Part shown: one piece after another, positions 1-41,031 of the stretch
Numbering within the stretch: the first letter of the stretch is position 1
How the letters are laid out: the number at the start of each line of letters is the position of its first letter
Source: Gemmatimonadota bacterium
Lineage (GTDB): Bacteria; Gemmatimonadota; Gemmatimonadetes; Longimicrobiales; RSA9
Length of the DNA: 41,031 nt
NCBI GenBank assembly: GCA_039715185.1
Contig: JBDLIA010000023.1
Coordinates: forward strand, 1-41,031
Direction: 5' to 3'
The notes under the pieces: generated by a model
Database searches by the model: none
What the model saw: only the letters and a program-made list of their open reading frames with translations
What the model was told of the DNA's origin: nothing
Position numbers and translations under genes: made by a program

Positions 1-105
1 GACCTCGTGGCGGTGGCCGGCGATCCGACCCGGGACGTTGCCGCCGCGCGCGACGTGAGGCTGGTCATGCTCGGCGGGGAGGTCGTGCACGCGCGCTCGC
101 CCTGA
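1..105 (+). CDS. Amidohydrolase family protein, C-terminal end only
   Basis: The frame is open from the first base to a TGA at 103-105 and encodes 34 residues that begin DLVAVAGDPTRDV and end GGEVVHARSP. A segment of this kind (ADLV...DP..D......V..V...G..V) is the usual last beta-strand block of metal-dependent amidohydrolases of the imidazolonepropionase/prolidase type. The catalytic barrel lies outside the window, so substrate and metal ligands cannot be judged. The gene converges on the PD40 lipoprotein gene that follows. The family call rests on this short tail and is only moderately secure. Confidence 0.6.
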   Translation, partial: DLVAVAGDPTRDVAAARDVRLVMLGGEVVHARSP

Positions 106-122
106 CGGCGGCCGCGGCCGTC
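104..122. terminator. Possible bidirectional hairpin between convergent genes
   Basis: GACGGC (104-109) pairs with GCCGTC (117-122) around a 7-base GC-rich loop, overlapping the amidohydrolase stop codon. No clear T-run follows, so this is a weak intrinsic-terminator candidate, placed where one would be expected between convergent genes. Confidence 0.3.
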
Positions 123-163
123 TCTGCCACGGGAGGTGGATCGGTCGGCTCCGTCCGCAAGCC

Positions 164-1135
164 TCAGTAGGCCGCTCCGAGCGGCGTCTCGGCGCCTCCA
201 TTCAGCTCGAAGATGAAGAGTCGGCTTTGCTCGCCTCCGCCCTCTCCCCGTGTGGTGTAGCGGCCGAACAGCAAGCGCGTGCCGTCGGGCGACCACGCCA
301 CGTTGCCGCTGTCCGTGTCGTCGATCAGCAGTCGCTTGTTGCCGCCGTCCGCGTCCATCAGCCAGACCGACCAGCGGTCGGTCTCGAAGCTGCCCACCGT
401 GTAGGCGACCGAGAGCCCGTCGGGAGACCACCGCGGATAGGTGTCCGCGTCCGGGTTATCGGTGAGTCGCCGCACGTTGGAGCCGTCGGCGTCCATCACG
501 TAGACCTCGTCGTTGCCGTCCCGGCTGGAGTTGAAGGCGATCCGGTTGCCGTCGGGCGACCAGCGGCCCAGGTAACCCGGACCGGGGTCGTTCGGTAGCA
601 GCCGCACGTTAGAGCCGTCCGGGTCCATCAGGTGGAGGCGTGACCCGTCTTCCGAGTCGCGGTCCGAGGAGAACAGGATCTCCGAGCCCGATGGGGACCA
701 GGCGCCGCCGCCGTCGGACGCCGCCGAACGCGTCAGGTTGCTCTGGTTTTCCCCGTCGGCGTCCATGACGTAGATCTCATCGTTTCCGTCCCGGTAGGAC
801 TTGAAGAGGATGCGGGAGCCATCCGGCGACCAGTCCGCGTCCGCTTCGAAATCCTGGTTGAACGTCAGTCGCGACTCGCCGGCGCCGTCCGCGCCCGCGC
901 GGTAGACCTCGAAGTTGATTGGCCTCTCCGCGCGCACGCCCTCACGATTGGAGATGAACGCGATCGACGATCCGTCCGGCGACCATGCCGGGTGGGTGGA
1001 GCTGCCGAGGTCCTCCAGGACTGCCGCAGCCTCGCTCAACGCCGCTTCCTCCGGCTCGCCGCGATCGCACGCAAGCGCGGCCACGCCAACCGCCAATGCC
1101 AGCAGCCCGCCTGCTCTCCTGCGGTGTTCGCTCAT
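164..1135 (-). CDS. PD40/TolB-like beta-propeller lipoprotein
   Basis: A 323-residue exported protein. The N-terminus (MSEHRRR, then a hydrophobic stretch ending VAALAC) is a lipoprotein signal with the lipobox Cys at residue 23. The body is a chain of about six WD40-like PD40 blades, each carrying WSPDGS..I.F.S.RDG.DE.YVMDADG. This signature is shared with TolB and with surface or periplasmic propellers of soil bacteria. The start is ATG 1133-1135 because GGAGAG lies 9 bases upstream and a signal peptide follows directly; the frame stays open upstream to about 2083 but the extra residues are Arg/Pro-rich and not protein-like. No Pal/Tol genes are adjacent, so it is unlikely to be TolB itself. 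A role as a binding or scaffold propeller is inference. Confidence 0.85.
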   Translation of the reverse strand: MSEHRRRAGGLLALAVGVAALACDRGEPEEAALSEAAAVLEDLGSSTHPAWSPDGSSIAFISNREGVRAERPINFEVYRAGADGAGESRLTFNQDFEADADWSPDGSRILFKSYRDGNDEIYVMDADGENQSNLTRSAASDGGGAWSPSGSEILFSSDRDSEDGSRLHLMDPDGSNVRLLPNDPGPGYLGRWSPDGNRIAFNSSRDGNDEVYVMDADGSNVRRLTDNPDADTYPRWSPDGLSVAYTVGSFETDRWSVWLMDADGGNKRLLIDDTDSGNVAWSPDGTRLLFGRYTTRGEGGGEQSRLFIFELNGGAETPLGAAY

Positions 1136-1224
1136 CGAAACGTGCTCTCCTGGGGTGTCCGTCGCTACGTGTCGATAGGAATGACAGTCTCCGGCCGGCA
1201 ACGGTTGAGTCGGCGTTCGGATCG

Positions 1225-1680
1225 CTACACCTCCGCGTCCAGCACCCTGGCCAGGTACGCCTCCAAGCCACCATGGGCCATGGCGGTGGCGATCCAGGCG
1301 TCGCGCTCGAAGGTCTGTAGCGCCAGGTCCCAGAGGCACACGGAGTTGTGCCCGGGCGGCGCGGGCCGCAGCTCGCCGGGCCGCCGCTCGTCCGACACGA
1401 ACACGTCGTGCAGGAGCTCGTTCCGGTTGGCCCACCGATCGATGAACACCTGGTTGAAGCCTCTGCCCTGGTGGATCCCCACGAAGCCGACGCCGTACGT
1501 CTCGTGCTCGGTGCCCGCCCTCAGCAGCAGTTCGGCGGCGGCACGGGCGCCCGCCTCCAGGTCCGCAGCTAGAGGCGCGCCGGGAAGCGTGATGGAGTAG
1601 GCCTTGAGGCGCCACCCATCGACTGCCCAGAGGCCCACGGGGGTGATCGGTCGGGGGGTGTAGGGCCCAATCATCGGCAT
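1225..1680 (-). CDS. Conserved-looking hypothetical protein, 151 aa
   Basis: A soluble 151-residue protein that begins MPMIGPYTPRPITPVGLW. It has no signal peptide or membrane segment. It has a natural mix of residues (several Trp, Tyr, His) and a central GVGFVGIHQG..FNQVFIDRW block followed by NELLHDVFVS, which reads like a real globular fold rather than a shadow frame. I do not recognise the family. It sits upstream of and in the same direction as the PD40 lipoprotein gene, 89 bases away, so the two may be co-transcribed. The start is ATG 1678-1680; a second ATG lies two codons in, and neither has a strong ribosome binding site. Confidence 0.7.
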   Translation of the reverse strand: MPMIGPYTPRPITPVGLWAVDGWRLKAYSITLPGAPLAADLEAGARAAAELLLRAGTEHETYGVGFVGIHQGRGFNQVFIDRWANRNELLHDVFVSDERRPGELRPAPPGHNSVCLWDLALQTFERDAWIATAMAHGGLEAYLARVLDAEV

Positions 1681-1934
1681 CGGCTCGTTGGGGTAGATAC
1701 GCCCGGCAAACGCGAAAAAAGTGCGCGGGTCGGATCTTCGCGTTCACCCCGCTGGCCGGCAGGTGGCGCCACCGACCGTGCATTGAGCCGACCACAGCGG
1801 CTCCTTTGTCCCTCAACCGCGCGACATTGTCGGCCTCAGTGCACGGACCATGCGGGGCCGGCCCGGACGCCCCCCGGAGGTCCCGATCTTGCCCAAAAGG
1901 AGCGGGCCTCCCCGGCAATTCCAGGAGTGGGAGT

Positions 1935-2567
1935 ATGCGGAACACTTTGAAGCTGGGCGCGATCGCTGCGATCGCGACGCTTGCAATGCCGGCCGACGTG
2001 CTGGCGCAGGTGTGCGTGGGTGAGCCGGTTGGGGCGGGGCAAAGTTCTCTGCAGTTCGGGCTGGGCTTCCCGGGCGGAGGCACCGCCTATAGCGGTTCTG
2101 TGCGCAGCAACCCGGCCGGCGCGGTGTCCTACGAGGCGGGCTACACGCTCACCGACGCGGACAACGCTGCCAGCCCGAACATGCACACCATCTCCGGGCG
2201 GGCCGAGTACGAGTTGCCGTTGCAGGTGGTCGGCGCGTGCGCCAGCGGCGGGCTGGGCTGGAGCACCGCGTCGGACGACGGCGGTGATCTGACCGCCTGG
2301 AGCATCCCGCTGGGCGTCGGATTCGGGTTGGAGATGCCCACGCAGTCGGGATTCTCCATCATTCCACACGTGATGCCGATGTTCGTCTGGCAGCGCGTGT
2401 CCGTCGAAGCGCTGGGCCTGACGGTGTCGGCGAGCGACACGGCATTCGGTTTCCTGGGCGGCCTGACGGTCGGCACGGAGTCGATCTTCGGGGCCGTGCG
2501 CGTCACCACGACGACGTTCGAGGGCGACGACGCGACCTTCTCGCTCGAGGGCGGATTCCTGTTCTAG
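1935..2567 (+). CDS. Secreted outer-membrane beta-barrel-like protein
   Basis: A 210-residue protein with a clear type I signal peptide (MRNTLKLGAIAAIATLAMP, then cleavage near VLAQ). The mature part alternates hydrophobic and polar residues, is rich in Gly, Ala, Thr and Ser, and ends in FSLEGGFLF, a C-terminal Phe as used for BAM-dependent insertion. This suggests a small 8-stranded outer-membrane barrel. The start is ATG 1935 with GGAG just upstream (1924-1932); the frame is open from 1806 but the extra N-terminus would bury the signal peptide. It is divergent from the 151-aa gene across 254 bases in which I see no further gene. Function is unknown. Confidence 0.8.
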   Translation: MRNTLKLGAIAAIATLAMPADVLAQVCVGEPVGAGQSSLQFGLGFPGGGTAYSGSVRSNPAGAVSYEAGYTLTDADNAASPNMHTISGRAEYELPLQVVGACASGGLGWSTASDDGGDLTAWSIPLGVGFGLEMPTQSGFSIIPHVMPMFVWQRVSVEALGLTVSASDTAFGFLGGLTVGTESIFGAVRVTTTTFEGDDATFSLEGGFLF

Positions 2568-2595
2568 GAGGCCGCCTGCATCGAGTTGGAAAGCA

Positions 2596-2625
2596 AGAGG
2601 GAGGGGCCCGCGGGTCGCTCCCTCT
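2596..2625. terminator. Hairpin between convergent genes
   Basis: AGAGGGAG (2596-2603) pairs perfectly with CTCCCTCT (2618-2625) across a 14-base GC-rich loop. It lies between the convergent beta-barrel and MerR-TPR genes and could serve both. There is no strong T-run, so termination strength is uncertain. Confidence 0.45.
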
Positions 2626-2635
2626 CGCTCATCGC

Positions 2636-3490
2636 CTAGTACCTGCCGCCGCGTCGCGAAGCCCCGCTGCGCTTGGTCAGGGCCCGGTAGCTGCGCAGGT
2701 GGGCGAGTGCTTCCTGAGGGTCGCCCCGGACCTCGCGCAGGCGCGCCAGGTTGAAGTGCGCGTCCGCCAGCGCGGGATCCAGGGCCAGCGCGCGCTCGTA
2801 CGCGGCGATCGCCGCCTCCCACCGTTCCGCGTCCTCCAGCACCACTCCCAGATTGAACGCCGCGGTGGCGTCGTCCGGGCGCGCCTCCAGCGCGCCGCGG
2901 TAGTGGAACTCGGCGCGCTCCAGCTCGCCGCGTTCGTGGAGCAGCCGGCCGAGATTGAGGTGGGCGTCCGCGTGCAGCGGATCGCGCTCTATCACCCGAC
3001 GGTACGCCGTGGCGGCCTCGTCCGGGGCGTAGGCCTCGAGCTCGATCGCCAGCTCGAACCACTCCTCCTCGTCCGCGTCGGCGCTGTCGGCGGCGCGCCT
3101 GGCCGACACCGCCAGCGGGGCGATCCGGCCCACCAGCTCGCCGACCTCGAAGTCGAGCTGCAACTGACCGGATTCCGGATTCCACGCCATGCCACCGTGG
3201 CGCACCACGACGCGTTCGGCGTCAGCGGTGATCCGCAGCTGCGAAAGTGAAGCTCCGGTCGGAAGCTGCTTCTGCAGGATGGCGAGGGCTCGGCGTACCC
3301 TCCGCGCCGGCACGCGCGCGTCCAGGAGCCCCTTCGCGGCGCGCAGCAGCACCAGGTCCTGGAACGAGAAGCGGTAGCGGTTGCCGGGCCCGCGGTCGGG
3401 CTGGAGGAAGCCCGCCCGGGCGTACGACCGGATCCGCGCCGGAGGGAGCCCGAGCAGATCGGCGACCTCGCGCGTGGTGTAGGCCTTCAC
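2636..3490 (-). CDS. MerR-type helix-turn-helix protein with C-terminal TPR repeats
   Basis: A 284-residue two-domain protein. Residues 1-70 form a MerR-type winged helix (YTTREVADLLGLPPARIRSY, then a wing with RYRFSFQDLVLLRAAK). A linker region follows, and from about residue 140 there are three to four TPR units (for example ADAHLNLGRLLHERGELERA and AAFNLGVVLEDAERWEAAI). MerR proteins normally carry an effector-binding domain here; the TPR part suggests regulation by protein contact. The start is GTG 3488-3490. Only 21 bases separate it from the end of ku in the same direction, so co-transcription with ku is likely. A role as a regulator or partner of the end-joining genes is inferred from position. 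Confidence 0.88.
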   Translation of the reverse strand: MKAYTTREVADLLGLPPARIRSYARAGFLQPDRGPGNRYRFSFQDLVLLRAAKGLLDARVPARRVRRALAILQKQLPTGASLSQLRITADAERVVVRHGGMAWNPESGQLQLDFEVGELVGRIAPLAVSARRAADSADADEEEWFELAIELEAYAPDEAATAYRRVIERDPLHADAHLNLGRLLHERGELERAEFHYRGALEARPDDATAAFNLGVVLEDAERWEAAIAAYERALALDPALADAHFNLARLREVRGDPQEALAHLRSYRALTKRSGASRRGGRY

Positions 3491-3511
3491 GGCCTTGACC
3501 CTCGCGGGGCG

Positions 3512-4369
3512 CTAGCGGGCGCCCGCGGCCTTCTTTTTCGCGCCCGCGCCTGCCTTGGACCGCGCGGCGCGCTTGGCGGGCTTGCGCTCGGCGTCTTCGT
3601 CGGCCGCGAGGCTCTTCTTGAGGGCGTCCATGAGGTCGATGATCTGCGCCTGCGGCTCCTCCTCCGGAGCGGCGGTGATCTCCTGCCCCTGGATCTTGCC
3701 CTCGATCAGCTCCAGCACCCGCTTGCGCACCTCGTCCGAGTACTTGGTCGGCTCGAACTCCTCGGCCGCGACCTGTTCGATGAGCTGCTTCGCGAGCGTC
3801 AGCTCCTCGTCCTTGACGTCGGCGTCGCCGATGGGGACCTCGGAGAAGTCGCGGACCTCGTCGGCGTAGCGGAGCTGCTCCATGACGATCCCGTCGCGCA
3901 GCGGGCTGAGCAGCACGAGGTACTGCTGGCCGCGGGCCGCGTACCGGCCCAGCGCGGACAGGCCCGTGTCGCGCATGGCGCGGGACAGGAGCCGGTAGGC
4001 GCGATCACCGCCCTTGTCGGGGCCCAGGTAGTAGAACTTGTCGCTGTAAACGCGCTCGACCTGGTCGGCCGGCACGAACTCCTCGATCTGCACCGCGCCG
4101 TCGCTCTGCGCCTCCAGCGCCTTCAGCTCGTCCGGCGTGAAAAGCACGTACTGGTCCTTGGCGAACTCGTAGCCCTTCACCATGTCGTCGCGCGGGACCA
4201 CCGCGCCGTCCTTGGCGCAGACGTACTGCTGCTTGAGCCGCGACCCGCAGTCCTTGTGGATCCAGTTGAACGAGACCTTGGTCGCGGACTCCCCGGTCGA
4301 GTACACCTTCACGGGGACCGACACGAGTCCCCAGGAGACGTTGGCGGTGGCTATGGAACGTGCGCTCAT
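3512..4369 (-). CDS. ku: Ku, DNA-end-binding protein of bacterial NHEJ
   Basis: A 285-residue bacterial Ku homologue. The N-terminus reads MSARSIATANVSWGLVSVPV, followed by FNWIHKDCGSRLKQ, a VYSDKFYYLGP block and RYLVLL-type barrel strands, all typical of the Ku core that forms a ring on double-strand ends. The C-terminus is a Lys/Ala/Arg-rich tail (KPAKRAARSKAGAGAKKK), as in extended bacterial Ku proteins where it aids DNA binding and LigD recruitment. Length is normal. The start is ATG 4367-4369 with GGAAATAGG just upstream. The partner ligase gene ligD lies about 0.9 kb away on the opposite strand, so both core NHEJ components are present. Confidence 0.97.
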   Translation of the reverse strand: MSARSIATANVSWGLVSVPVKVYSTGESATKVSFNWIHKDCGSRLKQQYVCAKDGAVVPRDDMVKGYEFAKDQYVLFTPDELKALEAQSDGAVQIEEFVPADQVERVYSDKFYYLGPDKGGDRAYRLLSRAMRDTGLSALGRYAARGQQYLVLLSPLRDGIVMEQLRYADEVRDFSEVPIGDADVKDEELTLAKQLIEQVAAEEFEPTKYSDEVRKRVLELIEGKIQGQEITAAPEEEPQAQIIDLMDALKKSLAADEDAERKPAKRAARSKAGAGAKKKAAGAR

Positions 4370-4404
4370 GGCCTATTTCCAGGGCTGTTGAACAGGGGGC
4401 AGGA

Positions 4405-4433
4405 AATATCGAAGCCCGGAACGGCCAGGGCAA
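4405..4433 (-). promoter_or_regulatory. Candidate sigma70-type promoter for ku
   Basis: On the minus strand TTGCCC (4433-4428) and GATATT (4410-4405) are separated by 17 bases, each matching 4 of 6 consensus positions. The pair sits in the 81-base gap between the SGNH gene and ku, about 35 bases before the ku start, so ku and the MerR-TPR gene could be transcribed independently of the SGNH gene. Prediction only. Confidence 0.35.
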
Positions 4434-4450
4434 CGACGATCTGCCTCGCG

Positions 4451-5251
4451 TCACGGCCGCGGCGCCCGCGCCCACTCGGCGTTGGCCGCCGCGGCCGCGT
4501 CCGCGAGGGCGTCCTGGACGGCGGCATCGATCGGCACGGGGGTCGCCGCCGGGATGACGTCGGGCAGGCCCGTCAGGTCGACCTCGGTGAGCTGGCCGAG
4601 CATTGTCAGCGCCGCCAGATAGCTGCCCAGCGCGCTGGGATGGAACGCGTCGGGCCCGTACAGCGGCAGGCCCGGGTCGCGGTCCCACGCCGCCAGCCAC
4701 GCCGATCCGGCGGGGAAGAGGTAGCCCTCCACGGCGTCCGCGGCCGCCGCGTAGGAGTCCTCCACCCCGGGGAAGTCGAACGAACGCGCCTCCGCCGGCC
4801 ACACCATGTACAGCGCGGGCACCGCACCCGCAGCGCGGATCTCGGAGGCGAATAGGCCGCTGAACTCCAGCAGGGAGGGGCGGCCTTCGGTGGCAGAGGG
4901 TCCCTGCTGCATGATGACCAGGTCCCAGCCGCTTTGTGCGATGAGCGCTCGCGCCGTGCCTTCCGCCCAGTGGTCCTGAAGGCCGAAATTCGGGAACGCC
5001 ACGCTGCGCACGTCCGGGTCCGCGCCCGCGTCGGCCAGCATCCGCTCGAGCATCGACGGCAGGTCGTTGGTGAAGGTCAGGCTGTTGCCCACGAAGAGGA
5101 CCGCGAGCGCGGCCTCGTCCGGGGGGTCGCCGCCGTTCCCGCCCGGGGCGGCCGGCGAGGAACCGCACGCGGCCCACAGAGCGAGCGCGAGGACGGGGAC
5201 GACCGTCATCCGGCCGGCTCCGCGACGGAGGGAGTCAGGAAGCATTCGCAT
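4451..5251 (-). CDS. SGNH/GDSL-type hydrolase lipoprotein
   Basis: A 266-residue exported lipoprotein. Two Arg residues precede a hydrophobic segment ending ALWAAC, with the lipobox Cys at residue 29. The mature part has the SGNH block I as FVGNSLTFTND (nucleophile candidate Ser57) and, near the C-terminus, DAFHPSALG with the Asp and His of block V. The family covers esterases, lipases and carbohydrate deacetylases; the substrate cannot be read from sequence. The start is ATG 5249-5251; ATG codons at 5245 and 5209 are alternatives, but the last would drop the positively charged n-region. The gene precedes ku in the same direction and starts only 29 bases from ligD on the other strand. A direct role of a lipoprotein hydrolase in DNA repair is not expected. 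Confidence 0.85.
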   Translation of the reverse strand: MRMLPDSLRRGAGRMTVVPVLALALWAACGSSPAAPGGNGGDPPDEAALAVLFVGNSLTFTNDLPSMLERMLADAGADPDVRSVAFPNFGLQDHWAEGTARALIAQSGWDLVIMQQGPSATEGRPSLLEFSGLFASEIRAAGAVPALYMVWPAEARSFDFPGVEDSYAAAADAVEGYLFPAGSAWLAAWDRDPGLPLYGPDAFHPSALGSYLAALTMLGQLTEVDLTGLPDVIPAATPVPIDAAVQDALADAAAAANAEWARAPRP

Positions 5252-5273
5252 ACGGTGTCTCGCGGGTCATATT
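5245..5273 (+). promoter_or_regulatory. Candidate promoter giving a leaderless ligD message
   Basis: TTCGCA (5245-5250), a 17-base spacer and CATATT (5268-5273) each match 4 of 6 sigma70 consensus positions. The -10 ends 7 bases before the ligD ATG at 5281, so transcription would begin at or next to the start codon. This fits the absence of a Shine-Dalgarno sequence before that ATG. The elements overlap the first codons of the SGNH gene on the other strand. Weak, prediction only. Confidence 0.3.
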
Positions 5274-5280
5274 GGCCGCC

Positions 5281-7821
5281 ATGGGTGCCAAGAAGAAGAA
5301 CGCGCCAGGCGGCCTGGATGCTTACCACGCCAAGCGCTCGGCCGGCGCGACGTCCGAGCCCGCGGGCAGCGTGGCGACCCCGGGCGGGCGCCGCTTCGTC
5401 GTGCAGAAGCACGCGGCGACGAGCACGCACTTCGACCTCCGGCTCGAGCACGACGGCGTCCTCAAGTCCTGGGCCGTGCCCAAGGGTCCCAGTTACGACA
5501 CCGCGCAGAAGCGTTTGGCCGTACACGTGGAGGATCACCCCGTGGAGTACGTCGAGTTCGAGGGCGTCATCCCCGAGGGCAACTACGGCGCGGGCGCCGT
5601 GATCGTGTGGGACATCGGCCATTACCTGCCGCTCGAGCCGATCGACGAGGGCTTCGAGAAGGGCAAGCTCCTGTTCGAGCTGCGGGGCCACAAGCTGCGC
5701 GGCCGCTGGACCCTCGTGAAGATGAAGAAGACGGAGAAAGAGTGGCTCCTCATCAAGGAGCGGGACGCCCTGGCCCGCCCGGGAGAGCCGGACGACTTCG
5801 TCCGGACCTCGGTCTTCTCCGGCCTCACCGTGGAGGAGCTGGGCGAGGGCGTCGACCCCGCCGGGCCCGCGCTCCGTTTGCTGAAGCGGTGGGAGAAAAA
5901 GGACGAGGGGGTCGTGCGTCGGAGCAGGCTTCGCATCGACGACGCGAAGTTCATGCTGGCGACCAAGCACGAGGAGGCGTTTTCAGACCCCGGGTGGCTG
6001 TTCGAGCTGAAGTACGATGGATATCGCCTGATGTGCGGAAAGGACGGCGAGGAAGTCCGGCTCCTCACCCGTAACGGCAACGACGCCACGGCCACCTTTC
6101 CGGAAGTGGCACGGGCGCTCAGGCGTCTCCCGTTCGAGCACGTCGTCCTGGACGGCGAGGTCGTCGTCCACGACGAGAACGGGCTGCCCAGCTTCCAGCG
6201 GCTGCAGCAGCGCGGGCGCTTGTCCAAGCCGCGCGAGATCATGCGCCGCGCGATAGAGCTGCCCGCGATCCTGTACACGTTCGACGTCCTGGCGCTGGAG
6301 GGCCGCGACGTGCGCCGGGTGCCGCTCGTGGACCGCAAGAAGCTGCTGCGCGAGGTGCTTCCGGAGCTCGGCACGCTGCGGCTTTCGGACCACGTCGCGG
6401 GCCGGGGGGAGCGCTTCTACGCGCAGGTGGACCGCATGCAGCTCGAGGGAATGGTGGCCAAGCGCGCCGACTCGCCCTATCGGGGCGGCCGCTCGTCGGA
6501 CTGGCGGAAGATCCGCGCGGACCGCACCGAGGACCTGGTGGTCGTAGGCTTCACCGAGCCCAAGGGATCACGGGGCGGGCTCGGCGCGCTGCACCTGGGG
6601 GCCTACGTGGGCGAGGAGCTGCGCTACGCCGGCCGAGCGGGGAGCGGCTTCACCGCCAAGCAGCTCGAGGAGACGCGCGCCGAGCTCGAGGAGCTGCGCG
6701 TGGCCAAGCCGTCCTGCACGCGGGCCCCGAAGGGGAAGGAGCATGTCTGGGTGCGCCCGGAGCTAGTGGCAGAGGTTCGCTACCGCGAGTGGACGGAGGA
6801 TGACCTGCTGCGCCACCCGGTGTTCCTGCGCTTCCGGGACGACAAGCCGCCCGAGGAGTGCGTGCACCCCACCGCCGACCGGTCCGCAGACTCCGAGGAG
6901 ATAGCCTTGGTCGAGCACAAAGAGTCGAACCCAGGACCCGAGGTGGCGCTCACCAACCTCGACAAGATCTTCTGGCCCGAGGAGGGCTACACCAAGGGCG
7001 ACCTGATCGAGTACTACCGTGCCGTCGCAGACTGGATGCTCCCCTACATGGCCGAGCGCCCGATCGTGCTTACGCGCTACCCCGACGGCATCGACGGCAA
7101 GTTCTTCTTCCAGAAGGATGCGCCGTCGTGGGCGCCCGAGTGGATCCGCACCGAGACCGTGTGGAGCGAGGACAGCGAGCGCGAGCTGCACTACTTCATC
7201 GGCGGCGATCTGCCCACGCTCCTCTTCCTGGCCAACTCGGCCGCCATCGTCATGCACCTGTGGGCCAGCCGCCTGCCGGACCTGGAGCACCCCGACTGGT
7301 GCATTCTGGACCTCGACCCAAAGGAGGCTCCGTTCACCGACGTGGTGAAGGTCGCCAAGGTCGCCAAGCAGGTTTGCGACGACCTCGAACTGCCGACCTA
7401 CGTGAAGACCAGCGGCTCGTCCGGGCTGCACCTGCTGATCCCGCTCGGCAGGCAGCTCACGCACGACCAGTCCAAGGTGCTCGCCGAGCTGATCGCGAGG
7501 GTCGTAGTGGGCGAGGCCGAGGACATCGCGACGGTGGTGCGCAATCCCAAGAAGAGGGAAGGGAAGGTCTACGTCGACTTCCTGCAGAACGGCTGGGGCA
7601 AGCTGCTCGTATCGCCCTACAGCGTACGGCCGGTGCCCGGCGCGCAGGTCTCTGCGCCGCTGCGCTGGAAGGAGGTGACCGCTAGTCTGACCCTCGACAA
7701 ATTCACGATCAAAAGCGTGCCGCGCCGCGTGCGCGCGCTCAAGGAGGACCCCATGCTGAACGTGCTCAGCGAGAAGCCGGACCTGACGGGGGCGCTCACC
7801 AGGCTGCAGGAGAAGCTGTGA
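5281..7821 (+). CDS. ligD: LigD, multidomain ATP-dependent DNA ligase of NHEJ (PE-LIG-POL)
   Basis: An 846-residue LigD with all three activities. Residues about 35-150 are the 3'-phosphoesterase (HFDLRLEHDG with H50, D52, H57, and VEDHPVEY with H86). Residues about 225-535 are the ATP-dependent ligase, with KYDG and nucleophilic Lys244, the VVLDGEVVV strand and the EGMVAKR motif. From about residue 554 is the primase-like polymerase (ALTNLDKIFWPEEGYTKGDL), with catalytic LDLDP (D677, D679). The order PE-LIG-POL is that of Pseudomonas LigD rather than Mycobacterium. ATG 5281 is preferred; an in-frame TTG lies at 5272. It is divergent from ku and ends in a GTGA overlap with the next gene, so it leads a three-gene run. 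Confidence 0.97.
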   Translation: MGAKKKNAPGGLDAYHAKRSAGATSEPAGSVATPGGRRFVVQKHAATSTHFDLRLEHDGVLKSWAVPKGPSYDTAQKRLAVHVEDHPVEYVEFEGVIPEGNYGAGAVIVWDIGHYLPLEPIDEGFEKGKLLFELRGHKLRGRWTLVKMKKTEKEWLLIKERDALARPGEPDDFVRTSVFSGLTVEELGEGVDPAGPALRLLKRWEKKDEGVVRRSRLRIDDAKFMLATKHEEAFSDPGWLFELKYDGYRLMCGKDGEEVRLLTRNGNDATATFPEVARALRRLPFEHVVLDGEVVVHDENGLPSFQRLQQRGRLSKPREIMRRAIELPAILYTFDVLALEGRDVRRVPLVDRKKLLREVLPELGTLRLSDHVAGRGERFYAQVDRMQLEGMVAKRADSPYRGGRSSDWRKIRADRTEDLVVVGFTEPKGSRGGLGALHLGAYVGEELRYAGRAGSGFTAKQLEETRAELEELRVAKPSCTRAPKGKEHVWVRPELVAEVRYREWTEDDLLRHPVFLRFRDDKPPEECVHPTADRSADSEEIALVEHKESNPGPEVALTNLDKIFWPEEGYTKGDLIEYYRAVADWMLPYMAERPIVLTRYPDGIDGKFFFQKDAPSWAPEWIRTETVWSEDSERELHYFIGGDLPTLLFLANSAAIVMHLWASRLPDLEHPDWCILDLDPKEAPFTDVVKVAKVAKQVCDDLELPTYVKTSGSSGLHLLIPLGRQLTHDQSKVLAELIARVVVGEAEDIATVVRNPKKREGKVYVDFLQNGWGKLLVSPYSVRPVPGAQVSAPLRWKEVTASLTLDKFTIKSVPRRVRALKEDPMLNVLSEKPDLTGALTRLQEKL

Positions 7822-8534
7822 GCGCGGGGGCCGCGCAGGGCCTGGACGCGATGTTCGGGGGCGGTTCACCTCAGGACTTCCCGACGATCGAGCAGGGCCT
7901 GAGCGCGTTCCGGGACGCAGGGCAGATCGCCTACCTGGCGCTGGGCATCGCGCTGGCGATCCTGCTGTCCTCGGTGATCGCGTTCCACCCGCGGCGGCGC
8001 GGCCGGGTGCGGGATGACGCGGACCTGGAGTATCCGCGCACGATCATCCTGTTCGCGGTGGTCGGCGCCATCGTCGCGCAGATCGTCCGGGTGAGCCCCG
8101 CGATGGCGCTGGTGGTGTTCGGCATCGGCGGCCTGATTCGTTTCCGCACCCGCATCGGCGCGCCCGCCGACACCGGCCACGCCATCCTAGCCACGCTGAT
8201 CGGTATCGCAGCCGGCATGGGCATGTTCCTGCTAGCCGTGATCGGAACGATCACTGCCTGGCTGCTGATTCTCACGATGGAGAGCCGGCCCGCCTACCGG
8301 CTGCGCGTGCGCGACCTGGACGAGCTGGGCGCTCTCGAGGCGCGCGAGAAGATCCGGCCCATTCTCGCGGCCTCCGGGTGGAAGGTCCTGGGCGAGGCGC
8401 ACCGTCCCGACGAGGGCAAGCTGGACTTCTACGTGCGCGGAAAAGATCCGGACGCCGCAGAGTCGCTGCGCGCGGAGTTGCGCCAGGCCTTCGAAGAGGC
8501 GGAGGGCAGGGTTCGCCTGGAGGACGCGATCTGA
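7818..8534 (+). CDS. DUF4956/MgtC-like multi-pass membrane protein
   Basis: A 238-residue protein with an N-terminal hydrophobic half and a soluble C-terminal domain. Membrane segments are at about residues 35-57, 72-110 (likely two) and 118-155, with the loop motif GIGGLIRFRT and PADTGHAILATLIGIAAGMG between them. This Arg-Phe-Arg/Asp pattern is what I associate with DUF4956 and MgtC-like proteins. The cytosolic tail (from about 160) resembles a small alpha/beta domain. The start is GTG 7818-7820, which overlaps the ligD stop codon as GTGA and implies translational coupling. Function is unknown; the link with LigD is positional only. Family assignment is moderate, membrane topology is clear. 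Confidence 0.85.
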   Translation: MSAGAAQGLDAMFGGGSPQDFPTIEQGLSAFRDAGQIAYLALGIALAILLSSVIAFHPRRRGRVRDDADLEYPRTIILFAVVGAIVAQIVRVSPAMALVVFGIGGLIRFRTRIGAPADTGHAILATLIGIAAGMGMFLLAVIGTITAWLLILTMESRPAYRLRVRDLDELGALEAREKIRPILAASGWKVLGEAHRPDEGKLDFYVRGKDPDAAESLRAELRQAFEEAEGRVRLEDAI

Positions 8535-9205
8535 GGGGCGAGGTCCGCTTCGAATCCGGCACGAGCAAGGGCGAGGTCTCCGGCCTCCTGCTGGCGCCGT
8601 CCAACATGCGCGCCCTGTACGTCCTGGCCCACGGCGCCGGCGCTGGTATGCGCCACGCGTTCATGGAGGACATCTCGCGCGTCCTCGCCGAGCGCGGCAT
8701 CGGCACCTTTCGCTACCAGTTTCCTTACACGGAGGAGGGTCGCCGGGCCCCCGACCCCGCGCCGCGCCTGGAGAAAACCGTGCGGGCAGCGGTGGCGGAG
8801 GCCGCACGGCTGGCCCCCGGCGCGCCGCTGATCGCAGGTGGCAAGTCAATGGGCGGGCGCATGACGTCGCGCGCCCAGTCGGCGGAGGCGCTTCCGGACG
8901 TGCGCGGCTTGGCGTTCCTGGGCTTTCCGTTGCACGCGCCGGGTAGGGAGGGCGTCGAGCGGGCGGATCACCTGGCCGCCGTCGAGATCCCGATGCTGTT
9001 CGTTCAGGGGACGCGCGATAGGCTGGCGAACCTGGAGCTAATCGGGTCGGTGGCCGGGGGGCTAGGCGATCTTGCGACGCTGGAGGTGATCGAGGGAGGC
9101 GATCATTCCTTCGCGGTGCCCAAAAAGCTGGGCGTGAGCCGCGAGGAGGTGCTGGAGGACGTCGCCGCCAGGATCGCGGCGTGGGCGGGAGCCGTGACAC
9201 GCTGA
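8531..9205 (+). CDS. Alpha/beta hydrolase (KANL3/Tex30-like), apparent CTG start
   Basis: A 224-residue alpha/beta hydrolase. It has an N-terminal LAHGAGAG oxyanion segment, the nucleophile elbow GGKSMGGRM, a late acid region FVQGTRDRLAN and a catalytic His in EGGDHSFAVP. This matches the small KANL3/Tex30-type hydrolases often annotated as dienelactone-hydrolase-like. No ATG, GTG or TTG exists in frame near the start of homology. CTG 8531-8533 overlaps the previous stop as CTGA, and GGAGGA (8519-8524) sits 7 bases before it, so a CTG start is the best fit. The frame is open upstream to GTG 8378, but that part is Arg/Gly-rich shadow of the preceding gene. Substrate unknown. Confidence 0.88.
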   Translation: MRGEVRFESGTSKGEVSGLLLAPSNMRALYVLAHGAGAGMRHAFMEDISRVLAERGIGTFRYQFPYTEEGRRAPDPAPRLEKTVRAAVAEAARLAPGAPLIAGGKSMGGRMTSRAQSAEALPDVRGLAFLGFPLHAPGREGVERADHLAAVEIPMLFVQGTRDRLANLELIGSVAGGLGDLATLEVIEGGDHSFAVPKKLGVSREEVLEDVAARIAAWAGAVTR

Positions 9206-9230
9206 CAGAGCTCCATCCACGCCAGGCGCC

Positions 9231-9259
9231 TTGACATGCTCCGAGGGAGACGCTAGAAG
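9231..9259 (+). promoter_or_regulatory. Near-consensus sigma70 promoter
   Basis: A perfect -35 TTGACA (9231-9236) is followed after 17 bases by TAGAAG (9254-9259), which matches 4 of 6 -10 positions. It lies 57 bases before the ATG of the TPR-S41 protein and is the best-matching -35 seen in this window. It would also separate this gene from the ligD operon. Confidence 0.6.
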
Positions 9260-9315
9260 TGCCGGACAAATGCTGGTTTTTTAGCACATCCATTTGGGCG
9301 ACACTGGAGGTGTCG

Positions 9316-11004
9316 ATGAGTGTCCCGCGATCTGTGCCCTTCCCGTGCCGCCTGGCGGCGGTCGGTCTGGGTCTGGCGATGCTTGCTGCACCGCCCCATG
9401 TCTTCGCGCAGGAGCAATCCGCTCTGCGGCTCGTTGCCGAGGCAAGGGAGGCGACGGACGAGCGTGATTGGGGGCGAGCAGCTGTGCTCTGGGACTCGGT
9501 CACCCGCGCAAACCCTACGCGGGCCGAGTATTGGGGCCGCCTCGCGCGCGCGAAGCGAGAGAGCGGCGACTACGCTGCCGCCATCGCGGCGCTGGAGCGC
9601 GAGGGTAGCCTGGGCGGCCGGGCGGCGCCCGACATCACGTTCGACATAGCGCGTTCACACGGAGCAGCAGGCCGCCCGGGGGAATCGCTGCGATGGCTCG
9701 AAAGGGCGTACGAAACGGGCCTCCGGCACCACCGGACGGCTCGGTCGGATACGGCCTTCGCGGCGCTCCGCCGGGATGCACGCTACAGAGCTCTCGCCGG
9801 GCTGGTCGACTCGGCCGAGGTCTCACGGGTCGAGGGCTGGCGCACCGACGTGCGCTTCCTGGCCCGCAGCCTCGAGTACATCCACTACGACCTCTTCGAC
9901 AACGTCTCGCCGGAGGTCTTCTCGGCGTTTGTGGATCGGCTGATCCAGGACATCCCGCGACTTTCCGATCGGCAAATCGTCGTCCGGCTGATGCGCCTCA
10001 CGCGCATGGCCGGGGACGCCCACACGAACCTCTTTCCCGAGCACGTGTTTCGGTCGACCCGCGAGGGGGTGCCGGCCACTTTCTTCAAGTACGCCGATGG
10101 GCTCTACGTCCAGTCGGCCAGCGCCGCCCACGGGGCGCTGGTCGGCCGCGAGGTTGTCGCCGTGGCTGGGCGCGATCCCATCGCGGTCCTCGACTCGGTC
10201 GGGCAGATCGTCAGCCGGGACAACCCCATGTGGGTTGACCTCACGGCCGCGAATCTGATTTCCTTTCCGCAGATCCTGGAGGGATTGGGGCTGGCGCCCT
10301 CCCCGGCACGCCTCGAGTTGACCGTGCGCGACGACGGAGGGCCGGACGAAACCGTCGTCCTTCAGGTGACCCCTGGCCCGCCCGATTCGAGCTGGGTCGA
10401 CGTCTGGCCGGATCACCTGCTTCGGGGGCGCACGCCGCAGCTTCGCTACTGGTTCGAGGAGCTTCCAGAACTGGGAGCGGCCTACTTCCAATTCAATCTC
10501 GTGTTCAACGATTCGGAAGAGCCTCTTCCCGACTTTCTCGATCGCATGTTTGCGGAGCTGGATGCCAGGGGCGTCGGCAGGCTGATCATTGACCTGAGAG
10601 AGAACCGCGGCGGAAATGTCTTCCTCGCCGACAAGCTGCTGCACCACCTCATCTCGCGGCCACGCTTTCACGAGCCCGGGAGCCTGTACGTCATAGCCGG
10701 CCGTAAGACTTTTTCCGCCGCCATGTACACCGCGGCTCAAATGGAGCGACACCTCGATCCGATCTTCGTGGGCGAACCCACGGGGTCGAGGCCCAACTTC
10801 GTCGGCGAAACGGTCTACATTCGGCTGCCGTACAGCGGTCTGGAACCCAGCATTTCGAACCTGTACTGGCAGGGGACGCACGGTGCAGACAACCGCACAT
10901 GGATCGGCCCGCACCTGTACGCACCTCCTTCGATAGAGCACCTGAGGGAGGGAAGCGACCCGGCGCTTGAAGCCATCAGGGTCGACATTCGTGGCCGCGA
11001 ATGA
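9316..11004 (+). CDS. Secreted TPR plus S41-like (C-terminal processing) peptidase
   Basis: A 562-residue exported protein. It has a type I signal peptide (cleavage near HVFAQ) and then TPR-like helices at about residues 40-160 (WGRLARAKRESGDYAAAIAALER). A long middle region follows, then a C-terminal S41-type catalytic core with RLIIDLRENRGGN, VIAGRKTFSAAMYTA and FVGEPTGSRPN. In S41 peptidases the nucleophile lies in a T.SA motif, here Ser467 in KTFSAA. No obvious PDZ domain is visible between the two parts. ATG 9316 is chosen because GGAGG ends 5 bases upstream and the signal peptide begins there; an earlier in-frame GTG at 9259 lies inside the promoter. Whether it is an active protease is unproven. 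Confidence 0.85.
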   Translation: MSVPRSVPFPCRLAAVGLGLAMLAAPPHVFAQEQSALRLVAEAREATDERDWGRAAVLWDSVTRANPTRAEYWGRLARAKRESGDYAAAIAALEREGSLGGRAAPDITFDIARSHGAAGRPGESLRWLERAYETGLRHHRTARSDTAFAALRRDARYRALAGLVDSAEVSRVEGWRTDVRFLARSLEYIHYDLFDNVSPEVFSAFVDRLIQDIPRLSDRQIVVRLMRLTRMAGDAHTNLFPEHVFRSTREGVPATFFKYADGLYVQSASAAHGALVGREVVAVAGRDPIAVLDSVGQIVSRDNPMWVDLTAANLISFPQILEGLGLAPSPARLELTVRDDGGPDETVVLQVTPGPPDSSWVDVWPDHLLRGRTPQLRYWFEELPELGAAYFQFNLVFNDSEEPLPDFLDRMFAELDARGVGRLIIDLRENRGGNVFLADKLLHHLISRPRFHEPGSLYVIAGRKTFSAAMYTAAQMERHLDPIFVGEPTGSRPNFVGETVYIRLPYSGLEPSISNLYWQGTHGADNRTWIGPHLYAPPSIEHLREGSDPALEAIRVDIRGRE

Positions 11005-11058
11005 AACCGCCTTGTTTCTCAAGAGCTCGATTCGTTTCGCGGCGCACGAGCATCCACG

Positions 11059-11394
11059 ATGGGCCTGGCCCACGCATGCGGAGTCTGTGATGGGCAGAAT
11101 TGGAAGGGGCTGTTCCTGGCCCTGGCGATCGTATTCGCCGGCGCCGTTGCCGTATTCGTCCGCGGATCTTCAGGTGGAGAGGCGCGGGCTGAAGTCAGCC
11201 TCACGGCGGTGCCCGAGGTTGTCTACCGGGTCCCTCATTCTCGCTACGGGAATCTTGAGGGCTGGTTCTTCAACGTCGTCGTGGACGATGGCGACCCGGC
11301 CGATTCTCTCTTGGCCATCCAGGCCGATGTCGAGCTCCTCTTGGCCGGCAACGCCATAAGAAGCACGCACTACGGCGCGGAGGTGCTGCCCTGA
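11059..11394 (+). CDS. Small membrane-anchored hypothetical protein, possibly a truncated gene
   Basis: A 111-residue frame. A hydrophobic segment (KGLFLALAIVFAGAVAVFV, about residues 16-35) is followed by a soluble part with GWFFNVVVDDGDPADSLLAI and ADVELLLAGNAIRS. That layout resembles the N-terminal beta-sandwich of larger secreted proteins, where the chain would continue for hundreds of residues. Here it stops at 11394, and no continuation is obvious in the other frames before the next gene at 11480. It could therefore be a remnant or a genuine small protein. Start codon ATG 11059 has no clear ribosome binding site. I do not recognise a family. Confidence 0.5.
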   Translation: MGLAHACGVCDGQNWKGLFLALAIVFAGAVAVFVRGSSGGEARAEVSLTAVPEVVYRVPHSRYGNLEGWFFNVVVDDGDPADSLLAIQADVELLLAGNAIRSTHYGAEVLP

Positions 11395-11479
11395 CCGCGT
11401 CGCAGGAACACCGGCTCGCCCATCTCGTCTTGGCTCATGGGACGGATTGCCCGCGGGACAACAAGCGGAGAGGACGACG

Positions 11480-12019
11480 ATGGGTGGCTGGTTTGTAGGC
11501 GGATTTCTCGTGTTGCTCGGCCTGAGCGTGGTCGCGCTGGTCAGGGCCAAGATGAAGGCGGGGGCAACGACCGCGGACCCGGCGATGCTCGAGCGCGGAC
11601 GTACCTTGCTGCGCCGAACCTCCGACGACCCCGGCCCCGGCTGGGACCTCACGGGATCAGCCACTCAGGCGCGCGGCCTTGACCTCCGCTTCGACCACGA
11701 CGATGACCCGCAGGCCGAAGCCACCATGCTGGCGCCCGGCCGGTCTGGCCGAGCGAGCAACCTGCTGACGAATATCAACACCATCCACCTGCCGGCCGAC
11801 TTCGAAGACCACCACGTGCATACGTCTGGCTACGTCTTCCGGGTGAGGCTGCGTGGGACAGGCGCGGTCATCGGTAGGGAAGTGCGTCTCGGGATGCTCG
11901 TCGACGGCAAGGGGGCCGCGCACGGCGGCCGCATCGAGAACGACGACGACACCGACGCGGCCGTCGGAGACTGGATCGAGCTGCAGGGGGCGGAGATCCT
12001 GGAGTTGCCGGGTAGGTGA
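11480..12019 (+). CDS. Hypothetical protein with one N-terminal membrane segment
   Basis: A 179-residue protein. Residues 1-22 (MGGWFVGGFLVLLGLSVVAL) form a single membrane anchor, followed by a short basic turn (RAKMKAG). The soluble part has an acidic stretch LRFDHDDDPQAE, a central SGYVFRVRLRGTGAVIGREV beta-rich block and a second acidic run ENDDDTDAAVGD. The start is ATG 11480, with GGAGAGGA at 11467-11474 spaced 5-6 bases. I do not recognise the family; the beta-rich ending (GDWIELQGAEILELPG) suggests a small sandwich fold. It follows the 111-aa frame in the same direction after 85 bases. GC content in this area looks slightly lower than in the flanking operons. Confidence 0.7.
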   Translation: MGGWFVGGFLVLLGLSVVALVRAKMKAGATTADPAMLERGRTLLRRTSDDPGPGWDLTGSATQARGLDLRFDHDDDPQAEATMLAPGRSGRASNLLTNINTIHLPADFEDHHVHTSGYVFRVRLRGTGAVIGREVRLGMLVDGKGAAHGGRIENDDDTDAAVGDWIELQGAEILELPGR

Positions 12020-12069
12020 GCAGGGATTATCCGCGCCACCCAGCCATACAGCCCCGTTGACGGCTCCGC

Positions 12070-12090
12070 AGCCTAATCGGCGATTAGGCT
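12070..12090. promoter_or_regulatory. 21-bp perfect palindrome, operator-like; rest of the 298-base gap looks empty
   Basis: AGCCTAATCG (12070-12079), a single central G and the exact reverse complement CGATTAGGCT (12081-12090). The AT-rich half-sites stand out in GC-rich DNA. A 1-base centre is poor for an RNA hairpin without opening inner pairs, so a dimeric repressor site is more natural than a terminator, although a hairpin with a 3-5 base loop is possible. It lies in the 12020-12317 gap between the 179-aa gene and the lipoprotein gene. I see no RNA gene or clear promoter elsewhere in that gap. Confidence 0.5.
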
Positions 12091-12317
12091 GACCGGCTCG
12101 CAGGCTCAATCCGAGTCTCGGCCGCGGGCCTTGAGGGTCTCCGTCGAGCGCGTGGATCGCGCAGGTAGAGAGCCACTCCAGTAGTCCTCGCGGCATCGCT
12201 TGTCATGAATCTCGACGGGCCGCTCCATGGCACAAAGGATTGTCTTTTTGTTTGCGTGCGGACGCCGCGACTGCGTACGCTTACGAGTCCAATTCAACGA
12301 TTTGAGGGAGGCGCCCT

Positions 12318-13085
12318 GTGTGTGCTCGATCGGTTTCCATGGCGGTGACGCTCGCGGCTGTGGCCCTAGTGGGATGTGCGGACTCGGCTCCGCAGACGCG
12401 GACGGTGCAGGGCGAGTGCGCAGACCTTTACGGCGCGGACGTGTGCAGTTGGGCCACCCTGGGTGACGCGGACGGCTTGCTTGAGTTCGGGATAACCGTC
12501 CCGGTCGCGGCGATCGAACAGGCCCCGGCCGACATGGATATGGTGTGGCCACCGGCGCTTGGCGCGGTCATCGCCATGCCGACCGAGGTCGGCGCGGCCG
12601 TGGGCGTTGACCACCTCACCATCTACTGGGAGCCCCACGGACACCCCCCGGGTCCGTATCTCACACCGCACTTCGACTTCCACTTCTACCACGTCTCGGC
12701 CAGCGAGCGCGAAGCGATCGATTGCGCAGACACGACGAAGCCGACGGAGGTTCCGGCGGGCTACGGGTTGGTCGACGTGGAGATCCCGGGCATCGGCATG
12801 CTCGAGGGGCTCTGCGTACCGGCCATGGGTATGCACGCGCTGCTCGCATCCGAGATGGAGAGCGACGAGATCTTCGACGGCACTATGGTCATCGGTTACG
12901 ATCGCGGTGCCCCTCTGTTCTTCGAGCCGATGATCGCCAGCGAGCTGCTCCTGCGGCGGCAGTCCTTCGAGTTGCCGATGCCGGCGGTCCCCGGTCTACC
13001 GGAGGGCGTGCGCTATCCGGAGCGCTACCGCGCCGAGTATGACGCGGAGACCGATTCGTACCGATTCGTCTTCTCGGGAGTTTGA
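12318..13085 (+). CDS. Lipoprotein with a TTHB210/DUF5602-like domain
   Basis: A 255-residue exported lipoprotein. A short signal ends in ALVGC (lipobox Cys at residue 20). The mature domain carries VDHLTIYWEPHGHPPGPY, directly followed by PHFDFHFYHV. This His/Phe-rich pair of strands is what I associate with the TTHB210-like (DUF5602) family of secreted proteins of unknown function, and the His cluster could bind a metal. The start is GTG 12318 because GGGAGG lies about 6 bases upstream; ATG 12339 would leave too short a signal peptide. It is preceded by the palindrome at 12070-12090 and converges on the DUF72 gene with an 11-base gap. Confidence 0.8.
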   Translation: MCARSVSMAVTLAAVALVGCADSAPQTRTVQGECADLYGADVCSWATLGDADGLLEFGITVPVAAIEQAPADMDMVWPPALGAVIAMPTEVGAAVGVDHLTIYWEPHGHPPGPYLTPHFDFHFYHVSASEREAIDCADTTKPTEVPAGYGLVDVEIPGIGMLEGLCVPAMGMHALLASEMESDEIFDGTMVIGYDRGAPLFFEPMIASELLLRRQSFELPMPAVPGLPEGVRYPERYRAEYDAETDSYRFVFSGV

Positions 13086-13096
13086 ATGAAGAGCGC

Positions 13097-13798
13097 CTAC
13101 CCCTCCCCCCACAACTCCATGAACCGCTTACCCAGCGCGGGCCCGGTGCCCTCGTCCTCGTGCTTGAAGAAGACGAACGCCTCCGACCACCCGCTACCGC
13201 GTAGCCGGTCCACCCAGGCCTGAAGTTCTCCGGGCTCGTATGCGACCTTGCGGAGTCGGAGGTAACCCCAGTCCGCGGTCGGCTCGAAAGGGGTAACGTC
13301 GTCGCCCGTCTCGGCGATGCACAGCGCCACGCCTCGCTCGCGCAGCGCGTCGAACACCTCGGGGTCGTGCCAGGACTCGTGGCGGAACTCCAGCGCGGCG
13401 CGCGCGCCCTCCGGCAGGGTGTCGAGGAAGTCGCGCAGCCGCTCCACGTCCTTGCGGAAGTACGGCGGGAGCTGGAACAGCACGGGGCCGAGTCGCTCGC
13501 CGAGCGCGCCGGCCACGTCGAACAGGTAGGACACGTTGTCGCCCACGTCCTTGAGCCGACCCTGGTGGGTGATCCGGCGAGACGCCTTCAGCACGAAGCG
13601 GAAGTCCTCGCCCACCCGGCTCGCCCAGCCCTCCAGCATCTCGGGCTTGGGCATCCGGTAGAACGTGTTGTTGATCTCGACCGTCTCGAAGTGCTCTGCG
13701 TAGTAGGCGAGGAACTGCTTCTGAGGCAGCTTCTCCGGGTAGAACGAGCCCTTCCACTCCTTGTAGGAGAAGCCGCTGGTGCCGACGCGGACGATCAA
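13097..13798 (-). CDS. DUF72 (YecE-like) TIM-barrel protein
   Basis: A 233-residue cytosolic protein of the DUF72 family. It begins VRVGTSGFSYKEWKGSFYP, then has VEINNTFYRMP, FRFVLKASRRITH, GPVLFQLPP, AALEFRHESW and finally AFVFFKHEDEG, all hallmark blocks. The family adopts a TIM-barrel resembling endonuclease IV, but no reaction is established. The C-terminus is complete. The start is TTG 13796-13798, overlapping the stop codon of the preceding gene as TTGA, so it is probably translated by coupling to the CBM9-like protein. The pairing of a cytosolic DUF72 protein with an outer-membrane protein has no obvious functional reading. Confidence 0.92.
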   Translation of the reverse strand: MIVRVGTSGFSYKEWKGSFYPEKLPQKQFLAYYAEHFETVEINNTFYRMPKPEMLEGWASRVGEDFRFVLKASRRITHQGRLKDVGDNVSYLFDVAGALGERLGPVLFQLPPYFRKDVERLRDFLDTLPEGARAALEFRHESWHDPEVFDALRERGVALCIAETGDDVTPFEPTADWGYLRLRKVAYEPGELQAWVDRLRGSGWSEAFVFFKHEDEGTGPALGKRFMELWGEG

Positions 13799-16194
13799 CG
13801 CCGAAGCTGGTAGGCGAGCTTCAGGAAGAAGCCGTCGTCGGCACGCTCCAGCCCGGAGAAGCCGAACCCCTCCGGCGTCTGCAGCGAGCTGCCGTAGCCC
13901 AGGAACGCGACCGTGCCGGGCGTTGGCTCGAAGGACGCCAGCAGGTCCAAGCGCAGCCCGTTCAGGTCGAACCCGTCGATGGCTTCGCCGTCCAGGAAGA
14001 GCGGCTCGCCGGTGGCGGTGCTGATCAGCGGGCTACGCCGTTCCGAGCGATATTCGGCGATCGTACGGAAGAAGAGCGCTCGCGTGGGCTGGTACTCGAA
14101 CTGCACGCGCGGGATGAGGGAGCGGCTGAACTCGCTACCATCCAACTCGCGCACGATGCGCCGCAGCGTCGTGCGCAGCTCCAGCCGGAAGGCGTCCGAT
14201 GGCCTGAGCGTGGCGACCGCGCTGGCGGTTGTGCTGGTCCCCTCGGACCCCTCGGCGAAGATCGCGGTCGTGCCGCGCCCGAAGAAAACCGAACCGTTGC
14301 CGAACTGGAAGGTGGGTGTGCGCACCTGCAGGCTCCCGCTGAACCCGTCCACCTCGTCACGCGGAGAATACGTGATCGGCTGGTTCGACGGACCCAGCGT
14401 CTGGAAGCCGTCGAAAGCGCTGTCCTGGAACTTGAAGAAGTTGCGCGCTGCGTTGCCCTCGACCTCCCACCCGCCGCGTAGCCGCAGAATGCCCGTGATC
14501 GACTCGCCGCCCTCCAGCGCCGACTCGTTGCCGAAGTCGTCGTAGAGCCACAGCCGGGTGGGTCCGAAGAACGCCGTGAACGTCTCGATGGCGGCGCCGC
14601 GCTCACCGTAGATCGTAAAGCGGTTGAAAGCGTGCGCGCTGACGTTGTTGTTGCGCGGCACGAACCCGGACGCGGCGTCGAATCGCTCTCCCAGTCCGTT
14701 GAGCTGATAGTTGAAGCCCCAATTCCTCCCGGTCCGGTCGAACTCCACTTTCCAGACGGGGTCGGTCTCAGTCCCCTGGGTGCGCCTGACGCCGTCCTCT
14801 CCCGTTACGAAGCGGGGCCGGATGGAGGTGCCCGCCTGTACCTCGAGGTAGTACATGGTGCCGAAGACGTAGCGCACGTCGCCGGCGACGACGCGGCTGT
14901 AGTCGGGGCTGTCGATCACGCTGCGGTCGGTGACCGTGATGCCGGCGATCGAACTTTCCCCGAAGTCTCCTCGCAGTCGCGCAATGTTGAAGAGCGCGTC
15001 CGTGCCGTCGGGAGTCTCATCGTAGGCGGTCAGGTAGGCGAAGCCGACCCGACCCACCTTGCCCGTCAGCTTGCCTCCGCCGAGCGGGTTCAGGATGCGG
15101 CGCGTGTAGATGAGCTGGTTGGGCGTACTGAACAGCTCGATGCCTTCGAGGAAAAACGGGCGCTTCTCCGGGAAGAACAGGTCGAAGCGCTCGTTCACTG
15201 TGACCTGGCCAACGTCGGTCTCGACCTGGCTGAAGTCCGGGTTGACGGTGGCGTCCAGCGTCGCGCTGGTGAAGCCGAGCCTGAAGTTGGCGCCGGCGTC
15301 CGAATCCAGATCGTCCCGGTCAAAGCCTCCCGTCTCCGTGCGCCGGCCCTGTATCGCCCCGGTGACGAAGGGCTGCACCTCCACTACCACGCCCCGTTCC
15401 AGGTCTCGCAACCCGGACATGGACCCCGCTTGCAGAAGGAAGCTGGCGTTGGCGCGGCGCACGTCGGTCCACGTGTCCCGGTAGCCGGTGCGCTGCACCT
15501 GCCGCAGGATGTTGAGTCCCCAGGTCTGCTCGCCGTCGGTGGAGAAGCGCAGGCTCTTGAAGGGGACGCGCACCTCGACTACGTACCCCTCCTCGGTCAG
15601 CCTGCCCGCCGACTCGAATATGAAGTCGGGGTTGGTGTCCACCGACCCGCCGAAGATGTTGCCCGCCGACACCGCGCCCTCCGTTCGCACCCCGTCCTCC
15701 TGGACCCCCAGTGGGTTCACGGCGAACAGATAGGCGCGGCGCTTGTCGTTGAACGTGTCCAGGAAGATCTGGATGTGGTCGTCGCTGCCGATCGCGTCCC
15801 GGTCTGCGTTGGTCGCGCGGACGCTTTCCGGCTTGCTGTCGTAGGCGCGCACGCCGAAGACGATGGCGTCGGGGGCGTACCACACGAGCACTTCGGTGCG
15901 CTCCTCGGCCGGTCTGCCGTCGATGGGCTCGTACTGGTGGAAGCCATCCAGGACGGCCGCCTCGGCCCACACCCGCTCGTCCAGGTGACCGTCCACCAGG
16001 ACATCCGCTTCGATCCGCGGAATCACGAAGGAGCGGGGTTGGGGACCGTCCGAAGTCTGCCCGGCCAGGGGCAGGGCGGTCGGCAGCGCGGCGGCTACCG
16101 ACAAGGCCACGAGGGCGCCCGTCCAGCGGGCGTGGACGCGGGCTCCGAAGCGGGCCCGCTCGTTTATCGAAAGGCGCATCGCCGACATGATCAT
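13795..16194 (-). CDS. CBM9-like/DUF5916 outer-membrane protein
   Basis: An exported protein of about 799 residues. After a signal peptide (hydrophobic segment ending ALPLAGQ) comes a family-9 carbohydrate-binding-like module: IEADVLVDGHLDERVWAEA, FVNPLGVQ-type strands and VEVRVPFKSLRF. The rest is a long beta-rich barrel region with DATVNPDFSQVETD and ERFDLFFPEKRPFFLEG, the DUF5916 signature common in Gemmatimonadota, Acidobacteria and Bacteroidetes. The C-terminus ends in LKLAYQLRR. ATG 16194 is used; ATG 16188 and 16179 are equally possible, and none has a strong ribosome binding site. Hydroxylated-polymer binding is a family guess; the barrel location is well supported. Confidence 0.9.
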   Translation of the reverse strand: MIMSAMRLSINERARFGARVHARWTGALVALSVAAALPTALPLAGQTSDGPQPRSFVIPRIEADVLVDGHLDERVWAEAAVLDGFHQYEPIDGRPAEERTEVLVWYAPDAIVFGVRAYDSKPESVRATNADRDAIGSDDHIQIFLDTFNDKRRAYLFAVNPLGVQEDGVRTEGAVSAGNIFGGSVDTNPDFIFESAGRLTEEGYVVEVRVPFKSLRFSTDGEQTWGLNILRQVQRTGYRDTWTDVRRANASFLLQAGSMSGLRDLERGVVVEVQPFVTGAIQGRRTETGGFDRDDLDSDAGANFRLGFTSATLDATVNPDFSQVETDVGQVTVNERFDLFFPEKRPFFLEGIELFSTPNQLIYTRRILNPLGGGKLTGKVGRVGFAYLTAYDETPDGTDALFNIARLRGDFGESSIAGITVTDRSVIDSPDYSRVVAGDVRYVFGTMYYLEVQAGTSIRPRFVTGEDGVRRTQGTETDPVWKVEFDRTGRNWGFNYQLNGLGERFDAASGFVPRNNNVSAHAFNRFTIYGERGAAIETFTAFFGPTRLWLYDDFGNESALEGGESITGILRLRGGWEVEGNAARNFFKFQDSAFDGFQTLGPSNQPITYSPRDEVDGFSGSLQVRTPTFQFGNGSVFFGRGTTAIFAEGSEGTSTTASAVATLRPSDAFRLELRTTLRRIVRELDGSEFSRSLIPRVQFEYQPTRALFFRTIAEYRSERRSPLISTATGEPLFLDGEAIDGFDLNGLRLDLLASFEPTPGTVAFLGYGSSLQTPEGFGFSGLERADDGFFLKLAYQLRR

Positions 16195-16329
16195 GACCGA
16201 TGAATGTTCGTTACCATCCAACACGCACGCGTTTGCTTTGCCCGCCAAACGGGATTCGGCCAACGGTCAGCCGGGGCAGCCGAATGGTCCGACCGGCCCG
16301 CGGGGCGATCCGATGAACTCTATCACCGC

Positions 16330-17211
16330 CTACCCAATTGGTGAACCCGTACCCTCGGCCGGTGCAGGGCGGGCCGCCCCCAGCGCCAGCGCCGCGGCCA
16401 ACCCGAACGCGACCCCGACCCACGCGTCGGTGGCGTAGTGGAAGCCGCCGTACACCGCTCCGAAGCCCAGCAGCACGGTGAGCAGCGCCGTGACGACGCC
16501 CATCCGGGGAGCGTACCTGAGGAGCGTGACGGAAATGGCGGTGGCCACACCCACGTGGGAGGACGGGAACGCGGTGCCGCGGCTCGACGTGTTGCCCAGC
16601 AGCCAGTGCGTGGCTCTGTACACGGGCCCCGACTCGATGCCCCCCGTCGGCGCGGCGAAGACGTACCGGGGTCCCTGCACCGGCAGGAAGATGAAGAAGA
16701 GGTAGTGCGCCACGAACGTGACCATCACAGCAAGCACGAGCTCTCGAAACGCCCCCCGCCGGCCAGCCGCGTACAGCGCGATGGGGGGTACGTAGATGAT
16801 CGGGTAGTACGCCAGATACGAAAGATGGAGGCTCTCGGACAGGAAAAGGTTGGGCCAGCGGGCGGCGAGGTCGCGGCTGGGCTGGCCCCCGAACAGAGCC
16901 GTATCCCACGACTGCACCAGGTCGTCGAAGTAGCGGCCCTCGTGGACCGCCACGTTCAGGATCGACAGGTCGAAGTAGAACGCGGGCACGAGCAGCAGCG
17001 GATACCAGTCGGCCACGAAGCGCGCGGCGCGCGGGGCGCGCCGCGCCGCCGCCGCGCGCCAGCCGCGCACCGGGCCGGGAGCGAGCAGGAGCAGGGCGCC
17101 CGCGACGTGTACCGCCAGCCACAGAGGCCACGCCTCCGGTCTGCCCGGGAACAGCAGCGCCCCCGAGCCGACGATCAGGTACCCTCCGAGGAGGGCATCG
17201 ACCGCGGGCAC
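16330..17211 (-). CDS. PAP2-superfamily membrane phosphatase
   Basis: A 293-residue multi-pass membrane protein with the PAP2 phosphatase motifs near the C-terminus: RGTAFPSSHVG (motif 2, catalytic His) and GFHYATDAWVG (motif 3 His). A FLPVQGPRY segment precedes them. Members dephosphorylate undecaprenyl pyrophosphate or phosphatidate, or act as inositol-phosphoceramide-synthase-like transferases; this longer form with a preceding YLAYYPIIYVPPIALY block resembles the last group. GTG 17211 is the first credible start. A CTG at 17250 would overlap the upstream stop, and the frame is open further upstream as a shadow of the BtuF-like gene. It is 36 bases downstream of that gene and probably co-transcribed. 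Confidence 0.85.
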   Translation of the reverse strand: MPAVDALLGGYLIVGSGALLFPGRPEAWPLWLAVHVAGALLLLAPGPVRGWRAAAARRAPRAARFVADWYPLLLVPAFYFDLSILNVAVHEGRYFDDLVQSWDTALFGGQPSRDLAARWPNLFLSESLHLSYLAYYPIIYVPPIALYAAGRRGAFRELVLAVMVTFVAHYLFFIFLPVQGPRYVFAAPTGGIESGPVYRATHWLLGNTSSRGTAFPSSHVGVATAISVTLLRYAPRMGVVTALLTVLLGFGAVYGGFHYATDAWVGVAFGLAAALALGAARPAPAEGTGSPIG

Positions 17212-17246
17212 GCCGCCGCGCGGCCGGGCCTCCGTCGCGTCGCCCC

Positions 17247-18164
17247 TCAGGAGGGAGGCGTCCAGACGGCCGCCTCGTCCAACGCCGGTGGCGGGAACAG
17301 GCCGGGGTGCAGGAGGGCCGCGAGAATCTCTATGCCGCGCACGACGCGCGGGCCCGAGCGGTTGAAGTACGAGGAGGCGTCCACGACCCACGCGCGCCTC
17401 TCGGCGATCGCGCGCGGCGCGACCGACAGGAGCTCCTCCGCGTGGCGGTCGGCGTCGGCGCGCGAGGCGGCCAGATCGTACCCGCAAGGCATGATCAGCA
17501 GGGCGTCGGGATCCAGCCCGCGCAGCGAGTCCCAGGTGACGTCCACCGACCGGGCTCCCGCCTCGCCGGCCAGGCTGCGCGCGCCCGCGGCCGCGATCAC
17601 CTCGGGCACCCAGTGCCCGGGCACGAACGGCGGGTCGAGCCACTCGATACCGAGCAGTCGCGGCCGGGGCCTGCCGCTCACCGCCGTGGCCACGGCGTCG
17701 ACGCGCCCCTGCAGCCCCGCGCGCAGGGCGCGCGCCCGATCCTCGGTGCCGGTCGCTTCACCGACGGCCACCACCGTATCGAGGATCTCGGCCAGCTTGT
17801 GCGCGTCCAGGCTGAGCACGTCCGCGCCCAGGCCGCTCTCGGACACAAGCTCGAGCACCCCGGGAGTGGGCACCGCGCACACCTCGCACACCGCCTGGGA
17901 GAGGATCACGTCCGGGTCGAGCCCGGCGAGTCGCTCCGCGTCCAACTCGTACACGGCGCCGAATTCGGCCATCGTCGCGCGCACCGCGCGGTCGATCTGC
18001 CCGCTGTCCAGGCCGGTCGGGTCGAAGCGCGGCCGACTGACTCGCGGTCGGTCCAGCACCGCCGCGGGGAAGTCGCACTCGTGGGAGATGCCCACGAGCT
18101 GATCGGCGAGGCCCAACTCGGTGACGATCTCGGTGGCGCTGGCGAGAAGTGAGACGATGCGCAT
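17247..18164 (-). CDS. BtuF-like cobalamin/corrinoid-binding periplasmic-fold protein without signal peptide
   Basis: A 305-residue protein of the BtuF/FhuD-type solute-binding fold. It starts RIVSLLASATEIVTELGL, then VGISHECDFP, a DPDVILSQAVCEVC block with two Cys, and a C-terminal domain with GIEWLDPPFVPGHWVPE and LLIMPCGYD. These are the marks of proteins commonly annotated as cobalamin-binding. No signal peptide or lipobox is present: the chain begins directly with the first beta-strand. Either it acts in the cytosol or export is unconventional. No BtuC/BtuD transporter genes lie nearby. The start is ATG 18162-18164; the frame is open 11 codons further upstream. It is followed by the PAP2 gene. 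Confidence 0.88.
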   Translation of the reverse strand: MRIVSLLASATEIVTELGLADQLVGISHECDFPAAVLDRPRVSRPRFDPTGLDSGQIDRAVRATMAEFGAVYELDAERLAGLDPDVILSQAVCEVCAVPTPGVLELVSESGLGADVLSLDAHKLAEILDTVVAVGEATGTEDRARALRAGLQGRVDAVATAVSGRPRPRLLGIEWLDPPFVPGHWVPEVIAAAGARSLAGEAGARSVDVTWDSLRGLDPDALLIMPCGYDLAASRADADRHAEELLSVAPRAIAERRAWVVDASSYFNRSGPRVVRGIEILAALLHPGLFPPPALDEAAVWTPPS

Positions 18165-18198
18165 TCGTTCCAGGCAAAAAATGGGGTTGCCAACCAAA

Positions 18199-18226
18199 AG
18201 CGCCGACCCCGAGAAGGGTCGGCGCT
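18199..18226 (-). terminator. Rho-independent terminator of the P460 lipoprotein gene
   Basis: An 11-bp perfect stem, AGCGCCGACCC (18199-18209) with GGGTCGGCGCT (18216-18226), around a 6-base loop. On the minus strand it is followed by TTTTGG. It lies 32 bases past the P460 stop and just before the BtuF-like gene, so that gene likely has its own promoter or relies on read-through. Confidence 0.8.
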
Positions 18227-18257
18227 CCCAGGACCGCCGTGTCAGGGTCGAGACAGA

Positions 18258-18884
18258 CTAGCGCCCAGCGGCGCCTCCCGCACCCTCGTCCGCCGAAGCC
18301 GTCTGCAGCGGCCCGGTGAGGATGTAGTCGTTCTCGGCAGCGGCGCCGTGGCAGTTCTGGCAACCACCCAGGCGTCCGGCCATCGCCATGCCGTCGGGCG
18401 TCTGGTCGGGCGTGCCGTCCGGCATGAACTTGGCGAACCACCAGTTGTTGTGGTCCGGGTTGTAGTTGTTGCCGGTCTTGTACATCGTCGTCACGGCCCC
18501 GAGGGTGCCGTCCGGCATGAAGTTCTCCTTCACCACGAACGCGCCCGCGGGCAGCTCCGCGGCGCCCGCTTCGAGCGCCTCCGCGGCGACGTCGTTCATG
18601 TACGTCGTGAGCAGCGCGCCGTGCGGCTCGCCGCCCTGGTACTGCTCACCGGTGCCGGGCCACAGCGCCCAGTCGGCGTAGGCCGACTCCTGCATGTAGG
18701 CCCAGACGGCTTCGGCGGTGGTGTCCACGGCCGCTGCCGCTGCCCCTACGGCCTCTTCCACCGCGTCGGCGGCCTCTTCCACCGCGTCGGCGGCGTCGTC
18801 CACCGCGGTCTCGCCCGAATCGGCGCACGCCGCGAACGCGACGAAGCCTCCGGCGAGGAACATTCTGGCGATCCTGGAGTGCAT
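18258..18884 (-). CDS. Cytochrome P460-family lipoprotein with heptad-repeat linker
   Basis: A 208-residue exported c-type haem lipoprotein. The signal ends AFAAC (lipobox Cys20). Residues about 25-60 are an Ala/Glu/Asp/Val linker built from 7-residue repeats (DAVEEAA). The catalytic part has ALWPGTGEQYQG, the FVVKENF segment that holds the haem-crosslinking Lys in P460 proteins, a W/N-rich core and CQNCH as the haem-attachment motif near the C-terminus. P460 cytochromes oxidise hydroxylamine or NO in nitrogen cycling; the role here is unproven. The start is ATG 18882-18884 with AGGAG spaced 6 bases. It has its own terminator and is divergent from the small 92-aa gene. Confidence 0.9.
   Translation of the reverse strand: MHSRIARMFLAGGFVAFAACADSGETAVDDAADAVEEAADAVEEAVGAAAAAVDTTAEAVWAYMQESAYADWALWPGTGEQYQGGEPHGALLTTYMNDVAAEALEAGAAELPAGAFVVKENFMPDGTLGAVTTMYKTGNNYNPDHNNWWFAKFMPDGTPDQTPDGMAMAGRLGGCQNCHGAAAENDYILTGPLQTASADEGAGGAAGR
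18751..18792. repeat. 21-bp tandem repeat, two exact copies
   Basis: Two exact adjacent copies of a 21-base unit (18751-18771 and 18772-18792), plus a third degenerate copy after 18793. The unit encodes 7 residues in the P460 lipoprotein linker, so copy-number change would lengthen the linker by whole heptads without a frameshift. Confidence 0.85.
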
Positions 18885-19046
18885 ATTGGCTCCTGTTCGA
18901 CTTTGGGTGTCGCGACTCCATCCCGGCACGCGAATCACGAAAGGCGCCGCGCGGGTTCCTGAGGCGTCCGACGACGGGGGCCGCGGGCGTCTTCGAAGCC
19001 CCGCCGGGAGGCGTTCCCGCGCCTAGCGAATGTGAGGCCTTACGGC

Positions 19047-19325
19047 ATGAAAGAGCAGCGCACAGTCGAGCAAATTCGCCGACGCGCAGAGGAGACCGCC
19101 ACGGCCGGCGCGCGGCGAGCCGCGGACGCGGTGCGCAGGGCGACGAGCTGGGCGCGTGCACGGAAGGGGGGCGAGCCGGGCGCGTCTTCGGACCCGCATC
19201 CCCGGGCGCGCACCGAGTCCAATGAAAAGATCGCGGCGGTCGAGCAGGCGGTCATGCGTCGGCCCGTGCTCGCGCTGGGCGCCGCGGTGGTGGCCGGTTA
19301 TCTGGTCGGGCGCCGATTGCCCTGA
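19047..19325 (+). CDS. Small tail-anchored protein (DUF883/YqjD-like)
   Basis: A 92-residue protein with a charged, helical N-terminal part (KEQRTVEQIRRRAEETATAG, then RRAADAVRRATSW) and a single C-terminal membrane segment (RRPVLALGAAVVAGYLVGRR). The layout matches DUF883/YqjD-type membrane-anchored proteins, some of which bind ribosomes or occur under stress, but similarity at this length is suggestive only. ATG 19047 is preceded by GAGG with 9-base spacing; an in-frame GTG at 19032 is possible. It converges on the hydrolase gene with a 3-base gap. Confidence 0.75.
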   Translation: MKEQRTVEQIRRRAEETATAGARRAADAVRRATSWARARKGGEPGASSDPHPRARTESNEKIAAVEQAVMRRPVLALGAAVVAGYLVGRRLP

Positions 19326-19328
19326 GTC

Positions 19329-20468
19329 CTAGTCGGTTCGCCCCGCGGAGTCTCGATCCCCTTTCGCGAGCGCCAGAATCGCGCGCAGCAGAGCCAGGAA
19401 TCGTCCGGTTTCCCGCGCGAGCCCGATGGGGCCGACCGCGCGGGTAGCCCCTCCGGAGTGCGCGAACAGGCCGGTGACGGTGGCGCGCCGCAGGGTATCC
19501 GGCGGTAGCGCCCTCGCCAGCCGCTGCGCCTCGGTAAAGGGCACCAGCCGGTCGTCGCGGCCGTGCGCGATGATGGTCGGCACCCGCAGCCCGGCGAGGG
19601 CGGAGCCGGGATCCAGCAGCGGCTCGGCCTCCAGCGCGGCGTCGGCCAGCGCCAGCGCCAATCGCTTCGCTTCCTCCCGCGCCTCTCCGGCGGGCGACCA
19701 CGCCGTGGACGGCGGCGCCAGCAGGTCGAAGACGTCGCGGTCAGGTCCCGTGAGGGCGGCCCCCACCTTTTCCCTGACGGAGTCGAACCCGGCCGAGCCC
19801 GCGTAGACCGCGGTGTCGCCGGCAGCCACGGCCAGACGCCGGAGCGCCGCCGCGGCCGGGGCGCGATCCTCGTACCCGGAAATGCGCGTGAGATAGTTGG
19901 AGCCCATCACCCAGCCGCCGTACGGGTCGGGCGCCACCGCGTAGGACCGTCCGTCCAGGTCGTGGCGACCGGTCAGCCCGAACAGAAACAGCCGGCGCAG
20001 GTCCCGATAGCCACCCCAGGCCGCGACGCCCCTGAGGTGTTCGCCCGTGGCCGGATCGGCCGCCGCGATGAGTCCCTGGGTGGCGCCGAAGGAAAACCCC
20101 ATGAGTCCCACCCCGCCCGGCTGGGTGATCTCCAACTCGTCCAACGCCCGGACCGCCGACCGAATGAGCGGGACCGCCACCGCGGGACGGACGCGCAGCT
20201 CGCGCCATTCGACGATTTCGGGCACGAACACGGCGTGTCCCGTCGCCGCCAGCGCGCGCGAGAAGCGAACCAGGCCCTCGTGCGTCCGCCCGTTTCGGGT
20301 CAGTCCGTGCAGCACCACCCAGCCGGACAGCGGCCGGCGCCGGCGCCGAGGCAGGTGCAGCGTCGCGGGAGTCGTTCCGCCCGGCCCCTCGAAACGCGTT
20401 TCCTGAGAGATGGCGACGCCCGGTCCTGGTCGCATGTAGCCGCGCAGGAAGGCGGTGAGGCGGGTCAT
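19329..20468 (-). CDS. Alpha/beta hydrolase, esterase/dienelactone-hydrolase type
   Basis: A 379-residue cytosolic hydrolase. It has an LSGWVVLHGLTRNGRTHEG oxyanion region, the nucleophile elbow GLMGFSFGATQG (Ser), a late Asp in IIAHGRDDRLVPF and a terminal LFAHSGG with the likely catalytic His. A long insertion between nucleophile and acid (GSNYLTRISGYED and the following helices) acts as a lid. There is no signal peptide, so it is probably intracellular. The start is ATG 20466-20468. It lies 37 bases downstream of the fused E1 gene in the same direction and may share its transcript. Substrate unknown. Confidence 0.88.
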   Translation of the reverse strand: MTRLTAFLRGYMRPGPGVAISQETRFEGPGGTTPATLHLPRRRRRPLSGWVVLHGLTRNGRTHEGLVRFSRALAATGHAVFVPEIVEWRELRVRPAVAVPLIRSAVRALDELEITQPGGVGLMGFSFGATQGLIAAADPATGEHLRGVAAWGGYRDLRRLFLFGLTGRHDLDGRSYAVAPDPYGGWVMGSNYLTRISGYEDRAPAAAALRRLAVAAGDTAVYAGSAGFDSVREKVGAALTGPDRDVFDLLAPPSTAWSPAGEAREEAKRLALALADAALEAEPLLDPGSALAGLRVPTIIAHGRDDRLVPFTEAQRLARALPPDTLRRATVTGLFAHSGGATRAVGPIGLARETGRFLALLRAILALAKGDRDSAGRTD

Positions 20469-20505
20469 CGGACGCGGCGCGGCGGCCGCCGTCGTGAACC
20501 GGCGG

Positions 20506-22635
20506 CTAGAACGCCGCCAGCTCTTCCACGGCCCGGAACACGTCGTCGGCGTCGGGCAGGATCTCGGCCTCGAGGTCCGGCGCGTACGCCACCCACGTGT
20601 CCAGCGAGGCCACCCGCCTGACGGGTCCGTCGAGCCACTCGAACAACTCGTCGGCGATGCGCGCCGAGATCTCCGAGCCGAACCCCCACGACAGCGAGTC
20701 CTCGTGCGCGACGATGACCTTGTTGGTCTTGCGGACGGACGCCGCGATGGACTCCATGTCGAGCGGGCTCAAGCTGCGCAGGTCTATGACCTCTACGTCG
20801 ATCCCTCGCTCCTCGGCTTTCTTCGCCGCGTCGAGCGAGCGCTTCACCAGCGCACCGCACGCGACCACCGTGAGGTCGGCGCCTTCGCGCACGACCTTGG
20901 CCTTGCCGAGCGGGATCATGTAGTTCGGTCCGGGATCGCGGCCCTTGTTGTGGATCTGGCGGTAGAGGTGCTTGTGCTCCAGGAAGATGACCGGATCGTC
21001 GCAGCGGATCGCGGTGCGCAGCAACCCGTTGGCGTCTTCCGCGTTGGAGGGCAGCACGACGCGTAGCCCCGGGCTGTGGGTGAAGAGCGTCTCGCCTGTC
21101 TGCGAGTGGTAGATCGCGCCCCCCTTGAGGTAGCCCCCGTACGCGACGCGCACGACGAGGGGGGAGGACCAGTTGCCACCCGAGCGGTAGCGCATGGTCG
21201 CGAGCTCGTTGCGGATCTGCATGAAGGCGGGCCAGATGTAGTCGAAGAACTGGATCTCGACGACGGGCTTCAGCCCGCGCAGCGCCATGCCGATCGCGCG
21301 CCCGGCGATGTTGGCCTCGGCGAGCGGGCTGTTGAAGACCCGATTCGAGCCGAAACGCCGCTGCAGGCCCGCCGTGCACTTGAACACGCCGCCCTTGCCC
21401 TTGACCTCCTCCAGGGCGTCCTCCCGGCTGGCGTCCGCCACGTCCTGGCCGAATACGACGATGCGCGGATCACGGCTCATCTCCTCGCGCATCGCGATGT
21501 TGATGAGATCGACCATCGTCGTTTCGTCGCCGCTGTGCTCCGGCGTGTCCTCCGTGTCGAAGTCCGCCGAGGTCGGGTCGATGTCGGGCGAGTACAGGAA
21601 GTCGAGCACGCTGGCGCGATCGGGCTGCGGCTGCGCCAGCGCGCGATCGGCCGCCTCCTGCACCCGTTCGCGAGCGTTCTCGGCCAACGCCGCGAGCTCC
21701 TCCTCGGTCGCGGCGCCCAACGCGACCAGGCGCCCCCCGAGCAACGCGATGGGATCGCGCCTGGAGTCCTCCTCGATCTGCGACGACGGCTTGTACGTGC
21801 GCTCGTCATCGGACATCGAGTGCGAGTACGGGCGCACCACTTGGGCGTGCAGAAGCGCGGGACCCTGGCGCGAGCGGCAGTGCGTCACGGCGCGACCCGC
21901 CGCCGCGTGGCTCGCCTCCACGTCACAGCCGTCGAATTCCTCGACGAACAGGTCCGGGAAGGAGCGGACCAGATCGCTGATCTTGCCGCCGGCGGTGTTC
22001 ACCTCCACGGGGACCGAAATGGCGTAGCCGTTGTCCTCCACCAGAAAGAGGACCGGCAGCCGCAGGTTGCACGCCGTGTTGAGGGCCTCCCAGAACTCCC
22101 CCTCGGAGGTCTGTCCCTCGCCCGTCGTACAGAGCACGATCTCGTCGTCCTCGAAGCTCTCGAGCGCGGCCCGCATGTCGACGTCGCGGCGCGCGCGCTC
22201 GCCGGCCTCGGCGGTTCCCACCGCCTGCAGGAACTGCGTTCCCGTGGGCGACGAAGTGCTCATGATGCGCAGCGGCCGGTGCCCCCAATGCGAGGGCATC
22301 TGGCGCCCGCCGCTGGACGGGTCGGATTCGGCCCCCGCTGCCTGCAGGAAATGCTCGTAGGGGGTCATGCCGAGCGCCTGGGACAGCGCTCGGTCCCTGT
22401 AGTACAGGTAGAACCAGTCCGATCCCGGGCGCACAAGATCGGCGACCGCCACCTGGACCGCCTCGTGCCCGGCGCCCGAAATCTGGAAGAAGATCTTGTT
22501 CTGCCGCTTGAGCTGGATCTCCTTGTCGTCCGTGGCGCGGGCGGCGACCATCGTGCGATAGAAGTCGAGCAGCTTTTCGGCTGGGAGGCCGCCCGCGTGG
22601 GCGTCGCTTTTCGTCGGCGTAGCCTTGGTGGCCAT
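20506..22635 (-). CDS. Fused E1 alpha-beta subunit of a 2-oxoacid dehydrogenase
   Basis: A 709-residue protein joining both E1 chains that are usually separate. The alpha part (about 1-365) contains [23 protein letters not shown] and the thiamine diphosphate site [19 protein letters not shown]...VEDN (starting at Gly172). The beta part (from about 373) starts [20 protein letters not shown] and continues [30 protein letters not shown] and [14 protein letters not shown]. The sequence type is closest to branched-chain (BkdA) or acetoin-like E1 enzymes, which decarboxylate 2-oxoacids and pass the acyl group to E2. No E2 or E3 gene is in the window. ATG 22633-22635 lacks a strong ribosome binding site but lies behind a clear promoter. 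Confidence 0.95.
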
Positions 22636-22725
22636 CTGGATCTGGAACGGGTTCGCTGGGCGGAGCTCGCGGGCGGGGCCGCCGGGCGGCCGCGCCGTCG
22701 CGTCGGTGCCCCGCGGCGGGCGGCT

Positions 22726-22754
22726 ATTATACCCGAGGGCGGAAAGGGGGTCCA
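22726..22754 (-). promoter_or_regulatory. Promoter of the fused E1 gene
   Basis: On the minus strand a perfect -10 TATAAT (22731-22726) lies 17 bases downstream of TGGACC (22754-22749, 4 of 6 matches). The predicted start of transcription is near 22719, giving a leader of about 85 bases. The hexamer stands out in very GC-rich DNA. Confidence 0.65.
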
Positions 22755-22835
22755 CCCCCGAAGCCCGTTTACAGGGCGGGGTTTGGCCGCCACCTTGCGA
22801 GCACGGGAGTCCCGCTTCGAAGACGACGACGAATC

Positions 22836-23549
22836 GTGTCACGAACCCGCACCTTCGCTCGGCTGCTGGTACGGGCGGCGCTGCGCCCGCGACTCGCGCT
22901 CCGGCTCGCCGGGGCGGCGTGGCGCTTTCGGCGACGCCGCTGGTACCTCAGGCCGCCTTTTCTTCCCCTGCCGCCGGCGAGCTATCTGGCGTGGAGACTG
23001 GAGACGGCCTACGGCTCGGACGACACTGACATCCCCCTCGGCCCCGTGGATAGCTACCTGGACTGGAGCGCGGCCCAGTCCCGGGCGGCGCGTTCGCGTG
23101 CGCGGGTGAATTCCGAGGCCGGGGTCATCAAGCCGCGCACGCTGCTGGTAATCGGGCTCCTTCTGGCCGCGGTGCTGGCCATTCCGCCGGTTCGGGAGGT
23201 CGCCGGACCGGTGCTGGCGCCGGGGAAGCGGCTGGTGGACAACACCATCGGTCGGCTCTGGAGGAACGCGCGCGACCAGGTGTTCCGGTGGTCGGTACGC
23301 AACGAGGCGCGCACCCTCGCGCGGGAGCTGCAGAGCAGAGAAATGTCGGGCCAACCGCTGCCGCGGCCGCAGGACTTCTCCTCCTACATGCAGCGGCGCA
23401 CGATTTCCGGCACGGGCGGCCTCGACAAGTGGGGCTCCCCGTACTACATGCTCCTCTATGGCGACTCGATCACGGTGGTGTCGCCGGGGCCCGATCAGCG
23501 CCCGGGCAGCGAGGACGACGTCAGGGAATCAGTCGGCAGGGACCGCTGA
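22836..23549 (+). CDS. Unknown two-part protein: basic N-terminus plus pseudopilin-like C-terminus
   Basis: A 237-residue frame from GTG 22836. The first 90 residues are Arg-rich ([20 protein letters not shown], then [20 protein letters not shown]). Next comes a membrane segment (about 103-123, [18 protein letters not shown]), a helical region and a C-terminal [20 protein letters not shown], then [11 protein letters not shown]. The last block resembles the Trp-Gly-Pro-Tyr and Ca-binding loop of GspG-type pseudopilins. The N-terminal part would serve well as a separate small protein, but no start codon is available at the junction, so I keep one gene. It is divergent from the E1 gene and overlaps its promoter side. 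Function unknown. Confidence 0.65.
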
Positions 23550-23573
23550 GGCAACCGCCCGCCGCCGCACGAT

Positions 23574-24179
23574 TCAGCCGAACCAAGCCCGTGAGAAGCC
23601 GTCACCGAGCAGCGCGGTCAGCGTCGCCAGGACGAGGTTGCCCGCGAGCAGGGACGGAACGATGAGTCGGTACCGGACCCCCGCCGCGGCGATGGCCATC
23701 ACCATCACGTCGTTCGGAAACGGCGTCAGCCCGGCGTATACGAAGATGGCCAGCCGCAGCGCCCAGCCGGGCCGGCGCTCGAGCCAGGCCGACATGCGCT
23801 CCAGTCGGCGTTCCAGCCGCCCCGAGGATACTCGGCGTCCCTCGAGACCGACGAGAAAGAAGAGAGAATCGCCGATGGTGAGGCCGGTGCCCGCGAACAG
23901 CCCCAGCACCACCGGGTTCAAACCGCCGGCCGCCAGGGTCGCGACCGTCGTGTACAACGCCACCGACGTGAGGGTCGACAGCCCTCCGGCGGCGGCCACC
24001 GTGAACACCAGGAGATAGCCGTTGCGGACGCCGATGCGCTCGACGAGTCCTTCCGCGCCCATGCGCCGCAGGAGCAGCGTCCAGGCGATCAGGAACGTCA
24101 ACAGCGCCGCGAGCGCGATGGCCGCGTGCAGGCGACGGCGCGACGGTGGCGGCGAGCCAGGGACGGCGTTGTCGGTCAT
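23574..24179 (-). CDS. VTT/DedA-like membrane protein
   Basis: A 201-residue protein with about five membrane segments. The Gly-rich core (VAAAGGLSTLTSVALYTTVA, then GLFAGTGLTIGDSLFFLVG) and the later AGLTPFPNDVMVMAIAAAG place it near the VTT (SNARE-associated/DedA-like) family, whose members are lipid scramblases or flippases in several lineages. The Pro-bearing TPFPND motif matches the family's second re-entrant loop. The start is ATG 24177-24179 with GAGGAAG just upstream; an upstream in-frame Met exists at 24203 but is unsupported. It is divergent from coaE (63-base gap) and converges on the pseudopilin-like gene. The substrate is not deducible. Confidence 0.8.
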   Translation of the reverse strand: MTDNAVPGSPPPSRRRLHAAIALAALLTFLIAWTLLLRRMGAEGLVERIGVRNGYLLVFTVAAAGGLSTLTSVALYTTVATLAAGGLNPVVLGLFAGTGLTIGDSLFFLVGLEGRRVSSGRLERRLERMSAWLERRPGWALRLAIFVYAGLTPFPNDVMVMAIAAAGVRYRLIVPSLLAGNLVLATLTALLGDGFSRAWFG

Positions 24180-24242
24180 GCTTCCTCGGCACCAGCGCGT
24201 CATCCCGGGGTTCCGGGTGGCGGCGTATTGTCACGGGCCGTC

Positions 24243-24932
24243 GTGAGCGGCGCAACGCACGCAGCGCGCGTCTACCGCGTGGGGCTGACCGGGAACATCG
24301 CCGCAGGCAAGTCGGAGGTGGCCGCGGTCTGGAAGCGGCTCGGCGCACCGATCATCGACGCCGACGTATTGGCGCGGCGCGCGGTGGAGCCGGGGTCGGC
24401 CGGCCTGGCCGCGGTGGTCGACGCGTTCGGCCCGGGCGTTCTGTCCGCGGACGGCTCGCTGGACCGGGCCGCGCTCGCCGACGTCGTCTTCTCGGACCCG
24501 GACCAGCGGCGCCGCCTGGAGGGGATCCTCCATCCGGAGGTCGCGCGCCTGCGCCCGCTCGCCGAACGCGAGGCGGTCACCGAGGCGCTCGAGTCCGGTT
24601 CGGAGGCGCGGCGAGAGGTGGAGGCTCCGGTGGTGGTCGTGCACGACATCCCGCTGCTCTTCGAGGTGGGGCTGCAGGGAGAGTTCGACGAGGTGGTGCA
24701 CGTGCACGCTCCGGTTCAGACGAGGCTCGCGCGCCTGGTGGCGCACCGGGGCATGGACCCCGACAACGCGGCAGCCCGGATAGACGCCCAGATGCCCTCC
24801 GAGGAGAAGATCGACCTGGCCGACCGCGTGATCGACAACGAGGCGGGGCTCGACGACCTGGCGGCGGAAGCCACCCGGGTGTGGCGCCTCATCGGCGAGG
24901 CGAGCCTGAAGGCGTCGCGCGATCGTGGCTGA
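24243..24932 (+). CDS. coaE: Dephospho-CoA kinase
   Basis: A 229-residue CoaE, which phosphorylates the 3'-hydroxyl of dephospho-CoA in the last step of coenzyme A synthesis. It shows the P-loop GLTGNIAAGKS (residues 14-24, Lys23), then IIDADVLARRAVEPGS, and a C-terminal half with HDIPLLFEVGL, the RLARLVAHRGMD segment and ADRVIDNEAG. An Arg/Glu/Ala-rich insertion of about 15 residues (ALESGSEARREVEAP) lies before HDIPLLFE and is somewhat longer than in E. coli (206 aa). The start is GTG 24243; the frame is open upstream without protein-like sequence. It overlaps the next gene by 8 bases. Confidence 0.95.
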   Translation: MSGATHAARVYRVGLTGNIAAGKSEVAAVWKRLGAPIIDADVLARRAVEPGSAGLAAVVDAFGPGVLSADGSLDRAALADVVFSDPDQRRRLEGILHPEVARLRPLAEREAVTEALESGSEARREVEAPVVVVHDIPLLFEVGLQGEFDEVVHVHAPVQTRLARLVAHRGMDPDNAAARIDAQMPSEEKIDLADRVIDNEAGLDDLAAEATRVWRLIGEASLKASRDRG

Positions 24933-25614
24933 GGGCCAGGACCGGTTGCGCGTCGACATGCACCTGCACACCGCCAGGTCCTTCGACTGCCTCAGCGACC
25001 CGGTGGCGGTCGTGGAGACCGCGCTGGCCAGGGGCCTGGACCGCATCTGCGTCACCGATCACAACCATTTGTCGACCGCGCTCGCGCTCCACGAGCGCTA
25101 CCCGGACCGGGTCATCGCCGGTGAGGAGGTGAAGACGGCCGAGGGAGTCGACGTGATCGGCCTGTTTCTGACCGAGCACATCCCCGCGGGCACCGGCGCG
25201 GAGGAGACGTGCCGCCGCATCCACGCGCAGGGCGGGATCGTATACGTCCCGCACCCGTTCGCACCCGGCAAGGGTGGCGACGGCCGCGTTCTCGAGGTCA
25301 TCGAGGAGCACGTGGACGCGCTGGAGGGATTCAACGCGCGGCTCCACGTGCAGGCGCTCAACGACCGCGCCGTGGCGTGGGCCGCCGGGCGTCGCGTGCC
25401 GCTGGGCGCCGGATCGGACGCGCACACGCTGCGCGAGGTGGGTCGGGCGTACGTCGAAGTGCCGCCGTTCGAGATGACAGCGGACTCGTTCCTGGAGGCG
25501 CTGCGGAGCGGCTCGGTGCGCGGTAGGTTCTCCTCGTGGGCGGTGCACGCGGCGTCCACCTGGGCCAAGGCGCGCAAGCGTCTTCCGGGTGCGCCGAACG
25601 GGGAGGTGCGATGA
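24925..25614 (+). CDS. PHP-domain phosphoesterase
   Basis: A 229-residue protein of the PHP family. Metal-binding motifs are DMHLHTARSFDCLSDP (motif I), TDHNHLS (motif II), a GEEVKT block, PHPFAPGKGG (motif III) and the late GAGSDAHTLREVG (motif IV). PHP proteins are di- or tri-metal phosphoesterases acting on nucleotides, histidinol phosphate or DNA polymerase products. The stand-alone type here resembles nucleoside 3',5'-bisphosphate phosphatases. The start is GTG 24925, overlapping the coaE stop. The stop overlaps a 22-codon micro-ORF (ATGA). Next to a DHH phosphoesterase it may share work on pAp or short oligonucleotides, which is inference. Confidence 0.93.
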   Translation: MAEGQDRLRVDMHLHTARSFDCLSDPVAVVETALARGLDRICVTDHNHLSTALALHERYPDRVIAGEEVKTAEGVDVIGLFLTEHIPAGTGAEETCRRIHAQGGIVYVPHPFAPGKGGDGRVLEVIEEHVDALEGFNARLHVQALNDRAVAWAAGRRVPLGAGSDAHTLREVGRAYVEVPPFEMTADSFLEALRSGSVRGRFSSWAVHAASTWAKARKRLPGAPNGEVR

Positions 25615-25679
25615 CGGGGTGGGGACGATCGACCACGGCGGTGGTAATGGCTTGCGCGGCATGGCGGGGGTCCGGATGA
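25611..25679 (+). CDS. 22-residue micro-ORF bridging two phosphoesterase genes
   Basis: An ATG at 25611-25613 overlaps the PHP stop as ATGA, and the frame ends at TGA 25677-25679, which overlaps the next gene's ATG (25676) also as ATGA. GGGGAGG lies immediately upstream (from about 25600, 4-5 base gap), a much stronger ribosome site than the one before the DHH gene. The peptide starts MTGWGRSTTAVVMAC and is moderately hydrophobic. It may be a coupling relay that carries ribosomes from one gene to the next, or a leader; chance tiling remains possible. Confidence 0.45.
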   Translation: MTGWGRSTTAVVMACAAWRGSG

Positions 25680-26740
25680 CGACCCGGGCGGCGGCGCCCG
25701 GAGCGGCGGCGCGCATCTCGGCCGAGCGCATACCCGGGCTGGACGCCGTGCTCGAGGCGGTCGCGGCGGCGGAACGGGTGGCGCTGACGACGCACGTCAA
25801 CGCCGACGGCGACGGGGCTGGCTCGGAGGCGGCCATGGCGGCCTGGCTCGCGCAGCGCGGCGTGCACGTCTCCATCGTCAACCCGACTCCGTTTCCCCAG
25901 GATTTCCGCTTCCTGCTGGAGGATCCGTCTACGGTGGCCGATGGAGGGACCGCCGAGGGAAGGACGGCGCTCGAGCGCGCCGACCTGGTCGTCGTCCTGG
26001 ACACCGGTGACGCCGAACGCCTCGGCCGCCTGGCCAAGCGCATCCCGGGCAAGACGCTCGCGCTCCTCGACCACCACCCGCCCGGCGAGAACCCTCTTCA
26101 GGCGGCCGGCGTGGTGGACCCGGGCGCGTCGGCGACCGGGGAGCTCGTGTTCGACCTCCTGGTTCGCGCCGAGGAGCTGGGCCAGCCGGTCGCCTGGTCG
26201 CGCGCGGTGGTCGAAGGCATCTACGCCGCGATTCTCACCGATACGGGCTCGTTCCGCTACTCCAACACGGAGCCGCGTACGCACGCCATCGCGGCGGTTT
26301 TGCTGGCGCGAGGTGTGGACCCGGAGCGGCTCTACCGCAAAATCTACGCGACCGCTTCGCTCGCCCGCCTGCACCTGTTGCGAGAAGCTCTGGCGCGGCT
26401 CGAGACCGATCCGGAGCTGCCGCTCACCTGGATCAGCGTCCCGTTCGAGGTGGTGCGGGAGGTCGGGGCGACGGCGGCCGATTTCGAGCCGATTACCGAC
26501 CACGCCCGCATGGTGCGGGGCACCGAAATCGCCATCCTGCTGCGCGGGGTCAAGGACGGCAGCACCAAGGTTTCGCTTCGCTCCAACGGGCGCGCCGACG
26601 TCAACGAGATCGCTCGCGCCCTCGGCGGCGGGGGCCACGTCAAGGCGGCCGGCGCGGTGATCGGGGCGCCGCTGGAGGAGGCCCGCGAGCGCGTTCTGGC
26701 CACCGCGCGGGCGGCGCTGAGGAAGCTGGCGGAGGATTGA
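25676..26740 (+). CDS. DHH/DHHA1 phosphoesterase, NrnA-like
   Basis: A 354-residue member of the DHH family with both domains. The DHH domain holds THVNADGDGAGSE, VVVLDTGDAERLG, LLDHHPPGE and a later GIYAAILTDTGSFRYSN. The DHHA1 domain carries VSLRSNGRADVNEIA and the Gly-rich GGGGHVKAAGA. This is the pattern of NrnA-type enzymes that degrade 2-5 nucleotide RNAs and also act on 3'-phosphoadenosine 5'-phosphate. ATG 25676 is preferred: it overlaps the micro-ORF stop. ATG 25661 and an earlier GTG are in frame and possible. It ends the coaE run and is followed by a strong hairpin. Confidence 0.92.
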   Translation: MTTRAAAPGAAARISAERIPGLDAVLEAVAAAERVALTTHVNADGDGAGSEAAMAAWLAQRGVHVSIVNPTPFPQDFRFLLEDPSTVADGGTAEGRTALERADLVVVLDTGDAERLGRLAKRIPGKTLALLDHHPPGENPLQAAGVVDPGASATGELVFDLLVRAEELGQPVAWSRAVVEGIYAAILTDTGSFRYSNTEPRTHAIAAVLLARGVDPERLYRKIYATASLARLHLLREALARLETDPELPLTWISVPFEVVREVGATAADFEPITDHARMVRGTEIAILLRGVKDGSTKVSLRSNGRADVNEIARALGGGGHVKAAGAVIGAPLEEARERVLATARAALRKLAED

Positions 26741-26751
26741 AGGCTCCGCGG

Positions 26752-26770
26752 AAGGGGGGGAGCCCCCCTT
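26752..26770 (+). terminator. Strong hairpin after the DHH gene
   Basis: AAGGGGGG (26752-26759) pairs with CCCCCCTT (26763-26770) across a GAG loop, and CCGC/GCGG outside can extend the stem past a GG bulge. No T-run follows, so it may be a stability or partial-termination element between the coaE run and the next operon. Confidence 0.55.
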
Positions 26771-26811
26771 GCGGCTTGAGCGCGACGACCCGTTTCGAGT
26801 AGGTTTCCAGC

Positions 26812-27930
26812 ATGCAGACCCGTTACGAGCCGCCTGCTTTCACGGCGGAACCGCTCCTGGACGCGCCCGACGCGCGCTTCGCCGAAGCTCCCGCCGACGG
26901 CGTGCTCCCCGAAGGCTATTTCTCGACCACCAACCTGCCCACCTACGTGCGCGTCGGCGGCGACTGGCGGCTGCCCGAGCGGCCGCGCATGGATTCGGCG
27001 ATCGTGCTGCTGCCCGACGGCACGCTGGAGGTTCGCGAAGGCAGGCTGGTGCGCGCCGGCCAGCCCGTCGCGCTGGGGCTCGCCGAGGACGGCAGCCAAG
27101 GCATACTGGTGCACCCCAACGGGTTCCGAGAGGAAGGGGAGGAGTCCGAGGAGTTTCAGTTCATGACTTCGGAGGTCAGCCGCGAGAAGCCCGTCGATTA
27201 CGAGGCCATGGCTCAGGCGCTCATTCGTGAACGCGCGCACGGCGGCCACGTCGTGTGGGTGCTGGGGCCCGCGGTGCTGCACTCGCGCGGCCGCGACGCC
27301 GTGAGTTGGTTCGTGCACAACGGCTTCGTCGACGCGCTGCTGGGGGGCAACGCCATAGCCGTTCACGACATCGAGCAGGCCATGATGGGGACGACGCTGG
27401 GCATGGACCACAAGGGCCGGCCGGTCAGGGGCGGGCACGCCTTCCACATGCGCGCCATCAACAAGGTCCGCGGCGCGGGATCTCTGGCGGCCGCGGTCGA
27501 GCAGGGTATCCTCACCGACGGCATCATGCACGCGTGCGTGACCCGCGACGTGCCGCTGGTGCTGTGCGGCTCCATTCGCGACGACGGTCCGATTCCCGAA
27601 GTGATCCAGGACGTCGCCGCCGGCCAGGAGGCGATGCGGGAGCAGGCCGTGCGCGCGACCATGGTGGTGATGATCGCGACCGCGCTGCACTCCATCGCGT
27701 TCGGCAACATGCTGCCGTCCTACTACCGCGACGAGGGCGGAGAGCTGCGCGGACTCACCACCATCGCGGTCGACTCGTCCGAATTCCTGGTGAGCAAGCT
27801 CAAGGACCGGGGCACTCTCCAGGCGTTCGGCGTGATCACGAACGCGCAGGATTTCCTGCACGTGCTGCGGGACCACGTGCAGCAAGCCGCGCCCGCGTCG
27901 GTCGAGCGGACCTCGGTGGGGGTCGCGTGA
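26812..27930 (+). CDS. TIGR00300/archaeal-type ornithine cyclodeaminase-like protein
   Basis: A 372-residue protein matching the family shared by the archaeal ornithine cyclodeaminase (TIGR00300) and the C-terminal domain of cyanobacterial ArgZ/AgrE. Key blocks are GNAIAVHDIEQAMMGTTLG, GGHAFHMRAIN, ILTDGIMHACV, LCGSIRDDGPIPEVI and ATALHSIAFGNMLPSYYR. The N-terminal 120 residues are a separate module (LOR/SDH-like) with DGTLEVREG. In this family the reaction is ornithine to proline plus ammonia using NAD. An arginase/agmatinase-type gene lies about 1.2 kb downstream, which fits arginine breakdown. The start is ATG 26812 after a 71-base gap with a hairpin. It ends in a GTGA overlap with the next gene. 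Confidence 0.88.
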   Translation: MQTRYEPPAFTAEPLLDAPDARFAEAPADGVLPEGYFSTTNLPTYVRVGGDWRLPERPRMDSAIVLLPDGTLEVREGRLVRAGQPVALGLAEDGSQGILVHPNGFREEGEESEEFQFMTSEVSREKPVDYEAMAQALIRERAHGGHVVWVLGPAVLHSRGRDAVSWFVHNGFVDALLGGNAIAVHDIEQAMMGTTLGMDHKGRPVRGGHAFHMRAINKVRGAGSLAAAVEQGILTDGIMHACVTRDVPLVLCGSIRDDGPIPEVIQDVAAGQEAMREQAVRATMVVMIATALHSIAFGNMLPSYYRDEGGELRGLTTIAVDSSEFLVSKLKDRGTLQAFGVITNAQDFLHVLRDHVQQAAPASVERTSVGVA

Positions 27931-28436
27931 GCCCCGGCGCCGAGCTGCGAGGCGGCCCGGTGGTAAGGGGCCTGGATCCCGAGGCCGAGGCGCGCGCGGA
28001 GGCCGGGGCGGCATACCGCGCAGTGCTGGATCCGCTGGAGGAGCTCCTGGGAGTGGACGCCGCGGACCGGATCTGGGCTTTTCCCCCGCGTGAAATCCGT
28101 GGCGTGCCCGCCGCGCTCCTGGTGGCGTCCGCCTTCGCGGAACAACCGGGTCGCAGGCGCCTCGTGACCGCGCGACTCGTGGTCGAGCAGCTTCCGGAGG
28201 GCGCGTCTCGGCGCCGAGAACCCTCCAGTCACGTGGAGGTTGTGGAGCAGGGCGAGGTGCCCCAGGACAGGGTGCCGGGGTTGCTCGAAGGCGTCGTGCG
28301 CAGGCTCGGGGAGGACCTGGTGGGCAGAGGACCGCGTGCCTTCGAGATCGGAGGTGCGGCGGACAAGTGGGCGGACATGAGAACGCTCCTCGCGGCGGAG
28401 CCTCTCGTTGCCGAGCCCACCCCGATCGAGCCATAG
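27927..28436 (+). CDS. Hypothetical protein coupled to the TIGR00300 gene
   Basis: A 169-residue protein starting GTG 27927 within the GTGA overlap of the preceding stop. It is rich in Ala, Arg, Glu and Val, with RIWAFPPREIRGVPAALLVAS, then a strand-like RRRLVTARLVVEQL, a Glu/Gly/Val middle part and a final AADKWADMRTLLAAE. No signal peptide, membrane segment or known motif is evident. The coupling suggests a product needed in step with the ornithine enzyme. I do not recognise a family, and the codon use is ordinary for the region. Confidence 0.75.
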   Translation: MSPGAELRGGPVVRGLDPEAEARAEAGAAYRAVLDPLEELLGVDAADRIWAFPPREIRGVPAALLVASAFAEQPGRRRLVTARLVVEQLPEGASRRREPSSHVEVVEQGEVPQDRVPGLLEGVVRRLGEDLVGRGPRAFEIGGAADKWADMRTLLAAEPLVAEPTPIEP

Positions 28437-28484
28437 GGACGCGCGCATGATGGCCGGGCGCGGGACCGACCTGAGGAGGGAACG

Positions 28485-28991
28485 GTGAAGCGAGCTCAAG
28501 CGGCGGCGCCGTCGGCGGCCTTCGTCAACCTCTTCAGGCGCTACCTGAGAGAGCAGGGCCTGCCCGTCACCCAGCAACGGGAGGCGGTCGCCGAGATCGT
28601 GTTTTCCTCCTCCGAACATCTGTCGGTCGAGGAGATCGAGGAGCGTCTCAGGAAAAGCGGTGAGCGCATCGGCAAGGCCACGATCTATCGGACTCTCGAG
28701 ACGATGGTGAAGAGCGGCCTCGTGGCGGAGCACGACTTCGGAGAGGGGTTCAAGCGCTACGAGCACCTGTTCGGCCAGGGTCCCGTGCGGGGCCACCTGG
28801 TATGCACGGAGTGCGGCACGGTGACCGAGGTGGAGGACCCCGAGCTGGAGCGACTCCAGGAGCGCGTGGCCGGCGCGCACGGATTTCGGCCCGTGAAGTA
28901 TCGGATCCAGACGTACGGACTGTGCGCCAAATGCCAGGCGCGCGGCGCCGAGATCAAATGGGAGGGTCTCACCTGCCCGATCGACCTCTGA
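28485..28991 (+). CDS. Fur-family transcriptional regulator with an altered metal-sensing site
   Basis: A 168-residue Fur homologue. The winged helix spans about 10-85, with recognition helix IGKATIYRTLETMVKSGLV. The dimerisation domain carries both structural zinc pairs: C107/C110 (CTEC) and C147/C150 (CAKC). The usual His cluster before the first Cys pair (HHHDH in E. coli Fur) reads QGPVRGH here, so only one His (H104) of that cluster remains; the Glu/His ligands elsewhere (H83, E93/H94) may substitute. The start is GTG 28485 with AGGAGG upstream. It lies between the ornithine-enzyme gene pair and the arginase-family gene, in the same direction, so local regulation is plausible but unproven. 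Confidence 0.9.
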   Translation: MKRAQAAAPSAAFVNLFRRYLREQGLPVTQQREAVAEIVFSSSEHLSVEEIEERLRKSGERIGKATIYRTLETMVKSGLVAEHDFGEGFKRYEHLFGQGPVRGHLVCTECGTVTEVEDPELERLQERVAGAHGFRPVKYRIQTYGLCAKCQARGAEIKWEGLTCPIDL

Positions 28992-29090
28992 ACGGCGGCA
29001 CTCGGCCGGCCACGTTCGTTGCCTAACCGGCGAGACGCCGCGGCGGCCGGCCGCGGCACCGGCTCAGCGGCGCCGGGGGAGGGCTCCACC

Positions 29091-30020
29091 GTGCCCGACC
29101 CGCCCGATTCGCTCCGCGCGCTCCCGTGGGAGCTCCCGCACACGTTCCTGGGCCTGGACGAGGACGCGTCTCGCTTCGCCGACGCCCGCGCGGTGATCCT
29201 GCCCGTGCCCTACGAGTCGACCACGAGCTACGGCGGCGGCGCGAAGGCCGGCCCGCGAGCCATCCTGGACGCGTCGCGCTACCTGGAGCTCTACGATCAG
29301 GAGTTGGACCGCGAACCGTGGACGCCCGGCATCGCCACGCTCCCTCCGCTGGAGCTCAGCCGCGCGGGACCGGAAGCGGCGTGCGCCGAGCTGGCCGCGG
29401 CCTATCGCGCTCTGCTCGAGGAGGCCGACGGCAAGTTCGTCGTCGCGCTCGGCGGCGAGCACTCCATAACCGCCGAGCCGGTGCTGGCCTGGGCAGACAG
29501 GCTCGAGGCGGACGGCCGGCGGCTGAGCGTGCTGCAGTTGGACGCGCACACGGACCTGCGCCCGGCCTACGAGGGGACCGCCTACTCGCACGCCAGCGTG
29601 ATGCACCGGGTGGCGGACAGGGTGGGCATCGTCGCGGTCGGCGTCCGGGCGCTGACGTCCGACGAGAAGCGCTTCGCGGACCAGCGCGACGGGGTGCGGA
29701 TCTTCTTCGCCGATGACATACACGCCGACGATGGGTGGGTCGAGGAAGCCGTGGACGCGCTGGGGCCCGACGTCTACATAACGCTGGACGTGGATGGGTT
29801 CGACCCAGCGCTGATGCCGTCCACGGGCACACCCGAGCCGGGTGGGTTGGGTTGGTATCCCGTGCTCGAGCTGTTGCGGCGGGTGTGCGAGACCCGTCGG
29901 GTGCACGCCGCCGACATCGTCGAGCTGGCCCCGGTTCAGGGCCTCCATGCGCCGGATGTCCTGGCCGCCAAGCTGCTCTACAAGCTGATCGCCTACCGGC
30001 TCTGGATGAGCTCGGACTGA
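29091..30020 (+). CDS. Arginase/agmatinase (ureohydrolase) family protein
   Basis: A 309-residue ureohydrolase that would hydrolyse a guanidino compound (arginine, agmatine or similar) to urea plus an amine. The Mn-ligand motifs are complete: GGEHSI, LQLDAHTDLR and ITLDVDGFDP, plus VPYESTTSYGGGAKAGP at the N-terminus and the SHASVMHRV segment. Sequence type is nearer to SpeB agmatinase than to classical arginase; the substrate cannot be fixed by eye. The start is GTG 29091, preceded by GGGGGAGGG with 7-base spacing; a TTG at 29019 is in frame but weak. Its 3' end overlaps the convergent phosphatase gene by 28 bases. Proximity to the TIGR00300 gene suggests arginine use. Confidence 0.93.
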   Translation: MPDPPDSLRALPWELPHTFLGLDEDASRFADARAVILPVPYESTTSYGGGAKAGPRAILDASRYLELYDQELDREPWTPGIATLPPLELSRAGPEAACAELAAAYRALLEEADGKFVVALGGEHSITAEPVLAWADRLEADGRRLSVLQLDAHTDLRPAYEGTAYSHASVMHRVADRVGIVAVGVRALTSDEKRFADQRDGVRIFFADDIHADDGWVEEAVDALGPDVYITLDVDGFDPALMPSTGTPEPGGLGWYPVLELLRRVCETRRVHAADIVELAPVQGLHAPDVLAAKLLYKLIAYRLWMSSD

Positions 30021-31834
30021 GGCGCGCCCCCCTTCAGCGGGTAGCGCGCGAACACGGGGTGCAGGTCCAGCGGGTCGCGCAGCTCGAGGTCCTCAGGGAC
30101 GGTGCCGTCCGCGCTCAGGAAGAAGGGCCAGAACTGGCGGCCGCCCAGCGCACCGTGCGCGCCCACCTGGTCGTCGAAGCAGACGCAGGTATCGGACTCC
30201 GGGTCGTAGGCGCCGAACAGGACCAGGTCGCCGGAGTTGCTTAGTGCGGCCAGGTGCGCGACGGCCATCCTCGCCTCGTGCCCCGTGCCGTAGTCCTCCA
30301 GCGGGTTCTCGCCGTCCAGCACCACCAGCTCGCCCGCCGGGTCTATCACCGCGCGCCCTCCGCGGCCCTCCACGTGCGCGCCGTCCTGGAAGCGGGTCAC
30401 CACCACGCCGATTCCGGAATGGGCCACCAGGAAGTAGTAGAGCGCCTGTTTGCGCGGATCCTCCTGGATGTGGCGCAACTCCAGCGGCTCGGGCGGGTCG
30501 GTCCAGTACACGTGCGCGAGGGAGGAGGAGTAGGTGACCACCAGCTCCCGGTCGTCGGCCACCCGCGTGGTCTCGGCGACGAGCGGAAAGACGCTGTACT
30601 GGCTCCTGAGCCAACGAATGAGCCGCGGACCGATCGCGCGCGTGATCTCGCTGTGGGACGCGTCGGCCACCGCCTCCGCCTCGCGCAGCAGGAAGTCCAG
30701 CGTCTCCCGCGGCGGAGCGTACACGCCCGAGCCCGCCAGCACCGCCACGCCCTTTTTGGCGGCGGCCTCGATGGTCTGGCCGAGCGTCTCGCCGTAGGTC
30801 ATGCGATACGGCTCCGAAGGCGTCTGCCCGTGGTCGCTGAGCACGTACACATCATAGGGCCGGCCCGGGCTGCGCCGGGTCATGCGCACGATTTCGCGCA
30901 CGCGGCGGTCGAGCGCGCGCACGCTCTTCATGGCGGTACGCGACGACGGGCCGAAGTGGTGCGCGAACTCGTCGTAGACGTTGTACGTGGTGTAGATGGA
31001 GGGGACCCCCACGTAGATGTCCAGCAGCACCGCGAGCGTCTGGAGTTCACGTAGGACCACGCTCGTGCCGATGTGCAGCAGCGGCAGATACCACCAGTAC
31101 CAGGTGGACCTGCCCCTGAGCTGGCTGACGAAGCGATCCCGCTCTTCGCGGATGTACTCGAGCCCGCTGACCAGGACCATGCGCAGCGTGCGGACGGGGT
31201 GGAAGAGCAGCAGGAGCGCGACGCGCGTGCCCCCCAGGTTGGCGAGGAGCGGCTGCGGCTCGCGCGCGGCCATCGTGAACGCGGAACGGGCGGCGCCTCC
31301 GTCGAAGAGGTTGACGTAGCTCGAGCCGCCGTCCAGCACGCCGCTCTCGGGAAGCCGGTCGCGGATGACTTGCATGGCCGCGGGCTTGGAGCCGATGAGC
31401 AGCCTGTCGTCGCCCTTCTCGTAGAACCGGAACCCCGGGATTCCGTCCTTCGTGCCGTAGAAGATGGCCGCCTGGGCGGCGGGCGTGGTGCTCGGCAGGC
31501 CCGCCGCAAAGCGGCGTAGCGCCCAACCCTCCTTCTCGATCAGTCCCTTGATGGTCGGCGCGTAGCCGTTGCGGATCGCCCGCTCCAGGTCATCGTAGGC
31601 GAGTGCGTCCAATTGGATGGCGACGAAGCCGCGCCGGGGCGCTTCGGCTCGCATGCGCCGCTCCCTGGCGAACGGGAGGTACTTGATCCGATAGAGCAGG
31701 CGGAAGAAGCGGTCCCAGAAGCGACGTCTCCAGCCGCGCCGTTCGGGCTGCCCGGGCGGAGGCTTACCGCGGCCCGGCGGCGGGGCCGGGGGGGCGCTCG
31801 GAGTCCTGTCGGCGGCGGGCACGGTGCGGGGCAC
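29993..31834 (-). CDS. Alkaline-phosphatase-superfamily protein (phosphodiesterase type)
   Basis: A 613-residue protein with the type I phosphodiesterase/nucleotide pyrophosphatase fold. Visible features are GFVAIQLDALAYDDLERA (metal Asp), GLPSTTPAAQAAIFYGTKDG (nucleophile Thr/Ser), VYVLSDHGQTPSEPYRMTYG (metal Asp and His) and a late AHSGIGVVV. A Pro-rich N-terminus (residues 1-33) then RRFWDRFFRLLYRIKYLPF may form a membrane-proximal helix; no classical signal peptide is seen. The start is GTG 31832-31834, 9 bases from the receiver gene. The substrate could be a phosphate diester or phosphonate but is not deducible. It overlaps the arginase-family gene tail to tail by 28 bases. Confidence 0.88.
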   Translation of the reverse strand: MPRTVPAADRTPSAPPAPPPGRGKPPPGQPERRGWRRRFWDRFFRLLYRIKYLPFARERRMRAEAPRRGFVAIQLDALAYDDLERAIRNGYAPTIKGLIEKEGWALRRFAAGLPSTTPAAQAAIFYGTKDGIPGFRFYEKGDDRLLIGSKPAAMQVIRDRLPESGVLDGGSSYVNLFDGGAARSAFTMAAREPQPLLANLGGTRVALLLLFHPVRTLRMVLVSGLEYIREERDRFVSQLRGRSTWYWWYLPLLHIGTSVVLRELQTLAVLLDIYVGVPSIYTTYNVYDEFAHHFGPSSRTAMKSVRALDRRVREIVRMTRRSPGRPYDVYVLSDHGQTPSEPYRMTYGETLGQTIEAAAKKGVAVLAGSGVYAPPRETLDFLLREAEAVADASHSEITRAIGPRLIRWLRSQYSVFPLVAETTRVADDRELVVTYSSSLAHVYWTDPPEPLELRHIQEDPRKQALYYFLVAHSGIGVVVTRFQDGAHVEGRGGRAVIDPAGELVVLDGENPLEDYGTGHEARMAVAHLAALSNSGDLVLFGAYDPESDTCVCFDDQVGAHGALGGRQFWPFFLSADGTVPEDLELRDPLDLHPVFARYPLKGGAPQSELIQSR

Positions 31835-31843
31835 CGCCGCGGG

Positions 31844-32239
31844 TCAGGAGGATCCGCCGGCCGGTGCCTCCAGGATGGCCGGGAGCCGGCGAATCAGCTC
31901 GCGCGGCTCGATGGGTTTCGGGAAGAAGTGCGTGCAGCCGGCGTTCCGGCAGGCCATCTCCTCTTCGAATCCGAAGCGGCCCGTAAGCGCCGCGATCGGG
32001 ACGTCCGCGGTTTCGGGCATCCCGCGCAGAACGCGCGCGACCTCGAACCCGGGGCGATCGGGTAGGCCCATGTCCAGCAACACGATCGCGGGCGGATGGT
32101 CCCGCGCCTGGGCGATCGCGTCCGCCGCGGTCCCCGCCTCCCGGACGCTGTAGCCGGCGTCCTGAAGGAGAAGCGAGAAGGCACGGCGCAAGAGGGAGTC
32201 GTCCTCAACGAGGAGGATGTCGGCTGTGCGTCGAGACAT
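31844..32239 (-). CDS. Single-domain response regulator (CheY-like receiver)
   Basis: A 131-residue receiver domain with no output domain. It has the acidic pair D13/D14 (ILLVEDDS), phospho-acceptor D56 (LLDMGLPD), T86 (AALTG) and K108 (FFPKPIEP). All switch residues are present, so phosphorylation by a histidine kinase is expected, but none is nearby. The start is ATG 32237-32239; the frame is open 15 codons further without support. It lies between the ABC exporter gene (22-base gap) and the phosphatase gene (9-base gap), all in one direction, so it may belong to that transcript. Target unknown. Confidence 0.92.
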   Translation of the reverse strand: MSRRTADILLVEDDSLLRRAFSLLLQDAGYSVREAGTAADAIAQARDHPPAIVLLDMGLPDRPGFEVARVLRGMPETADVPIAALTGRFGFEEEMACRNAGCTHFFPKPIEPRELIRRLPAILEAPAGGSS

Positions 32240-32261
32240 TGGACGAAAGCTAGAGGGGGCC

Positions 32262-34031
32262 CTAGGCGGGGACAAGCGCGTCACCGCGCTCCTCGACCTC
32301 CTCCTCCAGCAACTGCCGCCGGAGCAAGCGCGCGTAGAGTCCGTCCCTGGCCAGCAGCTCGGAGTGGGTGCCGCGCTCTACCACGCGTCCACCGTCGAGC
32401 ACGAGGATGATGTCGGCGTCCTTTACGGCCGTGACCCGGTGGCTGACGACCAGGGCGGTCCGGTCGGGGAGGACCCTGGCCAGGCCGTCCAGGATGCGCG
32501 CCTCCGTGTGCGTGTCGACCGCGCTGAGGGCGTCGTCCAGGACGAGGATGGTCGGATCGCGGGCGAGCGCCCGGGCGAGCGCGGCGCGCTGGCGCTGGCC
32601 ACCGGACAGGTTGATGCCTCGCTCCCCCAACATGGTGTCCAGCCCGTCGGGGAATCCGTCGATCGCCTCCTCCAACTGGGACACGCGCACTGCCTGGCGT
32701 ACCGCGACTTCCTCGTCGCGTCCGTCGCCGATGCCGATGCGCAGGTTCTCCCGGATCGTATCCGAGAACATGAAGGACTCCTGCGGCACCACGCCGATGG
32801 CGGCCCGGAGCCGCGCGAGCGGCAGCGCTCGCAGGTCCAGTCCGTCGACCAGTACCGCGCCCTCGGTGGGGTCGTACAGCCGCGCCAGAAGGGCGACGAG
32901 GGTGGATTTGCCCGCCCCCGTGGGCCCGACCAGGGCCGCGGTCTGCCCGGCCTCCAGCTCGAAGGATACGTCGCTCAACACGTCCCGCTCCGTGCCCGGA
33001 TAGCGGAAGCTCACGCCGCGGAATTCGACGCGGCCGCTCACCGCATCCAGCAGCGCCGGCTCGGACGGATCGGCGATGCGCGGGGCGGTGTCCAGAATGG
33101 CGTTGATCCGCGCCATGGAAGCGGCTCCGCGCTGGAACAGGCTCGTTACCCAGCCCAGCGCGATCATGGGCCAGACGAGCATCCCCAGGTAGGAGAAGAA
33201 CGCCACGAAGTCTCCCACCGATATGCCGCCCGCGATCACCAACCGTCCACCCAGCCACAGCACCAGCACCATGCCGCCGCCGGCCAGGAGGGTCATGGCC
33301 GGCCGGAACAAACCGTTGACGCGCGCCAGGGCCATGTTCCTGTGCAGGTACTCGTCGGCGAGCTCGGCGAACTCGGCCTCCTGGGCGGCTTCCCGTCCGT
33401 AGGCTCTCACTATCCGGGCGCCCGTGAGGTTCTCCTGCACCATCGCCGTCAGGGACGAAAACTGCTCCTGGATGGCCTCGTAGCGCCGGTGCAGGAGCGA
33501 GGACATCCGGAAAACGAGCGGGGGCAGCACGACCAGCGGAATCAGGGACAGGCCCGTGAGGCGCGGACTGATCGACAGCATGAATCCGAGAGCGAATACC
33601 GTCCCGGCCACGGTATTCACCATGTACATGACCGCGGGCCCCACCGCCTGTCGAACGTTGGTGGTGTCGTTGGTCGCGCGCGCCATCAGGTCGCCCGTTC
33701 GCTTGCCCCCGTAGAAGGAAGCGTCCAGGCGCATGAAGTGCGCGAACAGGTCGTCGCGCAGGTCCACCTCCACGCGCCGGCTGAGGCCGTTCAGCAACTC
33801 GCGCATGCCGTAGCGGGCCGCTCCTCCCGCCACCGCGACCGCCACGATGGTGCCGGCCAGGAGCAGGATCGTGCCCACCTCTGCCGCGGAGCCGATCGCG
33901 TCGATGGCGAGGCCCACCAGCCTGGGTCCGACCGCCTGAAACGCGTTCGCGAACACCACGAGCACCAGACCCGCGATGAGAGAGCGCCGGTAGGCGCGGA
34001 CGTAGGGCAGTAGCGTGCTGAGAGCCTTCAC
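32262..34031 (-). CDS. ABC exporter half-transporter, MsbA-like
   Basis: A 589-residue fused membrane-ATPase protein. Six membrane helices occupy about 15-310 (for example SLIAGLVLVVFANAFQ and VGDFVAFFSYLGMLVWP). The ATPase has Walker A GPTGAGKST (about 368-376), signature LSGGQRQRAALARAL (about 473), Walker B ILVLDDALSAVDTHTE and a switch His in ALVVSHR. This is the MsbA/LmrA/multidrug-lipid exporter architecture, acting as a homo- or heterodimer; the cargo is not deducible. The start is GTG 34029-34031, about 56 bases past the predicted start of transcription. The C-terminal tail (LLEEEVEERGD) is acidic. It leads the run to the receiver and phosphatase genes. Confidence 0.95.
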   Translation of the reverse strand: MKALSTLLPYVRAYRRSLIAGLVLVVFANAFQAVGPRLVGLAIDAIGSAAEVGTILLLAGTIVAVAVAGGAARYGMRELLNGLSRRVEVDLRDDLFAHFMRLDASFYGGKRTGDLMARATNDTTNVRQAVGPAVMYMVNTVAGTVFALGFMLSISPRLTGLSLIPLVVLPPLVFRMSSLLHRRYEAIQEQFSSLTAMVQENLTGARIVRAYGREAAQEAEFAELADEYLHRNMALARVNGLFRPAMTLLAGGGMVLVLWLGGRLVIAGGISVGDFVAFFSYLGMLVWPMIALGWVTSLFQRGAASMARINAILDTAPRIADPSEPALLDAVSGRVEFRGVSFRYPGTERDVLSDVSFELEAGQTAALVGPTGAGKSTLVALLARLYDPTEGAVLVDGLDLRALPLARLRAAIGVVPQESFMFSDTIRENLRIGIGDGRDEEVAVRQAVRVSQLEEAIDGFPDGLDTMLGERGINLSGGQRQRAALARALARDPTILVLDDALSAVDTHTEARILDGLARVLPDRTALVVSHRVTAVKDADIILVLDGGRVVERGTHSELLARDGLYARLLRRQLLEEEVEERGDALVPA

Positions 34032-34093
34032 GATGGCATGTCGGTTGCCCGAAGTAGGTACGGACCCGCCCCGCTGGGGTCGGGCAGAACCCG

Positions 34094-34123
34094 ATTGTAC
34101 CGCGGACGCCGCGCAGAGTTCAA
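34094..34123 (-). promoter_or_regulatory. Promoter of the ABC exporter operon
   Basis: On the minus strand TTGAAC (34123-34118, 4 of 6) and TACAAT (34099-34094, 5 of 6) are separated by 18 bases. The predicted start of transcription is about 56 bases before GTG 34031. It lies in the 119-base divergent gap with the glycine-zipper lipoprotein gene. Confidence 0.6.
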
Positions 34124-34150
34124 GGCGGCGCGCGGACCGGGGAGGACGAC

Positions 34151-35119
34151 ATGAGAAAGCTGATGATCGCCGTGGTTACGGCAATTTCGCTGGGGGCGCT
34201 CGGACTGGCCTGCGACCAGCGTGATACACGGGCGGACGCAACTGACGCCGCGCAGGTGGCCGCCGAGGTGGCCACTCGCCCGGACAGCGGCCTGACCACT
34301 CTGGAGGACATCGCGCCGGGTTTCGGGGAGAAAGAAGAGCCCGACGCGCGCGGCCCTGCAGGCGACGAACGGACTCCGCGCCACGAGGTGACGCCGGACG
34401 AGCCCGGGCTGGAGATCGGGGACGTACCTGATTGGCCCGTGCAGAAGGTGAGCGACGAGGGCGCCGACGCCGCGAGCGAAGCGGCCGCTCCGCCGGCACG
34501 GCCCGTTCCGAGTCGCACCGCCGCCGAGCGCGTGAATTTCACCCTGGATGAGATCCAGGCTCGCAGGGCCGGGACGGTAGCTGAGTCGGGTGGGGTGGTG
34601 CCGGCGGGCAGCGTCGTTCCGGTCCGCCTGGACCAGCAGATCTCGACCTCCTCGCATCGCCCCGGTGACGCGTTCACGGCGACCACGACCCAGCCGCTTC
34701 TGAACCAGGCCGGTAGGGTGGTGGTGCCGGCGGGCGCGGTGGTCCGCGGCCGCGTGACCGCGGTCAGCGGCGCGGCAGCCGACGGCGAGACGTCCATGCT
34801 AGTGCTCGACTTCGAGTCGATCTCGGCGGCTGGGACCACCTACCCCCTGACCGCCACGGTCGTCGAGGCCCGCCCCGAGCGGCGCAAGCGCACCGCGACC
34901 CGCGGCACCGCGGCGAAGATAGGCGCCGGCGCTGCGGCCGGGGCGATCCTGGGCCAGGTGCTGGGCAAGGACACGGAATCCACGCTGATCGGCGCGGCTG
35001 CGGGCGCGGCCGCCGGCACCGCGATCGCGCTGGGCACGCGCGACGTGGAGGCCGTGCTGCCGGCGGGCTCGCCCATGGCGATCCGGCTGGACGCGCCGCT
35101 GCGCGCGGCCATTCGCTGA
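34151..35119 (+). CDS. Glycine-zipper lipoprotein
   Basis: A 322-residue exported lipoprotein (signal ending LGLAC, Cys21). It has an acidic, low-complexity linker (about 25-130) and a beta-rich domain with VPAGSVVPVRLDQQISTSS, PGDAFTATTTQ and VVPAGAVVRGRVT. These resemble the fold of TrbI/VirB10-type secretion components, seen in many stand-alone lipoproteins. Next comes a glycine zipper (AKIGAGAAAGAILGQVLG, then LIGAAAGAAAGTAIALG) that could insert in or pack against a membrane, and a final AVLPAGSPMAIRLDAPL repeat of the beta motif. The start is ATG 34151 with GGGGAGGA upstream. It is followed by a terminator. Role unknown, probably cell envelope. Confidence 0.82.
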   Translation: MRKLMIAVVTAISLGALGLACDQRDTRADATDAAQVAAEVATRPDSGLTTLEDIAPGFGEKEEPDARGPAGDERTPRHEVTPDEPGLEIGDVPDWPVQKVSDEGADAASEAAAPPARPVPSRTAAERVNFTLDEIQARRAGTVAESGGVVPAGSVVPVRLDQQISTSSHRPGDAFTATTTQPLLNQAGRVVVPAGAVVRGRVTAVSGAAADGETSMLVLDFESISAAGTTYPLTATVVEARPERRKRTATRGTAAKIGAGAAAGAILGQVLGKDTESTLIGAAAGAAAGTAIALGTRDVEAVLPAGSPMAIRLDAPLRAAIR

Positions 35120-35200
35120 GCCGATTTGGAATAGAGAGACGGGCTGCCCAAGGAGAGGGGGGGTGAGCGCCTGGGGCGCGAACCCCGGGCGGTCCGTCCG

Positions 35201-35235
35201 GGCCCCGTCCCCGCGGAGTTCCACGGGGCGGGGCC
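35201..35235 (+). terminator. Rho-independent-like terminator
   Basis: GGCCCCG (35201-35207) pairs with CGGGGCC (35229-35235) and CCCC (35209-35212) with GGGG (35225-35228), with one bulged T. Inner bases extend the stem. TCTTGCTTTC follows. It closes the lipoprotein gene and lies 25 bases before the end of the convergent GGT gene. Confidence 0.65.
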
Positions 35236-35259
35236 TCTTGCTTTCATGCAGCGCCGGCG

Positions 35260-37047
35260 TCAGTAGCCGAGCGCGGTGCCCCCGGAGCGCGGGTCGGCGG
35301 CGGCGCTCCACCCTTCGGGCACCCGCAGGATGGACGGCGCGCTGCCGACTCCACCGACGCCGGCCAGGTCGTGTCCGCGATCCCGCAGACCGGCGAGCGC
35401 CCTCGGGTCCAGTCCGTCCACCTCGTAGCTCAGCGTATCCGGCAGATGCTGATGGTGCACCCTGGGTGCCCTCACCGCGACGTCGATCGGCAGGCCGTAG
35501 TCCACCACGTTCGAGAGGATCTGCCAGGCCGCGCTGATGATGCGCGGGCCACCGCGGGCCCCGGTGACCAGCAGGACGCCCAGGCTGTCGCTCGCGATGG
35601 TCGGGGTCATGGCGGACAGCATTCGCTTGCCCGGCGCGATGGCGTTGTTCACCCCCTGGACCAACCCGAACGCGTTGGCCGTGCCCGGCTGCGCCGAGAA
35701 ATCGTCCATGGTGTCGTTCAGCACGAACCCGGCGCCGCTCACCGTCACCTTGGACCCGTAGAGGAAGTTCACCGTGGTGCTCAGCGCGGCGGCGTTGCCG
35801 AAGGCGTCGACGACGCCGATGTGCACCGTCTCCAGCTCCTCGACGGCGTCTTCGGCGACGACTGGATCACCCAGGCCGGGGCCGATCGAGGCCGACCACG
35901 TGGCGTTGTCCGCGATCATAGCGCGCACCCGCTCCGCGTACTGCTCCGACTCGAACTGCGCGCGCGACACGTCGACGAAGTCCGTGTCGCCCAGGTAGTG
36001 GTTGCGATCCACGAAGGCCCGCCGCATCGCCTCCGCGGTGAGGTGCAGGACGGCGGGCGAGTGCCACCCGAGCGCCGCCAGGTCGTATCCCTCCAGGATG
36101 TTCGCGATCAGAGCGAGCGTGAGGCCGCCGGATGACGCGGGCGGCATGGAGGCGACCTCTACGCCCCTGTAGCCGAACACCACCGGCTCTCTCCACGCGG
36201 CTTCGTACGCGGCCAGGTCGGCGCTCGTGATGAGTCCGCCGGTGCGCGCCATCTCTGCTACGATCAGCGCCGCGGTCTCGCCCTCGTAGAAGCCCGCGCG
36301 TCCGTCCCGGGCGACGCGCTCGAGCGTGCGCGCGAGATCCGGGTTGCGGAACGTGGACCCGGCCGCGGGCGCCTCGCCCCCCGGCAGGAAGAGCGCTCGA
36401 CTGCCGTCGAAGAGGCCGAGCTGATCCTTGCGCCCGTCGATCACGTCGTGGAAGCGGTCGTTGACCGCGAACCCCGATCGGGCGATCGACACCGCGGGCG
36501 CCAGCAGCGCCTCCCAGGGCAGCGAACCGTGCCGCTCGTGGGCCGCGAAGAGCCCCGCGACGACGCCCGGCACGCCCGCCGACAACGGGCCCAGGAGCGC
36601 TGCCTCCGTGACGTCGCCGGCGCTGTCCACGTACATGTCCGGCGTCGACGCGGCCGGAGCGCGCTCGCGGAAGTCGAGCGCCGTGGTGGTGCCGTCCGCC
36701 AGCCTGGTGATGAGAAAGCCGCCGCCGCCGATGTTGCCGGCCTCGGGATAGGTCACCGCAAGAGCGAAGGCCGTGGCGATGATGGCGTCCACCGCGTTAC
36801 CGCCCTGTCGCAGAACCTCGACGCCGATCGCCGCCGCGGTCGAATCTTCCGTGACTACCATGCCGGACGCGGCGCGGGTCGCCACGTTGCGCAGCGGCCG
36901 GTGTTCCCAGCTCTGCGGGACCGCGGCTTGGACCTGACCGAGCGGGGTCGGTTCGCCGGGCCGGCAGGCCGGCAGCAGAAGGAGCAGGGCGAGCGCGCCC
37001 GCGACCCGATGCGCGCTGGCGGCTCGACGGTGGGCGAGGCGGTTCAC
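35260..37047 (-). CDS. ggt: Gamma-glutamyltransferase, lipoprotein form
   Basis: A 595-residue GGT that hydrolyses or transfers gamma-glutamyl groups such as that of glutathione. The N-terminal signal ends LLLPAC (lipobox Cys28), so this form is membrane-anchored in the periplasm or outer membrane. Core motifs: GNAVDAIIATAFALAVTYPEAG, GGGGFL, SAGVPGVVAGL and MPPASSGG. The self-cleavage nucleophile is Thr407 in ETVHIGVVDAFGN (T-V-H instead of the more usual T-T-H), followed by LVTGARGGPRII. The start is GTG 37047, overlapping the stop of the upstream M20 gene as GTGA, which implies coupled translation; the frame is open to 37560 only as a shadow of that gene. Members mature into two chains at the Thr. 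Confidence 0.95.
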   Translation of the reverse strand: MNRLAHRRAASAHRVAGALALLLLLPACRPGEPTPLGQVQAAVPQSWEHRPLRNVATRAASGMVVTEDSTAAAIGVEVLRQGGNAVDAIIATAFALAVTYPEAGNIGGGGFLITRLADGTTTALDFRERAPAASTPDMYVDSAGDVTEAALLGPLSAGVPGVVAGLFAAHERHGSLPWEALLAPAVSIARSGFAVNDRFHDVIDGRKDQLGLFDGSRALFLPGGEAPAAGSTFRNPDLARTLERVARDGRAGFYEGETAALIVAEMARTGGLITSADLAAYEAAWREPVVFGYRGVEVASMPPASSGGLTLALIANILEGYDLAALGWHSPAVLHLTAEAMRRAFVDRNHYLGDTDFVDVSRAQFESEQYAERVRAMIADNATWSASIGPGLGDPVVAEDAVEELETVHIGVVDAFGNAAALSTTVNFLYGSKVTVSGAGFVLNDTMDDFSAQPGTANAFGLVQGVNNAIAPGKRMLSAMTPTIASDSLGVLLVTGARGGPRIISAAWQILSNVVDYGLPIDVAVRAPRVHHQHLPDTLSYEVDGLDPRALAGLRDRGHDLAGVGGVGSAPSILRVPEGWSAAADPRSGGTALGY

Positions 37048-38228
37048 GCCAGCGCCTCCAGCGCCCTCACCGCGCACGACGCGAGCGCCGCGGCGCCCAG
37101 CGGCAGCGCGGACTCGTCGATGTCGAAGCGCGGGTGATGGTGCTCGCGCGGCGGCTCCAGCGCGGCCCCCAGCCAGAAGAAGCAGCCGGGCGCGTGCTGC
37201 GCCAGGATCGCGAAGTCCTCCGCGCCCAGCATCGGCTCGCCACCCGACACGCGCTCGGGTCCAAGCGCGCCGGCCACCGCGGTCGCGGCGAGCTCCGCCG
37301 CCCAGGCGTCGTTGACCACGGGCGGATAGCCCTCGCGGAGGTCCAGCTCGAAGCCTCCGCCCAGCCCCTCGACCGCGGCCCCGGCGGCCCGCAGCGTGTC
37401 GTGCAGGCGCTCCCGCACCGTCGGCGTGTAGTAGCGCACGGTGCCGGACAGGCGCACGCGGTCCGCGAGCACGTTCTCGGCCACTCCGCCCGCGACCGTG
37501 CCGATGGTGAGCACGCCGGCCTCGGTCGGGCCGATCCTGCGCGCCACCCCCTGCTGGCACGCGAGCACCCAGTGCGCCGCCAGGACCACGCCGTCCACGC
37601 CCAGGTGCGGCCGCGCCGCGTGCGAAGCCACGCCGGTGACGTCCGCGTAGAAGGTGTCGCTACCGCCGAACTGCGGCCCTTCGCCGATGCGGAAGAGGCC
37701 GCTCTCCAGGTGCGCTCCTATGTGCAAGCCGAAGACCGCGTCGACTCCCTCCATGGCTCCGTCGGCGACCATGCGCATGGCGCCGCTCAGGTTCTCCTCG
37801 TCGGATGCCTCTTCGGAGGGCTGGAACAGCAAGCGGACCGTGCCGGCCGGGAGCGCGCTCGCCGCGGCCTCCTGGGCCAGCAGCCGCGCCGCGCCCACCA
37901 GCATGCTCACGTGGGCGTCGTGGCCGCAGGCGTGCATGACGTCGGGCACCGAGGAGCGGTAGTCAGCGTCGTTCTCTTCCTGGATCGGCAGCGCGTCCAT
38001 GTCGGCCCGCAGCGCGACCGTCGGGCCCGCGCCGTTGCGCAGCTCGGCCACTACCCCCGTGATCCCGACGCCGGTGCGGACCTCGTACCCGAGGCCTTCT
38101 GCGGCCCGCGCCGCCACGGACGCCGTGCGAGTCTCGCGGAAACTGAGCTCGGGGTGCCTGTGCAGGTCTCGCCGCATCGCGACGAGGTCTGCCGCGAAGG
38201 CGCCTGCCTGTTCGATCAAGTCGGACAT
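37044..38228 (-). CDS. M20-family amidohydrolase (hippurate/IAA-amino-acid hydrolase type)
   Basis: A 394-residue cytosolic metal-dependent amidohydrolase of the M20D group. It shows MRRDLHRHPELSF, RADMDALPIQEEN, VMHACGHDAHVSML (metal ligands), LLFQPSEEASDEEN and a late GAEDFAILAQHAPGCFFWLG. Such enzymes split N-acylated or N-acetylated amino acids and related amides. The start is ATG 38226-38228; a GTG at 38240 is in frame. Its stop overlaps the GGT start (GTGA). Together the pair suits stepwise breakdown of peptides or conjugates, with GGT acting outside the cytosol and the M20 enzyme inside. It is divergent from anmK across 188 bases with no clear promoter. Confidence 0.93.
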   Translation of the reverse strand: MSDLIEQAGAFAADLVAMRRDLHRHPELSFRETRTASVAARAAEGLGYEVRTGVGITGVVAELRNGAGPTVALRADMDALPIQEENDADYRSSVPDVMHACGHDAHVSMLVGAARLLAQEAAASALPAGTVRLLFQPSEEASDEENLSGAMRMVADGAMEGVDAVFGLHIGAHLESGLFRIGEGPQFGGSDTFYADVTGVASHAARPHLGVDGVVLAAHWVLACQQGVARRIGPTEAGVLTIGTVAGGVAENVLADRVRLSGTVRYYTPTVRERLHDTLRAAGAAVEGLGGGFELDLREGYPPVVNDAWAAELAATAVAGALGPERVSGGEPMLGAEDFAILAQHAPGCFFWLGAALEPPREHHHPRFDIDESALPLGAAALASCAVRALEALA

Positions 38229-38416
38229 CGGTTCAGCCACGTCCTGCGAACGGTTGGGATCGGGGTCCGGCGCCGTTGCCGACGCGGACCGCCTCCGGCA
38301 CTATGGGCCGGGAGCGGCCCAAGCTACCGGTCGCGCCGAACCGCCAGCAACCGAGCCGCCATGCGCCCAGCCCCCGATCACCGCCGACGCCCCTCCCCCC
38401 GGCGCGGATCCGGTAC

Positions 38417-39601
38417 GTGAGGATCGTGGGGCTCATGTCGGGCACCTCGCTCGACGGCATCGACGCGGCTCTGGTGCGGTTCGAGGGCTCGGGACCGGGC
38501 GCGCCTGGCTGGCGGCTGGAGGGCTTTCGCTCGACCTCCTACACGGACGCTCAGCGCGCCGGCATTCTACGGGCGATCGAGTCCGGGGGCGCTCCCGAAA
38601 TGGCGCGCCTGCACGCCGATCTGGGGGAGTGGCTCGCCGCCGCCGCGCTGGCGCTGTGCGCGCACGCCGGGGTAGGCGTCGAGTCCGTCGCGGCCATCGG
38701 CAGCCACGGCCAGACCGTCTGGCACATCCCACCGGGCGAGGAGCGCGGGGCCACCTTGCAGCTTGGCTGCGCGGCGACCATCGCCGAGCGCACCGGGCGC
38801 CCCGTGGTCAGCGATTTCCGCTCCCGCGACGTCGCCGCGGGAGGGCACGGCGCGCCGCTCGTGGCGTGGGTCGACCGCGTCCTGTTCGCGCACCCGGAGC
38901 GCGCCCGCGTGCTCGCCAACCTGGGCGGCATCGCGAACGTCACGCACGTGCCGGCGGGCGGCGTGGGTGACCTGCTCGCTTTCGACACGGGACCGGGGAA
39001 CGTGCTCATCGACGCGGCGGCCGAGCGCGCAACCGCGGGCGCCGAGCGCTTCGACAGGGACGGCGAGCGGGGCCGGCGCGGCAACGTGATCGAGGAGCTG
39101 CTCCAGTTCCTGGTGGACGACCCCTACTTCGCCACCCCCCCGCCCAAGTCGACCGGCCGCGAGCGCTACGGCCCGGCCACGGTGGAGCGCCTGGTGGAGC
39201 GCGTAGCGCCCATGCGGGAAGACGAGTGGGACGATCTGATCGCCACCCTCACCGAGCTGACCGCGCTCACCGTCGCGCAGGGGGTCGAGCGCTGGCTGTC
39301 CGGGCGCGGCGCCGCGGAGCTGCTCGTGGGCGGCGGCGGGTGCCGCAACCCGTACCTGATGGAGCGCCTCTCACAACGCATGGGCGCCCTGCCCGTGCGC
39401 TCGATGGACGAGTTGGGCGTCGACCCCGACGCCAAGGAGGCGATCGCGTTCGCCGCGCTGGCCTGGGCCCACCTGCACGCCGTGCCGGCCAACGAACCGG
39501 GCGCGACAGGCGCCGAGGGCGCGCGCGTGCTCGGCTCACTCACGCCGGGCGCCGCGAGCGCAGGGGAACCGGATGTGCTGGACGGGTACATACGTCCCTG
39601 A
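38417..39601 (+). CDS. anmK: Anhydro-N-acetylmuramic acid kinase
   Basis: A 394-residue AnmK, which phosphorylates 1,6-anhydro-MurNAc with ring opening during recycling of cell-wall peptidoglycan. Signature blocks are GLMSGTSLDGIDAALV, IGSHGQTVWHIPPG, GRPVVSDFRSRDVAAGG, NLGGIANVT, AFDTGPGNVLID and the C-terminal LLVGGGGCRNPYLMERL, then DAKEAIAFAALAW. Length is slightly above the usual 370. The start is GTG 38417 immediately before the first conserved strand; GTG 38426 or ATG 38435 would trim it, and the open frame upstream to 38276 is Pro/Arg-rich and unlikely to be translated. No MurQ or NagZ gene lies in the window. Confidence 0.94.
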   Translation: MRIVGLMSGTSLDGIDAALVRFEGSGPGAPGWRLEGFRSTSYTDAQRAGILRAIESGGAPEMARLHADLGEWLAAAALALCAHAGVGVESVAAIGSHGQTVWHIPPGEERGATLQLGCAATIAERTGRPVVSDFRSRDVAAGGHGAPLVAWVDRVLFAHPERARVLANLGGIANVTHVPAGGVGDLLAFDTGPGNVLIDAAAERATAGAERFDRDGERGRRGNVIEELLQFLVDDPYFATPPPKSTGRERYGPATVERLVERVAPMREDEWDDLIATLTELTALTVAQGVERWLSGRGAAELLVGGGGCRNPYLMERLSQRMGALPVRSMDELGVDPDAKEAIAFAALAWAHLHAVPANEPGATGAEGARVLGSLTPGAASAGEPDVLDGYIRP

Positions 39602-39637
39602 TCGCCGATTTTCGCCGTCAACGCTTTTGAAACGACG

Positions 39638-40846
39638 ATGATGCGTACTTCGACAAACCGCCCTTTCCGCTTCGCCGCTCTCGCCTTGGTAGCGCTGTGC
39701 GCCGGCCCGCTCGTCGCGCAGGAAGGCCCGCCGGCCGCGGCGGAGTTGTCCGCGCCGGCCGCGTCCGGCACCGACGACGCCACGTACGCCCACGCGGTGG
39801 AGCTCCTGGACACCGCGCTGGTCAGGCCTGCCCGGGCCGACCAGATCGCGCTGCTGCGCCCGCAGACGCACCTGCTGCGCCGGATGCTGGCGGCCATAGC
39901 CATGGACGAGCGGGCGCCCGTTTACGCCCGCGGCAACTCCCTGCTCATGCTCGGGAACGGCGGCGGGCGTCGGCTGGATGCGTTCGCGGTCGCGCTGGAC
40001 GACGAATCCGTGGACGTGCGCGCGGCCGCGGCCGTGGGGCTGGGGAGTCTGCTGGAGCAGAACCTGGACGCGCGGATCGTGGCCCTGCTGCGGCGCGCGC
40101 TGCGCGACGAAAGCCAGGACGTGCAGGTGCGCGCGCTCGAGGCGCTCGCCGACAACTCGCCCGACGCGCTGCGCGAGTACCTGGCGGCGGACCCCGCCGA
40201 GCCGCTACGCGGGATCGCCGAGACGATGGTCTCGCTCGCCGAGCACCGGGGCGCTCCGCTGGCCACGGGTCCGGCGGCGCTTGAGACCCTGTCCAAGACC
40301 CACGCGAGCGGCGCGCGCCTGGTTTTTCAGCCCGTGCGGAGCTGGCCGGAGTGGGAGGCCGCGCTCGGTGAGCTGCGGGTCGAGTTTCCGGACCGCCCCG
40401 TCATGGCGCTGAGCGAGCACGTGGAGGTGGTGGGGGGAGTTATCCCGGCGCTGTTCGCCCCGGACGGCAGCAGGGTCGTGTACGAAACCGCCCGCACCAT
40501 CGTGGTCGTGGACCTGGAGGACGGCACGCGCCGGTCCATCGGCGAGGGCATAGCGCCGCGCCCCTATCCGCTCCGCGACAGCTTCGTCTTCTTTCGGGCC
40601 GCGGAGCAGCCGAGGCAGGGGGATGGGGGCAAGACCCAGATTCGCTACGACGTGATCGAGACCCCGCTGGGGGGCGGTGACCTGCGGCCGCTCGGTTCGG
40701 TCAACGCCAGCGTCGACTGGCTGTACCGGGGCAACTACAGCCCGGTGCGCTGGATCCGCGTGCGCGACGGGGGAGGCCGTTTCTCGTTGGAGGGCGAGTC
40801 GGTGACCAAGCTGATCCTGCCCGACCCGTTCGACCTGCCGAGCTGA
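39638..40846 (+). CDS. Secreted HEAT-repeat protein
   Basis: A 402-residue exported protein with a type I signal peptide (RFAALALVALCAGPLVAQ). The first half contains helical HEAT-like repeats (DDESVDVRAAAAVGLGSLL, then DESQDVQVRALEALAD). The second half is beta-rich, with ALFAPDGSRVVYETARTIVV and LEDGTRRSIGEG, similar in style to PD40 propeller strands but not forming clear repeats. HEAT repeats suggest a protein-binding scaffold in the periplasm. The start is ATG 39638 (a second ATG follows directly). No enzyme motif is seen. It is the last gene of the window, ahead of the MITE-like element. Confidence 0.82.
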   Translation: MMRTSTNRPFRFAALALVALCAGPLVAQEGPPAAAELSAPAASGTDDATYAHAVELLDTALVRPARADQIALLRPQTHLLRRMLAAIAMDERAPVYARGNSLLMLGNGGGRRLDAFAVALDDESVDVRAAAAVGLGSLLEQNLDARIVALLRRALRDESQDVQVRALEALADNSPDALREYLAADPAEPLRGIAETMVSLAEHRGAPLATGPAALETLSKTHASGARLVFQPVRSWPEWEAALGELRVEFPDRPVMALSEHVEVVGGVIPALFAPDGSRVVYETARTIVVVDLEDGTRRSIGEGIAPRPYPLRDSFVFFRAAEQPRQGDGGKTQIRYDVIETPLGGGDLRPLGSVNASVDWLYRGNYSPVRWIRVRDGGGRFSLEGESVTKLILPDPFDLPS

Positions 40847-40865
40847 CCCTGACCTGGGCGGAGAG

Positions 40866-40944
40866 CTAGTGCACCATAACGGAAGTTTCGGTGGCATTCA
40901 GCGCGCGCTTCGGTGCACACCCACCCTCCGTTACGGTACACTAG
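40866..40944. mobile_element. 79-bp MITE-like element with IS630/Tc1-type ends
   Basis: CTAGTGCACCATAACGGA (40866-40883) is matched in inverted orientation by TCCGTTACGGTACACTAG (40927-40944), 16 of 18 bases. Both ends carry CTAG; IS630-family elements insert at CTAG with TA duplication, so TA at each end would be the target repeat. The inside holds the palindrome AGCGCGCGCT (40900-40909), a second inverted copy of GTGCACC (40869-40875 versus 40912-40918) and no coding capacity. The element could be a miniature derivative mobilised by a transposase elsewhere in the genome, or a structured repeat of another kind. Confidence 0.6.
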
Positions 40945-41031
40945 CAGGTCGCTGAAAAAGGGGAGTGCGGCCGCGAGCAGGGGGCTTGCGGGCGTCCAGG
41001 GCAGGAACGACGAGGAGGCATAGCCTAAGCT
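40945..41031. other. Noncoding tail, possibly the edge of another mobile element
   Basis: The stretch CAGGTCGCTGAAAAAGGG (40945-40962) is of a type often seen at ends of insertion sequences. GAGGAGG near 41014-41020 looks like a ribosome binding site for something beyond the window. No gene can be assigned before the sequence ends. Low certainty. Confidence 0.25.

Follow-up and report, generated by a model that had tools for sequence, protein, structure and literature searches.

A conserved Gemmatimonadota gene set joins a predicted ornithine cyclodeaminase and a predicted agmatinase with a Fur-family protein and an uncharacterised small protein

Four adjacent genes, all on the forward strand, occupy positions 26812-30020 of the window, by which we mean the whole stretch of DNA analysed (41,031 nucleotides). 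They encode, in this order, a cyclodeaminase, a protein of 169 residues, a Fur-family protein and a ureohydrolase. An earlier note on this DNA had described a cyclodeaminase-like enzyme, a coupled unknown, a Fur-family protein and a ureohydrolase running in one direction, and all four were found in that place. The phylum was judged to be Gemmatimonadota from named relatives, as the named records of the closest proteins belong there and include a Longimicrobiaceae bacterium. The features are:

26775-26804, + strand: promoter-like element TTGAGC-N18-TAGGTT, directly 5' of the cyclodeaminase start
26812-27930, + strand: predicted archaeal-type ornithine cyclodeaminase, 372 aa (NF052526, TIGR00300 and PF21570 scores)
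27927-28436, + strand: small protein of 169 aa without a Pfam or NCBIfam match; its gene is coupled in translation to that of the cyclodeaminase
28485-28991, + strand: Fur-family protein with altered metal-sensing residues, 168 aa (PF01475, 4.8e-30; residue table)
29091-30020, + strand: predicted agmatinase, 309 aa from GTG 29091, or 333 aa from TTG 29019 (TIGR01230)

The GTG start of the 169-aa gene overlaps the cyclodeaminase stop by 4 nt. Four families of the phylum carry the genes for the cyclodeaminase, the 169-aa protein and Fur together, frequently with overlaps of 4 nt, and this recurrence puts the arrangement far beyond chance. Gene content, family membership and conserved gene order can be read directly from the genomes: the locus is real and conserved, an unusual combination of known enzyme families with one uncharacterised partner protein. 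The four genes probably form one transcription unit that starts directly 5' of the cyclodeaminase, and we infer their co-transcription from this layout. No promoter was called upstream of the cyclodeaminase in a scan for the sigma-70 consensus. Of 59 regions upstream of cyclodeaminase genes, 12 contain the pattern TTG-N(16-18)-TAGNTT, against a mean of 0.135 and a maximum of 2 in shuffled sequences; the excess is somewhat flattered, as the pattern was selected with the sequences already in view. At the other end, three minus-strand genes converge on the ureohydrolase gene and are kept in many relatives; they encode a phosphodiesterase-like protein (29993-31834), a response regulator (31844-32284) and an ABC exporter (32262-34031). 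Elsewhere in the window, Ku (3512-4369, - strand) and a three-domain LigD ligase (5272-7821, + strand) lie close together and represent a bacterial end-joining repair pair.

Is the first gene product an ornithine cyclodeaminase? Over its full length the protein scores 441.6 bits against NF052526, 'putative NPN-dependent ornithine cyclodeaminase', a margin of 1.6 bits over the cut-off of 440. It stays below the cut-off of TIGR00300 (317.6 versus 410.8 bits), and the N-terminal portion of that profile, before about position 79, is missing from it. Several close relatives lie 3-30 bits under the NF052526 cut-off, and several orthologs fall below both cut-offs. Pfam identifies PF21570 (1.9e-76) and ArgZ-like C-terminal domains. 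By sequence, the solved relatives are the archaeal protein 3c2q and the C-terminal halves of cyanobacterial AgrE/ArgZ (6lrf, 6lrh, 6juy), with which the window enzyme shares the cyclodeaminase domains and the motifs GNAxAxHDIE, GGHxxH, SIRDDGPxP and KLxDRG. Residues invariant in the family are present, among others H185, D186, E188, H209, H212, R256-D258, H293 and K329. Unlike AgrE/ArgZ, the window protein has no fused arginine dihydrolase domain, and it carries a short insert near residues 303-312. On these sequence grounds the protein is assigned as an archaeal-type ornithine cyclodeaminase. Myxococcus and Corallococcus encode a cyclodeaminase 63-64% identical to it without these neighbours (loci L131, L132, L134 and L157), a distribution suggestive of transfer across phyla. 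The window genome (G000) also encodes, at G000:C66 (locus L100, about 5018-5948), a GSU2086 family protein (NF052581, 369.6 bits versus a cut-off of 250) that is remotely related to the cyclodeaminase Rossmann domain.

The coupled 169-aa protein matches no family in Pfam or NCBIfam. Homologs follow the cyclodeaminase in 27 further loci and share few invariant residues. Its structure is predicted with confidence (pLDDT 88.3, pTM 0.80), and a fold search of PDB and viral libraries with this model returned nothing at E < 0.001, with TM below 0.4 over the query; weak WGR-domain-like matches were below significance. A new fold is possible for this model, on a comparison that covered PDB and viral libraries. 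Co-produced with the cyclodeaminase, the small protein would probably assist or regulate that enzyme.

The earlier note had raised the possibility that the fourth gene encodes an arginase, feeding ornithine to the cyclodeaminase. The protein belongs to PF00491 (2.3e-59, 29019-30020). TTG 29019 merely gives the longest reading, and GTG 29091 is the more likely start, since orthologs begin near it and a purine-rich stretch lies directly 5'. Against the agmatinase model TIGR01230 the protein scores 205.7 bits (cut-off 174.3), whereas against the arginase model TIGR01229 (rocF) it reaches 78.6 bits, far under the cut-off of 227.6. Orthologs in three relatives (L038, L042, L049) give the same family outcome, with 222-224 bits for TIGR01230. 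The arginase substrate motif DxHxDxNTPxTSxSGNxHG, present in the arginases of a neighbouring clade (L045, L053, L067), is absent from the window protein, which has DAHTDLRPAYEGTAYSHA instead; where arginases read DAHGDLNTPxTSxSGNVHGMP, the window protein reads DAHTDLRPAYEGTAYSHASVM. With agmatinases (TIGR01230; 3pzl) it shares the motifs GGEHS, DAHTD and DVDGFDP, although it is far off the E. coli-type subfamily PRK02190 (106 versus 302 bits). Score, motif and gene context speak against an arginase. Family score, active-site motif and the arginine-decarboxylase neighbours of its orthologs identify the protein, as far as sequence can, as an agmatinase.

These neighbours are of two kinds. SpeA is encoded at the same locus in six relatives (L041, L042, L043, L128, L129, L138); in one of these, L128, the genes for SpeA and agmatinase follow those for the cyclodeaminase, the 169-aa homolog and Fur, and the five run in the same direction. 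In L038 the decarboxylase of the locus is the pyruvoyl-type enzyme PvlArgDC. Cyclodeaminase and PvlArgDC are both present in 17 genomes, and by their coordinates lie within about 2 kb of each other in 15 of these, one of the 15 pairs (G178) spanning a split gene. An arginase-family protein is altogether lacking from several of the relatives in which PvlArgDC is linked. In the window genome, which has a single ureohydrolase and in which PvlArgDC was not found, the arginine decarboxylase lies outside the locus: SpeA is encoded on another contig (G000:C67; 763.7 bits, cut-off 624.1), and the other PF02784 protein is LysA.

True arginases do pair with this cyclodeaminase family elsewhere. In a sister clade (L045, L051, L053, L059, L060, L063, L065, L067 and others) a ureohydrolase gene lies directly upstream of the cyclodeaminase, by 5-18 bp in relatives such as L045, L053 and L051. 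Two of these ureohydrolases were scored against the arginase model, and both are arginases by that measure (299 and 286.9 bits, cut-off 227.6). Like ours, these loci set the same cyclodeaminase family beside a ureohydrolase, but in them a true arginase gene immediately precedes the cyclodeaminase, and both the 169-aa gene and Fur are absent. The opposite order, with an arginase-like gene directly downstream of the cyclodeaminase, occurs in Desulfobacterota relatives (L159, L195, L201, L207; Desulfofustis and Desulfuromonadales-type records). The pairing of arginase and cyclodeaminase envisaged in the earlier note does occur in the sister clade, and with arginase-like genes in Desulfobacterota relatives, but not in the window locus. 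Ornithine as the cyclodeaminase substrate is supported by these gene pairs in two orders and by the similarity to AgrE/ArgZ and 3c2q.

We favour, with a probability of roughly 0.65, a reading in which the locus is an arginine-family and polyamine gene set whose cyclodeaminase and agmatinase serve separate branches. The cyclodeaminase would convert ornithine to proline and ammonia. The agmatinase would convert agmatine to putrescine and urea, the agmatine being derived from arginine by SpeA, whose gene is on another contig here and adjoins the locus in relatives. With an apparent agmatinase in the locus and SpeA outside it, arginine would most likely pass through agmatine to putrescine plus urea without yielding ornithine, and the two enzymes would tap the arginine/ornithine pool by separate branches and not in series. 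The Fur-family protein may regulate these genes locally or serve the whole genome. Points that weigh against the reading are the narrow NF052526 margin together with the TIGR00300 score below cut-off, the location of the decarboxylase gene outside the locus in this genome, and the PvlArgDC-linked relatives that lack an arginase-family protein.

Does the cyclodeaminase also depend on the nickel-pincer nucleotide (NPN)? NCBI labels TIGR00300 as NPN-dependent and NF052526 as putatively so. The window genome encodes larB, larC and larE, while LarA was not found in it, a combination that fits the NCBI label; the cofactor could then be made for the cyclodeaminase. Among 200 genomes of the phylum, larC or larE is present in 76 of the 85 with a cyclodeaminase and in 27 of the 115 without (Fisher 1e-21), and a genus-level table (41/4/18/30) gives p 4e-8; both associations carry no species-tree correction and are inflated by shared ancestry. 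The ten arginase-linked genomes examined all have the cofactor genes. According to a 2024 paper (PMC11796402), larBCE occur without larA in many genomes, whose NPN protein is yet to be identified; a paper joining NPN with ornithine cyclodeaminase was not found in the literature searched.

Several observations pull the other way. Nine of the 85 cyclodeaminase genomes have no larC, no larE and no LarB above cut-off; they comprise one whole genus (G012, G030, G044, G141, G163) together with G016, G073, G080 and G122, and fall into at least four lineages. No loss of cofactor-binding residues was found in their cyclodeaminases, nor any systematic change at conserved residues, which leaves strict NPN dependence unproven. 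NAD(H) is reportedly the cofactor in the AgrE structure. Conversely, larC and larE occur with neither cyclodeaminase nor LarA in 17 genomes (G020, G027, G031, G050, G056, G064, G083, G090, G103, G123, G159, G165, G172, G174, G183, G193, G196), possibly because of another NPN user or assembly gaps. Weighing both sides, we put a cyclodeaminase that needs NPN, and for which this LarA-less genome makes the cofactor, at slightly under even odds.

The Fur-family protein poses a question of its own: does it regulate this operon, or is it the general metal regulator of the organism, its gene merely located here? E. coli Fur served as the yardstick for its metal sites. As in other Fur proteins (e.g. 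4ets, 5fd5), a winged-helix domain and a CxxC...CxxC zinc site are present, and all Fur members of these loci keep the four cysteines of this structural (Cys4) site. The window protein differs from those Fur proteins in having VRGH in place of HHDH, with loss of the S3 site. The regulatory S2 ligands (H33, E81, H88, H90 and E101 in E. coli numbering) are kept in most members; four of the five are kept in the window protein, H88 being arginine there and in L040 and L041. Neither a recurrent palindrome nor a Fur box was seen in 48 cyclodeaminase upstream regions, where dyads reached at most 3 of 48 (shuffles 1-2). The metal sensor proposed in the earlier note stands as a Fur-family protein with its zinc cysteines, but its sensing role is weakened by the V-R-G-H substitution for H-H-D-H and because the search yielded no operator-like palindrome. 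A general role would agree with that negative search, with a genome that encodes just one further, PerR-like member of the Fur family, and with the variation between families of the genes downstream of Fur while Fur itself is retained. On the other hand, Fur adjoins the cyclodeaminase and 169-aa genes in four families, and several Fur members overlap the upstream gene. We regard the general regulator as a tentative reading that falls somewhat short of an even chance. A nickel regulator tied to the NPN cofactor is disfavoured, because Fur still lies beside the cyclodeaminase in most genomes without lar genes.

A combined scenario, in which an NPN cyclodeaminase works with a small new-fold partner beside a Fur-type regulator, and some lineages later lost the NPN pathway and run the intact enzyme on another cofactor, seems doubtful to us.

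Could the cyclodeaminase of this clade act on a different substrate, such as a polyamine-pathway compound? Its constant linkage to arginine decarboxylases and its borderline family scores would agree with this, as would its place in the tree, where a branch (SH-aLRT 75) separates the arginase-linked cyclodeaminases from the window enzyme; outside that group, at a support of only 75, its substrate could have drifted. The conserved motifs, however, are common to 3c2q, AgrE and the arginase-linked enzymes, and we consider another substrate unlikely. Weakest is the model of arginase and cyclodeaminase in series, gated by metal through Fur: it could draw on the arginase pairs of relatives and on the lone ureohydrolase of this genome, but with an arginase score so far below cut-off, no arginase substrate motif and orthologs that adjoin arginine decarboxylases it is very improbable, and the arginine-ornithine-proline module of the earlier note is not closed inside this locus.

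Under the favoured reading of separate branches, the same cyclodeaminase would be connected with arginase in some genomes and with the arginine decarboxylase/agmatinase route in others. The locus also introduces a conserved small protein without a known family, or a fold match in PDB and viral libraries. For the nickel cofactor, the phylum holds both cases, cyclodeaminases with the cofactor genes and cyclodeaminases without. Which protein other than LarA uses NPN is left open in the 2024 paper (PMC11796402), and the cyclodeaminase is a candidate.
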